NCBI RefSeq assembly: GCF_010367455.1
Contig: NZ_WRPR01000012.1
Coordinates: 1 to 64,000 of the forward strand
From: Candidatus Laterigemmans baculatus
Lineage (GTDB): Bacteria; Planctomycetota; Planctomycetia; Pirellulales; Pirellulaceae
Reading direction: 5' to 3'
DNA length: 64,000 nucleotides
The notes under the pieces are model-generated. The model did not search any database. It was given only the letters and a program-made list of their open reading frames with translations, and had not been told where the DNA came from. The translations under genes and the position numbers were made by a program. Of the stretch, positions 1 through 64,000 are shown piece after piece; position 1 is the stretch's first letter, and every line of letters begins with the position of its first letter.

Positions 1-87
1 TAAAAAGCAGTCGCCTTCGGCTTGCCGTTAAACGATTTTTCCGCGAGCCGTCCTGCTCCGAACCAATCCAAAGTGGCGCTGTCCAGC

Positions 88-273
88 TAGCCTCTGGCAG
101 AAAACTCCCTTCTGACATTACCCTCCCCCCGGGAGGGTCGTGCTCTAAGGGCCGGGGAGGGCCCGCTAAAATTCGCCACGTGGAGGCTCTACGTCGCACA
201 TCCCCCTCCCCGCTCGTTCCTCGCGACCCTCCCGAGGGGGGGGGTGTCGTTACAGATTTTCTGACAGAGCCTC
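88..273. repeat. MITE-like inverted-repeat element, copy 1
   Basis: The left end reads TAGCCTCTGGCAGAAAA (88-104). The right end reads TTTTCTGACAGAGCC (257-271), its near-perfect reverse complement. The interior carries an imperfect C/G-rich hairpin (CCCTCCCCCCGGGAGGG near 121 against CGACCCTCCCGAGGGGGG near 225). No open reading frame with coding character lies inside. The same 15-base ends recur at about 14.3, 29.1, 53.3 and 59.2 kb. It lies just downstream of the PEP-CTERM gene that ends at 333. Bases 1-87 show nothing recognisable. Confidence 0.75.
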
Positions 274-332
274 GCTCCCCGGTTCTTGGAAATGCCTTAA
301 TGACCGGACGCTCGCGCGTTGCGGCTGATCAA

Positions 333-1007
333 TCATTCGGCCTCGCGTCTGCAGGAACCGAGGCGGCGGGATCGCCTTCGATACAGCGTTCCGCCCAGCG
401 AGAGGATGCCGAAGACGGCGAGCGAACTCGGTTCGGGGACCGTGGCGACCGGACCTCCCGGAACCTCGAACGATACGCCCAGCGGCTGTCCTAGCTCCAC
501 CGTGAGGTCCCGACTCAAGCCGCTGATCGCGAGCGATCCATCGATGATCCCAATCCCGCCAGTGAATGAACTGTTCAGGCTGGCAACCACGGTTGAACCC
601 GGAGTCAGCCCGCTAAGATCCAAGCTCAAGGTACCGAGAGGTGTCACTCCAGGCTTGATGAAAGGTCCGAAAAATACGTTCTTCGGCGCCAGCACTTCGG
701 TACCTAGCAATCCGATGGTGTCGGACGCAAACCAACTGTTGAGCGGGGGCTCCGAGCTGAGACTGAAGCTCCAACGACTCGGCTCGGCAATCGCGGGACT
801 GCTGCCGTGAATCGGGTTCAGCCCCACGGCGATAAGCAAATCATCTGGATTTCCGTCAAACGTCAGCAGTACATCGAACGAAGCGGTGGAACCGACGATC
901 GTTGGAGGGGCGAGGTCCAGCGTGATCACGCCCGCCTCGGCCCGAGAGCCGCCGATCAGCAGAACGGTTGCGGCCACGCACAGGCACAGCTTTCTGAGCG
1001 TTAACAT
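333..1007 (-). CDS. PEP-CTERM sorting domain protein
   Basis: A 224-residue exported protein of unknown function. Residues 1-25 form a signal peptide (MLTLRKLCLCVAATVLLIGG then SRAEA). The middle is a beta-rich, low-charge region. The C-terminus has the exosortase sorting signal: VPEPSSLAVFGIL, a hydrophobic stretch, then an RRRSRR basic cluster around residue 212. About ten further residues follow the basic cluster, which is slightly longer than usual. Proteins of this class are exported and then cut or anchored at the PEP signal by an exosortase; the exosortase at 12467-14221 is the natural candidate. Nothing identifies the substrate or role of the body. The ATG at 1007 is the clear start. 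Confidence 0.85.
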   Translation of the reverse strand: MLTLRKLCLCVAATVLLIGGSRAEAGVITLDLAPPTIVGSTASFDVLLTFDGNPDDLLIAVGLNPIHGSSPAIAEPSRWSFSLSSEPPLNSWFASDTIGLLGTEVLAPKNVFFGPFIKPGVTPLGTLSLDLSGLTPGSTVVASLNSSFTGGIGIIDGSLAISGLSRDLTVELGQPLGVSFEVPGGPVATVPEPSSLAVFGILSLGGTLYRRRSRRLGSCRREAE

Positions 1008-1255
1008 TCTGCTGCCCTACCTCGGAGGGGATGGGAAAAGCGTCCATGGGAGTTCGATGATCGTCGTGGAAGCGCTGGTCCCGTTGATCCACCAGGACAT
1101 CATTCGTGACCTGGTTTCTTAGCGGAGGATCGCCCAGAGCTTTGTAGTCCCTTCCGATTCGGTGACAAGGTTCTTGGGTCGAATTTTGATTCGCTGGGGC
1201 CTACATTGGCTGGCGTCCTTTGTCCCCTTCCGTTCAAGACGGTGAGAACCCGAGC

Positions 1256-3910
1256 ATGAATCGTTGGCTAAATTCTGCCTTGTCCAGGACGTTGGTTGTC
1301 GCCGCTGTCTTTGGGGCCGCTGTCGTCGGGGCCGCCGCGGCGGGCAGCTCCGCCGCGGCGGAGCTTGAGACGCTGACCCCCGAGACGTGGGAGGAGTATG
1401 CGCCGCAGGGCAAGGAGGTCGACTGCATCTACGGCGACTACGTCCTACGGAACGATCTCATCACGGCGGTAATTGCCCAGCCGGTCGCCACGCGGAACGC
1501 CAACATGACCGTCCGAAACGTCGGCGGTGCGGTAATCGACTTGACGTCTCGCGACCGGCCGAACGACCAGCTGAGCGCGTTCTATCCCGGTGCGGCGGAA
1601 TTCCCGCTGAAGCTGCTCGGCTGCGGAGCGAACGGTGAACCGACGCTTAGCGGCGAGGCCGCGGCCGAGCCAGCCGCGCACTGCGCTGCCCGTGGGCAGA
1701 CCGTCTACCTCGAGGTGCACGCCCCGGCCGAGGAAGGGCGGCCTGCGGTGAAGACGCGTTATGAGCTGAGCGACGGCTCGCCTTGGCTGGTGGTCCGCAC
1801 CACCTACTTCAACTCGCACACGCAGCCACTCGAGGTGACGTTGCAAGATTCGCTGCGAGCGGACCGCGGGTTCGAGCTCGGTGAGGACGATCCGCTGAAC
1901 CTGTTCTGGGCCTACGACCCGTGGTGGAATCAGGCCTACGGCGTCGTGGCGGACGAGGCTCGGATCATGGTCAGCGGAGGAGCTCGGCCGCTCTTGCAAT
2001 ATGCGCACGCGGGCAACGCCAAGATCGCACTCGCACCGCAATCCAGCCACACGCTCGTGCGGCGGCTGATCCCCGCTCGCAATCTCCTCGAGGTCAAAGC
2101 CGCGGCACGCCAACTGGCTGAACACCAAGACCATCCCCTCCGCGTTCGCGTCGAGGACGCGCAGGGACCGGTCGAAGGAGCATTCGTGACGCTCGCCCGC
2201 GGCGAGAGTCGCTACGGGTGGGGGCGGACCGATGCGAGCGGTCTCCTCGAAACCTCACTTCCCGCGGGCGAGTACACCGCCACCGTGACCTCGCCGGTGC
2301 ATCCGGAAGCCTCTCGAGCAATCGACGTCAAGGAAGGCAGCCGACCGGTCGAACCATTCGTGCTCGCCGAGCCCGGCTACGTCGTTGCCAACCTTCGAGA
2401 CGGCGAAGGCGAAGCGATCGCGTGCAAGGTCGAGTTCGTAGGACTGAGCGGCACCGAGAGCCCCGACTTCGGACCCGACACCGGGATCTATGGTGTCAAG
2501 AATTTGCGGTACACTCCCAATGGTGAATTTCGCCAGCCGATCCGCGCCGGCAACTACTTGGTTCGGATCAGCCATGGACCGGAGTACGACGCACTGGTTG
2601 AGGAAATCGAAGTGCGGGAAGGGGAAGTGACAAACCTGCGGGGGGCTCTGAACCGCAGCGTCGACACGACGGGCTGGGTCAGCAGCGACTTTCACAGCCA
2701 CTCCAGTCCGTCCGGCGACAATACCTCCAGTCAGCGCGGCCGAGTCCTCAACCTGTTGGCCGAGCATCTCGAGTTTGCTCCGTGCACCGAACACAATCGG
2801 ATCTCGACCTACGTTCCCGACCTGGAGTATTTCGGCGCGGTCGATCGGATGGCGACCTGCACCGGAATGGAGCTGACCGGATCGCCGCTACCGGTAAACC
2901 ACCAAAACGCGTTCCCGCTGGTGCATCAACCCCGCACGCAGGACGGAGGGGGACCGGTCACCGATCCCGACCCCATCGTGCAGGTCGAGCGATTGGCGAT
3001 GTGGGACAACGCGAGCGATAAACTCGTACAAGGAAACCATCCCAATCTGCTGCAGGTCCTCGCCGACCGCGATTTGGATGGCCAAGGGGATGGTGGCTTT
3101 GAGCCGATGATCGGCTTTATGGATGTGATCGAAGTGCATCCGCCAGGCGAAATCTTTAATCCGCCGAGCTCCCTCGAACCCTCGGCTCGCGATCGTGGCA
3201 ATACGATTTTCCACTGGTTGCAGATGCTGAACCTCGGCTACCGCGTCCCGGGCGTCGTCAACACCGACGCCCATTACAACTTCCACGGTTCCGGGTGGCT
3301 GCGGAATTACATCCGCAGCGAAACCGATGATCCGGCGGAGATCGATTGCATGGACATGGTCCACGCCGCGGAGCACGGCGAGTTGGTGATGACCAACGGA
3401 CCGTTCATGGAAGTTTATCTGCAAGCCGAACGTCCTGGCCGCAATTCGGCTTCCGGAGTCGGAGGGAACGTGTCGGCGCCGGGCGGTAAGGCGGATCTCT
3501 CGGTAAAAATCCAGTGCCCGAACTGGTTCGATATCAACCGCGTGCAAGTTTTCGTCAATGGCCGCCCGGTGGAGCATCTGAACTTTACTCGACGCGCGAA
3601 TCCGGATCGATTCTCCGACGAAACCGTCAAGTTCGACAGCGTGATACCGCTGGAGTTGGACGCGGACGCCCATGTCATCGTGGCAACCATTGGCGAAGGG
3701 CTGAAACTTGGGCCCGTGATGGGACCGGCCGGTGAGACGGCGCCGGTGGCGGTATCCAACCCCATCTTCGTCGACGTCGACGGGAATGGTTTCAAGGCCA
3801 ACGGCGATCTGCTCGGATTGCCACTGCCGCTGCCGAGCGACTTTAAGCCGTCCCACGGCCATCACCACTCCCACTCACACGGCGATCATTCGCACGAGCA
3901 TCCGCACTAG
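1256..3910 (+). CDS. Exported CehA/McbA-type PHP-domain metallohydrolase
   Basis: About 884 residues. The ATG at 1256 is preferred over an upstream TTG at 1220, because a signal peptide begins there and GGTGAG lies 9 bases upstream. Order: signal peptide (to about residue 33), beta-rich domain, a carboxypeptidase-regulatory/Ig-like domain near 300-370 (VRVEDAQGPVEGAFVTLARG), then a PHP-type metal-dependent domain. That domain shows DFHSHS near residue 478, TEHN near 511 and NTDAHYNFHG near 669, which are the expected metal ligands of the CehA/McbA family. The protein ends in a His-rich tail (GHHHSHSHGDHSHEH), which could bind or buffer zinc or similar metal. The substrate is unknown; phosphoester or carbamate hydrolysis is known for relatives, so it is only inferred here. 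It stands alone upstream of the sugar genes. Confidence 0.8.
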   Translation: MNRWLNSALSRTLVVAAVFGAAVVGAAAAGSSAAAELETLTPETWEEYAPQGKEVDCIYGDYVLRNDLITAVIAQPVATRNANMTVRNVGGAVIDLTSRDRPNDQLSAFYPGAAEFPLKLLGCGANGEPTLSGEAAAEPAAHCAARGQTVYLEVHAPAEEGRPAVKTRYELSDGSPWLVVRTTYFNSHTQPLEVTLQDSLRADRGFELGEDDPLNLFWAYDPWWNQAYGVVADEARIMVSGGARPLLQYAHAGNAKIALAPQSSHTLVRRLIPARNLLEVKAAARQLAEHQDHPLRVRVEDAQGPVEGAFVTLARGESRYGWGRTDASGLLETSLPAGEYTATVTSPVHPEASRAIDVKEGSRPVEPFVLAEPGYVVANLRDGEGEAIACKVEFVGLSGTESPDFGPDTGIYGVKNLRYTPNGEFRQPIRAGNYLVRISHGPEYDALVEEIEVREGEVTNLRGALNRSVDTTGWVSSDFHSHSSPSGDNTSSQRGRVLNLLAEHLEFAPCTEHNRISTYVPDLEYFGAVDRMATCTGMELTGSPLPVNHQNAFPLVHQPRTQDGGGPVTDPDPIVQVERLAMWDNASDKLVQGNHPNLLQVLADRDLDGQGDGGFEPMIGFMDVIEVHPPGEIFNPPSSLEPSARDRGNTIFHWLQMLNLGYRVPGVVNTDAHYNFHGSGWLRNYIRSETDDPAEIDCMDMVHAAEHGELVMTNGPFMEVYLQAERPGRNSASGVGGNVSAPGGKADLSVKIQCPNWFDINRVQVFVNGRPVEHLNFTRRANPDRFSDETVKFDSVIPLELDADAHVIVATIGEGLKLGPVMGPAGETAPVAVSNPIFVDVDGNGFKANGDLLGLPLPLPSDFKPSHGHHHSHSHGDHSHEHPH

Positions 3911-3969
3911 CTGGACGACGCTACTTTAACTCCCTGCGCATCATGTCTTCCTCGAGATAAGCCGACTCC

Positions 3970-5604
3970 ATGAACCCCGATGCACCAAAAGTTCTGCTGA
4001 TCGCTAGCGGAGATTCTCGCCTCTCGGCCAATCAGGTTTGCTGGCCTGCTCAGCAAGAACTTGAACGCCAACTTGCCGCGGCCGTGGAGAACCTCGGGTA
4101 TCGCATTGAGCGAGCGCACGAGGTGACCGGCGATGGTCATGGCTTTATTGATAGTCAGAAACGGGGGATGGAGGTTTTTCGCCAGCTTGATCCCGAGGCG
4201 CCATTGATCGTTGCAGAGGCCGTTTGGCAGTACTCGCACCACGTCCTGCCGGGGCTGCTCAGCCATCGCGGACCGATCCTGACGGTTGCGAACTGGTCGG
4301 GACAATGGCCAGGCCTGGTCGGAATGTTGAACTTGAACGGATCCCTCACGAAAGCGGGGGTTCCGTATTCGACGCTCTGGAGCGAAGCGTTCGTCGACGA
4401 GTACTTCACCGGAAAACTCCAGGAATGGCTGGAGACCGGACGGTGCGAGCATGCCGTCGATCATGTCACGCCCTACCGCCAAGAACTTGTACCGCCGGAT
4501 CTAAGAGCGCTGGGGCAAGAGTTGGCCGATCGCTTGCGTCACGAAAAATCGATCATGGGCGTTTTTGATGAAGGGTGTATGGGGATGTTCAACGCGATCA
4601 TTCCCGATCACCTGCTCAACCCGCTCGGCATGTTCAAAGAGCGGCTCAGCCAATCCGCTTTGTATTACGAGATGCGTCAAGTTTCGGATGCCGAGGCCGA
4701 GGCGGTTTACCAGTGGTACGAGCGCCAGGGCATGCAATTCCATTTGGGTGAGTCCGACGCTGAGGAGCTGACGAAGGGTCAAATTCTCGAGCAGTGCCGG
4801 ATGTATGTCGCGGTCGTGCGCATGGCGGATGATTTTGGCTGCGAGACGGTTGGAATCCAATACCAGCAAGGAATGAAAGACTTGTCGCCCGCGAGCGATC
4901 TGGTCGAGGGGACACTGAACAGCACCGCGCGGCCTCCGGTGGCCAGCCGCGACGGCGAGCGAGTCCTGTTCGCGGACCGCTGCATCCCCCATTTCAATGA
5001 AGTGGACGAGTGTGCCGGACTCGATGCAGTGCTAATCAATCGGCTCCATCGAGCGCTGAAGGAGCCGGTGGAAACGACCTTGCACGATGTCCGCTGGGGA
5101 TGTCCGGACGAATCGGGGACGACCGACGAGTACGTCTGGGTCTTTGAGATCTCCGGCTCGGCCCCCGCGGAGCACCACGGCGGGTGGAGCCAGTGCCATG
5201 GTTACCGCCAACCGCCGATGTACTTTCCCAAGGGAGGCTCAACGCTTGCCGGCGTTGCCCGCCCGGGCGAAATTGTGTGGTCGCGGATTTATGTGGCGGA
5301 AAATTCACTGCACATGGACCTCGGACGCGGCCAATCGATTGCCCTACCTGAGCAGGAGACGCGACGACGGCTCGAAGCGACGACGTCGGTGTGGCCGATC
5401 ATGCATGGCGTGACCTACGGGGTGAGCCGAGACCAGCTGATGGCTAAACACCAAGCCAATCACGTTCAAGTCGCCTATGCGAACGACGCCGATTCCGCGG
5501 ACCGGGCCTTACTCGCTCGTGCCGCTTTTGCTGCGGCGCTCGGGATCAAGGTCAATCTTTGCGGGACGAAAAAGGATGGTTCGGCATGGAAAGCGGAGGG
5601 TTAG
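3970..5604 (+). CDS. L-fucose/D-arabinose isomerase-like protein
   Basis: A 544-residue cytoplasmic protein of the FucI/AraA isomerase superfamily (COG2407-like). Such enzymes interconvert aldoses and ketoses using a Mn2+ ion. Family signatures visible include [13 protein letters not shown] near residue 201, followed by a [10 protein letters not shown] segment, and a C-terminal NHVQVAY segment near 498 that matches the region holding the metal-binding His. Length is slightly below FucI (about 590). The next gene, 3 bases downstream, is a pentulose kinase. This makes an aldose-to-ketose-to-ketose-phosphate pathway likely, for example D-arabinose via D-ribulose. The sugar specificity is inference. 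Confidence 0.75.
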
Positions 5605-5607
5605 CCG

Positions 5608-7326
5608 ATGAACCACCAGTATTTCATTGGCGTGGATGTGGGAACTGGCAGTGCACGCGCCGGCGTGTTTGATTCCAGTGGCAACCGGCTCGCCTCCGCT
5701 TCTCGCGAGATTCAGATCTATCGGCCGGCGAAAGATTTTGTCGAGCAATCCTCCCGCGATATTTGGGAAGCCGTCTGCCACTGTGTCCGGACCGCGGTTG
5801 ACCAGTCGGGGATCGAGCCCCAAAGGGTTGCCGGCATTGGTTTCGACGCGACCTGCTCGCTGGTGGTCCTCGGCGATTCGCAGCAACCGGTCACGGTCAG
5901 CCCGGATGGGGATGATGATCAGAATGTCATCGTTTGGATGGACCATCGTGCGGTCGACCAAGCAGCGCGGATCAACCGGGGGCAGTATGAAGTTCTTAAG
6001 TATGTCGGCGATACGATCTCCCCGGAGATGCAGACCCCGAAGTTGCTATGGCTTAAGGAGCATATGCCCCAGAGTTGGAAGCGGGCGAAGCAGTTCTTCG
6101 ATCTGCCCGATTTTCTAACATTCATGGCCACGGGTGATGAGACCCGCTCTCTCTGCAGCACCGTGTGTAAATGGACTTACCTCGGCCATGCATCGCTTCC
6201 TGCCGATGGGGAGGGCGAGCAGTTATGCGACGTGGCTGGAGGGAAGAGCGAGGGCGTTGGGGGGGGCTGGGACGGAGATTACCTGCGGCAGATCGGCCTG
6301 GGAGATCTCGTCGACGAGCAGTTCCGCCGCATTGGGAATCGCGTTCGACCGATGGGCGAAGCCGTCGGCCGCGGGGTTACGGCTAAGGCGGCGGCGGAGC
6401 TCGGCGTCGCTCCGGGAACCGCGGTTGGAGTCTCGATCATCGACGCCCACGCCGGTGGAATCGGGATGATCGGAGCTGCGCTGGAGGGCCAAGAGCCAGG
6501 CCCCGCGGCTTTGGACCAGCGGTTGGCGCTGATCGGCGGGACCTCCAGTTGTCATATGGCGGTTTCCGCTTCGCCCCGCTTCATCCGTGGGATTTGGGGG
6601 CCTTATTATTCTGCGATGGTACCGGGAATGTGGTTGACCGAGGGCGGACAATCGGCCACCGGTGCCTTGATCGATTTCGTCGTCCAGACCCACGGAGCCA
6701 GCCCGGAGTTAGAGGAGCTGGCGCGGGTCCGCCAGCAGAGCGTCTACGAGATTCTGAACGACCGCTTGGACGATCTTGCAGCCGGTCGAAGTTTTCCAGC
6801 GTCGCTCACTTCCGGTCTCCATATTTGCCCCTACTTTCACGGCAACCGCTCTCCCTGGGCCGATCCCTCGCTGCGAGGCATGATCTCGGGGCTTTCGCTT
6901 TCGGCGTCGCTCGACGATCTGGCGATTCTGTACCTCGCGGTCGTTCAGGCGATCGCTTATGGAACGCGGCATATCATTGAGGAGATGAATGCCAAAGGCT
7001 ATTGCATCGACACCGTGTTCGCGTGTGGTGGTGGGATCAAGAATCGTATCTTCATTCGCGAGCATGCCGACATTACAGGATGCCGAGTCGTGCTTCCCAG
7101 GGAGCCTGAATCGGTGCTGCTCGGTAGCGCTATGCTGGGGGCCGTGGCCGCCGGCAGATATCCCGATTTGGTAGCGGCCATGGCTGGGATGAGTGGTGTG
7201 GCCAAGGTGATCGAACCGGCCCAAGGTGCGACGGCCGATTTCCATCAGGCCAAATACACCGTTTTCCGTCGGATGCACGACGACCAGCTGGCCTACCGTG
7301 AACTGATGGCCGCAGCAACGTCCTAG
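5608..7326 (+). CDS. FGGY-family pentulose kinase (D-ribulokinase-like)
   Basis: A 572-residue sugar kinase of the actin/hexokinase ATPase fold. The N-terminal phosphate-1 motif is [18 protein letters not shown] (residues 5-22). [12 protein letters not shown] segment (near 75) and WMDHRA (near 110) are typical of the FGGY pentulokinase subfamily TIGR01315, as is the C-terminal FACGGGIKN (near 472). It would phosphorylate a ketopentose such as D-ribulose with ATP. The start is 3 bases after the isomerase stop, with GGAGGG 7 bases upstream, so the two are co-transcribed and probably coupled. The length and motifs look intact. Confidence 0.88.
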
Positions 7327-7542
7327 ATCGCTCTCCGCCAACGGTGTCTCGAGCGATCGGGAAAACTTGGCGGCTTGGGACGGTTTTGGTGGGGCGGTCC
7401 GTATCGGAAGTCCTGCCTTCCGCAAGAACTCGCTGGACAACTTCGCTGGGGCGGCGCATTGTGAACGGGAAGAGGCACGCTCGATCCCCCGCGGGGGCCT
7501 CACGGAGACCGCGGTTCCTCGTAACTCCAAGGATGCACCTTG

Positions 7543-8535
7543 ATGGACTCCCCTCGCGACTCCGCGGCGTCTGCCGTGCCGGAAGCTGCTGCTGTGCCCG
7601 GGACTTTGGCGACTCCGGCCGCTGCGTCAATCCGTGGGATCGTGCCGCCGATGGTCACGCCTCTGGCCAGTCCCGACACGATCGACGAGTTGGGATTGCA
7701 GCGGTTGGTCGAGCACCTGATCGAAGGTGGAGTTCATGGTCTGTTCATCCTCGGGACGACCGGCGAGGGTCCGAGTTTGCCGCAAACGGTGCGGCGCGAC
7801 CTGATCATGCTAACCTGCAAGTTCGTCGACCAACGGGTGCCGGTGATGGTCGGGATCACCGAGAGCGTTCCGGCGATGGGGCTCGAGCTCGGACGGATCG
7901 CTGCCGGTGAAGGCGCGACCGCCACGGTGCTCGCTCCGCCTTACTACTTTCCGTTGACGCAGCAGGAGTTGGGCGATTACGCCGAGGGGCTGGCGGCCGA
8001 GCTCGAGTTGCCCTTGATGCTGTACAACATGCCGGGCCTGACCAAGGTTTGGTATGAGGTCGAGACGCTGCGGCGATTGACGCAGGTCGAGTCGATCATC
8101 GGCCTGAAGGACAGCAGCGGTGATCTGCGATATTTCGAAGCGGCCGTCGAGCTCAAACGACTGCGGCCCGATTGGTCACTGCTCGTCGGACCGGAACATC
8201 TGCTTTCCGCTACGCTGCAGTTGGGCGGCGATGGTGGTGTCAACGGAGGAGCCCACCTATTTCCGCAGTGGTTCGTCGATTGTTACGAATCACATCAGCG
8301 GGGGGCACTGGCTGAGGCAGCGCGATACCAAGCGGCAATCGAGGCCCTGCAAGCCTGTTATGCCGTCGGAGGCGACGACCCCCAGCGGTTCTTGAAGGTT
8401 CCCAAACATGCGCTGGCACTGAGGGGAATTTGCAGTGACCGTCTGGCTCCCCCGCTGCAACCTTTGGCTCCGCAGCAGATCGAGCAACTGCGGGCACTGA
8501 TCGAGCAACTCGAAAGTTCTACTCTCCCGGGCTAG
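7543..8535 (+). CDS. Dihydrodipicolinate synthase/N-acetylneuraminate lyase family aldolase
   Basis: About 330 residues of the DapA/NanA class I aldolase (TIM barrel) family. After a roughly 25-residue Ala-rich extension comes GIVPPMVTPL, then FILGTTGEGPSL (the pyruvate-binding GTTGE motif, near residue 70) and YNMPG (near 164). The Schiff-base lysine lies in IGLKDSSGDL (near 188). Family members condense or cleave 2-oxo acids. The position downstream of isomerase and kinase suggests a sugar-acid (2-keto-3-deoxy) aldolase rather than lysine biosynthesis; this is inference. The ATG at 7543 follows CAAGGA by about 10 bases. The 213-base gap upstream has no clear gene. Confidence 0.82.
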   Translation: MDSPRDSAASAVPEAAAVPGTLATPAAASIRGIVPPMVTPLASPDTIDELGLQRLVEHLIEGGVHGLFILGTTGEGPSLPQTVRRDLIMLTCKFVDQRVPVMVGITESVPAMGLELGRIAAGEGATATVLAPPYYFPLTQQELGDYAEGLAAELELPLMLYNMPGLTKVWYEVETLRRLTQVESIIGLKDSSGDLRYFEAAVELKRLRPDWSLLVGPEHLLSATLQLGGDGGVNGGAHLFPQWFVDCYESHQRGALAEAARYQAAIEALQACYAVGGDDPQRFLKVPKHALALRGICSDRLAPPLQPLAPQQIEQLRALIEQLESSTLPG

Positions 8536-8661
8536 GGACTGGTAAACTGGGAGGGGTGGCCGTCGCTGCCTTGCCCCGGATCGACCTCCAGACCCTCCCC
8601 TGGCCGCTTGCGGGAATCCCCTTCCGCGAGCCCCGCCGCACCGATCATCCCTCCGGTTTCC

Positions 8662-9582
8662 ATGCGCCACTTTGCCCCCCACGCTGGATTGCGGTGGCTC
8701 CGCCGCTGCGCAGTCGTGCTGCTGGTGTGCAGCGTCTCACTTCACGGCCCACGCGGTGATCTGCCAGAGGCCGTCGGAAACGACGCGGCGGCCGAACGGC
8801 GGATCAACCGGATGGTGCCGGAGAAGAGCCTGGCGCTGCTCAAGGCGACGGCTCAGGTGGCCCATGAAGGCGGAAAACGGTTCGCCACGGATTCCCCGGA
8901 ACACGCCATCCTGGCTCGCTGGATCGAAGCAGGCGTCGCCCCGCCCGACGCATCGGCTCCGCTGGTGACCGAGTTGGTCCGCTATCTCGAGGGTCAGTTC
9001 CGGGTCCGCTTGGCGTGTCGCACTGCCGCGCCTCAATTCGCCTGGACGGAGCCAGCGGCGGAGAACTTTATCGATGAGTATGTCTTTGCGCGATTGCGGC
9101 AGCTCAAGCTGAACCCTGCGGGCGTGGCCAGCGATTCGGTCTTTCTTCGCCGCGTGTATCTCGACTTGCTCGGCGTGTTACCGACGGCCGAAGAGGCGCG
9201 GGCCTTTCTCGCCGATCCGATCACCGATCAAACTCTCCCGACGTTGTTGGATGATTTGGAGGACCGCGGTCTGCTCGATGAGACCTTGGTCGTCTGGATG
9301 GGAGAGTTCGGCCGGACTCCGAAGATCAATAAGAACGTGAGTCGGGATCACTGGCCGCAGTGCTATACGACTCTGCTAGCCGGTGGGGGCGTCAAACGCG
9401 GCTATGTGTATGGTGCCTCCGATGCGAACGGCATGTATCCGGCGAAACATCCGGTCCGTCCCGAAGATTTGGCGGCAACCATCTATTCTGCATTGGGGAT
9501 TGATCCCGGGACCGAAGTCTATGACCGAGGCAATCGCCCGCTGATGATTGCCGGCAATCCGGTAACCGATGTTTTCGCATAA
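8662..9582 (+). pseudogene. Internally deleted DUF1549::DUF1501 chimeric ORF
   Basis: An open frame of 306 codons that joins pieces of two normally separate planctomycete genes. A signal peptide (MRHFAPHAGLRW...) leads into the segment that normally precedes DUF1549 (RRINRMVPEKSLALLKAT, HEGGKRFA). The expected CxxCH haem motif is missing. Next comes the N-terminal half of DUF1549 (NFIDEYVFARL, VFLRRVYLDLLGVLPTAEEA). Near base 9230 it switches to the C-terminus of DUF1501 (LLDETLVVWMGEFGRTPKIN, LAGGGVKRGYVYGASD, TIYSALGID). An intact DUF1549/DUF1553 protein is about 800-1000 residues and DUF1501 about 450. At least three deletions are therefore implied, all keeping frame. It is probably non-functional, although the frame is open. 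Confidence 0.8.
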
Positions 9583-9604
9583 ATTTGCCGTGCAAGAATC
9601 TGCC

Positions 9605-10851
9605 ATGATCCGCTCGTCGATCCGTCTGCTGTTTCCGAGGCTCCGGAAGGTCACGGGAGTGGGGCTGCTGGGGCTCGCTCTGCCGCTGAGCGTGCAGTGT
9701 CACGCTGGCGAACCCGCTAGCGAGGAGGGTTCCGCGGAAGTCTCCTTTTCCAAGCACATCGCACCGATTTTTCACCAGCACTGCGTGGCCTGCCACAATG
9801 CCCGAAATCCGCAAGGGCGTTACAACATGACCACCTTCCACGCGATCCGTTCGATGGCCAATTCGGGCGTCGCAATCGAGCCGGGCGACGCGGGGAATTC
9901 GCTGCTGTTGCAGTTGGTCGAAGATGGGTCGATGCCCTACGACGCGGATCCGCTGTCGGACGAGCAGATCTCGACGATCCGGCAGTGGATTGACCAGGGA
10001 GCGCGACTCGACGCTTCGGCGGACGCCGAGGCGCCGCTGGTCCGACTGATGCCGAGGATCCCACAGCCCGAGCCGCCGCGGAAATACATCGCGCCGGTGC
10101 CGGTGTCCGCGGTCGCCGTGGATCCTGCCGGTCTCCGCGTCGCCAGTTCGGGATACCACGAGGTTTTGATGTGGTCCCTGCCATCGGGAGAACTGAGCGG
10201 ACGCATTCCGAACGTCGCCGAACGCGTGCATGGGCTCGACTTTCATCCCGATGGAAAGCGGCTTGTGGAGCCGACGGAACGATTGTGATTTTCTCGTACG
10301 ATGAGTCTGGTGCCGTGCCACTGGTGATCGAAGACCATTCCGACTGGGTAAACTCGATTTCTTGGTCACCCGATGGTCGATCGATTATTTCCTCCAGCCG
10401 CGATAAAACCGCAAAAATCTTCGACGCCGCGAGCGGGGACTTGCACGTCACATTCAACGGTCATAACCAAAACGTGACCGCTGCAGGCTTTCTCGAAGAC
10501 GCAACCCGTGCCTTCAGCGTAGGCGACGACCGAAGAATTCGCATCTGGAACACCGCGGACGCAAAGCAAGTTCGCGATATTCCCGGCTTGGCAATCGAGA
10601 TGGATGGACTTCGAGTGCTCGGTGGAGAACAGATTCTGACTGCTGGCTCCGATGGCAAAATTCGGCTGCACAAGAGCGTCGATGGGAAACGGGTCCGCGA
10701 ATTCGCTGGAGCACCTGCCTGGGTGGCGAGCCTTGCCGTGACCGCCGACAATGAGCGAGTCATCTTCGGTGACCATGCCGGGCGACTACATCTCGCGTCG
10801 ATCGAAACCGATGCCGTGAAATCGCATTCCTGGACTGCCGCCCCGGAGTAG
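9605..10851 (+). pseudogene. Broken cytochrome c/WD40-repeat protein gene
   Basis: The first part (9605-10288) encodes a signal peptide, a c-type cytochrome domain with CVACHN (CxxCH, near residue 60), and the first WD40 blade (SAVAVDPAGLRVASSG, LMWSLPSG, HGLDFHPDGKRL). It then runs into a stop at 10286-10288. The second part continues in another frame from about 10271 (GADGTIVIFSYD, SWSPDGRSIISSSRDKTAKIF, RRIRIWNT, ILTAGSDGKIRLH) to the TAG at 10849. The normal link between blades is absent, so a deletion with frame change near 10260-10275 is likely. It is the second decayed gene in a row after the DUF1549::DUF1501 chimera. Either half could still be translated, but a complete propeller cannot be made. 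Confidence 0.78.
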
Positions 10852-10861
10852 CGAAGAGGGA

Positions 10862-12388
10862 TCACGGCGCGGCTAGCTTTTCCGCCTCGTCATGGTGCTG
10901 GGCGCTGAGTTCCTCTTCGCCCAGTTGCTCGTAGCAGATGGCGAGTGAACGATGGGCGGCCGCGGCCAAAGCGGGGACAGCCAGGCCCGCCTCGAGATCG
11001 GGCACGGCATCGACATATCGCCCAAGTTGGCAAAGGATCTGCCCCCGAGTTTCGTAGTGATACGGCGTGGGAGGCATGGCCTGAGCGATCGCGGTTTCGG
11101 CGACCCGCAATGCTTGCTCGAGGTCGGAGTTCTCTTGGCGGGACATCACGAAGGCTAAGTTGTTCAGGATCACGTGGCTGTCTGGGAGCGATTTCGCAGC
11201 CAGCTCCAAGTGAAACGCTCCCTTCGCGTCATCGCCCGCCAGGACCGCCGCGGTTCCGCGAATGAAGTGGGAGATACCCGGTGAGGTTCCACGGAGTAGA
11301 GATTCGCGAAGTGACGCCACTTGCTCGTCGTCGGATTCGGCGGCCGCCAGAACCTCATCGGCGACCATCTGAATGACGTGCTGATTATTCGGAGCATACT
11401 CGAGCGCGTGCTGCAGGTGGGCCAGGATCTGCAGCTGGTCTTGAACCGTCGGATCCGGCTTCCCTCGCAAGGTGGCTGCCCAGGTGACGTACGCCTTGGC
11501 TAGTGCATGCTCAAGTAGCGACCGTTCCTGAGGACAGCGGTCCATCGCGTCCCGCAGCGTCTGAACCGCGTCCGGATACCGCTCAAGAAAGATTTGGCAC
11601 CTGGTCAAGGCGAGCGCCAGCGAGGCGTCGGATGGCCGCTGAGAAACCAGCGTGGCGAATTTTTCGAGTGAGTGCTGGGCATATCGCTTTGCCTGGTCGG
11701 CGTCGCCGAGCGCGCGGGCGATGATCGCCGCTCGGAGCCCGATGCCCGGACTCTCTGGCATCAGTTCGACTAGAACCGGCAGCGCCTCGGCGTACCGTTC
11801 CGCTTTGAGCAGATGCTCGGCGTACGACTGCTTCACCGAAACCTGTTCAGGCATCAGGTGATTCAGCCATGCCAACAACCCCAGAAGCTCCTGTTTCTCC
11901 TGGTCGCTCAATTCTTCCCAGGGATTCGGGAGGTACAAGTTCTCCACCAACCACTCCGCTGCCTGGGGATCGGCACCATAGAACCGTGTCAGGTCTTGGG
12001 TTGGGTTCTCGGTTGGGGAAGGCTCCTCCGAGTAGACCAGTTGACGCATCAGCTGCACCGCTTGGTCTTGCTCGCCCGTCGCATACAGAGCTCGCGCCAA
12101 TTCGAACTGCGCCTGGCGGTTGTCCGGAGCCATACGCAGCTGCCGGTGGAGCACCACTCGGGCGGTTTTCCAGTCGTCTCGCTCGACGGCATCACCAAGC
12201 TGCTTGTTCAGCAGAAGCGTCCGCAGCCCGGTTTCGCGGGCTTCCAAAAGATAGAAACCAGTGGAAAGGGACAAGAGAAGTAAAAGAAACGGCATTCCGC
12301 AGATCAGCCGCTTCCATGGGAAAGACGCGAACCAATAGCGGCAAAAATCGAAAGCGAGAATCCAGAGCCGAATCCAGGCGTGCCCCAT
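10862..12388 (-). CDS. Membrane-anchored TPR protein of the exosortase locus
   Basis: A 508-residue protein with one N-terminal membrane helix (residues 31-47, CGMPFLLLLLSLSTGFYLL). A long alpha-helical solenoid of tetratricopeptide-like repeats follows (for example RQAQFELARALYATGEQDQAV and HRSLAICYEQLGEEELSAQH). The start has AGGAG 9 bases upstream. It lies 78 bases downstream of the exosortase on the same strand, so it probably shares its transcript. Known family roles are protein-protein scaffolding. A role in exosortase-dependent export or in assembly of the surface layer is inferred from context only. Confidence 0.8.
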   Translation of the reverse strand: MGHAWIRLWILAFDFCRYWFASFPWKRLICGMPFLLLLLSLSTGFYLLEARETGLRTLLLNKQLGDAVERDDWKTARVVLHRQLRMAPDNRQAQFELARALYATGEQDQAVQLMRQLVYSEEPSPTENPTQDLTRFYGADPQAAEWLVENLYLPNPWEELSDQEKQELLGLLAWLNHLMPEQVSVKQSYAEHLLKAERYAEALPVLVELMPESPGIGLRAAIIARALGDADQAKRYAQHSLEKFATLVSQRPSDASLALALTRCQIFLERYPDAVQTLRDAMDRCPQERSLLEHALAKAYVTWAATLRGKPDPTVQDQLQILAHLQHALEYAPNNQHVIQMVADEVLAAAESDDEQVASLRESLLRGTSPGISHFIRGTAAVLAGDDAKGAFHLELAAKSLPDSHVILNNLAFVMSRQENSDLEQALRVAETAIAQAMPPTPYHYETRGQILCQLGRYVDAVPDLEAGLAVPALAAAAHRSLAICYEQLGEEELSAQHHDEAEKLAAP

Positions 12389-12466
12389 GCGAACGCTCTC
12401 CTGCTATACACTGCTTGAAGGTTTTGTATTGCGTGATGATTTGGATTGTGTAACGGATTCGATTCG

Positions 12467-14221
12467 CTACTCCGGAGAGTTGCGGACCGTCTCGAGTATC
12501 CGTAGCCGCACGCGATCAAACGTTTCTCTCAGACGCTGGATGTCATCAGGATGCAAACGCTCTTCGGACTCCAGCCAGAGCTGTGCCATCATCATTTCTT
12601 GTTGGGGAACGTAGGGATTAACGGCAAACCGTTGTCCCAACCTCTCCACGAGCCCAGGCCCGAGCGGCGGTGCGACGCCTCGGCCGTCATAGGTAATGGC
12701 GGCGAACAGCAAGTATCCTCGGCGGTCATCGTTGCGGCGAAAGCGCGCGAACGCGAATTGGGGGTTGCCGCGTTCAGCCAGGTTGTCCGCGGCATTCTGA
12801 TCCGAGGTGATGATCGAGCGGTCGGCGAGTTCCCACTCCAGGTTCTCATAACAGATACAGAGCTCGTGCCAACCAATGTACGGCTGGCTCAAAACGACCT
12901 GGTACTGCAGTTCTGAATCCGCAACCGACCATATGTCCGCCGCTTTGCCCAGCCGGCGGTCTTCACCATCGCGAGCAATCTCGTGATTGACGACCGAACC
13001 ATCGTTCCAGACGCCGGCGAACATGTCTTCGGGAGGCGTGAAGAAGACTGTGAGCTCTTGTTCCGAAGGTTGTCGCACCGACCCATTCCATCCGGAACCC
13101 AGCGAGAGGGTGGTGAGAGTGCATAGCAGGAGGCAAACGGTGGTCATCGCCACGGGCAGAACCCAGCCAAACCGAGGGCGTCGTGGGGCGACCGCCGACT
13201 GCATCGCAGTGGTCGCGGCGGGGAACTCGTTTTCGCCTGGGACGATCCCCATGCAGGCGTTCCAGCAGTCGACCAGAGGGTTCGATTCCAAACCGAGATA
13301 ATTTGGAACGTCCTGGATCGGGTGAAGGAACGCAGTAATCCATTGGTCGAACGACAGCAGAAGCAGGACGGCGATCGAGAGGGCCACATAGCCAACGACC
13401 TCGTGACTCCAACCCGTCGCCCAGTCGAAACCGAATATGGAATCAGCCACGGCCACGCTCGCCACGCGGATCGCATTTCCGATAATCGCCACCAGCACCG
13501 CTGCCGCCCAGTACAGGGGCGTAAACCAGAGTGGATGGCGGTTGTAGGCGACCAGCAGGCTCGCCAAGAAAAAGAGCGTGAACACTGACTGAATCCCGCT
13601 GCACGCTTCAGCAACGAACAGCTCCCGACCGGTGAGCTCGATCACGTTCCCCGTCGTCAGGTGCGGGATCATTAAGACGTCGAGCAGCAGGCTGGCAATC
13701 TTTGTCGTCCAGGTTTGCAGCCGAACGATCAGCAGCATATCGGTCTGCAGCGGCAGGCGGATCAGCGTCAAGAGGGGCAGGACCAAAACCAGCAGACTGC
13801 GGCCACTCCCTTCGCGAGCCGAAAGCAGCCAACTGCTGGCGAGTGCGACGAAGCCGACCATCGCCAGCCAGGGCGAAAAAATGGCGACCGAGAGTGCCGT
13901 TGCTACCCAGCCGCCCAACAGAAACCCGCTACCCCACCACGATCGCGGTGCCCGGAAACGGCCGTCCCAACGCGCAAGGACGAGTAGGACGACGCTGGCG
14001 GCCGCGAGCGGGAAAAATTGATAATGTTCCTGTTGCCAGAGACGCGTCAGATAAGGGATCAGCAGTGGAATCGGAGCGGCGAGGCACGTCGTCCAGAATA
14101 AGCACCAAGCCCAGCCTCGACTTTCGGCGACGCAGGGCGGAGTTTCTGCGATTGCATAGGTGTTATTCGGATGTTTTCGAGATGGGGATGCGGAGATATC
14201 AACGGGGGCAGCGAGCGACAT
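12467..14221 (-). CDS. Exosortase (planctomycete XrtU-like) with C-terminal EpsI-like region
   Basis: A 584-residue polytopic membrane transpeptidase predicted to process PEP-CTERM proteins. The exosortase catalytic triad is visible: Cys207 in VAEACSGIQS, Arg252 in GNAIRVAS and His273 in WSHEVVGY, each within or beside membrane helices. About eight helices occupy residues 40-300. The C-terminal 250 residues resemble the exosortase-associated EpsI-type domain (IGWHELCICYENLEW). GAGGG lies 4-5 bases before the ATG. Substrates in the window are the PEP-CTERM proteins at 333-1007 and 14408-16342. I am sure of the family and less sure of the exact XrtU subtype. Confidence 0.88.
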   Translation of the reverse strand: MSLAAPVDISASPSRKHPNNTYAIAETPPCVAESRGWAWCLFWTTCLAAPIPLLIPYLTRLWQQEHYQFFPLAAASVVLLVLARWDGRFRAPRSWWGSGFLLGGWVATALSVAIFSPWLAMVGFVALASSWLLSAREGSGRSLLVLVLPLLTLIRLPLQTDMLLIVRLQTWTTKIASLLLDVLMIPHLTTGNVIELTGRELFVAEACSGIQSVFTLFFLASLLVAYNRHPLWFTPLYWAAAVLVAIIGNAIRVASVAVADSIFGFDWATGWSHEVVGYVALSIAVLLLLSFDQWITAFLHPIQDVPNYLGLESNPLVDCWNACMGIVPGENEFPAATTAMQSAVAPRRPRFGWVLPVAMTTVCLLLCTLTTLSLGSGWNGSVRQPSEQELTVFFTPPEDMFAGVWNDGSVVNHEIARDGEDRRLGKAADIWSVADSELQYQVVLSQPYIGWHELCICYENLEWELADRSIITSDQNAADNLAERGNPQFAFARFRRNDDRRGYLLFAAITYDGRGVAPPLGPGLVERLGQRFAVNPYVPQQEMMMAQLWLESEERLHPDDIQRLRETFDRVRLRILETVRNSPE

Positions 14222-14286
14222 GAATCCCTCAGTTCGAACTCGGATCGACTGGAATGCTTATGAGACGCGGTGGAGTTGCAGGATTG

Positions 14287-14410
14287 GGCTCTGTCAGAAA
14301 ACTGGCCTCTCACCCTTTCCCTCTCCCCCGCTAATCGCTGCGCGGCGGGGGAGAGAGGATGGAAGGAGTCGCTTCGCGACCAAATCTCCCGTTTTCTGGC
14401 AGAGCCTCTA
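14287..14410. repeat. MITE-like inverted-repeat element, copy 2
   Basis: Ends GGCTCTGTCAGAAAA (14287-14301) and TTTTCTGGCAGAGCC (14392-14406) are inverted repeats with one mismatch. The interior holds a C-rich/G-rich hairpin (CCTTTCCCTCTCCCCCGC against GGGGGAGAGAGGATGGAAGG). It fills the gap between the RCC1-repeat PEP-CTERM gene and the exosortase. It touches the stop codon (complement of CTA, 14408-14410) of the former. The folded RNA could act as a transcription barrier between the two genes. Confidence 0.75.
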
Positions 14411-16342
14411 GGCTCGGGCCGCGGAAGAATCCGCATCCGCTTCGATAGCACCACTTGCCACGCGTTTGCGGTTGCGGTTGCGAGCTCGGTAACCGGCCCA
14501 GCCGATCCCACAGATGCCCAGCACCACGAGACTGGAAGGTTCCGGGACCGCAGATAGAGAAGAGTTGAACTGCAACGTCAAACTATTGCCCACGTGGCCG
14601 ATCGAGAAATGGCCGCCGTCGAGCGAGTTCTGGAATCCAGAAGAGTTGATCGCGAACAAGCCCGCATCAAAGCCCTCAATCCCCTCTGCCGCAGTGACGA
14701 AGGCCCAGGAGTAGTCTTGCTTCGGATCGAAATTGGAGGCGGTCCCTGACGCGTCCTGCATGTTGAGCGAGCTGACGTTGACGATGAACTTGTCTGCTGG
14801 GGTTGCGGTGATCTGGAGCTGACCGTTGAGCTGAAGCGTGTCCCAGCCGAGTGGGCCATCGGGAACAGCCAGGGCATCTTTAATCTCGAAGTCGAAGATG
14901 CCACCCGCTCCGAATGTCGTGTCGCCGGCTCGCAGTGAACCGACGCTGGCTCCAGGGGCGAGAGAAGCTCCGTCGGCGACTGTCAGCATCCCGCTGACCT
15001 CTCCATTGCCGCTGAAAGTGCCGCCACCAGCCATCGTCACGCTGGCATTGAGTACGCCGTCGTTGCGAATGGTTCCGGTGTTGGTGAGCGAGCCAGCGGT
15101 TATTTCGCCGCCGCTGGCGATGTGGATTAAACCCTGATTGGTAACGCTGCTCGCGGTGACCAACCCGTCGACTCGTAACGTCGTATTGGTACCGGTGACA
15201 TTGAGCGCGTTTTCAACTTGATAGGCGTTTCCGTTTTGTGCAAACGTCACATCACCAGCCGAGACGTGCAGGTTCGAGGCCCTCGCATCGTTACCAAAGC
15301 TGACGGTGTACGTTCCCGCCTGGTCGAAAACCGCCGTCGAGAGCTTGGTGCTGGGAATCTGTTGCTCCCAGCGATGGGAGTGCAGGTAGTCGCCACTGGT
15401 GGCGGTCGACCAGCGCGCGACGGTCGGCAGCGCGGAATTTGGGGGAGTACTCAATTGGCCTGAACCGTTGCGCCCCCAGTTAGCATACGTACCGTCGCTG
15501 AGGATGGCATAGTTGTGACTCCACCCTGCATTCACATACACCACGTCCGAGAGTTCTGCAGGTTGGGGCACCATAGGCCTATTTGGTTCTGCCACAATCG
15601 TCCCCCACTGGGTGACGGTGCCGTTGGAATGGAGGGCCAGCGAATGAGACTCGCCGGCCGCAATCGCAGCGACGCCCGATAGCTGGCTCGGTACCGTGCT
15701 TTGACCCGCGGTGTTGAGTCCCCACGCCTCGACGGTTCCATTGGAGAGCAGGGCCAGGGAGTGGTGGCCGCCTCCAGCCACGGCAATTGCTTTAACATTT
15801 TCACCGAAATCAGGCACCGTGGTTCGACCGTCACCCGCATAGCCCCAGGCTACCACCGTACCGTCGTCTTTAAGGGCTAGAGAATGATGCATTCCCACAC
15901 TGATCGCCGTGACTCCGCTTAGATTCTCCGGGACGTTGCTCTTGGCGGAACCCTTTGCTCCCCAGGACGCCACCGTGCCGTCGGCACGCAGGGCCAGAGT
16001 ATGGTAGTAACCGCTGGCGATTGCGGTGTAGGAGTTTCCGGCTGGCGGCGATTCGTAGGGGACGATGGGGTTGACCGATTCAAAGCCCCACGACTCAAGA
16101 GTTCCATCCGCTCGGATTGCTGCGGCATGATCGCGACCAGCCGCGACCGCAGTGAAATCATTGCCCCCTGGCATTTGACTGAGCTGACCGTATCCAACGT
16201 AACCCCAGATGGAGAGCGTGCCATCTGAATTCACGTTCATGGTCATGGTCGCACCGGCATCAAATGCTTGTCCCGAGGCGGATGCTGTTCCTAATGCTAC
16301 GAGCGCGGTCAATACGGAAAATCGAATCAAGATTGCGATCAT
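14408..16342 (-). CDS. RCC1-repeat PEP-CTERM protein
   Basis: About 644 residues. The ATG at 16342 is preferred over a GTG at 16354, because GGAG lies 6 bases upstream. Order: signal peptide; seven or so RCC1-type blades, each with a WG core and a LALxxDGTVxxWG pattern (residues about 30-310); then autotransporter-like repeats that fold as a beta-helix (VTNQGLIHIASGG, TNTGTIRNDG, APGASVGSLRAG); and a final PEP-CTERM signal VPEPSSLVVLGICGIGWAG followed by RARNRNRKR. The protein is expected at the cell surface after exosortase processing by the enzyme encoded next to it. A binding or adhesive role is plausible but unproven. Confidence 0.87.
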   Translation of the reverse strand: MIAILIRFSVLTALVALGTASASGQAFDAGATMTMNVNSDGTLSIWGYVGYGQLSQMPGGNDFTAVAAGRDHAAAIRADGTLESWGFESVNPIVPYESPPAGNSYTAIASGYYHTLALRADGTVASWGAKGSAKSNVPENLSGVTAISVGMHHSLALKDDGTVVAWGYAGDGRTTVPDFGENVKAIAVAGGGHHSLALLSNGTVEAWGLNTAGQSTVPSQLSGVAAIAAGESHSLALHSNGTVTQWGTIVAEPNRPMVPQPAELSDVVYVNAGWSHNYAILSDGTYANWGRNGSGQLSTPPNSALPTVARWSTATSGDYLHSHRWEQQIPSTKLSTAVFDQAGTYTVSFGNDARASNLHVSAGDVTFAQNGNAYQVENALNVTGTNTTLRVDGLVTASSVTNQGLIHIASGGEITAGSLTNTGTIRNDGVLNASVTMAGGGTFSGNGEVSGMLTVADGASLAPGASVGSLRAGDTTFGAGGIFDFEIKDALAVPDGPLGWDTLQLNGQLQITATPADKFIVNVSSLNMQDASGTASNFDPKQDYSWAFVTAAEGIEGFDAGLFAINSSGFQNSLDGGHFSIGHVGNSLTLQFNSSLSAVPEPSSLVVLGICGIGWAGYRARNRNRKRVASGAIEADADSSAARA

Positions 16343-16411
16343 CGCAGACTCCACTCATTCGTTGAGCGATCGAGGCAGATAATTGTGTACCGTCGAGGAC
16401 GCACGAAGGGT

Positions 16412-17881
16412 TTAGGGACCTTGCACGTTCTCAGCATTCTCAGCCTTTTCAGCATGCCCGGGGAGAGATTCAAGCAGACTTTGGCAGGCGCTTCGATTGC
16501 GAAAACGCTGGGACCCAGCGAGTGCACCGCTCAGGAGTTGGCCGGCCTCGTCTGTCCGTTCGCGATCGACGAGCAGTTTCGCGGCATAGTAGGTGGCGTC
16601 GGGAGAGAGGACTCCCGCGGCAAGGAGAGGTTCAAAAATGCGTTCGGCGGTATCGAGATTTCCTAAGCGGTAACAAACCCACCCCAGCGTCGCCTGGGAT
16701 TCGGGCGAGTTGGGGTACTGCCGCGTATTCAACTCCGCGATTTGCAGTGCCCGCCGCTGCTTCGGTTCACTCGGCTGCTCGATCAGTGCGAGCACCAACC
16801 GATTCGATGACGCGAAGTCACCCAGATGCTCGGTCGTGAGCGTCTGGAAGCAACGTTCCGCGGCCTCATAATCACCGAGGTCCATCGCAGCGATTCCTTG
16901 TAGGTGCAGCAACTGAGGAGCGTCGCTCTGCACCTTGGCGAGTTGCTCGAGATGCTTTTGGGCGTCTCGGGGACGATCGGATTCCAAGCACCAGACCGCG
17001 GCGGCGACGAGCGTGGACGGTGCTTCGGGCGCTTCCTCCAGCGCCTTCTGCATCCAATCTTCTGCTTCGGCAGCATTGCCGGCGACGTGGTGCCAGTGGC
17101 CCATGATCAGTGCCGGCAACTGCATCTTGCTGTCGATTTGCATGGCCTCGGCGAGTGCAGTGGCAGCTTCCTCGTAGCGTTGCTGCTCAAAGAGGACTCG
17201 AGCGAGCCGCTGTTTGAACGACGCGTTTTGAGCCGCCAGTTCGACGCATTCGGCGAGCCGTTTTTCCGCTAATTCCCAATGTTGGCGGCGCTCGGCCACA
17301 GCCGCTAACCCGCTCTTCGCGTCGACTGCTTTCTGCGACATCGCGGGCGAGGCAACGTGGAGTAGTGAAAGCGCCTTTTCGTACTGTAGCGCCGCATCGG
17401 TCACACGCCCTTCAACCAATCCGAGGTCGCCCAGCGCGAGGTAGACGTCCGGGTGGTCCGCGTGCTCGATCGCCGCTTGTTCGAGTAGCTGGCGTCCGCC
17501 GCGAACTTGGCCGGTGGCAAAGAACATTCTCGAGAGCATCACCGTCGGCGGCGGCAACTGATCGTTGACACTTGCCGCTGCGGTGAGCTGCTCCTGCGCC
17601 TCATCAATCTTGCCCTCTCGAAACGCATTGACCGCCGCTTCCAATTCCGCGAAGCCGGGCTGTGCTTCGTCCGCAAAACGCAGTTGCTCGGCCGACAACT
17701 GCGCCGCACCTTGTCGCGCCGTGGCGGAGTCGAGCATTGGAATCAGACCCGCATCGGCCAGCGTCGAGCCGGTTAGCAAGATTGCTACGATCGCGAAGCC
17801 GCGGGTTACCCGAGCAGCCCGAGAGCGCACTTGAGACGTCACCGTGCGGACGCTCCGCCAACTGGTTCCACGTTCTACCAT
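16412..17881 (-). CDS. Exported TPR-repeat protein
   Basis: About 489 residues if started at the ATG at 17881, which has GGGAG 9 bases upstream; in-frame ATGs at 17914 and 18004 are alternatives. An N-terminal signal/anchor (TRGFAIVAILLTGSTLADAG) is followed by about ten tetratricopeptide-like helical pairs, such as PDVYLALGDLGLVEGRVTDAA and NSPESQATLGWVCYRLGNLDTA. It stands 57 bases upstream of the RCC1 PEP-CTERM gene on the same strand and probably starts the transcript that runs toward the exosortase. Its partner is unknown. The surrounding genes suggest a role in making or sorting surface proteins. Confidence 0.78.
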   Translation of the reverse strand: MVERGTSWRSVRTVTSQVRSRAARVTRGFAIVAILLTGSTLADAGLIPMLDSATARQGAAQLSAEQLRFADEAQPGFAELEAAVNAFREGKIDEAQEQLTAAASVNDQLPPPTVMLSRMFFATGQVRGGRQLLEQAAIEHADHPDVYLALGDLGLVEGRVTDAALQYEKALSLLHVASPAMSQKAVDAKSGLAAVAERRQHWELAEKRLAECVELAAQNASFKQRLARVLFEQQRYEEAATALAEAMQIDSKMQLPALIMGHWHHVAGNAAEAEDWMQKALEEAPEAPSTLVAAAVWCLESDRPRDAQKHLEQLAKVQSDAPQLLHLQGIAAMDLGDYEAAERCFQTLTTEHLGDFASSNRLVLALIEQPSEPKQRRALQIAELNTRQYPNSPESQATLGWVCYRLGNLDTAERIFEPLLAAGVLSPDATYYAAKLLVDRERTDEAGQLLSGALAGSQRFRNRSACQSLLESLPGHAEKAENAENVQGP

Positions 17882-18284
17882 TGCAAATCGCTCCCTGCTT
17901 TTCGACCGCGGCATCGTCTGTGTTCCCCGAAGGCTTCTCCGCGGGCGGACCGGACCAGCGTCAAAAAGATCGCTGTGCCCGAAGCCCTCACGGCGGGTGC
18001 TCAACCGTTTGACACCCGGTCGGGAAAGACCACTGTGGAGTCGCCTGTACCACCCAGGGGTGGCATTTTAGGGAGCGAGTATGCGCGCTTCGCGGGCCCG
18101 GATCAAGCAGCCCAAACCGAAAAGTTGTCCGCCCTATCCGTGCCTCTTGCTGCCGGATGCTGTTCGCCGGAGAGAGGGGGCTGTGACCCAAAAGAAGGTC
18201 GCGCGGCCACCGCGCACCCGGAGGCGATTCCTCGAGGGTTCCAATACCCCCAAAGGCACCTTAAGACGACTCGCAGAAGAGCGA

Positions 18285-19415
18285 TCAGTCGATCACGTTC
18301 TGGGGCTTCGCCGGGGGACGCGGCGCCGGCGGAGTGGCCGGTTTGGGGCGAGGTGGTCCGAGTTCGATGCCGCCCGGAACCGAAGTGGTGTATTGCCAGT
18401 CGGCTGGTTGCGGTTCCCAGCCCGCCAACATCTCCGCCTCGGTGAAGAACCGCCTTGCAAGCACGTACGCTTCATAGCTGTCCGGCAGCACGTAGAACCG
18501 GGCGTAGGACTGGGTGGGATCGATCGCGCCGAGATAGTTCGCCGAGCGGATCCGTGAGCTTCGCGTATTGAGCTGACGGATGGTAGCTCCACGGCCCTCC
18601 CGCGGGATCAAGCGAATGCGTGGGTAGCGCTCATCCTGGACATAATATTCGACGTCAAAAAAATCATCCTGGTCTCCCAGCTTCTCCCAGTGCTGAGTAA
18701 AGATTTCTGGGTTGATGCCTTGGATCGGATTGCGGTCGAGCCCAAAGCGGTTGATCAGCAGCTTCGCCTTGGCTTCTGCATTCTTTCGGAAAAACTCGGT
18801 CGCCATTGGGTAGAGCCGATCCTCGACGCACAGGATCAACAGAGGCTCGGCTCCCGGCGGCGCGGGGCGAGGATTGGGAATGCTGATCTTGACGTCCGCC
18901 GGGGCCTGCGTCCTGGGCGTCGTTGCCAGCTTGGCTTGCAGTTCCGCCTTCTTATCGAGAGCGGCGGCCAGCGTGGCCTCCAGTTGTTTCCGCGTTTCTT
19001 CGGTGTCGGCGATCTCCTGCCGGTTCTTCTCGGCGGTTTCCCGATCCTGTTCGAGTTTCAAGGCGTACTCGTTCTTCTGCTGTTGCTTTTCTTGGAGCAG
19101 ACGCCTGCGTCGCTCGAGTAGCTCCTGCTTGAGCTTCAGTTCCTGTTGCTGTCGTTCCGGGTCGATGCGGAGGGGATCGACCAAGTCGCTTTCGAGCTGC
19201 TCTTTTTGTTCCGTTTTGAGAGCGAGCTGCTGAGTCAGCTCCGTAATCTTCGCCTCATCGATCTTGTTCTCCGTCGTGATCCTGGCCACGACGTCGGCGA
19301 TGCTCATCTGCATGACGATCAGCACGAGGACGAGGATTCCCACCACGTTGGTCAGCGTATCGAGCAGCGAGTCGAGACCACCCTCGTCATCATCACTGGT
19401 TTGTCGTCGGGCCAT
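18285..19415 (-). CDS. MotB/ExbD-like protein with long coiled coil (motor operon gene 3)
   Basis: A 376-residue protein. The ATG at 19415 overlaps the preceding stop as TGATG, which fixes the start. The N-terminus is charged (MARRQTSDDDEGG) and leads into one membrane helix (NVVGILVLVLIVMQMSIADV, residues about 23-43). The conserved Asp typical of ExbD/MotB would be the DSLLDTLTN group just before it. Residues 50-160 form a Glu/Lys/Gln-rich coiled coil. A compact C-terminal domain follows (PLLILCVEDRLYPM...), ending in a Pro-rich tail. It probably forms the ion-conducting stator with the TolQ/MotA-like product of the first gene. The C-terminal domain is not a recognisable OmpA-type peptidoglycan binder. 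Confidence 0.72.
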   Translation of the reverse strand: MARRQTSDDDEGGLDSLLDTLTNVVGILVLVLIVMQMSIADVVARITTENKIDEAKITELTQQLALKTEQKEQLESDLVDPLRIDPERQQQELKLKQELLERRRRLLQEKQQQKNEYALKLEQDRETAEKNRQEIADTEETRKQLEATLAAALDKKAELQAKLATTPRTQAPADVKISIPNPRPAPPGAEPLLILCVEDRLYPMATEFFRKNAEAKAKLLINRFGLDRNPIQGINPEIFTQHWEKLGDQDDFFDVEYYVQDERYPRIRLIPREGRGATIRQLNTRSSRIRSANYLGAIDPTQSYARFYVLPDSYEAYVLARRFFTEAEMLAGWEPQPADWQYTTSVPGGIELGPPRPKPATPPAPRPPAKPQNVID

Positions 19416-20230
19416 CAGTTGGGTTCCTTTTCGACGAACGCGCTCAGATCGATTCGGCCCTGGCCAACAACCGGCAATTTGCCATTGCGAATCTGACGCT
19501 CGTCGCAGAGGCGTTTGCACAGCTGGTAGGTGGAGAGCCCGTCGCTGCGAAGAAGGAATACGATCGAATCGTTGGCACCGTTGGCGACTTTTCCGAGCAG
19601 ATCGAGGAAGTCCTGATCTTTGGGCACCTCCGCCGTGCGAATCCGTTTCGGCGGATCGGTGGTGTGAAGCACAATCGAATCGGAGGAGCATTCGACAAAA
19701 TGGGGGACGAAGTTCAAACCGCTGCCCTGGGGTAGGACGGTCACGTTCGCTTCGCTCTTTTCTTTCCTCTCGGCGAGCTCCTTCTCGAGCTGGGCGAGCT
19801 CCTCTTCGAGCGCCGTCGCTTGGGCCTGCATGTCGGCCGCCGTTTCGCGAGCCTCCTCGTCGATCGGCGGAATCACGATCTCGACCTGTTGCTGTTCAGC
19901 GAGTTCCTTTTCCACCTCCTCGAGCTGAATCAGCATCTCTTGGAGTTCTTGCAAGGTCACGTCGAGCAGCTTTTTCTGTTCCCGCAGTTTGAGAGACGAG
20001 GAATCGGAGATGGCGATTTGGCGGCGGAGCTCCTCGATTTGCTCGTCGGTCTGTTTGAGCTCTTTCTGCAGCGCTTCGAACCGTTCGATCTGCGCCACAT
20101 CGGGCGTGTCGGTTTCGGCCAGCGCAAGCGTAGCGATCATCATCGTCAGCACTCCGATGACCGAGGCGATGATGCTGAGGAAGGGGAACAACGAAATGTC
20201 GTCATCCGCATTGCGGCGTCGCTTTCCCAT
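19415..20230 (-). CDS. ExbD/MotB-like protein with coiled coil (motor operon gene 2)
   Basis: A 271-residue protein. The start at 20230 overlaps the upstream stop as TGATG. The N-terminal DDDISLFPFLSIIASVIGVL matches ExbD/TolR-type proteins: an acidic patch before a single helix (residues about 13-33). Residues 45-150 are an extended coiled coil (EALQKELKQTDEQIEELRRQ). The C-terminal part (HFVECSSDSIVLH, SIVFLLRSDGLSTYQLCK) resembles the small alpha/beta domain of ExbD-like proteins. It is translated between the TolQ-like and second ExbD-like proteins, giving a 1 + 2 subunit set. The function of this planctomycete set is not established. Confidence 0.75.
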   Translation of the reverse strand: MGKRRRNADDDISLFPFLSIIASVIGVLTMMIATLALAETDTPDVAQIERFEALQKELKQTDEQIEELRRQIAISDSSSLKLREQKKLLDVTLQELQEMLIQLEEVEKELAEQQQVEIVIPPIDEEARETAADMQAQATALEEELAQLEKELAERKEKSEANVTVLPQGSGLNFVPHFVECSSDSIVLHTTDPPKRIRTAEVPKDQDFLDLLGKVANGANDSIVFLLRSDGLSTYQLCKRLCDERQIRNGKLPVVGQGRIDLSAFVEKEPN

Positions 20231-21837
20231 CAGATTTTGCTTCCGTTCTGCTTGCCAGCGGTCCGCCGATTCCGCCCGAACCACGGCCGCGACCGTTCCG
20301 GCGAGGCTTCGATCTGCTGCACAACCACTTGTTGGTCGCCGATTTTTTCCAGCACTCCACTGAGGCCAGCTAAGCCGAGTTGGACGCCGGCTAAATGGTC
20401 GGCGAGCACGCCGTTGGTCTTTTCAAACGTCTCGTTGACCTGCGATTGCAGGTTCGAGGTTCGCTCGGCCAACTGGGTGAGGCTGGCCTGGATCTTCTCC
20501 GCGGCGTTGGCCATTTGATCGAGCTGTGCCTGGAGTCGCGCCTGCTGATCGAGTTGCTGTTTGTGCAGGACCGCAACATGCTGTTGCTGCTGCTGTTCAA
20601 TCCGCTCGTTGACTCGATCCCACCCTTTGGAGACTTGATCGGTCAGTCGCCCGCCGATTGCATCGAGCTTGCTGAGCCACCGCTCCATTTCGGCGTGCTG
20701 CGTCCCCAGGGCTTGTTCGACCGCTTCGCGAAAGACCTGCGTATCACCGCCAGCCGCGGCACCGCGTTCGGCCCCACCCTCGCGGCCATCGTTCAACCGT
20801 CGGAGTAAATTCTCGTTGCAGTACTCATCGACTTTGGTGATGACGTCTTCTTCCCCCTTCTGCAGTGCCGAGGCGGGGATCTTGACCAGCATGCTCATGA
20901 TCAACGCCAGGAGCGTCGTGTCGAATGCGGTACCGAGGCCAGCGAAAACCTGCTGCAGCGCCCCTTTCATCGCGTCCATGCTGCCGCCGCTGCTGAGGCT
21001 TCCGGCCAAGCTGGCGACCGCGTCGCTGACGCCCATCACCGTCCCGATGAACCCCAAAATTGGGAGCGACCAGATGAAGACTTTGAGAATTGTATAACTG
21101 CCGGCGACGTTGTTGGCGTCAATTTCCGACTGCGACTCCATCATCGTGACCGTTTCGGCGGCGCTTTTGCGGACGCGAAAATGTTCGATGCCGCGGACGA
21201 CACGATTGATCAGAAAACTATCGCTGCTGTCCGCCGGAAGTTGGTTGATATGATCGATGAATCCGTCGATCGAATCGAGCGTGATCTCGCGAGAGACTTC
21301 CGTCGGTAGAACGTCGAGCAACATCGCGTCCCGCTGCTGCTTCAAACGCAGCCACTTCAGCCCCAGGATCGCCAGCGCCCAGAACATCAGGAACGTGGTC
21401 GGAAAGGGAACCGGACCGCGGTCCCAGAACAGGGCTCCAAAGTAGGTCTCGCGGACGGGGTAGAGGAGGGCGAACCAGACGACCGACACGCCGGCCGCGA
21501 TCAGCCCTGAGAGGACGAGGCTGACGTCGCTGCTGGCCGAATCGCTCGACGAACTGAACCAGCTTTTCTTGGCCCGTTGATGCTGGACGACGTGCGGTTT
21601 TTTGGGCGTGGCGGCTTTGGCGGCCACGCGCGGCGCTGGGCGGCCGGACGCAGGACGCTCTTCAATCTGCAGATTCGGCACCACCACTTCCGGCTCGAAC
21701 GCCTCCGCCGGAGGGGCGTCGGGAATCCGGACTGTGGCGCGGCAGTAGGGACAGGCTCGGCTCTTGCCGCAAAGATTCTCGGAAACTTTCAGCGACTTGC
21801 CACATTCGGGGCAGGGAATTTTGAAGTAAGTGGCCAT
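20230..21837 (-). CDS. MotA/TolQ/ExbB-type channel protein with N-terminal zinc ribbon and C-terminal coiled coil (motor operon gene 1)
   Basis: A 535-residue protein. Residues 8-35 form a zinc ribbon (CPECGKSLKV and CPYCRATVRIP, two CxxC pairs). A linker and two membrane helices follow (near 107-127 and 148-165). The MotA/TolQ/ExbB core is at about 250-335 (KVFIWSLPILGFIGTVMGVSDAV, then AGLGTAFDTTLLALIMSMLVKIPA). The last 150 residues form a long coiled coil rich in Gln and Glu, containing a run of Gln near 418. A MotA-type protein with a long cytoplasmic tail recalls ZorA of the Zorya defence system. No ZorC/D/E-like gene is present here, so a housekeeping envelope motor is equally possible. 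Confidence 0.8.
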   Translation of the reverse strand: MATYFKIPCPECGKSLKVSENLCGKSRACPYCRATVRIPDAPPAEAFEPEVVVPNLQIEERPASGRPAPRVAAKAATPKKPHVVQHQRAKKSWFSSSSDSASSDVSLVLSGLIAAGVSVVWFALLYPVRETYFGALFWDRGPVPFPTTFLMFWALAILGLKWLRLKQQRDAMLLDVLPTEVSREITLDSIDGFIDHINQLPADSSDSFLINRVVRGIEHFRVRKSAAETVTMMESQSEIDANNVAGSYTILKVFIWSLPILGFIGTVMGVSDAVASLAGSLSSGGSMDAMKGALQQVFAGLGTAFDTTLLALIMSMLVKIPASALQKGEEDVITKVDEYCNENLLRRLNDGREGGAERGAAAGGDTQVFREAVEQALGTQHAEMERWLSKLDAIGGRLTDQVSKGWDRVNERIEQQQQQHVAVLHKQQLDQQARLQAQLDQMANAAEKIQASLTQLAERTSNLQSQVNETFEKTNGVLADHLAGVQLGLAGLSGVLEKIGDQQVVVQQIEASPERSRPWFGRNRRTAGKQNGSKI

Positions 21838-22074
21838 CGAAATTCGGTTTGCCAGGGAAAGCGACGAGGAGTTGAGAAACTCGAACTCAGAGGAGAAGAG
21901 GCCCAGTTTAATCGGAAGCGACAGCTCTGCGTGCCGAAGGTCGCACGCGTTCCGGCACTCGACGGGGCCCGCAGTGCATAGGAGCCAGCCGTGCGTCGGA
22001 GCCAGCCGTGAAAGTGGGCCGGACGGTTACTTAATGAACGCCCGAAACGAGAAATGTCACCACGCAATCCGGTC

Positions 22075-22265
22075 CTACGGCTGGACTCCGGGAATGCCGA
22101 AGGAAGCTCCGAATTGAGCGGCGAGCAGTTCGTACGTGAGGCCGTAGTTGAGCATCAATGCCTCCTCGGCCGGTTGCCCCGATTTGAGGTCGGCGATGAA
22201 CTGGGGAAGCGACAGCGGATCGCGGAGGCAGTGTAGCCACAGCAGGCGGGCCAATCCACCTCCGC
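22075..22265 (-). pseudogene. Possible remnant of the C-terminus of a larger protein
   Basis: A short minus-strand frame in the gap between the motor operon and the MFS gene ends at 22075. It reads GLARLLWLHCLRDPLSLPQF then GQPAEEALMLNYGLTYELLA and stops after IPGVQP. The residue pattern (PAEEAL, YGLTYELL) looks like the tail of a real protein, similar to C-termini of exported peptidase-like proteins of this phylum. It has no start codon of its own before it enters the 3' end of the MFS gene in another frame. A GCGCTAGC core, as in the local palindromes, lies at its upstream border. The call is tentative. Confidence 0.3.
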
Positions 22266-22282
22266 GGGCGGGAGCGCTAGCC

Positions 22283-23596
22283 TCAGACGTTAGGCAGCGC
22301 CGCATCGGCATCGTCGCTGGTATGCCGCGGCCAAAGCACCAAGAAAAGGATAAGGCCGAGCAGCGGGGACCAACCGAGGATGGCGAGGTTGAAGTCGTAT
22401 GAACCCGTCTGGTCGACGACGTAGCCGAACAACTTTTGCGTCGGCGATGAGGCAAGCCAGCCGATAAAGGAGAGCATTCCAGTCAGCCGTCCCATGTGGG
22501 TGACGCTGACCTCCTGCGTGAACGAATAATAGCAGGGGAAGACGCCGAGAGTGCCCGCCGCGACGCACAACAGCGTTGCCAGCAGGGGCCAGCCTTGAGG
22601 CAGCACTGCGGCCAGCGTCGTGAGCCCGGCCAGCAGCGAACACCCAAGATAGACCAACACGCGGCTGGTATGGACCCGCAACCCGCGACGGACCAGCCAC
22701 ATCGCGACCACCCCGGCGGCGATGCAGCCGACGTCGGTGAAAATAAAGTAGGTCGAATTGAAGTAGAGCGCTTCGGCCTCGGAATAGCCTCGTCCTTCTT
22801 GCAAGAATTTGGGCAACCACGCGCGGATTAACTGCCAAGAGGTGTTGATGGCGATCACCATACACGTCAGCGCCCAGAAACGGCGATCGGTGAGCAGCGT
22901 CCAGATCCATCTCCCCGGGGCGTGACGGTCAGAATCGTGCGGCTCGGAGCTGCGGCTGGAAGCTTCGTTCTGCGAAGCGGCTGGCTCAGCGGAATCTTGT
23001 CGCTGCAAATCGCCCCGTCGGATGACCGCCAGCCATACAAAGGCCCAAGCCACGCCGATACCACCGATGACGAAAAACGGCGTCCGCCATGCATCGGGCT
23101 CGGTGCTGTCGCCGATCATCAACCGGATCACAATCGGAGTGAGGATTGCGCCGAGCGACGCGCCGCTTTGCAAGATGCTGTTGCCCATGACGCGATTGCC
23201 CCGAGACATCACCGCCTGGGTGACGATCAAGGCGCACGGCCAGTGCCCCGCTTCAAAAAATCCTAATAAGCAGCGACAAACCAACAGCGATGTGTATCCG
23301 CGAGCCAAACCGGTAGCGAATCCAACCGCCGACCAAGCCACGAGAATTGCCGGGTAAAGCAAACGGACTGGGACCCGGTCGGCAATGATCCCAAAAAACA
23401 GCGAGCCGACCGCAAACGCGATCCCAAAGACGAACTCCATATCGCCATATTGCTCGTTGCTCAGATCGAATTGTTGAGTGATGCGAACAGCTAGATTCGA
23501 GAGCGTCTGGCGATCCATGTAGTTGATCATCGTCGCCAGGAGCAACAGCCCGGCCACCCACCATTGCCAAACCTTCGATCGTGAGGTGGGTTCCAT
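22283..23596 (-). CDS. MFS transporter, anion:cation symporter (hexuronate/sugar-acid type)
   Basis: About 437 residues with 12 predicted membrane helices. The start is taken at ATG 23596, with GAGGA about 10 bases upstream; the ATG at 23605 sits only 2 bases after it. The N-terminal LLATMINYMDRQTLSNLAVR matches the ACS family (ExuT, GudP relatives). The loop 2-3 motif FGIIADRVPVRLLYP is the MFS signature. The central loop (residues about 195-230) is hydrophilic. Relatives import sugar acids such as glucuronate or galactonate with H+ or Na+. That would fit the catabolic genes around it, but the substrate is inferred. Confidence 0.85.
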   Translation of the reverse strand: MEPTSRSKVWQWWVAGLLLLATMINYMDRQTLSNLAVRITQQFDLSNEQYGDMEFVFGIAFAVGSLFFGIIADRVPVRLLYPAILVAWSAVGFATGLARGYTSLLVCRCLLGFFEAGHWPCALIVTQAVMSRGNRVMGNSILQSGASLGAILTPIVIRLMIGDSTEPDAWRTPFFVIGGIGVAWAFVWLAVIRRGDLQRQDSAEPAASQNEASSRSSEPHDSDRHAPGRWIWTLLTDRRFWALTCMVIAINTSWQLIRAWLPKFLQEGRGYSEAEALYFNSTYFIFTDVGCIAAGVVAMWLVRRGLRVHTSRVLVYLGCSLLAGLTTLAAVLPQGWPLLATLLCVAAGTLGVFPCYYSFTQEVSVTHMGRLTGMLSFIGWLASSPTQKLFGYVVDQTGSYDFNLAILGWSPLLGLILFLVLWPRHTSDDADAALPNV

Positions 23597-23605
23597 CGGA
23601 GTCAT

Positions 23606-24201
23606 TTCCTCGGGGGGGGCAGGGTCGGGGAAGGAACGGAGGGAGGGCGCGGCCCGGTGGAGCGAAGTATAACGGACGCTCCAGAGAGGTGGTTTTATAA
23701 TCGCTGCCGTCGGAGCGGTGGTCTCGCTGGAAATAATTTCCTGCTCGGTTCGTGCTCGCGTCAGTGAGCGCGAAGGACCAGAAAGCCTTTCGAAGGACCA
23801 GAAAGCCTTTCGAAGGGCCAGGAAAGCCTTTCGCTGACTTGAATCGCGCGCTCCGGGATGCCATGCTGGGCAAGTCCCGCCGACTTCCAGCAGTCCCCTC
23901 CCGCCCGCAGTCCGCACCCGCCCGCTGTCCCCTCCCGCCCGCTGTCCCCTCCCGCCCGTAGGGGGAAAATCATGCTCGCCCGGCTCGCGCCTTCGACGGC
24001 CATCTCGCTGCGCGGTTTGCTGGCGGCTGCAGCGATCTTGGGGACCGGGAGCGATCCGCTCACAGCACCCCGCGGGGGACGCGATCGATCTGCGGAGCAT
24101 CAAAAACGCTTCGCAACGGACTGGACCAGCGGCTGACCGGGGTCAAGGAGCCACGCGTCGTTTCAGAACTTTTCGCCTAGCAATGTAGAGTAGGAACCCC
24201 G
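23606..24201. other. Gene-poor spacer with low-complexity repeats
   Basis: About 600 bases lie between the divergent MFS and amidohydrolase genes. They contain a 20-base unit repeated three times (23771-23831) and C-rich tandem copies (23891-23958). A small frame from 23971 (MLARLAPSTAISLRGLLAAA...) looks like an isolated signal peptide and stops after 55 codons; it may be the N-terminal scrap of a lost exported protein. No convincing intact gene is visible. Promoters for both flanking genes must lie here but are not obvious. Confidence 0.5.
23771..23831. repeat. Tandem 20-base repeat, three copies
   Basis: Unit CGAAGGACCAGAAAGCCTTT at 23771-23790 and 23791-23810. A third copy at 23811-23831 has one inserted base and one substitution. 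It lies upstream of the MFS gene. A second low-complexity set (CTGTCCCCTCCCGCCCG and variants) follows at 23891-23958. Each AAAGCCTTT segment is itself a short palindrome. Confidence 0.85.
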
Positions 24202-25110
24202 ATGGGATTGGACCGTCGCGAACTTTTAAGGGGCGCTCTTGCATCCGCTACGGCGGGAACGCTTGCGGTGGCCTCGGAACCCGTGCGCTCAGCGGATGCC
24301 GTTCCGTTATCGAGCGGGGACGGCAGCGGATCAGCGCGACCCAGGGGGATTGTCGACACCAACGTCCACCTCTTTCAGTGGCCCTTTCGCCAGCTCCCCT
24401 GCAGCACGACCGAGGCGCTCGTGAACAAACTGCAGTCGCTGGGGATCAAGCAGGCCTGGGCCGGCAGCTACGAAGGCGTGCTGCATCGCGACCTCGGCGG
24501 CGTCAATGAGCGGCTGGTCAAAGCTTGCCGCGAAGCGCCGCAAGGAATGTTGGTTCCCATGGGAACCGTGAATCCGGCTCTTCCGGGATGGGAAGACGAT
24601 TTACGGAAGTGTCATGGGAGCCATGCGATGCCCGGAGTGCGACTGTACCCGAGCTACCACGGATACACGCTCGATGATTCCCGCTTCATCTCGCTGTTGG
24701 CATCGGCGACCAAGCGAGGTTTGCTGGTTCAGATCGTGGTCGCACTTGAAGATCGCCGCACGCAGCACCCCTTACTGCAAGTGCCTGATGTGAATCTCGA
24801 GCCTTTGCCACGCATCTTGGCATCGTTTGAGGATGCCAAGGTGATGCTGCTCAACTATCGTCCCGCCGGCACTCTCGCGGCTCAGTTGGCGAAAACACCG
24901 CAGATCGTGTTTGACACCGCCCGCGTCGAAGGAGCCGACGGAATCGCTCGCCTGATGCGGACCGCCTCGCCGCAGCGGGTGCTTCATGGTTCGCACGCTC
25001 CCTTCCTGGTCATGGAGTCGTCGCTGATCAAATTCGACGAGTCCGAGTTGGACCGTGAGCAGATCGGCTCTCTGCTTTCTGAAAACGCGGTGCGGCTACT
25101 GGCCTGCTGA
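24202..25110 (+). CDS. Exported amidohydrolase-related TIM-barrel protein
   Basis: A 302-residue protein with a Tat-like N-terminus (GLDRRELLRGALASA). The core begins GIVDTNVHLFQWPF (DxNxH in place of the usual DxHxH). It continues with MPGVRLYPSYHGYTLDD near 137-153 and ends HGSHAPFLVMES near 270. The Amidohydrolase_2 fold is likely, but one metal-binding His of the first motif is replaced by Asn, so activity or metal content may differ from the family. It precedes the sulfatase gene by about 260 bases and could belong to the same catabolic group. Substrate unknown. Confidence 0.68.
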   Translation: MGLDRRELLRGALASATAGTLAVASEPVRSADAVPLSSGDGSGSARPRGIVDTNVHLFQWPFRQLPCSTTEALVNKLQSLGIKQAWAGSYEGVLHRDLGGVNERLVKACREAPQGMLVPMGTVNPALPGWEDDLRKCHGSHAMPGVRLYPSYHGYTLDDSRFISLLASATKRGLLVQIVVALEDRRTQHPLLQVPDVNLEPLPRILASFEDAKVMLLNYRPAGTLAAQLAKTPQIVFDTARVEGADGIARLMRTASPQRVLHGSHAPFLVMESSLIKFDESELDREQIGSLLSENAVRLLAC

Positions 25111-25250
25111 CTCCCTTCACCCGCTTGATTGCCACCGTGGGTTGTGCGGATGCCCCTCCACTTAAAGTTGCCTGAACACTTCGGACTGCCTCCACTCGAG
25201 CCGGTGGAAGCCGCGGAGCGCTGCGCTGCAATCATCCCAACTCGCTCCCC

Positions 25251-25290
25251 TGATCCGGCGGATCGCAGACGTGATCCGGCGGATCGCAGA
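25251..25290. repeat. Direct repeat, 21-base unit, two copies
   Basis: TGATCCGGCGGATCGCAGA occurs at 25251-25269 and 25272-25290, separated by CG. Each unit carries a GATCCGGCGGATC palindrome. It lies in the gap upstream of the sulfatase gene and could form a hairpin in RNA. No regulator can be assigned. Confidence 0.7.
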
Positions 25291-25367
25291 GGGGGGTGGG
25301 TTGAGCATGCAACACACCTGGTTCAAACCTGGCGACACATTTCCTGATTCCATTACGAGCGTATTGC

Positions 25368-27059
25368 ATGAAGTTATTAGCTGTTTTCGGGTTGTTCCTT
25401 TTGACGGTGGTTCTGCCAGCGTCCACGACATTCGGTAACGAGTCAGAGAATCCTAATATTCTATTTCTGTTCGCCGACGACTGGGGGCGACACGCGAGCA
25501 TCTATGCAGAGGTTGACGGTGAGGCGGAAGCGGACGGGAAGGGTGGCATCAATCAGGTGGTGCAAACGCCCCATTTCGATCGTGTCGCACGAGAAGGCGT
25601 CCTGTTTCGCAACGCCCACGTCAACGCTCCATCGTGCACCCCTTGCCGCAGTTCCCTGCTCTCAGGTCAATACTTCTGGCGGACCGGCCGGGGCGCGATT
25701 CTCCGCGGCGCGGTTTGGGACGAATCGATTCCGTCCTATCCTTTGCTGCTCCGAGACGCCGGGTATCACATTGGCAAAACCTATAAAGTCTGGGGACCCG
25801 GAACCCCTTCCGATGCGCCGTATGGAGGCCAGCAGTATTCGTATCAAGATGCGGGGGGGCGATTTAACCAGTTCTCGCAGAACGTCGTGAAGCAAACCGA
25901 ACGCGGCGAATCGATCGACGAGGCAAAGCAAGCCCTGTACGACGAAATTCGCACGAACTTCAGCAATTTTCTCGAGGCACGCGAAGCAGGAAAGCCGTTT
26001 TGCTACTGGTTTGGTCCGACCAACGTTCACCGTACCTGGGTTGCCGGCAGCGGCAAAGAGTTGTGGGGCATCGATCCCGACTCGCTGAAGGGCAAGATGC
26101 CGCCCTACCTGCCCGATGTGCCGGAGGTCCGCGAGGACCTGGCAGATTATTTCGGCGAGATCGCTGCTTGGGATGCTGGGATCGGCGTGCTGCTGGACGA
26201 GCTGGAGAAAAGGGGAGAGCGTGAGAGTACGCTGATCGTGATTAGCGGGGACCACGGTGCACCCGGATTCCCGCATGGCAAGTGCAATCTGTATGGTTTC
26301 GGCACGGGCGTGGCGCTGGCGATCACCGGGCCCGGGGTCGAGGGAGGTCGAGTGGTCGACGACTTTGTCAACCTTCCGGATCTTGCACCCACGTTTCTCG
26401 AAGCGGGCGGTGTGGCGGTCCCCGATGTGATGACCGGACGCAGCTTGTGGCCGGTTCTGAAGTCGAAGGAAAACGGACTGGTCGATCCCGCGCGAACTTG
26501 GGTGGTGACCGGACGCGAGCGGCATGTGGAAATTGCTCGCGCAGATTACAGCCCTTATCCTCAGCGAGCCATTCGCACCGCCGATCACGTGCTGATCGTG
26601 AACTTCCGGCCGGATCGGTGGCCGCTCGGCGATCCGTATCGGCTCGACGGCGAAGATCCGCCGACTGCCGAAGAGATCACCAAAACGACGCGGGTTACCT
26701 ATCCGGATGAAGACGCGGGACCGACCAAGGCATGGTTGGTAGGCCAACGGAACTCGGCCGAGTGGAAGTCGCACTACGATTGGGTTTATGGCAAGCGGCC
26801 CAAGTACGAGCTGTACGACTTGAATAAGGATCCGCACGAGACGACGAATGTGGCTGACGAACCCGCTTATGCGGAGGTCAAGGCGGGGCTAGGGGAACGG
26901 TTGATGGACGAGCTGCGGCAGACGGGCGACCCGCGGCTCGTCGATGACGGGCGGTACTTCGAAACGCCTCCGCTGGCTGGTCCGCTGCCCGATGAAAAGA
27001 CGTTCTGGAACCGCGGCTCACGCTCGAGCAAACCGCAGGAAACGGCGGCTCCCAAGTAA
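25368..27059 (+). CDS. Exported sulfatase (N-sulfoglucosamine sulfohydrolase-like)
   Basis: A 563-residue type I sulfatase. A signal peptide (residues 1-23) is followed by [13 protein letters not shown], whose Asp residues are metal ligands. The maturation site [12 protein letters not shown] lies near residue 89. Its first Cys should become formylglycine; CxPCR instead of CxPSR is still a permitted signature and is typical of the S1 subfamily around heparan N-sulfatase. Further metal and active-site parts are [15 protein letters not shown] near 285 and the C-terminal [15 protein letters not shown]. It removes sulfate from a carbohydrate, probably outside the cytoplasm. It is followed by the creatininase-family gene 27 bases later. 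The substrate class is inferred. Confidence 0.9.
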
Positions 27060-27086
27060 CCCACCCACTCAGGCGATCACCCTTCG

Positions 27087-27845
27087 ATGCTGCTGCAAGA
27101 ATTGGCCTGGCCCGCTGTCCGCGCCCTGCCCCGAGAGACGCCGGTGATCATCCCGATCGCCGCCGTCGAACAGCATGGGCACCACATGCCGCTGTACACC
27201 GACAGCATGTTGCTCGGCGAGATCGTTCGCCGCGTGGAACAACGGGCCTCCGAGCAAGTCTTGGTAGCGCCGTTGATGTGGTTGGGTAATTCGCATCACC
27301 ATCTCGACTTTGCCGGGACTCTCTCGTGTGAGCCTCGCGTGTATCTCGACCTGCTGGTGAGTTTGCTCGACAACCTGATCGGCCATGGCTTTCAGCGGCT
27401 GTTGATGTTGAACGGTCACGGGGGCAATGACGTGCCGGGCAAGCAGGCGGTGTTTGAAGTTCGCCAGCGATATCGCAGCCGCGGCGACCTTCTTCTGCTG
27501 TTTACGACCTACTGGTCTCTCGGCGGACGACCGTGGGAAACGATGCCCGAGATCCAGCAAAAGGAAATGGGACACGCCTGCGAGTGGGAGACGTCGATGA
27601 TGCTCCGAATCTCGCCCAGGTTGGTCGGCGATTACCGCGCGGTGAGAGCCGTTCCGCCAGGCGACTCCTTTCTTCCTGCGACGCGCGGTTGGGTGACGCA
27701 GGAACGCTCCGAGGCGGGGCATATCGGCTGGCCCCAACTGGCGTCGGCGGAGAAAGGGGAGCACTTGCTAGTCACCTTCAGCGACGATGTCGAACGTTTG
27801 ATCGAACGCATGTTGAAATGGGACGGCCGTTCTTGGGAGGGTTAA
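27087..27845 (+). CDS. Creatininase-family amidohydrolase
   Basis: A 252-residue metal-dependent hydrolase of the creatininase/creatinine amidohydrolase family. Motifs visible are IPIAAVEQHGHHMPLYTDSM (Glu and His ligands near 24-42), HHHLDFAGTLS and LMLNGHGGND (near 111-120), as in the family. It shares the strand with the sulfatase upstream and the oxidoreductase-like gene 4 bases downstream. Known members open cyclic amides or act on pterin-like and mycofactocin-related substrates. Here the physiological substrate is unknown. Confidence 0.88.
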   Translation: MLLQELAWPAVRALPRETPVIIPIAAVEQHGHHMPLYTDSMLLGEIVRRVEQRASEQVLVAPLMWLGNSHHHLDFAGTLSCEPRVYLDLLVSLLDNLIGHGFQRLLMLNGHGGNDVPGKQAVFEVRQRYRSRGDLLLLFTTYWSLGGRPWETMPEIQQKEMGHACEWETSMMLRISPRLVGDYRAVRAVPPGDSFLPATRGWVTQERSEAGHIGWPQLASAEKGEHLLVTFSDDVERLIERMLKWDGRSWEG

Positions 27846-27849
27846 GCGG

Positions 27850-29133
27850 ATGATTACGCGCAGAGACTTTGTCAGTGCCCTGGCTGGTGGGGTTGCGGCT
27901 CCGGCGCTATTCGGATCTGTGGCCGCGGGGGAGTCCGAGGCCGCAGGGGCACCGGGTTCGAGAAAGAAAATCGCCTTTCTCGGAACCTGCGCGTTCCGCC
28001 ATTCGCATGCCCAGCATTTTCTCGATCGGCTCGCGATGGGCTACGCCAGCGGCGGACGATGGGTCGAGCCAAAACTGGAGGTGGCCTCCGTCTTCCTCGA
28101 TCAGTTTCCCGAGAACGACATCGGCCGCCAACGGATTGCCAAATACGGTCTGAAGCGGTTTCCGACGGTCGCCGAGGCGCTCACGCTCGGCGGAGAAGAA
28201 CTGGCGGTCGATGGCGTCATCCTGATCGGCGAGCATGGCGATTACCCGATGAACGCCAAAGGCCAGACTCGTTATCCTCGCTATGCCTGGTTCAAGGAGG
28301 TGGTCAAGGTTTTTGAAGCGAGTGGGCGAAGCGTACCCGTGTTCAACGACAAACATCTCTCCACCGAGTGGGCGGAGTGCGTGGAGATGGTGGAGGACGC
28401 AGAGCGTCTCGGCTTCCCCTTCTACGCCGGGTCGTCACTCCCGGTTACCTGGCGGCTGCCGGCGTTCGACCTGCCCTACGACACGCCGCTCAAGGAGAGT
28501 GTGTGCGTCGCCTACGGAGGCGTGGACAGCTACGACTTTCACGCTCTGGAAACCGCTCAGTGCATGTCGGAGCGGCGGCAGGGAGGGGAAGTGGGGATAC
28601 GCTCGGTGCATGCGGTGACGAACGAGCGGTGCTGGGAGTTGCTCGCGCAGCGCGAAGCGACGAGCAAGCTGTTCGTCTCGGCGCTGTGCCGCAGCCACAA
28701 TCTGCCAGTGGAAACCGGCTATCCGACCGCTCCGATCACGATCGAGTGGGCTCGCCGTGCGCTGCCCAACACGACCGCCTATTTTGTCGAACATCTCGAC
28801 GGCTTTCGGACCACCATCTTCTTGACCGGCATCCGCGATTTCAACTACGCGGGGATGCGCGCCGACAATGGGGAAATCATCGGCTGCCAGTTCATGCTCC
28901 CCATGCCGGGCAGCAGCGCCACGACGGCCGACTTCTTTACTCCGCTGATCCAGCACATCGAGCAGATGATTCTCCGCGGCTCGACGCCCTATCCGATTGC
29001 CCGCACGCTGCTGACCTCGGGGATGGTGATCGGCGGCGTCGAATCGTTAGCCGCTGGAGAAAAGCGGTATGCCACGCCCGAGATGGCGGTCGCGTATCGC
29101 GGCCCCCGCGAATCGATGTACTGGCAGCAGTAG
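27850..29133 (+). CDS. Tat-exported Gfo/Idh/MocA-like protein
   Basis: A 427-residue protein beginning with a Tat signal (MITRRDFVSALAGGVAAPAL). A Rossmann-like start follows (KKIAFLGTCAFRHSHAQHFL), where the usual GxGxxG is replaced by GTCAFRHS. The rest follows the two-domain layout of the oxidoreductase family (VFNDKHLSTEWAECVEMVE, YAGSSLPVTWRLP). The NAD(P)-binding glycines are weak, so cofactor use is uncertain. GGGAGG precedes the start inside the end of the creatininase gene, which indicates co-translation. The stop TAG at 29131-29133 is directly joined to a MITE-like repeat. Confidence 0.72.
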   Translation: MITRRDFVSALAGGVAAPALFGSVAAGESEAAGAPGSRKKIAFLGTCAFRHSHAQHFLDRLAMGYASGGRWVEPKLEVASVFLDQFPENDIGRQRIAKYGLKRFPTVAEALTLGGEELAVDGVILIGEHGDYPMNAKGQTRYPRYAWFKEVVKVFEASGRSVPVFNDKHLSTEWAECVEMVEDAERLGFPFYAGSSLPVTWRLPAFDLPYDTPLKESVCVAYGGVDSYDFHALETAQCMSERRQGGEVGIRSVHAVTNERCWELLAQREATSKLFVSALCRSHNLPVETGYPTAPITIEWARRALPNTTAYFVEHLDGFRTTIFLTGIRDFNYAGMRADNGEIIGCQFMLPMPGSSATTADFFTPLIQHIEQMILRGSTPYPIARTLLTSGMVIGGVESLAAGEKRYATPEMAVAYRGPRESMYWQQ

Positions 29134-29288
29134 GCTCTGCCGGAAAAGCCAGAGCCGACGGCGCTAGCCGCGGGTGAGCCGACGGCGCTAGCCGCGGGTG
29201 TTGCAGTGGCAATCCCTGGGCTGCGAGGCCCGAGGCTAGCGCCTACGGCTCAAGGGATTGGAATCGCCAGGTTTTCTGACGGAAAGCC
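29131..29288. repeat. MITE-like inverted-repeat element, copy 3, with GCTAGC hairpin inside
   Basis: Left end TAGGCTCTGCCGGAAAAG (29131-29148) shares its TAG with the stop codon of the upstream gene. The right end is TTTTCTGACGGAAAGCC (29272-29288). Inside is a palindrome family member. GAGCCGACGGCGCTAGCCGC occurs twice in tandem (about 29152 and 29177), and the complementary arm CGAGGCTAGCGCCTACGGCT lies near 29231. The same two parts, outer ends plus inner hairpin, occur together at 53.3 kb and 59.1 kb. Confidence 0.72.
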
Positions 29289-29625
29289 GTCTCGAGCAAA
29301 CCCCGGAGACCAGCCAGGCAAGTTGCCCAGTTTAACGCACTGCCGCCGCGCTTCGGCTTTCCGACGATGGAAGTTGCGGATTACGGGTTTTGCGTAACTC
29401 GGGTCGTTGTTTGAGTTAGGGTCGTGCCAGGATTTCCTAAGTTGGGGCGTTTCGGGATAAAGCCGGTTAGCCCCTTTACCTGGAGAGAAAAAACACCATC
29501 TTGCTGGGCGTTTTGGGGACTGGAGGCTGGCGGAGGCCGGTGTTCCAGTGTGTTGCGGCAGGCCCGCGTCGGGCTTTGGCCGCCCCCAGAGTGGTTCGTT
29601 TCGTACCTGAAGATGGAGACGTACA
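29289..29625. other. Leader region upstream of the CAP-domain gene
   Basis: About 340 bases between the repeat and the TTG start of the CAP gene, with no credible gene. The stretch from about 29450 (GATAAAGCCGGTTAGCCCC, then an A-run at 29487-29493) may be part of a promoter or leader. I see no recognised riboswitch fold. Confidence 0.4.
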
Positions 29626-30516
29626 TTGGTTCGTTCAGCTACGGCTTTAGCGGCGGCACTTTCGACGGTCTTCCTTGCCGCCCCAGCTTCGACGCTGTCG
29701 GCCCAGGGAGTGGTCTCGATGCCGGTGGGCTCGGGCTGCACCAGCTGTGGAAATGGTTCATCGGGAGCCCGCGTGATTTCGAGCTCCCCGGTCGTCTCGG
29801 GATCCCGCGTGATTTCGAGTTCGCCCTACTCGGGCAGGGTGATCTCCGGTGGCTCGTGTGGGACGATCTCCGGTGGCTCGTGTGGGACGATCTCCCGTGG
29901 CTCGTGTGGGACACGGGGTTATCAGCGGGGTTACCACGGTGGGAGCCGGGTTTATCGGACTTCGATGCCCAGCTACTCGAGCCCTGGCTACTCGAGCCCT
30001 GGCTATTCGAGCCCTGGCTACTCGAGCCCTGGCTACTCGGGGCAAGGGTGTGGCAGTGGATCGGGTTGTGGCTCGGTCTCGTCGGGGACGGTGATCCACG
30101 GCGCGGTCAGTCACGCGACGGGGGTTCCGGCGACGACCAGCCCGAGGCGCGTGGTCACGGCGCGTGTGGCTGACTCGACTTCGGCACACGTGGTTAGCGG
30201 ATCGCAGGGGGGAGCGGGCAATGTGCTGGCAGCCCTCAACTCGCAACGGGCTCGACAAGGGCTGGCGAGCCTGCGATACGATCCCCAGTTGCAGGCGGTT
30301 GCTCAGCGGCGGGCCCAGCAGATGGCCGCCACGGGAAACAAGAACCATCCTCCGGGGTCGTTCTCGCCTGGGCGCTACGAAGGCGTCGGTTGGTCGAGTT
30401 CGTTCTCGCCGTCGGGAGTGTCGGCTTGCTATACCAGCGATCCCCGCATGACGGTGGCCGGAGCGGCGATGGCGACCGGCCGCGACGGCGTTTACTTCTG
30501 CGTCGTCTATCGCTGA
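29626..30516 (+). CDS. Exported CAP/SCP-domain protein with Cys/Ser/Gly-rich repeats
   Basis: A 296-residue protein started by TTG (29626) with GGAG 7 bases upstream; no in-frame ATG is available. Order: signal peptide (to about 26); a Ser/Gly/Cys region with three copies of ISGGSCGT-like repeats and four YSSPG repeats (residues 70-140); then a CAP-like domain (VLAALNSQRARQGLASLRYD, VAQRRAQQMAATGNKNH), ending in FCVVYR. The CAP fold is associated with extracellular or wall functions. Classic CAP His/Glu residues are only partly evident, and the domain is short (about 100 residues), so this is a reduced member. The repeats arise from tandem DNA duplications. Confidence 0.8.
   Translation: MVRSATALAAALSTVFLAAPASTLSAQGVVSMPVGSGCTSCGNGSSGARVISSSPVVSGSRVISSSPYSGRVISGGSCGTISGGSCGTISRGSCGTRGYQRGYHGGSRVYRTSMPSYSSPGYSSPGYSSPGYSSPGYSGQGCGSGSGCGSVSSGTVIHGAVSHATGVPATTSPRRVVTARVADSTSAHVVSGSQGGAGNVLAALNSQRARQGLASLRYDPQLQAVAQRRAQQMAATGNKNHPPGSFSPGRYEGVGWSSSFSPSGVSACYTSDPRMTVAGAAMATGRDGVYFCVVYR
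29841..30033 (+). repeat. Coding minisatellites in the CAP gene
   Basis: A 24-base unit (beginning GATCTCCGGTGGCTCGTGTG) is repeated three times at 29841-29912. A 15-base unit TACTCGAGCCCTGGC is repeated four times at 29974-30033. Both keep frame, so length variation between strains would change only the linker, not the CAP domain. Confidence 0.88.
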
Positions 30517-30548
30517 TTTCCGCACCCCCGCGTGCGGTCTCGACGCGC

Positions 30549-31397
30549 GTGCCGCAGGGAGTGCGGCTCGCGGTGGGGGGAGTCCTGCTCGCTTGGGCAG
30601 CGGCGCTCGCGGTGGGAGCCACGCCCGGTGCGGGCGTTTGGGCAGCCGAGCCCCCGGTGACAGAAACGCCGTTGCCGCCTCAGACCGGTTCGGCGTTAGA
30701 GCTCACTTCCGAAGAAGCGACATCGTCGGTCCAGTCGCTTGCCGCGTGGGCGGTCACTCAGTTGCCCCGGGTCTACGAAGGGGACAAGGACTGGGGCGAA
30801 ACGAAAAAGGTTTGGGCCGGCGTCAAGGTCCGCTTCGACGGCTTGAAGCTGAAGACCAATCGGCGGTTTCGGGAACTCCGCCATGGTCGCTGGGCACGCT
30901 ACCAGTTGAGCCTTCCCGCCGCGGAGCAAGGAGGGCCGGCGGTCGAGATCGTAATCGACCGTGTCCATCAATCGCCCGATGGCCGTTGGCAAATCGAGGC
31001 GACGATCACGGCTCCGATGGCATTTGTCGCGCGAGTGGAGCGTTGGAACCTGGGCGTACAGTGGTACAGCGTCAGCGTCGAGGGAGATCTGCGGGTCCGC
31101 TTGCGGAGCACCACCACCGTCGGTTTCTACGCCGATTACAGCGAAGTTCCTCCGGCGCTGACCGTCGACCCGCGGGTGGAGATGGCGGAGCTCGCGATCG
31201 AGCGGTTTGAAGTCGACCGGATCAGCAAGATTGGAGGGGATGTCGCCGAGGAGCTCGGCGACTTTCTCGAGGACGTATTCCGCGATCGCTTGGTGGAGAA
31301 AGAGAATCAGCGGCTTGCGACGAAGCTCAACAAAGCCATCGATAAGAAGCGAGCCCGGCTGCGCTGGTCGCTCGTCGACTGGTTCGCAAGTCACTGA
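30549..31397 (+). CDS. Exported protein of unknown function
   Basis: About 282 residues if started at GTG 30549; GTGs at 30561 and 30573 are alternatives, and no ATG fits after the upstream stop. An N-terminal signal peptide (VGGVLLAWAAALAVG...) is followed by a beta-rich domain (VKVRFDGLKLKTNRRFRELR, VEIVIDRVHQSPDGRWQIEA). A basic, helical C-terminus follows (KENQRLATKLNKAIDKKRAR). It lies 33 bases after the CAP gene on the same strand and is probably co-expressed. I do not recognise the family. Its last 7 bases overlap the 3' end of the convergent PQQ-propeller gene. Confidence 0.65.
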   Translation: MPQGVRLAVGGVLLAWAAALAVGATPGAGVWAAEPPVTETPLPPQTGSALELTSEEATSSVQSLAAWAVTQLPRVYEGDKDWGETKKVWAGVKVRFDGLKLKTNRRFRELRHGRWARYQLSLPAAEQGGPAVEIVIDRVHQSPDGRWQIEATITAPMAFVARVERWNLGVQWYSVSVEGDLRVRLRSTTTVGFYADYSEVPPALTVDPRVEMAELAIERFEVDRISKIGGDVAEELGDFLEDVFRDRLVEKENQRLATKLNKAIDKKRARLRWSLVDWFASH

Positions 31398-32920
31398 GGC
31401 TGGGCGACGCAAACCAATTTCGTGCGGGTGCGGATCAGCAGATTGCCATCGGAGATCGCGGGAGTGGCGATGATGCTTTCGCCCATGTCGTTGGTTGCCA
31501 ACTGTTCAAAGTCGGCGTGATCGCGGAGGACGACGACTTTACCGTTCTGGCTGGCGATGTAGATCTTGCCGTCCCCCGAGACAGGCGAAGCAAAGTAGTT
31601 TCCGCCGCGTCCGACGCGTTTGGCACCGCGGAGCGGTTCTCCCTGTTCAGTGTCGAAGACCGTGCTGATGCCTCCCTCTTTGATCAGCAGCATGCGTCCA
31701 TCGGAGACGTAGGGCGAGACGATGTGGTCGGTATGCCGCGTCGGATTGCGCCACAGGACGTGGGAATCGGTGACGTCCCCTTCACCGCCGCCCCGGACTG
31801 CCAGCACGTACTCGTGCGCTGCGTTCTCCTTCGGCGTATCGTACGTCGCTCCGGCAAAATTGTCGGGATGCAGGAAAGCGAGATCGAGTTCGCGTCCTTC
31901 GAGAGCTCCGTCGCCATTGAGATCGCCGCGATCAAACGTTTTGCGAAAGAACGCCTCGGGAATTGGATTGTCTCCCATGAATGCCCGCACTTCGTCTTTG
32001 GTCAGCTTGCCGTCGGGGTGGCCGGTTTCGGCGTTGTCGACCGAGGCGAGCCACTGGTTGGCAATCCCTCCGCTCTGCACCGAAATGTAGATGACTCCGT
32101 CGCTGCACACGGGCGTCGTCTTGATGTTGCGCAGCAGCGCTTTCGCGTGCCAACGTCGCTCGCCTGTTTCCGGGTCGTAACCAATCAACATCCCGGTACC
32201 GGCGACGACAATATCGTCGCGTCCGTCAACGGTGCAGATGACCGGGTGTGAGTAATTAACCGCCATGTCATCTCGGGTGTCCTTCCAGCGCAGTTTTCCC
32301 GTCTTGCGATCGAACGCGTAGAAAGCGGGATAGAGATCGTCATCCTGGCAGAAGAGTACCAGGTCGTCGTAGAGGACCGGCGACATGCCGGCACCCCACT
32401 TGAAGACGAAAAAAGGCACGGGCAGTTCTTGGTGCCAGATGTCTTCGCCCGTCTCGGCGTCGACGGTCAGCAAACCGAGCGAGGGGAAGTAAAAGTAGAC
32501 ACGCTCGGCATCCGCCGCAGGCGTTGTGCTCGCTTGGCTATTGGTCGCATGGACCTCGGGAAGTTTGCCGGTCGCCCAATCGCGCTGCCAGAGCTTTTTT
32601 CCGGACTTCAGATCAAAGGCAAACAGGCTGACCGTCTGCTCGTCGGTCATCCCGTTGACGAACACGCGCCCGGCCGCGACGACCGCGCCTCCCACGCCAT
32701 CGCCCACTGGATGCTGCCAAGCCACGTTCTCGGAGTCCGAGAAATGGACCGGCAAGGGTTCGTCGTCTTGGGAGATGCCGGTGCAGTTCGGACCTCGGAA
32801 CTGAGGCCAGTCATCACCGCGGGCCGCGACGGCTGAGAGGACGATCGAGCTGCAGAGGAGTCCTCCGCAACACAAGCGGAGCAGTCGACGTGATCGCATG
32901 AGCCGGTTTGTAGCGCGCAT
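31391..32920 (-). CDS. Exported PQQ-like beta-propeller protein with EF-hand insertion
   Basis: A 509-residue protein. AGAGG lies 6 bases before the ATG at 32920, and residues 1-33 are a signal peptide. The mature N-terminus GDDWPQFRGPNCTG is the hallmark of planctomycete PQQ-propeller proteins. Propeller blades contain the AxDxxTGxxxW pattern (FAFDLKSGKKLWQRD, YAFDRKTGKLRWKD, IGYDPETGERRWH). Between blades, near residues 295-340, an insert carries Ca2+-binding EF-hand loops (DRGDLNGDGALEGREL and a second, weaker one, DNAETGHPDGKLTKDE). Catalytic PQQ use is doubtful in such short proteins; substrate binding or scaffolding is as likely. It is convergent with the unknown exported gene, overlapping it by 7 bases. 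Confidence 0.84.
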   Translation of the reverse strand: MRATNRLMRSRRLLRLCCGGLLCSSIVLSAVAARGDDWPQFRGPNCTGISQDDEPLPVHFSDSENVAWQHPVGDGVGGAVVAAGRVFVNGMTDEQTVSLFAFDLKSGKKLWQRDWATGKLPEVHATNSQASTTPAADAERVYFYFPSLGLLTVDAETGEDIWHQELPVPFFVFKWGAGMSPVLYDDLVLFCQDDDLYPAFYAFDRKTGKLRWKDTRDDMAVNYSHPVICTVDGRDDIVVAGTGMLIGYDPETGERRWHAKALLRNIKTTPVCSDGVIYISVQSGGIANQWLASVDNAETGHPDGKLTKDEVRAFMGDNPIPEAFFRKTFDRGDLNGDGALEGRELDLAFLHPDNFAGATYDTPKENAAHEYVLAVRGGGEGDVTDSHVLWRNPTRHTDHIVSPYVSDGRMLLIKEGGISTVFDTEQGEPLRGAKRVGRGGNYFASPVSGDGKIYIASQNGKVVVLRDHADFEQLATNDMGESIIATPAISDGNLLIRTRTKLVCVAQPQ

Positions 32921-33062
32921 CGCGTACCTCTGGGGGCCGAGCGGGATTGCCGGGTTCCAAATTGGGGGTGCATTCTAGCCCTGCCCCCGAGACGAATCCA
33001 GCATTTGGCGAAAAGAGAGCCGGAGAAAACGCCGGTCGCTCGCTGGCATCGATCGTCCTGGG

Positions 33063-34412
33063 TCAGGCAAACAGCTCATGCACCACTTTTCCCCCTTCGG
33101 GACCGGTCAAGCGGTGCTCGCGGCCGGCGTACCAGTAAGTCAAATCGTCCGGGGGAAGTCCGAGCAGGTGCAGGATGGTGGCGTGGAGATCGCGGAAATG
33201 GACTTTCCCTTCGACCGCTTGGGAACCGGTCTCATTCGTCTTGCCGTGGACATAGCCTTGCTTGACGCCTCCCCCGGCCATCCAGAAGGTGAAGCCCCGC
33301 GCGTTGTGGCCCGTTTCGTCCTTGCCGTCGTCAGGTGTGAGACCGGGGCGACCAAATTCACCGCCCCAAATCACCAGCGTCTCATCGAGCAGTCCGCGCT
33401 GTTTGAGATCACCGAGGAGTGCCGCGATCGGCGCATCGGTGAATTCGCAGTTCGCTTGGAGATCGCGGCGATGATTCTTGTGCTGGTCCCAGCTGCCGTG
33501 ATTGACTTCGATGAACCGCACTCCGGCTTCCGAAAAACGCCTCGCGAGCAGGCACTGGCGTCCGAAATCGGAGACGCGACAGGTGCCGACCGACGAGGTA
33601 TGTTTACCGACTTGATAACGCTCGAGCGTCTCCTGCGTTTCGCGGTTGATGTCGAGCAACTCGGGCGCTTCGGCTTGCATTCGAAAGCCGAGTTCCATCG
33701 ATTCGATGACGCTCTCTAAATTCTCGTCGCCCGGCCGCTGTAGGGCGTGCTGGCGATTCATTAGCTGTACGAAATCGAGCTGACTCCGCTGCTCGGTTAA
33801 GCTGAGCTGCGTCCCTGAAACATTGCGGATCGTCGCTTCCGCCATGTCTTCGCCGTTCACTCCGATCGGCGTCCCGTTGTAGATCGAGGGGAGGAAGGCG
33901 CTCGAATAGATCGAGCTCTTCGAAGTATTGAGACTGATGAAGCCGGGCAGATTTTGGTTCTCGGTTCCAAGCCCATAGGTGATCCACGATCCGAGGCTTG
34001 GTCGTTCCCGCAAGCGGTCGCCGGTGTGCAGTTGTAAGAAGGACTGAGCATGGATGCCGGTATCGGCGTGCATGCCATTGATGACGCAGAGGTCGTCCGC
34101 AAACTTTGCCGTTTCCGGGAACAGCTCGGAAACCCACAATCCACTCTCGCCGTGCTGTTGGAATTGGAAGACCGAGCCAGGATGCTTTTTGTTGCCGGTT
34201 TGAGGTTTGTAATCGAACGTATCCATCTGAGCGGGGCCGCCGCTCATACAGAGGAAAATCACCCGCTTGGCCCGTGGCGCCAGCACGGGTTTCCGCTCGA
34301 CCAAGCTAGGCCCGACCGCCGCGGCTGCTTGCGATCCGCATAGCCCCTGCAACGCCAAGTAGCCGAAACCACAGGCCGTGGACCGCAGCATATTGCGTCG
34401 TGAGAAAGGCAT
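33063..34412 (-). CDS. DUF1501 protein (first copy)
   Basis: A 449-residue exported protein with a short signal ([20 protein letters not shown]). It has the DUF1501 core of the alkaline-phosphatase-like fold: [20 protein letters not shown] (near 49-68), [30 protein letters not shown] and [14 protein letters not shown] near the end. It lies 13 bases downstream of a PSD1/DUF1549/DUF1553 gene, the standard pairing in this phylum. The biochemical role of the pair is not established; it is widely seen in polymer-degrading gene sets. The gene looks complete. Confidence 0.88.
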
Positions 34413-34425
34413 GGTTTGGTCCTAC

Positions 34426-36798
34426 TTAGTCGACGTAACGGAATTCATTGGTGATCAGCAACGCTTGGCAGAGGCTGGCCCAGGGGCGGACTTTGTCTTG
34501 CGAGTCAGCTTGCGCGCCAGCTTGCACGGCGTCGGTGTGAGCCGCCGCGGGGGGGCCGGTCATGGAGTGGAGGAGACGCTTCGCTGCGGTCCGTTCGGTT
34601 TCGGCCGGCTCGCGGCCCAGGGCGCGGCGGAAGGCAGCGCGGACCCGCGGCTCCTCGCCTTCGGCTTCACGCAGGACGCACCGAGCGAGGCTATTGGCTT
34701 GGGCGATTACAAACGAGCTGTTGTAGAGATGCAGGGCTTGTCCCGGCACGGTGCTCGTGTCGCGTCGTCCGGTCACTGAGGTAAATTCGGGAAGGTCGAA
34801 CGCGGCCAGCTCTGGGGGAGGCGAACTCCGCAGGTAGCACAGATAGACGCTTCGCAGGTTGCTCGGTTGATGGAGGTTGCCGGCCAGGTTCACCAAGATG
34901 TCGCGGTGGCGGATGATCGAGCCGTCCGCAGGCCGCAGATCGAGTTGGTCGCTGACCTGCAACATGCTGTCCCGCAGTGCTTCGGCATCCAGCCGCCGGT
35001 AGTTGTGGCGGGCCAGCAGCCGATTCGCCCCGTCGGTTCTGACCAGCTCGTCGGAGGTCGAGCTGCTCAACTGGTAGGTCCGGCTGAGCACGATCGTTCG
35101 AATCAACCGTTTGATCGACCATCCTGAATCGACGAAGCGGAGCGCGAGATGGTCGAGCAACTCGGGGTGGGTGGGAGCTTCGCCGTACTTCCCAAAATCG
35201 TCGGGAGTCCGAACCAGCCCTTCGCCAAAGAGGTGCATCCAGACTCGATTGACCATGACGCGGGAGGTCAGCGGATGCGTGGGGTGCGTCAGCCACTGGG
35301 CTAACTGCAGACGGCCGCTCTGCTGCGGATCGACCGTGATGGGGCTGGTTTGCTCGAGGGAGACCGCCGACAGAAAGCCTCGCGGAATGGCATCGCCCAG
35401 TTTTTTCGATTCTCCGTTGATGTTGATTTTGCAGTCCGCGACCTCTTTGCGGTCCCGCACGCCCATGGCCAAGGGAGTGCCTGGAGCCCACTTCGATTTA
35501 GGAATCGGTCGAGGTTCGCCGGTGTTCGAATCGAGGACGAGGACGGTCTCGACAAAATCCGGTGGCGGGAGCACGGTCGGAGCAGCCTGCAGCACATGGA
35601 CGTCGGTCGGAGGTGCCGTCAAGCCTTCGTGAGCGGCGACACCCCAAAGCGTGTCGGTACTGGTGAAAAGTCCAGCTAGCGCGTAGTAGTCACGCATGGG
35701 GATCGGATCAAACTTATGATCATGGCATCGCGCGCAGGCGACGCTGATTCCCATCACCCCGCGGCCGATCACATCGATCTGATCCGCTACGACATCCATG
35801 GCGAAATTCTCATTCATCGCCTTCGCCGGTTTGGCGGTGAGGGCGAGGAAGCCGGTCGCGACAAGTTGGCGGTCCCGCTGCTCGGGCGAGTCGGCGGCGA
35901 GCAAATCCCCGGCGATCTGTTCAGTGAGAAATTGGTCGTAAGGAGTGTCGCGGTTGAAAGCGTCGATCACATAGTCGCGATATCTCCAAGCATGGGGAAA
36001 CGTCGGATTGCGGCCGAGCCCGTCATTGCCGTTCGATTCACCATAGCGGGCCACGTCCAGCCAATGCCGACCCCAGCGGACGCCGAACTGAGGGCTGGCG
36101 AGCAAGCGATCTACCAACCGCTCGACCGCCGCGGCACCGTCACGCTCGCTTGCCGCGACGAACGTTTCGATCGCCTCGAGCGAGGGAGGCAAACCGATCA
36201 AGTCGTAATGCAGACGTCGGGCTAGCGTCCGCGGATCGGCGTCACGCGTGGGGGAGAGTCCCGCCGCTTCGATCCGCGCGAGGACGAAGTGATCGATGCG
36301 GTCGCGCGGCCAATTGGTTCGCGCCACTTTCGGCAGCGGCGGCTCCTCGAGAGGCTCGAGCGACCAGAGCACTTCCTCCTGCGGTTCGGCAGTCTTCGGC
36401 GGCGGTTCCTCGGTCCGCGGATCGGGAGCACCGCGCTCAACCCAGACTTCGAAATCTCGAATCACCGACTCCGGTAGCGGCTGCTCGGGTGGCATTTCCG
36501 GCCCCTCGTAGCGAAGGGCCTGAATCAGCAGGCTGTCCGCTGGCTCGCCCGCTACCAACACCGAACCGGTCTGGCCTCCGCGGCGGATTGCGTCGTGGCT
36601 ATCGAGTCGCAGCCCGCCACCAAGATCCGCAGAATCGGCCGCATGGCATTCGTAGCAGTGTTCGACCAGGACCGGGCGAATCCGGGTCTCGAAAAAAGTC
36701 CGATCCTCAGGCGAGACGGGTTTGGCCTGGACCGCCGGCGGAGCCCCTGGGATCAGCAGGACGAGCGTGCAGGCGACAGCGTAGGCGGAATGATTCAC
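34426..36798 (-). CDS. PSD1/DUF1549/DUF1553 cytochrome protein (first copy)
   Basis: About 790 residues from a GTG at 36798, chosen because the signal peptide begins there ([20 protein letters not shown]). Order: the planctomycete cytochrome c domain PSD1 with haem site CYECH (residues 48-52); DUF1549 ([34 protein letters not shown]), whose end carries a second CxxCH ([13 protein letters not shown]); and DUF1553 ([32 protein letters not shown]). It is predicted to be exported and haem-bearing. Its partner is the DUF1501 gene 13 bases downstream. The start codon is the only uncertain part. Confidence 0.88.
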
Positions 36799-36929
36799 GG
36801 CTAGGGCTGCTTCGCGAGAGGCGGGGGTGGGACCCGCAGCATACCACAATCACTGTGGGGGGTGGATAAATCTGGGTGCGCCTCCGGAATCCGGCCGGAT
36901 GCTCTTCCCGCCGCTTCGCCGCCGCTGAT

Positions 36930-38318
36930 CTAAGAAGCGCGGTCCATGGTTTCGCGGGCGACTCGCATCACGTTTCCGCCGATGATCTTGCGAATCTCCT
37001 CATCCGAGTAACCGCGTTGCACCAAGCCCACGGTATAGAGGGGCCAATTGGTCCAGGAGAGACTGTCGGTCATCTCTCGCGTCGTTTGGAAGCTGTCGGC
37101 CGGCCAGAGCATGCGGAACTCTTCTCGCCGTCGCGGCAGCCGCGGCACCTTCTTGCTCTCAGCCGAGCTATTTTGCGAGGAGTAGGCGATGTCGGTGCCG
37201 ATCGCGACGTAATCGATGCCGAACTTCTTTACCACATGGTCGATGTGGTTCAGCAGCATCGCGATGTCGCCGCTGCCTCGGAGATACCGGGGAATGCAGC
37301 AGATGCCAACAAAACCTCCGGTATCGGCGATCGCGCGAATCACTTCGTCGGGCTTACTGCGGGCGTGCGGGTTCGAGTCGAGCGCCGCGCAGACCGTGTG
37401 GCTGGCGACCGCCGGTTTCTCCGAGACTTGTGCCGACTCGAGACTGGTCTGCCAGCCCGAATGGGCGCAGTCGGGAATCACGCCGACGCGGTTCATCTCC
37501 GCAACCACTGCACGACCAAAATCGCTAAGACCCGCATCGGACTTTTCTCCCGATCCATCGCCGATCATGTTGCGGCGTTGATAGGTCAAGTGCATCATGC
37601 GGATGCCGAGTTGATAGAACACGCGGAGATAGCGGAGTTCGTCGGGAACCGACACCCACTGCTGAGTGAGCGGAACGCCGTTGCCGGTGAAATATAAACA
37701 GTGACGGCCTTCGCGCTTGGCGGTTTCAATGTCTTCGGGGACGGCTGCCTTGGAGACGAATCCCCGCAGCATATCGGTCGCATAGGTGAAGCGTGCGAGC
37801 CGTTTGATCAACCGCAGCGGATCTTGTCCTTCTTCGCCCGCATTTTGAAAAATGCAGGTCACGCCCGAGGCTCGCCAGGCCGCCCGGTACTCCTGTTCTT
37901 CGACCGGGTCGGTGACCGTCCGCGTCATCGTCATCTCTTCGCGGAGATCGGATATCTCAATACTTGACGCTCCGGCTTCGATCGCCGCGGCGAGTGCGTC
38001 CCCGTCGACAGCCGCCCGTGGTGAGAAACCGTAAGAATCAAAGACAATCGATTCAGCGTGCAGCCGTAGTCCTCGCTCGAGTTCCGCGGGCGACGGTTTG
38101 AGAATGTTGAGAGCCGCTTCTCGGGCTTGTTGGATGGCGGGATTCAATCGTTCGGTGAGGGCGGAGACGTCGGCGGGAGCCGTTTCCTCGGCCGGTCGTG
38201 CCGCGCGCGCTTTTTCGGAACCGGCAAGGCCGACGAGCGAGGCCGCGGCGGATGCCTGGAGAAACGCCCGCCGTTGCACGCTCTGTCTTTCCGCACTGGG
38301 TTTCGAGATGTCGGTCAT
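36930..38318 (-). CDS. Exported membrane-dipeptidase-like protein (peptidase M19)
   Basis: About 462 residues from ATG 38318, with AGGAG about 10 bases upstream. A Tat/Sec-type signal is present (QRRAFLQASAAASLVGLAG). M19 features are a DSYGFSPRAAVDGDALAAAI segment, DCAHSGWQTS, VASHTVCAALDSNPHARSKP with AIADTGGFVGI (near 360-385), and YVAIGTDIAYS near 415. Renal dipeptidases of this family use two zinc ions to cut dipeptides. Here the usual first HxD motif is altered (DSYGF), so the metal site may be partly rebuilt. Family assignment is good; substrate unknown. Confidence 0.78.
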   Translation of the reverse strand: MTDISKPSAERQSVQRRAFLQASAAASLVGLAGSEKARAARPAEETAPADVSALTERLNPAIQQAREAALNILKPSPAELERGLRLHAESIVFDSYGFSPRAAVDGDALAAAIEAGASSIEISDLREEMTMTRTVTDPVEEQEYRAAWRASGVTCIFQNAGEEGQDPLRLIKRLARFTYATDMLRGFVSKAAVPEDIETAKREGRHCLYFTGNGVPLTQQWVSVPDELRYLRVFYQLGIRMMHLTYQRRNMIGDGSGEKSDAGLSDFGRAVVAEMNRVGVIPDCAHSGWQTSLESAQVSEKPAVASHTVCAALDSNPHARSKPDEVIRAIADTGGFVGICCIPRYLRGSGDIAMLLNHIDHVVKKFGIDYVAIGTDIAYSSQNSSAESKKVPRLPRRREEFRMLWPADSFQTTREMTDSLSWTNWPLYTVGLVQRGYSDEEIRKIIGGNVMRVARETMDRAS

Positions 38319-38530
38319 GATGTGAGTGCTCCTGAATCGCTGTGGAGGATCGCGGTGGAGGATCGCTGCAAGATCGCCCGTGTTGCCATGCCCTCGGTGT
38401 GGATTGTCGTCGGCGATTGATTGTAACCGGCGTCGAGCGTCGCTGGCGGCAGCGATGCTCGCGTCCTTGCCGGAGCGTGCTGGCGCTCGCTGGACAAAAT
38501 GCTTGAGCCGGTTCTTTGAAAGGTGTTGGG

Positions 38531-38715
38531 ATGCGCAGGTTTGGGATGTTTTTCGTCTGTTGCTTGTCGGCCCTGGTCGCGCAGGCGGACGCGTTTCCGG
38601 CCGAGCCGTGGCATCAGTATCGGGTGGTCGTCCGCGGCAATCATCATCAGCACTGGATCGATGGCGTGCAGACGGTCGACGTCGTCGACCTCGACGCAAA
38701 GAATCGGCGACTCGA
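38531..38715 (+). pseudogene. Internally deleted DUF1080 remnant
   Basis: The frame opens with a normal signal peptide (MRRFGMFFVCCLSALVAQAD) and then jumps straight to the C-terminal portion of a DUF1080 (3-keto-disaccharide hydrolase-like) domain: WHQYRVVVRGNHHQHWIDGV then TVDVVDLDAKNRRLEG. In the intact family the signal is followed by about 150 residues (compare the complete gene at 47599, where ELFGAN and NVYDVVC precede the same region). After LEG the frame drifts into unrelated, Arg-rich sequence. It therefore lacks both the N-terminal and final strands of the domain and cannot fold as one. Confidence 0.7.
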
Positions 38716-38928
38716 GGGGGATGGAAGAATCAGCCCCGCCCGACGCGGCCGGCAGGGGGGACGCAAACGGAGGGGAAGGCAGAAGAGTAGGCGCCCCGGC
38801 TCTGACAGCGAGTTGGCTCGACTCCACTTGCTGGCATGCCGTTTGCCTTCCGAATTTGGCTGGTGCTGGTGATGTCACCGCCGCTGGTACCACTTCTTCA
38901 ACTCCGGCGGGCGTGGGGGTACCCAAAC

Positions 38929-39810
38929 ATGTCTCAGCAAGTCGCTCGAACCGCACGCACCCCTTCGACCGGCGAGATCGCCGAGCATGGCCGCAAATGG
39001 ATTGAATACGCCGGTCGAGCGGGGTACCTGACCAAAGGGGTCGTGTACCTGCTCATTGGCGGCATGGCTGCGGCGGCGGGGTGGGGAGCCGGAGGCCGCA
39101 CGACCGACTCCGAGGGGGCGATTTCGGAGCTTGCCCAACAGCCGTTTGGAACGTTTCTGCTGTGGCTGGTGACGATCGGCCTGCTTGGTTACTGCGTCTG
39201 GCGAATCGTTGAGGCCATTACCGATCCGGATGGCAAAGGGACCGATGCGAAAGGGATCGCAACCCGCATTGGCTACGTGATCAGCGGCATTGCTTATGGG
39301 ATGCTCGCCTGGACCGTCTCGCCGGCAACGGGCTCGCCAGCCGGGGGTGGGGGTGGCGGTTCGGGTCAGACTCAAGACACGGTCGGATGGCTGCTCTCGG
39401 TGCCGGGCGGAAAGTGGGTTTTGGGAGCGATCGGTTTGGCCGTTGCAGGCTTTGGCTTGTACCAGATCTACCAAGGGGCGGCCGATAAGTTCATGGACAA
39501 GTACAATGCGGGGGGAATGAGCGAGACGCAGCGAAAGGTCGCCAAATATTCCGGCCGCTTGGGTCTGATCGCCCGCGGGATCACCTTTGGGATTATCGGT
39601 TTCTTCCTGGTCCTCGCAGCCCGGACGCTCGACCCGAACAAAGTGAAGGGAACCGGCGAGGCGCTCGACGTTCTCGCTCGGCAGCCCTACGGCCAGTGGA
39701 TTCTGTTCGCCGTTGGGATCGGTTTGTTTTGCTACGGCATCTTCTGCTTTGTGCAGGCCCGCTACAGCACGTTCCGCGTCGGGCGGCTTCCCGCAGGGTC
39801 GCCGGTCTGA
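38929..39810 (+). CDS. DUF1206 membrane protein
   Basis: About 293 residues (ATG 38929; a longer frame to 38836 overlaps sequence without coding character). It has three repeats of the DUF1206 two-helix unit, each starting with a GRxGYLTKGVVYLLIG-like or GRLGLIARGITFGIIG-like motif, giving six membrane helices. A Gly-rich loop (residues about 142-150) separates repeats one and two. The family is a bacterial inner-membrane protein of unknown function. It is not obviously in an operon, since both neighbours face other ways. Confidence 0.85.
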   Translation: MSQQVARTARTPSTGEIAEHGRKWIEYAGRAGYLTKGVVYLLIGGMAAAAGWGAGGRTTDSEGAISELAQQPFGTFLLWLVTIGLLGYCVWRIVEAITDPDGKGTDAKGIATRIGYVISGIAYGMLAWTVSPATGSPAGGGGGGSGQTQDTVGWLLSVPGGKWVLGAIGLAVAGFGLYQIYQGAADKFMDKYNAGGMSETQRKVAKYSGRLGLIARGITFGIIGFFLVLAARTLDPNKVKGTGEALDVLARQPYGQWILFAVGIGLFCYGIFCFVQARYSTFRVGRLPAGSPV

Positions 39811-39869
39811 TTCGCTGCCGGGGCGGGGCGTGGGGAGCGATCGCTGCAAAAGGCGATGCTGGCGCTGGC

Positions 39870-40589
39870 TCAGGTTGCGAGGTCGACTCGCCAGGCGTCG
39901 GGCAGGTGGGTGTCAAGCACGATTTGGACCAGGTTGAACCATCGCTCGGTGCGGTCGACGATTTGACTGTCGGAGGAGGCGACAATCTGGTCGCTGCCGA
40001 TCAGCACGGGATCGGGATCCGGGACCAGTTCGATCTGCCAATCCCAGCCCGCCGCTTCACCGAATTCTCGAAGCAGCGTTTTGAGCCTCCCGCTGTTGGA
40101 GACGGGCTGGTCGAGCAGCCACAGGCAAGGTCGGGCTTCGAGTGCAGCGAGCGTGACGCCGAGAATCTCGATCGCGCGTCGCGTCTCGGTCACCGTGCGG
40201 TAGTTGCCGTGCATACTGGCCATGTCGCGGTAGCAGCCGTCGCGAGCTTTGAGGATCAGGCCACCGGCGAGCGCTGCTTCGATCGTTGTCAGCACATTGA
40301 AGCCATCGATCGAGAGCGCCGCGCCGCGAATCGCGGGCGGCTCGACGCGATGCCGCTGGCGCCGTTCGAGCGCCGCGTCGCCGCAGGCGCAGCGGGCCAC
40401 CGCCACGCGTTGGCGCGAGTCCAACGCGTAGCGGTCGCCGACCAGCTTCAGACTCGAGCTGGGGGCATAACCGTGGCTGAGCAACCAGCTCAGGTCGCGG
40501 GTCGCCATCCGCAGGGCCGGCAAATTCTCACTGCGGAACAGCCGCGAGTCCTCCGGGTGCGGTCCGCGGTGCTTGCGGTGATCGGGCAA
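39870..40589 (-). CDS. DUF434/DUF5616 domain protein
   Basis: A 239-residue soluble protein. The only upstream start in frame is TTG (40589), directly followed by the family's N-terminus PDHRKHRGPHPEDSRLF. The DUF434 part (MATRDLSWLLSHGYAPSSSL then KLVGDRYALDSRQRVAVARC) is followed by a DUF5616-type part (LSIDGFNVLTTIEAALAGG, CLWLLDQPVSNSGRLK), whose DGFN and DQPVSNSG motifs suggest a PIN/NYN-like nuclease fold (inference). It starts 16 bases after the stop of the Gfo/Idh gene on the same strand, so the two are likely co-transcribed. Confidence 0.8.
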   Translation of the reverse strand: MPDHRKHRGPHPEDSRLFRSENLPALRMATRDLSWLLSHGYAPSSSLKLVGDRYALDSRQRVAVARCACGDAALERRQRHRVEPPAIRGAALSIDGFNVLTTIEAALAGGLILKARDGCYRDMASMHGNYRTVTETRRAIEILGVTLAALEARPCLWLLDQPVSNSGRLKTLLREFGEAAGWDWQIELVPDPDPVLIGSDQIVASSDSQIVDRTERWFNLVQIVLDTHLPDAWRVDLAT

Positions 40590-40605
40590 CGGTCAGGGCC
40601 CGCTT

Positions 40606-41928
40606 TCAGAGCCCGGCGACCTGAAACTCCTCGCGATACTTGCGGCGGAGCAGCTCGTTCGCTTCGGGGAGGTTCGTGACCTGCAGTTGCTCGGCATCCC
40701 ACTCGAGCTGTTTTTCGGGGAAGCGGTTGGCGACGACTCCCAGCAATAGGGCTTCGGTCAACGGTCCGGCGTAATCGAATCCCGCGCTCGTCTTCGCTTC
40801 GCCTCGGCAGGCATCGACCCACTGGTGGTAGTGGCTAACCACTTCGACCTCCGGCGGCTGGTAATCGCGGAACTGCTTTTCGGGGAACAGTTGCGGTTCG
40901 CCGACGTGGGGCAGCAACATGTAGCCCCCTTCGCCGACGAACAGCGAGCCTTGGCCGGGGAGCTGGAGTCCTTCGGGAAGCTGCAGCTGCTCGCTCTTTG
41001 GCGGTGCGAAGTCGCCGTCGTACCACGTCCAGCGAAGTGTATCGGTGGTCTGGGCGGTTCCGGGGAATTCGTACTCCACGATGTTTTGCGTCGGGTGTCC
41101 GACGCCGGTCGGCGGGCGGCAGGTCGTCTTGGCCCAGCGGGGAGCGGTCAGCTGGAGTGCATCGTAGGGCGTGTCGAAGATGTGGACTCCCATGTCGCCG
41201 AGCGTGCCGGTGCCGAAGTCGATCAGCTTCCGCCACTGGCCAGGGTGGTAGACCTCGGGCACGTAGGGTCGCTCGTCGCAGACGCCGAGCCACAGATTCC
41301 AGGCAAGCGTTTCCGGCGGCGCCGCGCTCGTGGTGAACGCGGGTCCGTCGTAGCCCCAGTTTTTGTTCGACCACGCGTGAACCTGGCTGACTTTGCCGAT
41401 CACGCCGCTTTGGATCATTTTGACCGCGCGGCGATAGGGGGCACTCGAGTGAACCTGGATGCCCATCTGCGTGGGGACGCCCTTTTGGGCGGCGACTTTC
41501 CGCAGTTGCCGAGCTTCAAAAACTTCGTGCGTGAGTGGCTTTTGGCAGTAAACCGGTTTGTCGTGCTGTAGCGCCATCATCGCTGCCGGGGCATGCGTAT
41601 GGTCCGGAGTGGAGACGACCACGGCATCGAACGAGTCGCCCAGGGCGGAGAACATCTCGCGGTAATCTTGGAACGTCTTGGCGCCGGGATGCTGCTCGTG
41701 GGCCGCGGCCAAGCGGGTTTGATCGACGTCGCAGAGGACCGCGACTTCGACTTGCGGGTGCGAGGCAATCGAGCGGAGGTCGGCTCCGCCCATTCCGCCG
41801 ACGCCGATGTGCGCCGTCCGAAGCCGGCCGTTCGGGGAAGCGGCCCGTCCACGGACCGGGACGAGCGTGGTGGAAGCCAGGGCGGCACCGGCTTTGAGAA
41901 AGCCGCGGCGATCGAGCGAAAAGGCCAT
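40606..41928 (-). CDS. Tat-exported Gfo/Idh/MocA oxidoreductase
   Basis: About 440 residues from ATG 41928, with GGAG 9 bases upstream. A Tat signal (LDRRGFLKAGAALASTTLVP) precedes a Rossmann domain with GVGGMGGADLRSIA, VVVSTPDHTHAPAAM and YCQKPLTHEVFEARQ. The EKP-like catalytic Lys is in QKP. The C-terminal domain (FGTGTLGDMGVHIFDTPYDA) is the typical planctomycete form. It would oxidise or reduce a sugar or polyol with NAD(P), probably outside the cytoplasm. A second member lies at 57565. Confidence 0.87.
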   Translation of the reverse strand: MAFSLDRRGFLKAGAALASTTLVPVRGRAASPNGRLRTAHIGVGGMGGADLRSIASHPQVEVAVLCDVDQTRLAAAHEQHPGAKTFQDYREMFSALGDSFDAVVVSTPDHTHAPAAMMALQHDKPVYCQKPLTHEVFEARQLRKVAAQKGVPTQMGIQVHSSAPYRRAVKMIQSGVIGKVSQVHAWSNKNWGYDGPAFTTSAAPPETLAWNLWLGVCDERPYVPEVYHPGQWRKLIDFGTGTLGDMGVHIFDTPYDALQLTAPRWAKTTCRPPTGVGHPTQNIVEYEFPGTAQTTDTLRWTWYDGDFAPPKSEQLQLPEGLQLPGQGSLFVGEGGYMLLPHVGEPQLFPEKQFRDYQPPEVEVVSHYHQWVDACRGEAKTSAGFDYAGPLTEALLLGVVANRFPEKQLEWDAEQLQVTNLPEANELLRRKYREEFQVAGL

Positions 41929-42091
41929 CGAAAAAACTCCAAACGGCGAGGGAGTGGCGGGAAGGACAACGCAGAGAGCCCAATTTAGCATCACAGACCG
42001 GCTGCAAGTCTAGTTGGGACTTGCGTGCAGTGCCCCGCGAGATGGGGTACCATGGGAGCTCCCGCCTACACTCCCTCCAACGAGGCTCGCA

Positions 42092-44512
42092 ATGCGCCGC
42101 ACTGGCTCCTTTCTGGCCATCATTGCCGCTCTCTGCTGCACGTCGACCGCCGCTCGGGCCGAGACCGATGGAGGAAAGTACTTTGAGCAGTACGTGCGTC
42201 CGTTGCTGGCCGGGAAATGCGTGAAATGCCACGGCCCGGAGAAACAGGAAGGTGGGCTGCGGCTTGATTCGCTCGAAGCGATGCTCAAAGGGGGCGACAG
42301 TGGACCGGCGGTCGTGGCGGGCGAAGTCGCGGAAAGCCTGCTCGTCGAGGCGGTGCGTTATGAATCCTTCGAGATGCCGCCGTCGGCCCCGCTGCCCGAG
42401 GAAGATGTCGCTCGCTTCGTCGACTGGATCGCCGCCGGAGCGGTGTGGCCTGAGCACGGAGAGGCGGTCCGCGAAGTCTCGGGGGTGATTTCCGAGTCCG
42501 ACCGCCAGTGGTGGGCTTTCCAGCCGCTGCGTCGCCCCGAAGTCCCTGCGCCGGAAGAGGATTCGTGGTCGCGGACCGAGATCGACCGCTTCATCTACGA
42601 TCGGCTCGTGAGTGAAGGAATCGAGCCCGCCCCGCAGGCTGCGAAAGAGCAGCTGGTCCGGCGGGTCTATTACGACTTGATCGGCCTGCCGCCGACGCCG
42701 GAGGAGCTGGCTCACTTCGTGGCGGACGAGTCCCCCGACGCCTGGGAGCGGTTGATCGACCGTTTGCTCGAGGACCACCGGTATGGCGAGCACTGGGGGC
42801 GATACTGGTTGGACTTGGTCCGCTACGCCGAGTCGGACGGTTGGAACCAGGATGCTTACCGGCCCCACATCTGGCGCTATCGCGATTACGTCGTCCGCTC
42901 GTTCAACGACGACAAGCCGTACCCGCAGTTCGTTCGCGAGCAGTTGGCCGGTGACGAGATTCCGGGCCCCGATCCCGAGGCGCTCGCCGCGACCGGTTAT
43001 TTGCGGCTGGGGATTTATGAATACAACCAGCGCGACGCCCGCTCGCTGTGGGACGATTCGATCAACGAGATCACCGACGTCACGGCGGACGTGTTTATTG
43101 GGATGGGGATGGCCTGTGCTCGCTGCCACGATCACAAGTTCGATCCGATTTTGCAGAAAGATTATTTTCAGCTTCGCGCGTTCTTCGAGCCGCTGATTTG
43201 GCGCGACGATGTGCCGATGGCGACCGAGGAGGAACTGGCTGCGTACGAACGGCAGCACGCGGCTTGGCTCGATGCGTCGGCCGAGGTGCAACAGGAAATC
43301 GAAGCGCTGCTCAAGCCCTACTACGACCGCAAGTGGGTCTCGACCGTCGAAAAGTTCCCGCTCGATATCCAGGCCTGCTTCCACAAGCCGGTCGAGGAGC
43401 GGACGAGCTGGGAGCACCAGATGGCCTACCTGATCGGACGCCAGTTCGAGGAGGAAGGGGGCGGACCGCTGAAGTCGATGAAGAAGGAAGATAAGGCGCG
43501 CTACGAAGAGCTGAAGAAGCAACTCGCCGAGTTCGATCATCTCAAACCCGAGCCGCTTCCGGGGCTCATGACGGTCGCCGATTTCCCCGGCACGCTGTCG
43601 CCGACCCTGATCCCCGACAGTGCGGACCAAGAACCGATCCCACCCGGCTTTCTGACGGTCCTCAGCGAAGTGGTCGAGCCGGTGGAGCCGCAGAGAATCG
43701 ACGAGCTCAAGTCGTCGGGGCGGCGGACCGCACTGGCCGAATGGATCGGCAAGGAGGACAACCCGCTGACCACGCGGGTGATCGTCAACCGCATTTGGCA
43801 GCAGCATTTTGGGCAGGGGATCGTGCCGACGGCGAGCGATTTCGGTCACCTCGGGCTCCCTCCGACCCACCCCGACTTGCTCGATTGGTTGACGGTCACG
43901 TTTGTCGAAGAAGGGTGGAGCTTCAAGAAACTGCACAAGCGGATTCTCATGTCGGCCGTCTGGCAGCAGTCCTCGCTGCATTCCCGGGCGGCGGAGAATC
44001 AAGTGAAAGATCCAGCCGAGAGTCTGCTCTGGCGGTTCCCCGTGCGGCGGCTCAACGCGGAACAGATTCGCGATTCGATGTTGATCGCCAGCGGCGAACT
44101 CGAGCATCACTGCGGCGGCCCGAGCGTTGACGGCGCGGCTCCCCGGCGGTCGCTGTATGTCAAGTTCTATCGCAACAACCCCGACACGTTCCTGCAGTTG
44201 TTCGACGTGGCCAACGGGCTCAAAAGCGTTGCCGAACGCAATCGCACGACGACGCCGATCCAGTCGCTGATGATGCTCAATGGCGACTGGACGCTCACCC
44301 GGGCGAAGAAGATGGCCGAGCGGCTGCAAGAGCACGCCGGCTCCCCGCACGAAATGCTGAAGACCGCTTTCCGGCTGAGCTGGGGTCGCGAGCCGACGCC
44401 GAGCGAGTTGGAACAGTCGCTGGCGTTCGTCGGTGAGTCGCTTCCCGAGGACCGCGTGGTCGACCTCTGCCATGTGCTGCTGAACTCCAACGAATTCCTG
44501 TACGTCGATTGA
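42092..44512 (+). CDS. PSD1/DUF1549/DUF1553 cytochrome protein (second copy)
   Basis: 806 residues from ATG 42092, preceded by GAGG at 6-7 bases. Signal peptide to about residue 22. The PSD1 haem site is CVKCH (43-47), followed by KQEGGLRLDSLEAMLKGG. DUF1549 ([37 protein letters not shown]) ends in [14 protein letters not shown] Glu/Lys-rich helical insert (residues about 390-490) separates it from DUF1553 (LAEWIGKEDNPLTTRVIVNR, GIVPTASDFGHLG). It is the first gene of a three-gene unit with DUF1501 and a membrane glycosyltransferase. Confidence 0.9.
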   Translation: MRRTGSFLAIIAALCCTSTAARAETDGGKYFEQYVRPLLAGKCVKCHGPEKQEGGLRLDSLEAMLKGGDSGPAVVAGEVAESLLVEAVRYESFEMPPSAPLPEEDVARFVDWIAAGAVWPEHGEAVREVSGVISESDRQWWAFQPLRRPEVPAPEEDSWSRTEIDRFIYDRLVSEGIEPAPQAAKEQLVRRVYYDLIGLPPTPEELAHFVADESPDAWERLIDRLLEDHRYGEHWGRYWLDLVRYAESDGWNQDAYRPHIWRYRDYVVRSFNDDKPYPQFVREQLAGDEIPGPDPEALAATGYLRLGIYEYNQRDARSLWDDSINEITDVTADVFIGMGMACARCHDHKFDPILQKDYFQLRAFFEPLIWRDDVPMATEEELAAYERQHAAWLDASAEVQQEIEALLKPYYDRKWVSTVEKFPLDIQACFHKPVEERTSWEHQMAYLIGRQFEEEGGGPLKSMKKEDKARYEELKKQLAEFDHLKPEPLPGLMTVADFPGTLSPTLIPDSADQEPIPPGFLTVLSEVVEPVEPQRIDELKSSGRRTALAEWIGKEDNPLTTRVIVNRIWQQHFGQGIVPTASDFGHLGLPPTHPDLLDWLTVTFVEEGWSFKKLHKRILMSAVWQQSSLHSRAAENQVKDPAESLLWRFPVRRLNAEQIRDSMLIASGELEHHCGGPSVDGAAPRRSLYVKFYRNNPDTFLQLFDVANGLKSVAERNRTTTPIQSLMMLNGDWTLTRAKKMAERLQEHAGSPHEMLKTAFRLSWGREPTPSELEQSLAFVGESLPEDRVVDLCHVLLNSNEFLYVD

Positions 44513-44527
44513 TCGAGGCTGATCCCG

Positions 44528-45967
44528 ATGACTTCCCGCCTTTGCCGACAGTCGAACCAGCCGCACCACTGGAGTCCCGGTTCCCGCCGCGAATTCCTGC
44601 AGGCGACGGGATTTGGATTTGGCGCTCTTGCGCTTCAGGCAATGATGCATGAAGAGTTGCGAGGCGCAGAATCTCCTACGCCGGGGCCGCATTTCGCACC
44701 CAAAGCGAAACGCGTGATCTGGTGCTTCCTGGAAGGGGGGCCGAGCCATCTCGATTTGGTCGACCCCAAGCCCTTGCTCAACAAGCTGGCCGGCCAGCCT
44801 TTGCCGTCGAGCTTTCAGGAGCCGATCACGGCGATGGGGGAGAAAGGGGCGCCGTTGCTCGCCGCTCCGCGGACCTGGAAACAGCACGGCGAGAGTGGGT
44901 TGTGGGCGTCGGAGTGGATTCCCCATATCGCCACCTGCATGGACGACATCGCCGTCGTTCGATCGTGCTGGACCAACGGAATCAATCATGCCGGTGGCGT
45001 CTGCCAGATGAACACCTGCATCAACGTTGCGGGCCGACCTTCGCTCGGGTCGTGGGTGAATTATGGATTGGGCAGTGGGAATCAAAATCTGCCCTCGTTC
45101 GTCGTGATGTGCGACAATTCACGCAAGCCCGTCAACGGTCCGCGAAACTGGGGATCGGGGTTCATGCCGGCGACGCACCAGGGAGTGCATATCGACGGCA
45201 GCAGCGCCGAGCCGATCGCGAACCTCAACTGGCCCGAAGGCTATTCGAGCCAGCGGCAGCGTGCGAAACTCGACCTGTTGCAGCAGTTCAATCGCGAGCA
45301 TGCCTCGATGCGACCGCAGCAGTCTGAGCTCGACGCCCGGATCGAAAGTTATGAGCTCGCGTTCCGAATGCAAGCCCGAGCTCCGGAAGCCGTTGAGTTG
45401 TCGGGAGAAACCGCTGCGACTCGCGAGTTATATGGATTGGACCAGAAAGAAACCGAAGCGTTTGGGCGCAACTGTTTGCTCGCCCGCCGGTTGGCCGAGC
45501 GGGGCGTCCGCTTCATCCAACTCTACAGCGGTACCGGCAGCGGCTGGGATTCTCATTCGGCGATCGAGAAGAATCACTCGCGGTTGTGCAAGTCGATGGA
45601 CAAGCCGGTTGCCGGATTGATCAAGGACCTCAAGCAGCGGGGACTGCTCGACGAGACGCTGGTGATTTGGGGCGGTGAGTTTGGCCGCACACCAATGAGC
45701 GAAAAGTCCAATGGCCGCGACCATAATCCCACCGGGTTCTCGATCATGATGGCGGGCGGTGGTGTGAAGGGGGGACAGACGATCGGTGCGACCGATGAGC
45801 TCGGGTTGTATGCGATTGAAGATAAGATGCACGTCCATGACATCCACGCGTCGATCCTGGGGCTGCTCGGGATCGATAACATGAAGCTGACGTACGACCA
45901 TAAAGGACGCCCGGAACGCCCCACGATCAACGAAGGGCGATTCAATAAGAAGCTGATCGGGGCGTGA
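44528..45967 (+). CDS. DUF1501 protein (second copy)
   Basis: A 479-residue exported protein. The signal-like N-terminus contains SRREFLQATGFGFGALAL. Its core motifs are [60 protein letters not shown] and DIHASILGLLGID. It begins 15 bases after the PSD1 stop and ends in a GTGA overlap with the next gene, so translation of all three is probably coupled. This is a separate pair from the 33-36.8 kb copy, in opposite orientation. Confidence 0.9.
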   Translation: MTSRLCRQSNQPHHWSPGSRREFLQATGFGFGALALQAMMHEELRGAESPTPGPHFAPKAKRVIWCFLEGGPSHLDLVDPKPLLNKLAGQPLPSSFQEPITAMGEKGAPLLAAPRTWKQHGESGLWASEWIPHIATCMDDIAVVRSCWTNGINHAGGVCQMNTCINVAGRPSLGSWVNYGLGSGNQNLPSFVVMCDNSRKPVNGPRNWGSGFMPATHQGVHIDGSSAEPIANLNWPEGYSSQRQRAKLDLLQQFNREHASMRPQQSELDARIESYELAFRMQARAPEAVELSGETAATRELYGLDQKETEAFGRNCLLARRLAERGVRFIQLYSGTGSGWDSHSAIEKNHSRLCKSMDKPVAGLIKDLKQRGLLDETLVIWGGEFGRTPMSEKSNGRDHNPTGFSIMMAGGGVKGGQTIGATDELGLYAIEDKMHVHDIHASILGLLGIDNMKLTYDHKGRPERPTINEGRFNKKLIGA

Positions 45968-47322
45968 ACCGGGAAGACGACACTTCGCGGCAAAGCCGCT
46001 GGGCGGAGTGGGCCGTGTTTGTGGTCTGCTTTTGCCTGGCGTGTTTCTTTTTCGCCGTTCAGGTCGGGCGGCGTGACGGCTTGAGTGCTCCACCGCAGCC
46101 ATTCGATTCGCTCGATTACGATGCGCTCGCTGTTCAAATCGCCAAAGGGAATGGATTCTCCTTTGACTTTCGCGACCCCGATTTTCAGCGTCCGTATTTG
46201 GCCGCGGCCGACGGCGAGCGATCGCATGCAACTGCCGACGTGGAGCGGGACCGAATCTATCAGCAGCGACTGGCCGATCCGCTGCATGGTCCAACAACTT
46301 TTCGGCCTCCCGGTCTGCCCGCGGTGATGGCAGCGATTTACCAGACGGCCGGCCGCCAGTTCGCCCTCGTGCGGCTGCTCAACTGCGCGGCGATGGCGGC
46401 GGCAATTTCGCTCACCTTGGTTTGTGCGTATCGCGCTGCGGGACTGGTCGCCGTGGTGGTGGGGCTGTTTTGCGGGACGATCGTCGACAGCGTTCGCCCT
46501 TACATTTCAGGCGACATTCTCTCGGAACCGCTCGCGACCTTGGCGATTACCGTCGTGTTCGTCCTGCAACTGCACTACATCCGGGGGCCTTCGCTGCGAC
46601 GGGCTGTGGGGATCGGAGGGGCGCTGGGGGTGGCGGTTCTGTTTCGCACCGCCTTCGTGCTATGGCTCCCGGTGCTCCTGCTGGCGATGGTCCTGCCGGT
46701 TCCCCATTCGCTCAGGCAAGTGGGTTGGCGGCGACGGCTCGTCGACGCGACGGTGACGGCTGTGGTGCTCGCCGCTTGTGTGGCGCCTTGGGCCGTGCGG
46801 AATTCGCTGCTGCTTGAGGAGTTCAAGCCGCTCGGGCTGCACGGTGAAATCAATCTCGCGGTGGCTTACAGCGATCGAGCGTTGCAAGGGGGCGGGCTGT
46901 GGTACAACCCGCTGCCCGAGGATCCCGCTGCAGTCGCCGCGCTGCCGGACCGGGCGGTCGAGCGTGAGCAATGGCTGGCCGAGCAGAGTCGCCGCGAAGC
47001 GGGCCGATGGCTCGCGGAGAATTGGCGGCAGGTTCCTCGGCTGATAGTCGCTCGGGTGCGGACCGAGTGGTGGCCAACATCGCGACGCGAGATCCTTTTA
47101 TTGCTGCTCGTGGCCGTCGGGCTGGTGCTCTATCCGCGGCGGGACGAACAGTGGCTGATGGTGTGTTTCCTCGTCGCTGCGAGTGTTGCCGTTGCCGCCA
47201 GCTGGTCGGTCGGAGGCCGATTCACGGTTCCGGTTCGCCCGCTGATGTACGCCGCCGCTGGAGTGGGAGCCGCACGAGTCGTGCAGTGGGTGCGGGGTTT
47301 GGCGCCGTGGCAGAACCGCTAA
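45964..47322 (+). CDS. Polytopic membrane glycosyltransferase (GT39/ArnT-like)
   Basis: A 452-residue protein that starts with GTG inside the DUF1501 stop (GTGA overlap). About nine hydrophobic helices. The first periplasmic loop carries SLDYDALAVQIAKGNGFSFD, the position of the acidic catalytic motif of GT-C enzymes, and later TFRPPGLPAVMAAIYQ. Other helices include GLVAVVVGLFCGTIVDSV and AVVLAACVAPWAVRN. GT-C enzymes move sugars from a polyprenyl carrier to proteins or lipids. Its close link to a PSD1/DUF1501 pair is unusual; glycosylation of those exported proteins or of the envelope is a possible, unproven role. Confidence 0.78.
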   Translation: MNREDDTSRQSRWAEWAVFVVCFCLACFFFAVQVGRRDGLSAPPQPFDSLDYDALAVQIAKGNGFSFDFRDPDFQRPYLAAADGERSHATADVERDRIYQQRLADPLHGPTTFRPPGLPAVMAAIYQTAGRQFALVRLLNCAAMAAAISLTLVCAYRAAGLVAVVVGLFCGTIVDSVRPYISGDILSEPLATLAITVVFVLQLHYIRGPSLRRAVGIGGALGVAVLFRTAFVLWLPVLLLAMVLPVPHSLRQVGWRRRLVDATVTAVVLAACVAPWAVRNSLLLEEFKPLGLHGEINLAVAYSDRALQGGGLWYNPLPEDPAAVAALPDRAVEREQWLAEQSRREAGRWLAENWRQVPRLIVARVRTEWWPTSRREILLLLLVAVGLVLYPRRDEQWLMVCFLVAASVAVAASWSVGGRFTVPVRPLMYAAAGVGAARVVQWVRGLAPWQNR

Positions 47323-47377
47323 TCGACACCGATAGCCGCGGGGTCTGCCGCGGAACGCCGCGAAGCCGTGTTTCAAA

Positions 47378-47448
47378 TCAGCCGCCACGCGCTAGCGTCC
47401 GGTTTCTGCGGAGTCTGGGAGAACCGGACGCTAGCGCGTGGCGGCTGA
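47378..47448. repeat. Perfect palindrome with GCTAGC core
   Basis: A 27-base arm starting TCAGCCGCCACGCGCTAGCG (47378-47404) is matched exactly by its complement at 47422-47448, leaving a 17-base loop. It lies downstream of the glycosyltransferase gene. Transcribed RNA would form a very stable hairpin that could end or protect the transcript. Related, decayed copies lie at 55823-55892 and 59022-59050. Confidence 0.88.
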
Positions 47449-47598
47449 TGGATAGTCCGGCCGACTACGGCTCAAAAAGGTTGAATTCGCCGGGCACGTA
47501 CGGGTGCGGATGGATTATGCTCTCGGTGAAGCTGCGAAAACATAACCTCGGAGAGAGATGGCGCTATGGCGTTGATGAGTATTGAGAAGGAATCGGTT

Positions 47599-48336
47599 AT
47601 GAGTGGGATCTGCCGGATTGCAATCCTGGTCGGTAGCGTGGTTCTGCTCGGTTGTGGAGCGGGTGTTGCGTCGGCTGAGGAGCCTGCGGGTTGGCGGGAC
47701 TTGTTCAATGGCAAAGACCTCACCGGCTGGGTCAACGTGAACACCGCGGATGATACCTGGAGCGTTCGCGATGGACTGCTGGTGTGCAGCGGGCATCCGA
47801 TCGGTGTGATGCGGACGGACCGCCAGTATGAGAATTTTTTGCTCCACATTGAATGGCGTCACATGGAGGCGGGGGGTAACTCGGGGGTGTTCGCATGGAG
47901 CGAGGGGACCGTGCCCGAGGGGCGGCGATTACCCAAGGGAATGGAGATCCAGATGCTCGAGCTCGACTGGGTCAACCAGCACAAGCTCAAGGATGGCAGC
48001 CTGCCGCCGATCGCCTACGTGCACGGCGAACTATTCGGAGCGAATGGCCTGACGGCGACACCCGACAATCCGCGTGGGACTCGGAGCAAATCGGTGGAGA
48101 ACCGCTGCAAAGGGAAGGGTGAGTGGAACGTCTACGACGTGGTCTGCGTCGATGGGGAGATCAAGCTGTCGGTGAACGGGAAATTCGTCAACGGGATGAG
48201 CGATTCGTCGGTCAAAAAAGGTTACCTCTGCCTCGAGTCCGAAGGAGCGGAGATCCATTTTCGGAATATCCGCATCCTCGAATTGCCCCCGGGGACGACC
48301 ACGCCCGAAGAAACCGCTCCGTTGGTTGAGGAGTGA
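47599..48336 (+). CDS. Exported DUF1080 (3-keto-disaccharide hydrolase-like) protein
   Basis: 245 residues from ATG 47599, with AAGGA 8 bases upstream; a longer start at 47566 lacks such a site. The signal peptide ends LLGCG, which would also fit a lipobox. The body is the DUF1080 jelly-roll: [75 protein letters not shown]. It ends [10 protein letters not shown]-like with [15 protein letters not shown]. Relatives hydrolyse glycosidic bonds after 3-keto formation by Gfo/Idh oxidoreductases, and such oxidoreductases are encoded nearby. Compare the deleted relative at 38531. Confidence 0.88.
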
Positions 48337-48351
48337 CTCAGTACTCCCCAT

Positions 48352-49530
48352 CTACGCCGCGGGGCGTTTGACTTCTGCGGCGTCGCTTTGCAGCCAGCCG
48401 CGGAGACGCTCCAGATCGCTGCCCCACGCGTTGCCGATTCGCCGCTGGCAGAAGGCGTGGAACAGGAGGTCGACCGTTTCGCTCAAGTTGCGAATCGCGT
48501 CGATCCGCTCCTCGAGGACCGCACGGCCTTCGGAATCTTCATCCGCCTGGACTTTGGCTCCGCCGATCCCGAACGTCTCTGCCTGCAGTACGAGATCGTA
48601 CTGCTGGCCGTCGCGGACGAGGATTAAGCCCGCCTTGCGAGGCAATTTTCCCGACCGGATCGCTTCCATCGCCTCGGGAAGCCGCACCGGCGATTCGGAG
48701 GAGATGACCTCTTTGCCGGTTTCGCCCAGCGGGCATTCGAGGGTGAGCGTCTTGGCGAACATGGCGGTCACCTCGGAGCCGTCGGCCAGAGCGATGGTGT
48801 CGGATTCGCTCTCCAGGTACCACCACAGCCAGAGGAGGAACTCGTTGCCGAGAAAATCGAGACCTTCCGCGTCGGCCAGCCAGGCCCAGGTCGAGTTGGA
48901 GTGGTGTGGATGAAAGCTCGAGGGAGTGACGGCGTCGAAGGCGGCCAGCTGATTCTCGCCCTCCGCCCATCGCTGTGCCAGCTTCCCCACCGTCACGCGA
49001 TGCAGTTCCACTTCGAACGCCCGTTCGAATAGGTCGGCCGCATGCCCGGCGGCCGTGGCGCTGGAGCCGCCGAAGTAGAGCATTTGGTGGCGGGCATCCC
49101 AGAGCACTGGAGACTGCTGCATGCGGAGGTACTTGCCCGTCTTGGCTTCGTCTTCGCAGCGTTGCTCGACTGCGTCCTTCGCTTCCTGACGCTGGGCCTT
49201 GGTCGGTCGCCGATCGGGATTCTCCCTCATGATCGCCGCCAATTCCATCTGCAGCCAAGCCTTGCGGATGGGCGAAGGAATCTGATTGGTATCGATCCGC
49301 ACGGCGCAGTGCAGTGCGTCGTTGATGACGTTCTTTTCCAGGTCGAACGCATGGTCGAAGAGGTGGCCGCCAGCGAGAAATCCGACGTGGATGTTCTCGG
49401 TCGAGGAGGTCTGGAACTGGCCACTCCGGTACTGTTCGAGCACCTCAAGGTGCTCGGGCCCAAAGGTGTCGGCTTCGCTACCGGCGACGCGAAATCTCTC
49501 GAACGCGATGCTTCCGCTGAGGAATGCCAT
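48352..49530 (-). CDS. RdgC-like protein
   Basis: A 392-residue cytoplasmic protein. AGGAG lies 5 bases before the ATG. The N-terminal MAFLSGSIAFERFRV and the central helical stretch PSPIRKAWLQMELAAIMREN then TKAQRQEAKDAVEQRC correspond to the RdgC layout, where a positively charged ring binds DNA and modulates RecA. WDARHQMLYFGGSSATAAGH also matches RdgC order. It is longer than E. coli RdgC (about 303). Assignment rests on pattern and order, not on a strong motif. It is convergent with the DUF1080 gene. Confidence 0.6.
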   Translation of the reverse strand: MAFLSGSIAFERFRVAGSEADTFGPEHLEVLEQYRSGQFQTSSTENIHVGFLAGGHLFDHAFDLEKNVINDALHCAVRIDTNQIPSPIRKAWLQMELAAIMRENPDRRPTKAQRQEAKDAVEQRCEDEAKTGKYLRMQQSPVLWDARHQMLYFGGSSATAAGHAADLFERAFEVELHRVTVGKLAQRWAEGENQLAAFDAVTPSSFHPHHSNSTWAWLADAEGLDFLGNEFLLWLWWYLESESDTIALADGSEVTAMFAKTLTLECPLGETGKEVISSESPVRLPEAMEAIRSGKLPRKAGLILVRDGQQYDLVLQAETFGIGGAKVQADEDSEGRAVLEERIDAIRNLSETVDLLFHAFCQRRIGNAWGSDLERLRGWLQSDAAEVKRPAA

Positions 49531-50424
49531 GCGGGCTCCTGAACTGCAAATTCGTGGGGGGCAGGGGAAATCGACGGTCCAGTCGATCGCTGCGAGGACC
49601 TTGGCTACGGGGACCTTATCGGCTCAACGACCACGGGTCTCTCTTCCGTCCTCCGGGGCACCGCACGCTTTGCCGGACTCCTCCAGCCGTTTCGACCGCG
49701 TCCGGCGATTCGTCGGGAAAAAAAATGGTGCTCGAGACCGCGAGTCTGATACGTCGTGGGCCAGCCTCTTGGGGTCTTGAAATGGCGGCCAAAGAGCGTG
49801 AACGGAGACGCCGTTATGGAGGGTGGGGAGACCGCGGACCGCACGAGCCTAAGGTTGGCAAGGGCGAAGCTAACGTCCCCAGCAGCGGGGCTTGCTCCGC
49901 CGTTAAGGTGAACTTGTAGGAATTGCTGTGCTCAGCGAATGCAATCGGGAGCGGGAAAATAAGGAACGCCGCACGTCCCTGGGATGGGAGGCGTGTGGCG
50001 TGCGAGTCTCGCCCGCTCAGTTTCACACCTCGCATCGCGAAAGGAATATTTCTGTTGTAAATCCCTGATTTTGCTTTCCTGGGGCCCCCATTGTCGGTAT
50101 GATCCGGCTGTTCCCCGAAGTCGCCCGTCTCGAGGTTTCGAGTCATGAAAAGCGTCTCTTGCGTCTCTGGCTTTGGGGAGAATCACCATCGACGCCGTCC
50201 CTCGAGGCTGTCTTCCCACGGCGCACTTTGGTGCCATTGGGTCGTCATCTGCCAGTGGCTCTTGCGGCGAGCCCTGAGGCTTCTTCCTCCCGCTGGGCCT
50301 TTCGGCGAAGCCGCTCTTTCCGAGTTGCGTGAGCATCGCTCCACGCGCATCGGCGGCCGTGGATTCGCCGAATCCACCATACGCCACGTTTTTTATCAGT
50401 CTTTCCAGCCTTGGAGACAAAGTT
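49531..50424. other. Long intergenic region upstream of the DUF1559 gene
   Basis: About 890 bases with no gene I can support; frames present have random, Arg/Ser-rich composition. A possible promoter, TTTCCT then 17 bases then TATGAT (50099-50104), would give a leader of about 320 bases for the DUF1559 gene; this is weak. Short GAAGCTAACGTCCCC / GCTTGCTCCGCCGTTAAG segments near 49866 hint at a decayed hairpin. No riboswitch or ncRNA could be recognised. Confidence 0.4.
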
Positions 50425-51438
50425 ATGATCTATGCCAGGAGGCGAGGGTTCACGCTTGTTGAACTCCTCGTGGTGATCGCGATCATTGGAGTTCTTGTCG
50501 GACTACTACTACCAGCAGTGCAAGCGGCCCGCGAAGCGGCGCGTCGCATGAGTTGCCAAAACAATCTGAAGCAGCTCGCGCTGGCGCTTCATAACCACGA
50601 GTCGACGTTCAAGAAATATCCGCCAGCCGGCAAGGGGTACGCAATGTGCCCCGCCGGTGCGAACGCGGATACGGAAATCTATAATTCGAACGGGCTCGTC
50701 AATCTGCTGAATTACATTGAGCAGCAGAATATCTACGATCAATTCGTGATCGAAGAAGCCCATGCGATCTTGGGTTCCGCCGCTTCCCGGAATACGACCG
50801 GAACGATTGTGGGAGATCCGATTGCCAACGGAAATGCTGCGCTCTCATCGACGGTGATCAGTACCTTTCTCTGTCCCTCCGACAGCAATGCTTATAGCGG
50901 CTGGCTCGTCGGTGCTCACTATGGGCCCGATGCGGGAACCGCGGGATTGGCTGGGGCTGGCACGAATTATGACTTCATCACCAGCGATTCTGACTTCAGC
51001 ATCTGCAACAACTGGAGGACCGCGGGCGTGGCCCGGCGGATGTTTGGTGAGAACAGCACCACCGATCCTGGTGATGTGACGGATGGTCTGAGCAACACCT
51101 TTGCCTTAGGCGAGACCACTCTCCGTCACGTCAACGGTCGCGGCAACGCTTGGGCTTATCGCGGGTGGGTGATGATTGGGATCGATCCCGGAACGAGCAA
51201 CCCGGGGATCAACCTCTGGCATTTGCCGGCGGTCCATCCGACCTGGCAGAGCCCTCCCTACAAACCGGTCCGCGGACACACCCGCACTTGGTGGGCTGCG
51301 GCAGCCAGTCTCCACCCGGGCGGTTGTGGTTTCGCGATGGGGGACGGCTCGGTCACCTTCGTCGCCGAGACCGTCGACTCGGTGTTGCTCGAGCGGCTCT
51401 GTCGCATGGGTGACGGGGAGGTCGCTTCGCTGCCCTGA
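50425..51438 (+). CDS. DUF1559 (SBP_bac_10) pseudopilin-like protein
   Basis: 337 residues from ATG 50425, with GGAG 9 bases upstream. It begins with a class III signal peptide/type IV pilin N-terminus: RRGFTLVELLVVIAIIGVLV, where cleavage after Gly and methylation of Phe would be expected. This is followed by LLPAVQAAREAARRMSCQNN and LKQLALALHNHE, diagnostic of DUF1559. The C-terminus has the family HPGGCGFAMGDGSVTFVAE motif. The family is vastly expanded in planctomycetes, and its substrate or structural role is not settled. A lipoprotein gene follows after 91 bases, the usual neighbour. Confidence 0.93.
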   Translation: MIYARRRGFTLVELLVVIAIIGVLVGLLLPAVQAAREAARRMSCQNNLKQLALALHNHESTFKKYPPAGKGYAMCPAGANADTEIYNSNGLVNLLNYIEQQNIYDQFVIEEAHAILGSAASRNTTGTIVGDPIANGNAALSSTVISTFLCPSDSNAYSGWLVGAHYGPDAGTAGLAGAGTNYDFITSDSDFSICNNWRTAGVARRMFGENSTTDPGDVTDGLSNTFALGETTLRHVNGRGNAWAYRGWVMIGIDPGTSNPGINLWHLPAVHPTWQSPPYKPVRGHTRTWWAAAASLHPGGCGFAMGDGSVTFVAETVDSVLLERLCRMGDGEVASLP

Positions 51439-51529
51439 TCCGCAGACGCCGAAAATCGTGGGGCGGCGGCGCGTCGCTCCGTTGTCTTCCGGGCCAAGGG
51501 AATTCGATCCCCATGGAGAATGAACGAAG

Positions 51530-52027
51530 ATGAAGTCCAAATGCCGCTTGCATTTATTGCTCCTGCCGCTGCTCGCCGTAACCGTGGCCCTCACTGGTTG
51601 CGGCCCCTCCGGTCCAAACTATGTTCCCGTAAAAGGTGTGGTCACGATTGACGGGAAGCCGCTCGGGCTGAAGACCGTATTTTTTGCTCCCGAGCCCGGC
51701 ACGCCCGGGATGGGGGCCGGGGCTAGCACGGATGAGAATGGTGCTTTTGAGCTCCTGGCGGTCGCCGCCGGAGCCACCGAGGATGTGTATGGCGCCTTGC
51801 CCGGATCGTACGTCGTCACCGTGAACGAGCCGATGTTCCCGCTCGGAGAGGAAATCGCCGTACAGGGGGAGGGAGATGAACCCGAAGTCGCGCTCGGCAT
51901 TCCGGCGCCCGTCCGCGGGGGGCCCAAAACCATTCCGGCAATCTACACCTCGCCCGAGATGACTCCGCTGAAGATCCAGATTCCAGAAGGGGGTGGAGAT
52001 TTCAAGCTGGAGTTGGTGTCGCAGTAA
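51530..52027 (+). CDS. Small carboxypeptidase-regulatory-like lipoprotein
   Basis: A 165-residue protein. The signal peptide ends LALTGCGPSG, a lipobox with Cys near residue 24. The mature part is one transthyretin/Ig-like domain (PVKGVVTIDGKPLGLKTVFF, ASTDENGAFELLA, GSYVVTVNEP). Such genes typically follow DUF1559 genes in planctomycetes and may form a surface complex with them. Transcription probably ends at the terminator 42 bases downstream. Confidence 0.87.
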   Translation: MKSKCRLHLLLLPLLAVTVALTGCGPSGPNYVPVKGVVTIDGKPLGLKTVFFAPEPGTPGMGAGASTDENGAFELLAVAAGATEDVYGALPGSYVVTVNEPMFPLGEEIAVQGEGDEPEVALGIPAPVRGGPKTIPAIYTSPEMTPLKIQIPEGGGDFKLELVSQ

Positions 52028-52068
52028 ATCGACCCGCGATCGATCCCCGGTATCGAGTCGAATTCGCG

Positions 52069-52113
52069 CGGCGTGTCGGCGAGGCGTTCCACCTCGCAGG
52101 CACGCCGTTTTTT
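52069..52113 (+). terminator. Rho-independent terminator after the lipoprotein gene
   Basis: Stem CGGCGTG (52069-52075) pairs with CACGCCG (52101-52107), with inner stem GCGAGG/CCTCGC. It is followed directly by TTTTTT (52108-52113). This is the clearest terminator in the window. Confidence 0.8.
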
Positions 52114-52123
52114 ATGGGACTTC

Positions 52124-52192
52124 CCGTACGTCAGCCTTTCCAGGCTGACTTTTCGGGATGCAGCATGTCAGGCTGGAAAGGCTGACGTACGG
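52124..52192. repeat. Palindrome of the CGTACGTCAGCC family
   Basis: A 26-base arm beginning CCGTACGTCAGCCTTTCCAG (52124-52149) pairs with 52167-52192, with one mismatch and a 17-base loop. It is unlike the GCTAGC palindromes in sequence but has the same size and loop length. It lies immediately after the terminator and overlaps the end of the aldo/keto reductase remnant. Confidence 0.85.
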
Positions 52193-52503
52193 TCGGGCCA
52201 AGCCTCGCTCGGGGCCGAGGAGATGCCGGAGTGGCCCACGCCCAGCTCCTGCAGGCTCAATCCCATTGGGGCGAGTCGTTCGGTGTAGGTCCGAGCATAA
52301 TCCTGGTACATTTTGGTCTGGTCGCAAAGGTTGACCGACGTTTCGGTCACAGCGATGTCGACCCGATTGACGCCCGCGTCGAGCAAGAAGTGGAGCCGTT
52401 TAGAGATGGCGTCGATATCGGTATTGAGGAATCCGATCGGCGCACTGCCGAAGCCGATTACCGAGACCTGCAACCCCGTGTTGCCGAATGGTCAAGGTTC
52501 CAT
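52168..52503 (-). pseudogene. Aldo/keto reductase remnant with nonsense codon and internal deletion
   Basis: Reading from ATG 52503 the frame is M-E-P-stop and then PFGNTGLQVSVIGFGSAPIG, the normal aldo/keto reductase N-terminus. The stop is TGA where CGA (Arg) would be expected. The frame continues through LLDAGVNRVDIAVTET, where the family continues with a Tyr-containing active site. It then jumps to a C-terminal-like helix (TKMYQDYARTYTERLAPMGL). The catalytic Asp-Tyr-Lys-His region is missing, so no enzyme can result. The 3' end runs into the CGTACGTCAGCC palindrome. The divergent sulfotransferase gene starts 25 bases from it. Confidence 0.75.
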
Positions 52504-52527
52504 AACGTCTGAAACCCAAAAGGATTG

Positions 52528-53337
52528 ATGTCTAGAATCGTTAATGCGAATGAATGGCGGATCGTCGGAATGTCCCGCAGCGGCAATCACGCGGTGATCA
52601 ATTGGTTGCTGGCGCACCTTGAGGGCCAGTTTTGCTTTCTCAACTGCGTCGAGCCCAAACAGAATCCGTACCAATCGTCACGCCCGATGGGCTCCGGATT
52701 GTCGTATGAGACCAATATTCCGCAGTTGAATCTGCAGGCGGAGAGACTGGGAGAGTTTTCCCGGAAGGACTATCTCCTGTACAGCTATGAGGATTGCTTC
52801 CTCGGCCTGCTCCGCAAGGCGGCGGTAGAATTTCGGCACGATGAATGGTTGGGGGCCTCGGCCGAGCGGCAGGACCTGCTGATCCTGCGAGATCCGTTTA
52901 ACCTTTTCGCCAGCCGGGTGCATTTTGGATTGAACCACATCCCGCACGCTCGAGCCATGAAAATCTGGAAGCAGCACGCGCGGGAGGCCCTGGGCATCCG
53001 ACGATTTCTCCCCTCGTCTCGGCGGGTGATCCTATTTAACTCGTGGGTAACCTGCTCGGACTATCGTCGCCAAATCGCCGAACAACTCGGGCTGCGGTTC
53101 ACCGACGCCGCAATCAACGACGTCGCGGATACGGCAGGAGGAAGTTCCTTCGATGGGTTGAAACACCACGGCAATGCCTCCCACATGCGCGTCCTTGACC
53201 GGTGGCAAGAGTTCGCGGAGGACGATGGTTACTGGCAGCTGTTCGATGACGAACTGATCGAGCTTTCGACGGAGTTGTTTGGTCCGCCGCCAACCCGTGC
53301 GCAGTCCGTCGAGCGGCCGTTGTCGGAGGTGCTCTAA
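52528..53337 (+). CDS. Sulfotransferase-family P-loop protein
   Basis: A 269-residue protein. The 5'-phosphosulfate-binding loop is WRIVGMSRSGNHAVINWLL (near residue 10-28). The 3'-phosphate motif is DLLILRDPFNLFASRVHFG (near 115-133). These are the two PAPS-binding elements, so it probably transfers sulfate from PAPS to a carbohydrate or other acceptor in the cytoplasm. The acceptor is unknown. AAAGGA precedes the ATG at 52528 closely. It starts next to the aldo/keto reductase remnant, on the opposite strand. Confidence 0.8.
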   Translation: MSRIVNANEWRIVGMSRSGNHAVINWLLAHLEGQFCFLNCVEPKQNPYQSSRPMGSGLSYETNIPQLNLQAERLGEFSRKDYLLYSYEDCFLGLLRKAAVEFRHDEWLGASAERQDLLILRDPFNLFASRVHFGLNHIPHARAMKIWKQHAREALGIRRFLPSSRRVILFNSWVTCSDYRRQIAEQLGLRFTDAAINDVADTAGGSSFDGLKHHGNASHMRVLDRWQEFAEDDGYWQLFDDELIELSTELFGPPPTRAQSVERPLSEVL

Positions 53338-53342
53338 CACGC

Positions 53343-53576
53343 TAGGCCCTGTCAGAAAACCCGGCGATTTCACTCTGTTGAGCCGTAGGCGCTAGCCTCG
53401 GGCCTCGCAGCCCCGGAATTTCCGTGCAGCACCCGCGGCTAGCGCCGTCGGCTCAGAAAACCCGGCGATTTCACTCTGTTGAGCCGTAGGCGCTAGCCTC
53501 GGGCCTCGCAGCCCCGGAATTTCCGTGCAGCACCCGCGGCTAGCGCCGTCGGCTCAGGGTTGTCTGACAGGGCCTA
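53343..53576. repeat. MITE-like element, copy 4, with a 101-base tandem duplication
   Basis: The left end TAGGCCCTGTCAGAAAAC starts at 53343. The right end TCTGACAGGGCCTA stops at 53576, so the TAG of the amidohydrolase stop is inside the element. The interior is two tandem copies of a 101-base unit (53360-53460 and from 53461), with no difference visible over the shared length. Each copy contains a GAGCCGTAGGCGCTAGCCTC ... GGCTAGCGCCGTCGGCTC hairpin. It fills almost the whole gap between two convergent genes. Confidence 0.85.
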
Positions 53577-54578
53577 GGCGAAAAACACCTTCTCGGCGGT
53601 GTTTCGCAGTAGCGCCTGCTTGTCTCCGCTGGAGAGGAAGTCGGCGTGATCCCGGATCAGCGCGATCGAGGCGGCGTAGGTATGCTCGCCTTGGACTTGG
53701 TAGGGGCAGTCGCTGGCCCACATCAGGCGGTCCGGGCCGAACGTGTCGGCCAAGCGGCGGATCATCGGCAGCAGATCGACGTAGGGGGGCTCCTTTTTGC
53801 CGAGCGCGTAGAAGGCGGAGGTCTTCACGTGCGCGTCCGGGAAGCGAGCTAAACGACAAAGTGCACTAAGCTGATCGGGATCGATCTCGCCGGTCATTCC
53901 GATTCGGGCAAAGTGATCGACAACCACCGTCGTGCCGGGGAATTTCGCACACATCGCGTCGACGTGCGGCAGGTCGCTGGGATTGATCAGCGGGCAGACC
54001 GCCACCCCATTCTCTCGGGCCGTCTTCCAGAGCGTGGCCATACCCTCGTCTCGGATCCATTCGGCCGCTTCGCCTGGTTTGGGATGAATGCGCAGCCCCC
54101 GGACTCCCTTGGACGCCAGCGTTTTGATCTTCGCCGCCACGTCGGCAGCCTTGCTATCGACGATCCCAACACCGGAGAAAGTGCCGGGGTGGGCAGCCAT
54201 CGTGTCCAACATGTAATTGTTGTCGAACTCATAAAAGCTCATCTGGATCAGCACGATCCGGTCGACCCCCTGCGGTTTGCAGTGGGCAAACAATTGCTCC
54301 GGCGTAAAGCTCGGAGGCTGCATGTCGCTGACCTTGAAATTCGATGAGATCGGATAACGGTCGGTGTCCGGCGTCCAAACATGCACGTGGGCGTCAATCC
54401 AGCCGGGGGACCCTGCCTCTTCGGCGGCCGGCAATGCTCGAGCCGAGGCGGCGGGAAGGGCGAGCGCGGTCGCCCCAGCCAGGGCGAGCGATTGAAACTC
54501 TCGCCGCGAGAGGCGATGGGCCGTGGGAGCTGGCATGGAAGTCGAGTTTGCCGCAGCAGGTTTTGCATTCAGGGACAT
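53574..54578 (-). CDS. Tat-exported Amidohydrolase_2 (TIM-barrel) protein
   Basis: About 334 residues from ATG 54578, with GGAGG 6 bases upstream. Tat-like signal (RLSRREFQSLALAGATALAL). Metal-site motifs are GWIDAHVHVWTPD (DxHxH), GLRIHPKPGEAAEWI, VVDHFARIG and LMWASDCPYQVQGEH near 290. Members of this group cleave or decarboxylate ring or ester substrates. Unlike the protein at 24202, both His of the first motif are present. It begins 32 bases downstream of the M20 peptidase gene, so they probably share a transcript. The stop lies inside a repeat element. Confidence 0.86.
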   Translation of the reverse strand: MSLNAKPAAANSTSMPAPTAHRLSRREFQSLALAGATALALPAASARALPAAEEAGSPGWIDAHVHVWTPDTDRYPISSNFKVSDMQPPSFTPEQLFAHCKPQGVDRIVLIQMSFYEFDNNYMLDTMAAHPGTFSGVGIVDSKAADVAAKIKTLASKGVRGLRIHPKPGEAAEWIRDEGMATLWKTARENGVAVCPLINPSDLPHVDAMCAKFPGTTVVVDHFARIGMTGEIDPDQLSALCRLARFPDAHVKTSAFYALGKKEPPYVDLLPMIRRLADTFGPDRLMWASDCPYQVQGEHTYAASIALIRDHADFLSSGDKQALLRNTAEKVFFA

Positions 54579-54610
54579 CACGAACCTCCGAAGGACAGGG
54601 CGTGGGAGAT

Positions 54611-55762
54611 TTAATTGAACTCGAGCATGAAACGACGGTAGACCGCGGCCGCCTTTTGGACTTGGTCGCAGTCGATGTATTCGACCGCGGCGTGCGCCTG
54701 ATCGATGCTGCCCGGTCCAAAGATGATACTCGGAATTCCGATCGCTCCGAACTTGCTGGCGTCGCTACAGAAGGGGACGCCGATCAGCGTGGGATCGAGT
54801 TGCATCTCCTCAAGGATCCGAGCGATCTGCCGCGCTGCTTGGGAATCGGGGCGGGTCTCCAGGGGGACGTCCGTCAGCATCGGTGGATGCATCACGGCCT
54901 CCATCCCCGGGTGCTGGGCGACCACCGAATCGACCAGGCGTTGGTAATGGTTCAGCACCGACTCGCACGTCTCGCCCGGGAGCATCCGTCGGTCGATTTC
55001 GATCACGCACCGATCTGGGACAAAATTGATCTGCACGCCGCCGCGGACCACGCCGACGTTGCAAGTCGCTGGACCGAGGAGCGGATGGGGCTGCTCGCTG
55101 AGCCGGAGCGTGTCCTGCTCGAGAGCGACGATCAGATGCGCCATGTGCTCGATCGCATTGACCCCCAGGTGCGGTTTCGCCGAATGGGCCGAGCGGCCCC
55201 GCGATTCGATCTGCCAGCGGACGAGCCCTTTGCTGGCGACGACCGGTTGCAAGAGCGTCGGCTCGGCAATCACGGCCGCATCGGCCGACAACTCTTTGCA
55301 AAGGGCGACAACCCCGCGGTAGGAGTACTCTTCGTCGATCGTCGCGGCAAACCAGACGTCGCAGGGAGGCGTCAGAGCGTCGGCGTGGAGCGAGGCGAGC
55401 GCGTGCATCATCGCGGCCATGCCGCCTTTGGTATCGCAGGCTCCCCGGCCGTACATCCGCCCGTCGCGGATCTCCGGTGTCCAAGGAGGAATCGTCATCC
55501 CGCTGACCGAAACCGTATCCATGTGAGCTTCGAAGACGATCCGCCGCTGCGAATCGCGGCCGGGAACTCGGGCGATCACGTTGGGCCGATCCGGAAACAC
55601 GCTCTGCCGCCAAGTCTCGATACCCCGCGAGGCGAAGTAGGACTCGATGTAGTCGGCCATCTCCGCCTCGGGAACGCCTCCCTCGTAGTTCGGATTGACG
55701 CTGTTGATCCGAACCAAATCCGCGAGCGTTTCGAGGACTTCTTGCGTGAGTGTTTCGAGCAT
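54611..55762 (-). CDS. M20-family peptidase (ArgE/DapE/ACY1 type)
   Basis: A 383-residue zinc-dependent deacylase or desuccinylase-like enzyme. Motifs: VFEAHMDTVSV (zinc His plus Asp, near residue 77), MYGRGACDTKGGMAAMM, ATIDEEYSYRG (catalytic Glu-Glu, near 145) and AHSAKPHLGVNAIEH. The last zinc ligand region is GPGSIDQAHAAVEYI. There is no signal peptide, so it is cytoplasmic. It probably acts on an N-acyl amino acid or related amide. Gene order with the amidohydrolase suggests consecutive hydrolytic steps. Confidence 0.9.
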   Translation of the reverse strand: MLETLTQEVLETLADLVRINSVNPNYEGGVPEAEMADYIESYFASRGIETWRQSVFPDRPNVIARVPGRDSQRRIVFEAHMDTVSVSGMTIPPWTPEIRDGRMYGRGACDTKGGMAAMMHALASLHADALTPPCDVWFAATIDEEYSYRGVVALCKELSADAAVIAEPTLLQPVVASKGLVRWQIESRGRSAHSAKPHLGVNAIEHMAHLIVALEQDTLRLSEQPHPLLGPATCNVGVVRGGVQINFVPDRCVIEIDRRMLPGETCESVLNHYQRLVDSVVAQHPGMEAVMHPPMLTDVPLETRPDSQAARQIARILEEMQLDPTLIGVPFCSDASKFGAIGIPSIIFGPGSIDQAHAAVEYIDCDQVQKAAAVYRRFMLEFN

Positions 55763-55822
55763 GGGGGCCTCGGTCGTGCGCGGTGTATTGGTTTAACCCG
55801 GGAGCCGCGGGGCTTCATCTCA

Positions 55823-55892
55823 TCAGCCGCCGGGCGCTAGCCCCCGGTTCCCGAAAACGCGGTGGGAACCGGACGCTAGCGCGTGGCGGCTA
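55823..55892. repeat. Imperfect GCTAGC-core palindrome
   Basis: Arm TCAGCCGCCGGGCGCTAGCC (from 55823) and arm GGACGCTAGCGCGTGGCGGC (to 55890) belong to the family of the perfect palindrome at 47378. The right arm is canonical, but the left arm has GGG/CCCCC substitutions. It lies upstream of the M20 peptidase and the divergent DMF-amidase-like gene. Confidence 0.8.
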
Positions 55893-56043
55893 AACCGCTC
55901 CTTCATCCGCTTGCGGTTGATCGCTCGGCCATGATAACGCCGGCGGGAAGTCCGCGGGGGGAGCTGCGGGTGTCTATAATCGGCAGCGACTTTAATCGGC
56001 AGCATTTTTCGCTGGCCATTTCCTCGATACGCGGAGAACCTCG

Positions 56044-57489
56044 ATGCGACTGTGGCAGCCTTTCCCGTGGATCGCCAGCGTTTTTATTGCCATCGCTTCC
56101 TGGGCCACGCCCGCTTTGGTTCAGGCCCAGCAGACGCCGCCGCCATCGCTGTTCATCGAAGGCTATTCGGATCAGCTCAGCTACGCCCCTGGGGATGAAG
56201 TGGCGCTGCACGTCTCGACGACGGCGGCAAAGTACTCGATCACGGTCGATCGGATCGGTGGAACCGACCAACGTGTGTTGGAGAAGTCGGAGATTGCCGG
56301 TAGCGCGCATCCGATTCCCGACAACGCCTCTTCGCACGGTTGCGGATGGCCCGCGGGATTTCGTTTCCAGATCCCTGCGGATTGGCAAAGCGGTTATTAC
56401 CAGGTGACGCTGAAGGCGGAAGATGGTGGTGGGCCGTTTGTCGCCCGCAATCGGCGGACGGCCGAGGGGAGTTTGTTCTTCGTCGTGCGGGCGGCAAACC
56501 CCGGAAGAAACTCGAAGATCCTGCTGCAGCTTTCGACGAATACTTATAACGCTTACACCAACTGGGGCGGACACAGCCTCTACGCCTACCACGGCCGCAA
56601 CGGGTTGCAAGGGAATCGAGTATCGTTCAATCGACCCCTCAGTAGCCAATTTTATAACTGGGAAGCCGCTTTTGTTCGCTGGGCTGAGAAGAATGGGTAC
56701 GCGCTCGACTACGCCGTGAACAGCGATCTCGAGTTTCGGCCCGAATTGCTACAGCATTATCGGCTCGTGCTCAGCGTGGGGCATGATGAGTACTGGTCCA
56801 AGCCGATGCGGGATCACTTGGAACAGTTTATTGGGGGCGGCGGAAACGTTGCCTTCTTCAGTGGCAATACTTGTTGCTGGCAAGTGCGGAGCGAGGAGGA
56901 GGGACGGGCGCTGGTGTGTTATAAGCAGTCGTATAATGTCGACCCAATCTACCGCGAAGCAGACCAGTCAACCCTCAGCACGCTCTGGAGCCATCATCTG
57001 CTCGAGCGGCCCGAAAACCAGTTGACCGGAGTGGGGTTCTTGTGGGGAGGATACCACCGCAGCCACGGCCAGTTCATGGATGGGCCTGCGTCCTACGAGG
57101 TTCATCGCCCCGAGCACTGGGTGTTCGAGGGAACGAATCTGAAACTCGAGGATCGCTTCGGCGGTGAGGACTCGATCGTGGGTTATGAATGCGACGGTTG
57201 CGAGTTCGAACTCCGGGATGGATTGCCAGTTCCCACCGGGCGCGATGGGACCCCCGACTCCTTTGAGATCCTCGGCACCTGCCCGGCACGCTGGGCTCCG
57301 GGGGACAGCGTGTGGTACGAGCGATTTCCCAAGGATCGCGTCGGTGCGGCCGTGATGGGGCTCTACACGCGCGGCGGTACGGTTTTTACCTGTGGGTCGA
57401 CCGACTGGGCCCACGGGCTCCGCGGCGAAGATCCGGTGGTCGAGCAGATCACTAAGAACGTGCTCGATCGGCTCGCTGGGGCGGGTTAG
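56044..57489 (+). CDS. Exported protein resembling the N,N-dimethylformamidase large subunit
   Basis: A 481-residue protein with signal peptide MRLWQPFPWIASVFIAIASW... to about residue 28. Residues 30-150 form an Ig-like domain (SYAPGDEVALHVSTTAAKYS, GYYQVTLKAED). The rest is the DMFA large-subunit-like domain with TNTYNAYTNWGGHSLYAYHG (near 163-182), LSVGHDEYWSKPMRDHLE (near 238-255) and NVAFFSGNTCCWQ (near 264). The conserved HDEYW and NAYTNWGG motifs support the family. Amidase activity is known for only a few members, so the real substrate is open. Near the end comes the sequence FTCGSTDWAHGL. Confidence 0.82.
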   Translation: MRLWQPFPWIASVFIAIASWATPALVQAQQTPPPSLFIEGYSDQLSYAPGDEVALHVSTTAAKYSITVDRIGGTDQRVLEKSEIAGSAHPIPDNASSHGCGWPAGFRFQIPADWQSGYYQVTLKAEDGGGPFVARNRRTAEGSLFFVVRAANPGRNSKILLQLSTNTYNAYTNWGGHSLYAYHGRNGLQGNRVSFNRPLSSQFYNWEAAFVRWAEKNGYALDYAVNSDLEFRPELLQHYRLVLSVGHDEYWSKPMRDHLEQFIGGGGNVAFFSGNTCCWQVRSEEEGRALVCYKQSYNVDPIYREADQSTLSTLWSHHLLERPENQLTGVGFLWGGYHRSHGQFMDGPASYEVHRPEHWVFEGTNLKLEDRFGGEDSIVGYECDGCEFELRDGLPVPTGRDGTPDSFEILGTCPARWAPGDSVWYERFPKDRVGAAVMGLYTRGGTVFTCGSTDWAHGLRGEDPVVEQITKNVLDRLAGAG

Positions 57490-57564
57490 AATCGTTCGGC
57501 CGCTCCGAACCGCGGCGCCCCGTTTCGTGTGAATGATTCCGATACCCCCGTCTTCGAGGATTTT

Positions 57565-58926
57565 ATGTCCCCCCGCCCCACTCCTTCCCGCCTGACCACA
57601 CGTCGCCAATTCGGCAAGCAGCTAGGGCTCGCCAGCGCCGCGATCGCTCTCTCGGCGGGAAGCTATTCCCGAGTCTTTGGTGCGAATGAACGATTGAGTG
57701 TGGCGAGCGTGGGAACGGGCGGAAAAGGCTGGAGCGATTTGCTCGGCGTGGCAGCCAGCCCCGCGGTCCGCGTCGCGGCGCTCTGCGACATCGACAGCTC
57801 GAAGCCGCACTTGGGCCGGGCCGCCGAAAAGTATCCGGAAGCGAAGCAGTACGCCGATTGGCGGAAGCTGATGGATGAGTCGAAGGAGATCGACGCGGTG
57901 ATCGTGTCGACCCCCGACTTCATGCACGCACCGGTCGCGCTGGTGGCGATGCAGCAGGGCAAGCACGTGTTCTGCCAAAAGCCGCTGACGCACACCGTGT
58001 ATGAAGCGCGGCAGATGCAGCTGGCGGCCAAGAAGAATAACGTCGTCACTCAGATGGGCAACCAGATCCAGTCGCATTCGGCGTATCGCACTGCGGTCGA
58101 GATGGTTCACTCGGGGTTGATCGGTAAAGTCAAAGAAGTCCACTCGTGGCAGAGCGGGACTCCCGCCTGGCCTCGCCACATCGAGCGTCCCGAAGGCTCC
58201 GATCCCGTTCCCTCGCACGTCAACTGGGAGCTCTGGCAAGGCGTGGCCCCGGAGCGTCCCTACAAGGAGGACCTGTACCATCCGTTCGCGTGGCGCGGTT
58301 GGCAGGATTACGGAACGGGTCAGCTCGGCGACTTCGGTTGTCACATCCTCGATCCGGTCTTCAAGTCGCTCGAGTTGACCGCGCCGACGCAGCTGGTTGC
58401 CGAGGCACCGCCGCTGAAGCCGGAAACCTGGACCGATGCGGCGACCGTCCGCTACGTCTTCCCCGGCACCGAGCGAACGGCGGGCGAGACGATCAACGTC
58501 ACCTGGTACGACGGAGTCGGTGTGAAACCGCCCCGCGAAGTCTTGGGAGATGTACCGGCTTCGTACGACCTGCCCCAGGCCGGTTCGGTCTTGGTGGGCG
58601 AAAAGGGCTCGCTGGTGATCCCGCACGTCGCGATGCCCAAGTTGTTCCCGGAAGATAAGTATCCGGAGTCCGAGCAGCCGAAAGTCGAAGCGGTCGATCA
58701 CTACGTGCAGTGGGCCGACGCCTGCCGAGGTGCGGACACGACCACATCGGCGTTCGATTATTCGGGGCCGCTGACCGAAGCCGTGCTGCTCGGCACGATC
58801 GGGATCCGGTTCCCGGGTGAGACGCTCCAGTGGGATTCGGCCCAGCTGCGGATCGCCAACTCCGACGCCGCGCAGAAATTCCTCAGCAAGCCGTACCGCA
58901 AGGGCTGGGAACCGAGCTGGGTTTGA
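57565..58926 (+). CDS. Tat-exported Gfo/Idh/MocA oxidoreductase
   Basis: About 453 residues from ATG 57565, with GAGGA 5 bases before it; the upstream GTG at 57529 is less likely. Tat signal (TTRRQFGKQLGLASAAIALS). Rossmann segment VASVGTGGKGWSDLLG, catalytic-type VFCQKPLTHTVYEARQ, and C-terminal DYGTGQLGDFGCHILDPVFK. It is close in layout to the protein at 40606-41928, so they are probably paralogues with different substrates. It follows the DMFA-like gene by 75 bases on the same strand. Hairpins and repeats lie downstream. Confidence 0.88.
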   Translation: MSPRPTPSRLTTRRQFGKQLGLASAAIALSAGSYSRVFGANERLSVASVGTGGKGWSDLLGVAASPAVRVAALCDIDSSKPHLGRAAEKYPEAKQYADWRKLMDESKEIDAVIVSTPDFMHAPVALVAMQQGKHVFCQKPLTHTVYEARQMQLAAKKNNVVTQMGNQIQSHSAYRTAVEMVHSGLIGKVKEVHSWQSGTPAWPRHIERPEGSDPVPSHVNWELWQGVAPERPYKEDLYHPFAWRGWQDYGTGQLGDFGCHILDPVFKSLELTAPTQLVAEAPPLKPETWTDAATVRYVFPGTERTAGETINVTWYDGVGVKPPREVLGDVPASYDLPQAGSVLVGEKGSLVIPHVAMPKLFPEDKYPESEQPKVEAVDHYVQWADACRGADTTTSAFDYSGPLTEAVLLGTIGIRFPGETLQWDSAQLRIANSDAAQKFLSKPYRKGWEPSWV

Positions 58927-58948
58927 GCGGAGGGAGACTCCGGGTGCG

Positions 58949-58973
58949 ACGGCGGCCGGTCAACGGCCGCCGT
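58949..58973 (+). terminator. Stable hairpin after the oxidoreductase gene
   Basis: ACGGCGGCCG (58949-58958) pairs perfectly with CGGCCGCCGT (58964-58973) across a 5-base loop, 22 bases after the stop. No T-run follows, so it may act as a transcript stabiliser rather than an intrinsic terminator. A further hairpin, GGGCTAGTGCCGTC / GACAGCACTAACCC (about 58976-59014), lies next to it. Confidence 0.45.
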
Positions 58974-59021
58974 GGGGCTAGTGCCGTCAGCTTTTGAGCC
59001 GACAGCACTAACCCAGATCCA

Positions 59022-59196
59022 TCAGCCGCCACGCGCTAGCGTCCGGTTTCCGCTGCGTTTTGGAGAACCCAGGGCTAAAACCGAGTGGCTTCAGTCTTCT
59101 GAGCCGTAGGCGCTAGCCTCGGGCCTCGCAGCCCCGGAATTTCCGCTGCAGCACCCGCGGCTAGCGCCGTCGGCTCAGGGTTTTCTGACAGAGCCT
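59022..59196. repeat. Composite repeat region: half palindrome plus MITE-like copy 5
   Basis: 59022-59050 is one arm of the GCGCTAGCG palindrome family; the other arm has decayed (AACCCAGGGCTAAAACCG). 59098-59178 is a GAGCCGTAGGCGCTAGCCTC hairpin unit, nearly the same as the two at 53.4-53.55 kb (one extra base in the loop region). The right end TTTTCTGACAGAGCC (59182-59196) matches the other elements, whereas no left end is visible. It sits between convergent genes. Confidence 0.75.
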
Positions 59197-59224
59197 GGCG
59201 CCCAGCGGCTGCGGCTTGATAGCG

Positions 59225-60718
59225 CTACAGCGGGCGGACGACCGAGAGGCTGCGGTAGTAGTCGAACAGCGTCTCGACCGAGAGCACGCCTCCGCCCATG
59301 CCGCTCTTGTTGATCCCTGCATAGGGGACGCCTTGAGCGAAGACATTGTGGGCGTTGATCCAGCTGTTGCCCGCGCAGAGTGCTTCGGCCACTCGCGCGG
59401 CGCGGCCGAGGTCGGACGACCAGACGCTGTTGGCCAGCCCGTAGTCGGTGCGATTGGTCAGCTCGATCGCTTCGTCTTCGCTGCTGAACGGGGCCAGGTA
59501 AGCGACCGGTCCAAAGATCTCCTCGCGGGCCGCCACGTTGTCGAGCGAGCCGGCGAGCAGGGCCGGTTTGACGTAGTGGCCGGAGAAGCCATCGACCGAA
59601 GCCGCGCCCCCTTCGAGCAAGCACTCGGCTCCTTCGGATTGCCCTCGCTCGAGATAGCCCAGCACGCGCTCGCGCTGTTTCTGGCTGACGACCGGACCCA
59701 TCTGGCTCGCATCGTTCAATTGGTATCCGATGCGGACGGCCTTGAGCCGATTGACGCATTCGCTGACGAACCGGTCGTAGATGTTCTTGTGCACCAACCA
59801 CCGCGTCGCATCGCAGCAGACCTGGCCGGTGTGGAAGGTGATCGCACCGACCAACCTTTCGGCCGTCTGCGCAATGTCGACGTCCTCGAACACCACGGCG
59901 GCGCCTTTGCCACCGAGTTCGAGTTTGACCGGAACGAGGTTGCGGCCGCACGACTCGGCGACCAGCCGCCCGACTTCCGGCGAGCCGGTGAACGACATCC
60001 GCTTGATGTTGGGATTTGACGAGAGTGCGGCGCCGGCACCCGGTCCGGTCCCGGTGACGACGTTGATCACCCCATCGGGAATCCCGACTTCCTTTGCCAG
60101 CCGCGCTAAATAGAGCGTCGACAGGGGAGTATCTTCGGCCGGCTTGATCACCACCGTGTTGCCCGCCGCCAAGGCTGGCGAGATTCCCCAGCCGACCAGC
60201 AGCAAGGGAAAGTTCCAGGGGAAGATAAATCCGCACGGTCCCCAGGGGTGCCGGACCGTCCAGGCTTCGTGCCCTTTGACCGCCAGCGTCGTGCGGCGAT
60301 TGACGTGTTGGGCGAGATCGGCGTAGTACCGCATCGTGGCGATGAAATTCTGCACGTCCCCTTGCGCCTGGGCTTCGATCTTGCCTGCATCGAGGGCTTC
60401 GATCTGAGCGATGATCGGCAACCGTTTCTCGACTTCGTCGGCCAAGCGATGCAGCAGCGCGCTCCGCTCGTTCGGAGGCAGCTTCGCCCACGGGCCCGTG
60501 CGAAAGGCTTCATCAGCCACGTCGACGGCGCGAGCGACGTCGGCCGCTTGCAGTTCGGCGACATCGGCCAGCTTGTTCATCGATCCCGGGTCGTAGGTGG
60601 CGAAGGTGCTGCCGTCGCTCGACTCCACGTTCTCGCCGCCGACGAAGCTGGCCAAGGGGCTGCCGTCGAGAAACGCTTGAACCTCGGGAAGCAGCCCGGT
60701 ATCCACGTTGGCAATCAT
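59225..60718 (-). CDS. Aldehyde dehydrogenase (NAD(P)-dependent)
   Basis: 497 residues from ATG 60718. Class ALDH signatures: FIFPWNFPLLL near 158, KPAEDTPLSTL, the cofactor loop FTGSPEVGRLV, catalytic Glu in KLELGGKGAAVVFED (near 262) and catalytic Cys in FHTGQVCCDATR (near 296). NAHNVFAQGVPYAG and SGMGGG near the end form the oligomer and substrate region. It oxidises an aldehyde to an acid in the cytoplasm, but the substrate cannot be read from the sequence. It is divergent from the ceramidase fusion gene, with about 180 bases between the starts. Confidence 0.93.
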   Translation of the reverse strand: MIANVDTGLLPEVQAFLDGSPLASFVGGENVESSDGSTFATYDPGSMNKLADVAELQAADVARAVDVADEAFRTGPWAKLPPNERSALLHRLADEVEKRLPIIAQIEALDAGKIEAQAQGDVQNFIATMRYYADLAQHVNRRTTLAVKGHEAWTVRHPWGPCGFIFPWNFPLLLVGWGISPALAAGNTVVIKPAEDTPLSTLYLARLAKEVGIPDGVINVVTGTGPGAGAALSSNPNIKRMSFTGSPEVGRLVAESCGRNLVPVKLELGGKGAAVVFEDVDIAQTAERLVGAITFHTGQVCCDATRWLVHKNIYDRFVSECVNRLKAVRIGYQLNDASQMGPVVSQKQRERVLGYLERGQSEGAECLLEGGAASVDGFSGHYVKPALLAGSLDNVAAREEIFGPVAYLAPFSSEDEAIELTNRTDYGLANSVWSSDLGRAARVAEALCAGNSWINAHNVFAQGVPYAGINKSGMGGGVLSVETLFDYYRSLSVVRPL

Positions 60719-60896
60719 CGTTTTCACCCGTGGGAGTCCTGTCGAAAGGGTTGTGAGGGAAGCCTCGGCACGTCCCGCTGGGGGCGAGCGGCGATTTGTA
60801 AGTCGCGACGCGTTCGCTGCCGGTGGAGGTGCACACGATCGGCTACGATTGTATCGCATCGAAGCTCTTCCGCCGAACTGCTCAGAGGATTCCGCC

Positions 60897-63800
60897 GTGC
60901 TGCACTTCGCTCATCGTTTAGGGGCCACCGCGTTGTTTGCCGCGTTGGCCGCTTCGGGTTTCGTCATCGCGCTGGGGACGATCGCCCTGGGAACGCTCTT
61001 CACGGGGGGATCCATCGCGGCGGCTCAGTCTCCGGAACCGGCCGCTGCCGGCGAGATTCGCTTGGCGCGGTTCTCGGCCGACGTGACGATTCCGCTCGGT
61101 CACCGCTGTATGGGAATCCTCCCGGCCAAAGCTTCAAAAATCGTCGATCCGCTGCAGGTCCACGGGTTTGTGTTGCTCGGCGAAGGGCAACCGATCGTGC
61201 TCGCGGCGTTTGACTGGTGCGAGATCCGCAACGGTGCCTACGATGCTTGGCGGGAAGCCTTGGCCGAAGCGGCGGGAACTTCGCGGGAACGCGTCCTGGT
61301 CAGCAGCTTGCACCAGCACGACGCCCCGGTGATCGACAGCGGTGCTCAGCAACTGCTCGACGAAGTGGGACTTGAAGGCGAGTTGTACGACCGAGCCTTC
61401 CATCAGGATTGTCTCGAGCGAGTTTCGCAGGCCGTCCGCAATTCATTGGCGACGGCCAAGCGAGTGACCCATGTCGGCGTCGGCCAAAGCCGCGTCATTA
61501 AAGTCGCATCGAACCGCCGCCTCGAGCATCTCGATGGGCGCGTCGACCATGGCCGGTACAGCAGCGGCGGCACGAATCCGTTCCAGGCCGACGCGCCGGA
61601 GGGGCTGATCGATCCGATGCTCAAGACGCTCAGCTTTTGGAGCGACGATGAACCGCTGCTGGCGGTGAACCACTACGCCGTGCATCCGATGAGTTATTAC
61701 GGGCGGGGGGGCGTCAGTTACGACTTCGTCGGAATCGCGCGGGAGGAGCGCCGCCGGGAATCGGGCGTGCCGCAAATCTACCTCTCGGGCTGCAGCGGTG
61801 ACGTGGTGGCAGGAAAGTACAACGAGGGGACGAGCGACAGCCGCCGGATGCTGGCCGACCGCTTGCGGGAAGCGATGGCCCGAGCCTGGGAGGCGACCGA
61901 AAAACATCCGGTCGAACAGCTCCGCTTTCGCAACGCGACCTTCGATTTGCCCTTTCACGAAGGCGAGGAATTCACCGAGCAGTCGCTACGCAAGATTTTG
62001 GAAGACGACGAGCAGGAGATCTCCGAGCGGATCCTCGCTGCGATGGGACTGAGCAGCCGGGCGCGGATCGCCGCCGGGCAGAAGATCGATCTTCCCTGCG
62101 TCGATTTCGGATTCGCACAGATCGTGTTGCTGCCGGGCGAGGCTTTTGTCGGCTATCAGGTGATGGCCCAGCAGATGCGCCCCGACTCGTTCGTGATGGC
62201 GATCGGATACGGCGAATGCTGGCCCGGTTACGTCCCAACCGCTTTGGCTTTTGCCGAGGGCTTCAATCACGGATGGCGGTGGGCCGGCCCGGGCAGCGAG
62301 GAAGCGATCAAGTCGGCCCTCCGCGAAGTCCTGCGGCCGACTTCGTCCGAGATGGAACAGACCGGCGAGTGGCAGCAGATCGCGTTGCCGGAAGAGGTGG
62401 AGCAGCGTTGTTTGGAGATCCTCCGCGAGGGACTCGCAAGCGACCAGTTTTGGCCCGCGATGCACGCTGCCGAAGGACTCACGCGAGGTGGCCACGGAGA
62501 GTCGCTGCTGAACGGGCTGGCGGAACGACTGGCCGCTGAAACGGACGCCCAACGCCGCTGCGGCCTGGCTCGCGAATTGGTGCGAGCTGGCGAAGTACGG
62601 TACACGCGGGTCTTGCTGGAGACGCTCGCCGACACCGAATCGAGCGGTCGCACGCATGCGGCGGAGAGTCTTTTCAAAGTCGACCAGGTTGGCGACGGGA
62701 AAGCGCTGCGGGGGGCGATGGAGCAGTCGGAGAATCTCGCGTTGCGGTTGATGGCCAGCGCCGCGCTGGCTCGCCAAGGCAACGCGGCAGCCCTGGCGAC
62801 GATCCGCGCCGCCCTCGATGCGGAAGCCGACGACGATTTGCGGATCGCCGCCTGGGTGCTCGGCCGCGTCGGCGAAAGCGAAGACATCGCTCGGCTGAAA
62901 GCCGCGCTGGGGCGGGCGCAGACGCCGCTGACGCGGGCGTTCATCGAGCATTCGCTGGCCGCGCTCGGCGATCCGGAGGGACTGCATGCCCTGGCGGAAA
63001 ATCTCAGCTCCGAGGACGCGGCGATTCGCACTTATGCGGCGACTTTTGCTGGCGATGCCCGGGCGACTTCGCTGGCGCCTCGGCTCGTCGAGCAACTCGA
63101 CGATCCGGAGCTCGATGCGCGCATCCGCGCGGCGCAAACGCTGCTCGAACTGCAACAGCCGCCGGTGGATCGAGATGCGGAGGTGAGTTATTTGATCTTC
63201 GAGGCGAACGAGATGCACCCTCGCAATACCGAGGGATCGATCATCGAACTGGCCGATGGCACGCTGCTGTTCGCAATCACGCGGTTTGAAGGCGATGGAA
63301 GCGACTTTGCCAAAGCAAAAATTGTCAGTCGCCAGTCGCAGGATGGCGGACGCACCTGGACGGCTCCCCGCGTGTTGCAGGAAAACGTTGGCGAAATGAA
63401 CGTAATGAGCGCCACGCTCCGTCGCTTGGGGTCGCCGAATCAGTGGGACAGCCCGATCGGAATGTTTTACCTGGTGAAAAATAGCAAGAGTTCGCTCGAC
63501 CTGTACCTCCGCATTTCGGAAGACGAAGCGAAGACGTTTGGGGAGCCGATCAAGGTCAACCAGGAGCCGGGCTACCACGTGATGAACAACGACCGGGTCA
63601 CCCGCTTGTCGAGCGGCCGGCTGCTGGGACCGGTCGCGTTTACCGAAGACGTGGCGAAGTCGAACCACTTCGTTTCGTTCTGCCTGCTCTCGGACGACAA
63701 CGGGAAGACGTGGCGTCGCGGCCGCGGTTCGATGGACCAACCGAAGCGGGGAGCGATGGAGCCGGAAGTGGTCGAGCTGCGGGACGGTCGAGTGATGATG

Positions 63801-64000
63801 ATCGCACGCACACAACTCGGCATCATCGCCGCAGCCCACTCGAGCGACGGAGGGGATACGTGGAGCGAGCCATTCGCGTTGCCGCTCCAAGCCCCGGAAG
63901 CACCCGCCACTCTCCGCCGCGTGCCGGCGACCGGCGATCTGCTGTTGATCTGGAACAACACCTATGATCCCGACCAAGGGCACGGGGGACGTCGCACTCC
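60897..64000 (+). CDS. Ceramidase-like / HEAT-repeat / sialidase-like fusion protein (3' end beyond the window)
   Basis: An open frame of at least 1034 codons from GTG 60897, with AGAGGA 7 bases upstream, running to the end of the window. Order: signal/anchor (ATALFAALAASGFVIALGT, residues 10-28); a neutral-ceramidase-like domain at about 50-480 (SADVTIPLG, FDWCEIRNGAYDAW, VSSLHQHDAP, NHYAVHPMSYYG, YLSGCSGDVVAGKYN, VLLPGEAFVGYQ); HEAT-like helical repeats at about 480-760 (RIAAWVLGRVGESEDIARLK, AAETLL-like AAQTLLELQQP); then a sialidase/BNR domain from about 762 (EGSIIELADGTLLFAITRF) with Asp-boxes SQDGGRTW, SDDNGKTW and SSDGGDTW. It is predicted to be exported. Activities on lipids and sialic-acid-like sugars are inferred from domain families. 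Confidence 0.82.
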   Translation, partial: MLHFAHRLGATALFAALAASGFVIALGTIALGTLFTGGSIAAAQSPEPAAAGEIRLARFSADVTIPLGHRCMGILPAKASKIVDPLQVHGFVLLGEGQPIVLAAFDWCEIRNGAYDAWREALAEAAGTSRERVLVSSLHQHDAPVIDSGAQQLLDEVGLEGELYDRAFHQDCLERVSQAVRNSLATAKRVTHVGVGQSRVIKVASNRRLEHLDGRVDHGRYSSGGTNPFQADAPEGLIDPMLKTLSFWSDDEPLLAVNHYAVHPMSYYGRGGVSYDFVGIAREERRRESGVPQIYLSGCSGDVVAGKYNEGTSDSRRMLADRLREAMARAWEATEKHPVEQLRFRNATFDLPFHEGEEFTEQSLRKILEDDEQEISERILAAMGLSSRARIAAGQKIDLPCVDFGFAQIVLLPGEAFVGYQVMAQQMRPDSFVMAIGYGECWPGYVPTALAFAEGFNHGWRWAGPGSEEAIKSALREVLRPTSSEMEQTGEWQQIALPEEVEQRCLEILREGLASDQFWPAMHAAEGLTRGGHGESLLNGLAERLAAETDAQRRCGLARELVRAGEVRYTRVLLETLADTESSGRTHAAESLFKVDQVGDGKALRGAMEQSENLALRLMASAALARQGNAAALATIRAALDAEADDDLRIAAWVLGRVGESEDIARLKAALGRAQTPLTRAFIEHSLAALGDPEGLHALAENLSSEDAAIRTYAATFAGDARATSLAPRLVEQLDDPELDARIRAAQTLLELQQPPVDRDAEVSYLIFEANEMHPRNTEGSIIELADGTLLFAITRFEGDGSDFAKAKIVSRQSQDGGRTWTAPRVLQENVGEMNVMSATLRRLGSPNQWDSPIGMFYLVKNSKSSLDLYLRISEDEAKTFGEPIKVNQEPGYHVMNNDRVTRLSSGRLLGPVAFTEDVAKSNHFVSFCLLSDDNGKTWRRGRGSMDQPKRGAMEPEVVELRDGRVMMIARTQLGIIAAAHSSDGGDTWSEPFALPLQAPEAPATLRRVPATGDLLLIWNNTYDPDQGHGGRRT

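Follow-up and report, generated by a model that had tools for sequence, protein, structure and literature searches.

A three-part gene at the edge of the window

The window, a stretch of 64,000 nucleotides from Candidatus Laterigemmans baculatus, ends within a forward-strand gene in which a neutral-ceramidase-fold domain, a HEAT module and a sialidase-like propeller follow one another. The gene occupies 60897..64000 of the window, and is whole on the contig (G000:C38, 112,980 bases with zero N): from a GTG at 60897 the frame runs without an internal stop to a stop at 64226, giving 1109 amino acids. The original prediction of a single uninterrupted frame uniting the three parts, for which the downstream sequence had been called for, is therefore borne out, and the observation as such is confirmed.

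All the features of the protein lie on the + strand. The hydrophobic N-terminus (residues 1-44, 60897..61028) is read by eye as a putative Sec signal peptide. It is followed by the ceramidase-fold domain (residues 45-481, 61029..62339), delimited by an AlphaFold model and its structure matches, and by a linker (residues 482-496, 62340..62384) running from the end of the ceramidase-fold match to the HEAT start; its 15 residues are too few to hold a second signal peptide. The HEAT module (residues 497-760, 62385..63176) is placed by a HEAT_2 match and by comparison with relatives, and the GH33-type propeller (residues 761-1109, 63177..64000 in the window, ending at 64223) by Pfam, modelling and alignment. 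In the Pfam scan, cut-offs were passed by HEAT_2 (E 1e-9, best stretch 604-687), BNR_2 (E 2.6e-32, 856-1068) and BNR_3 (E 1e-10, 799-1009), while an NCBIfam scan gave no match over cut-off. As predicted, three Asp-boxes lie within the window: SQDGGRTW at residue 814 (63336..63359), SDDNGKTW at 932 (63690..63713) and SSDGGDTW at 982 (63840..63863). There is also a degenerate one, SEDEAKTF, at 874 (63516..63539); beyond the window, and close to its end, comes a fourth at 1041.

Folds and active-site positions

The first part of the protein has zero Pfam matches up to E 1, including to the neutral ceramidase family PF04734. Its AlphaFold model (shallow alignment of 5 sequences, mean pLDDT 74.5) nevertheless yields four Foldseek matches at E<=0.001, all of them neutral ceramidases; 2zws is matched over 385 residues at Z 22.6. 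PF04734 matches 6 of 27 aligned members of this family at E<=0.1 (best 1.6e-9), the fusion protein not among them, and a PDB profile search with the family alignment found nothing at E<=1. The propeller fold was modelled on a complete relative at locus L004 (propeller 64% identical) rather than on the fusion protein itself, again from a shallow alignment (3 sequences, mean pLDDT 79.8); the best matches are sialidases, with Z 33.9 over 314 residues for 4j9t and 33.7 over 316 for 1w8o. Structure matches had been named as able to overturn the predicted folds; together with the Pfam results for the HEAT and propeller parts, they instead uphold both the folds and their order. VIA-align on the two models brought up no further family close to the rows for ceramidases and sialidases, a result that excludes nothing.

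Five putative zinc-site residues of the first domain are invariant in 27/27 aligned members: the two histidines of H139-x-H141 (61311..61319), H263 (61683..61685), which is the equivalent of His 204 in PDB 2zws through L005 and L067, E415 (62139..62141) and Y445 (62229..62231). The alignment thus retains the His, His, Glu and Tyr positions that we take to be the zinc ligands of neutral ceramidase. The Ser of GDVS, presumably an active-site residue of that enzyme, is missing: its column, set by the GDVS of L067, holds V304 (61806..61808) in the fusion protein. Among the 27 members this is the only Val, next to 24 Thr, one Ala, one Gly and no Ser at all. With Val in this column, and Thr in the majority of relatives, "ceramidase" names a fold, its activity being only putative; judged from this substitution, the first domain of the fusion protein may be weak or dead.

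In the propeller, a set of R, D, E, R, R and Y is invariant in 16/16 aligned members, and sequence alignment to 1eur and 7lbu supports five of the six sialidase catalytic residues (Asp, Glu, Tyr and the second and third Arg). D803 (63303..63305) falls on the Asp of GDAPN in 7lbu, which we take to be the acid/base; E955 (63759..63761) on the Glu of MDEN in 1eur, presumably the catalytic Glu; R971 (63807..63809) on the Arg of NSRD and R1033 (63993..63995) on another Arg of 1eur, the presumed second and third members of the arginine triad; and Y1064, past the window end, on the Tyr of 7lbu, the presumed nucleophile. The first Arg of the triad, which we assume sits in a RIP motif, has R776 (63222..63224) as its candidate, outside the stretch that the 1eur and 7lbu alignments cover.

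Distribution and origin of the fusion

The same order was sought in other genomes and found in none of 240 of the family, 395 of the order and 391 of the phylum (overlapping sets). A literature search returned no account of the three-part architecture, including in the available parts of PMC2716378, PMC8163846, PMC11131199 and PMC10570557. As separate proteins, both halves are common: planctomycetes frequently have neutral-ceramidase-like proteins, and many of them have an established two-domain protein made up of HEAT + propeller. Because the latter is already so common, the unusual join is that at residues 482-496. The HEAT module leads directly into the propeller, and the full length of the planctomycetal two-domain protein is present; its own N-terminal signal is absent, the protein being joined after residue 481 instead.

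Eight further proteins carry a ceramidase-fold part and a propeller without HEAT, so that this pairing recurs. In L049 (G833) and L051 (G338) the propeller is of the same family; in L031, L033, L038, L052, L053 and L066 it is of another, called a propeller from Asp-box-like sequence motifs alone, with no match in a PDB profile search at E<=0.1. Other partners of the ceramidase-fold part are a 3-keto-disaccharide hydrolase (L059) and Gfo/Idh/MocA (L048), both with sugar-linked names. Such fusions are rare overall. The statement that each family occurs alone or with other partners therefore holds only in part, HEAT + propeller proteins and ceramidase-fold + propeller fusions without HEAT both being found. 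Several apparent cases of a wider architecture were rejected: the supposed ceramidase-HEAT neighbour pair of G810 (L045; query 1-230, one stop) is a ceramidase-fold gene with a different gene after it and no HEAT; the wide matches in G052, G317 and G263 either pair the ceramidase-fold part with another propeller or are HEAT-propeller proteins only; and those in G206 and G207 enter the HEAT part by 12-15 residues, but must cross stop codons to do so.

Could the gene be an assembly chimera? The fusion is known from one draft assembly of 153 contigs. Draft status and the lack of the three-part order in any other genome searched speak for an artefact, as does a tetranucleotide similarity of 0.944, only a little lower, to one of the twelve other genomes compared. 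However, neither composition nor codon usage breaks at the join: GC is 0.617 to its left and 0.626 to its right, the tetranucleotide correlation between the sides is 0.962 (0.959 and 0.965 within each), and codon usage correlates at 0.918 between the two halves of the gene. The join moreover lies in frame at a domain border with the second half's signal peptide cleanly gone, and the matches listed for the genome include no further HEAT-propeller copy of this type. A chimera of two genes is accordingly scarcely credible.

We would rather suppose that a HEAT + propeller protein, of the kind that stands alone in relatives, was joined in frame, cleanly at the edge of a domain, to a secreted neutral-ceramidase-fold zinc hydrolase. 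An ancestral operon was considered as the source and rejected, the halves lying on different contigs (which in draft genomes does not prove distance) or at least 314 kb apart in those genomes of one search that show both. In another search, the nearest pair among the matches listed is on contig C279 of G026, where a 37%-identical ceramidase-fold paralogue lies about 14.6 kb from a HEAT-propeller gene. A single origin for all ceramidase-fold + propeller fusions was also rejected: with the ceramidase-fold domain the AU test disfavours it (p 0.034), with the propeller the test is indecisive (p 0.09), and the groups were named after the first tree had been viewed. The five cer-prop2 rows do not form one clade (p 3e-41); their spread may reflect a gain that happened twice, or once with later losses. 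Left out before the trees were L091, L027, L044 and L059, and also L072, L073 and L074 (a distant row and same-genome repeats).

Proposed function and known counterparts

Gene neighbourhoods gave no key to function. Those of the HEAT-propeller genes are diverse: 103 neighbour proteins predicted by a purpose-written gene caller were scanned, and the commonest Pfam family, Gfo/Idh/MocA, accounts for 5 of them. A heparinase II/III-like gene adjoins one HEAT-propeller gene (L005); a second such neighbour, at L062, was discarded as its protein has no Pfam match. A DUF1501 gene lies near ceramidase-fold genes in 5/16 loci, that of the fusion gene included, and is the sole family found in more than 3 of these loci. 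The fusion gene's own neighbours name no pathway.

The recurrence of the fusion suggests a functional linkage of the two parts, not which reaction they perform, and similar planctomycete joinings suggest two activities on one common substrate. The reading we favour, with confidence just short of even, is a genuine lineage-specific fusion that yields a secreted bifunctional glycoconjugate hydrolase, its zinc hydrolase and propeller acting on the same molecule. The product would be exported; the propeller, with its GH33-like active-site set, would remove a terminal acidic sugar from a glycoconjugate or glycan; the first domain, using a zinc-bound water and no serine, would split an N-acyl amide or ester bond of that molecule; and the HEAT module would serve as a scaffold holding the substrate or a partner.

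The substrate first proposed, a ceramide-type amide linked to a sialylated glycan, fares poorly. Besides Val304, NanE, a core gene of sialic-acid catabolism (PMC10570557), is over cut-off in 0/16 genomes, that of the source included (one below-cut-off match in G024; control 6/14), and canonical sialic-acid use is disfavoured for this reason. The Asp-box has a structural role and is no marker of sialidase activity (PMC2716378). Neither ceramide nor sialic acid is supported as a substrate, and an environmental acidic or N-acylated glycan is more likely than a sialylated glycosphingolipid. A true sialidase and a true ceramidase acting together on gangliosides, in line with the earlier glycosphingolipid proposal, would have both folds right and the sialidase residues largely kept, yet it is very improbable given the same NanE count, a column without a single Ser and a C-terminal part of 2zws (past residue 490 of 646) that has no counterpart.

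The domains might also do less than the favoured bifunctional reading supposes. If the lone Val304 had inactivated the ceramidase-fold part, the propeller might be the sole enzyme and its partner now a binding or anchoring domain; this is unlikely on balance, as the AGKYN stretch beside V304 is retained along with the full set of five putative zinc-site residues, and identity of up to 64% to unfused relatives shows no decay. That neither domain is now a hydrolase, leaving a secreted binding or surface protein, is improbable: Asp-box propellers do include non-enzymes and do occur with many domains (PMC2716378), but the two active-site sets are conserved, the serine column of the first domain excepted.

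Beyond this gene, the HEAT module is attached not only to propeller hydrolases but also to SSF sodium:solute symporters and an esterase-like protein, and many HEAT-module genes have genes for SDR, PALP, AspA/AstE-type deacylase and aldolase proteins in their vicinity. One might speculate, as a rather doubtful generalisation, that planctomycete ceramidase-fold domains form a new family of carbohydrate N-deacylases or esterases that depend on zinc and that act, jointly with propeller glycosidases of the Asp-box type, on a single class of acidic N-acylated glycans, and that the mobile HEAT module marks the same route. Neutral-ceramidase-like planctomycete proteins are named after a lipid enzyme; the recurrence of their fusion with propellers of a sugar-cleaving type suggests that many act on glycans. 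If true, this would mean re-annotating a large family, and the fusion puts a concrete pair of candidate activities in one polypeptide.

Set beside known systems, the first domain shares with neutral ceramidase (PF04734; PDB 2zws, 2zxc, 4wgk) its catalytic-domain fold and the His-x-His, His, Glu and Tyr positions, at 14-17% identity and without a Pfam match for the fusion protein; where the enzyme has Ser, it has Val and most relatives Thr, and the match to 2zws stops at residue 490 of the 646-residue chain, so that the modelled domain does without the C-terminal part. The third part has the propeller fold and Asp-boxes in common with the GH33-type sialidase of Micromonospora viridifaciens (PDB 1w8o), at about 25% identity; the Asp, Glu, Tyr and two of the three Arg are matched via 1eur and 7lbu, whereas the first Arg has R776 as a candidate only. 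The Rhodopirellula solitaria protein (L004:7935-9821) has the same HEAT and propeller domains in the same order (56% and 64% identical), but is a separate protein with its own N-terminus and no ceramidase-fold part. Finally, L049 and L051 join the same two outer domain families as the fusion protein does; they lack the HEAT module, and the trees, with moderate statistical weight, set them apart from it.

A single frame with three domains

The gene begins with a GTG at position 60897 on the + strand of contig C38, whose 112,980 bases contain the window as their first 64000. Its frame extends beyond the window to a stop at 64226, and the 1109-residue product comprises a ceramidase-fold domain (residues 45–481), a linker (482–496) in which the fusion join is located, a HEAT module (497–760) and a propeller (761–1109). 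Pfam places HEAT_2, BNR_2 and BNR_3 above their cut-offs in this product and matches nothing in its first 500 residues, while an NCBIfam search yields nothing above cut-off. Together with the fold of the first domain, these matches bear out the order and borders of the original prediction, a one-frame fusion of neutral-ceramidase-like, HEAT and sialidase-like parts. The three Asp-boxes it placed inside the window are also there, the whole protein having four plus one degenerate copy. An Asp-box by itself is no indicator of activity, according to one study (PMC2716378).

Could two genes have been joined by accident? GC content is 0.617 to the left of the join and 0.626 to its right, third-position GC is 0.77, 0.76 and 0.76 across the three domains, and the contig contains zero N. 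The tetranucleotide correlation between left and right, 0.962, lies between the values obtained inside the left part (0.959) and inside the right part (0.965); with twelve loci of other genomes it is 0.67–0.94. The signal-peptide-like start of separate HEAT-propeller proteins, recognized by eye in L004 (from Rhodopirellula solitaria) and L005, is absent at the join, which fits a fusion rather than a lost stop codon. An antisense open frame of 665 residues overlaps the gene (61986–63983, - strand); it was rejected as a gene and attributed to the high GC content.

Folds and active sites

An alignment of the window sequence with four relatives (A1) gave the model of the first domain, which has mean pLDDT 74.5, pTM 0.81 and pLDDT <50 in 88 of 441 residues. 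Only four chains match this model at E<=0.001, all of them neutral ceramidases (human and Pseudomonas aeruginosa). VIA-align superposes it on 2zws with Z 22.6 and rmsd 4.1 over 385 residues, the best unrelated chain reaching Z 7.0, in agreement with the ceramidase-like fold predicted for this part. Since the family profile finds no PDB sequence at E<=1, the assignment is drawn from the fold, from PF04734, matched at E<=0.1 by 6 of 27 aligned members, and from comparison with the profile of three ceramidase-like sequences (L067, L069 and L005), which gives 99.4% probability, its E-value being that of a single comparison. L067 itself matches PF04734 at E 8e-57. His139, His141, His263, Glu415 and Tyr445 are identical in 27/27 members. 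The column of the L067 GDVS serine is Val304 in the studied protein, and over the 27 members it holds 24 Thr and one each of Val, Ala and Gly, with no Ser. The five invariant residues are putative zinc-site positions, and the serine is the putative active-site residue of ceramidases; with Val304, the first domain of this copy may be weak or dead. Elsewhere in the same genome, L069 (G000:C100) carries a PF04734-like domain and, after it, a stretch whose sequence reads like an alpha/beta-hydrolase.

Because the window truncates the propeller, the HEAT and propeller parts were modelled on the complete relative L004 (alignment A2, three sequences; mean pLDDT 79.8, pTM 0.55). The 50 Foldseek matches listed comprise sialidases, trans-sialidases, 6qzh (a receptor construct with, by its molecule name, a sialidase in the chain), 4j9t (a designed metalloprotein) and 5hx0 (a protein of unknown function). 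In VIA-align, 4j9t (Z 33.9, rmsd 2.5, 314 residues) is level with the Micromonospora viridifaciens sialidase 1w8o (Z 33.7, rmsd 2.7, 316 residues), so that the predicted sialidase-like fold is upheld in this relative. R776, D803, E955, R971, R1033 and Y1064 are identical in all 16 aligned propellers. HMMER alignments cover five of the six, the first Arg lying outside them. In 1eur, the counterparts of E955, R971 and R1033 are a Glu and two Arg; D803 aligns with an Asp, and Y1064 with a Tyr, of 7lbu. All five positions are presumably catalytic.

Gene neighbourhood and the HEAT family

Upstream lie genes for an aldehyde dehydrogenase (divergent), Gfo/Idh/MocA, DMFA2_C, an M20 peptidase and an amidohydrolase; downstream are a xylose-isomerase-like TIM barrel, a protein without Pfam match, PSCyt/DUF1553 and DUF1501. 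Among the fetched loci, L062 contains a 49% relative of the amidohydrolase, some 4 kb away from the HEAT-propeller gene closest to it. A single 34% relative of the aldehyde dehydrogenase occurs, in L082, and no relative of the TIM barrel turned up beyond its own genome. Relatives of Gfo, DUF1501 and PSCyt/DUF1553 occur near both halves, but these families are numerous in planctomycetes.

NanE is above cut-off in 6/14 control genomes and in 0/16 genomes of the tested set, where G024 has one sub-cut-off match. This set comprises the own genome, 3 further relatives and 12 more genomes that encode HEAT-propeller or ceramidase-fold-propeller proteins. One survey (PMC10570557) reports that, in non-human environments, predicted sialidases exceed nanE 21.4-fold in prevalence, an excess that fits the use of many environmental “sialidases” for something else.

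The HEAT module is one recognisable family. Copies 51–55% identical end SSF (sodium:solute) symporters (L056:2980-5508, L061:2676-5048), and one in that range precedes an acetyl-xylan-esterase-like domain (L057:3258-6035). In 8 of 12 further HEAT loci (L107, L108, L109, L110, L111, L118, L114, L115), a stand-alone HEAT gene clusters with some of SSF, SDR, PALP, an AspA/AstE-type deacylase, DHDPS or HpcH/HpaI aldolase, and sulfatase. Across 38 HEAT loci (fusion gene excluded, near relatives counted separately), SDR occurs in 17, SSF in 11 (two being fused proteins), PALP in 10, AspA in 9, HpcH in 7 and DHDPS in 5; 13 ceramidase-fold control loci have 0 of each, a control that is not neutral because the queries were drawn from HEAT loci. 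The Gfo query likewise scores 0/13 there, though other Gfo genes are present. By Fisher's test SDR (p 0.002) and PALP (0.048) stand out, while SSF and AspA (0.09), HpcH (0.17) and DHDPS (0.31) are not significant. On contig C38 the same queries give only a weak DHDPS match (7639-8109), 53 kb from the fusion gene. As a lead, and not a result for the fusion protein, the clusters hint at a pathway that breaks down an acidic or N-acylated compound.

Recurrent fusions of the two partners

A genome-contig search returned six relatives, two covering residues 478/491 to 1101, four lying within 15–495, and none spanning both. Some match was found in 54 of 60 genomes (own plus 59 relatives), and, among the matches listed, a whole-length one in the own genome only. 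A join-spanning query (residues 331–640) met both halves in one match in 0/240 other family, 0/395 other order and 0/391 other phylum genomes; these sets overlap, E-values were limited to 1e-30 or 1e-25, and scoring was confined to the few top candidates of each genome, so a diverged copy could escape detection. The search of other genomes proposed with the original prediction thus gave no second case.

The halves are usually found apart. With repeat loci removed beforehand and a few genomes still counted twice, 38 propeller rows comprise 29 HEAT-propeller, 4 in two HEAT-propeller-propeller proteins (two each), 2 ceramidase-fold-propeller, 2 alone and the studied protein; 39 ceramidase-fold rows comprise 31 without a partner among these domains, 5 with a second, Asp-box-like propeller of a distinct kind, 2 with the sialidase-like propeller and the studied protein. 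The two propellers behind one HEAT module are of different subfamilies (L054:1659-4790, L055:1923-5210). In G026, a 37%-identical ceramidase-fold paralogue (C279:44736-46043) lies about 14.6 kb from a HEAT-propeller gene (60649-62457) on the same contig. Other ceramidase-fold domains stand behind a 3-keto-disaccharide hydrolase domain (L059:3600-5591), a Gfo/Idh/MocA domain (L048:4914-7352) or some 470 residues without Pfam match (L050:1222-3924).

In L049 (G833) and L051 (G338) no HEAT module intervenes, and the ceramidase-fold domain directly adjoins a propeller of the family present in the studied protein. Such direct fusions, and those with the second propeller, are rare, each found in 1 of 392 sampled phylum genomes (G833, and G052, the query's own genome, respectively). 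The second propeller is carried by L031, L033, L038, L052, L053 and L066, the sixth such protein, whose ceramidase-fold part is truncated by a contig end; it also appears in open frames of 839 (L100, G786:C14) and 1011 residues (L101, G860:C144). In L031 this propeller-like domain has no Pfam match up to E 0.01, and its profile matches no PDB sequence.

In the propeller tree the studied protein pairs with the unfused HEAT-propeller L011 (98/97), L049 and L051 lying in a different supported group (98/96); it is also separate from them in the ceramidase-fold tree. Constraining the three fusions to one group carries penalties of 20.1 and 33.2 log units; the AU p-values, 0.034 (ceramidase-fold) and 0.09 (propeller), are for groups chosen after the first tree. 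Trees and AU tests therefore favour, without proving, independent origins for the three fusions with the same propeller family. The recurrence of this pairing is the main evidence that the two partners may act in one process.

The fusion is thus one polypeptide, with two largely conserved active-site sets and partners that were fused repeatedly. Predicted to be exported, it would hydrolyse an N-acyl amide or ester through a zinc-bound water in the ceramidase-fold domain and cleave the glycosidic bond of a terminal acidic sugar in the propeller, the HEAT module probably serving as scaffold. The component families were already known, and the three-part order is absent from the papers and other genomes searched; the more interesting part is the recurrence of ceramidase-fold and propeller fusions.
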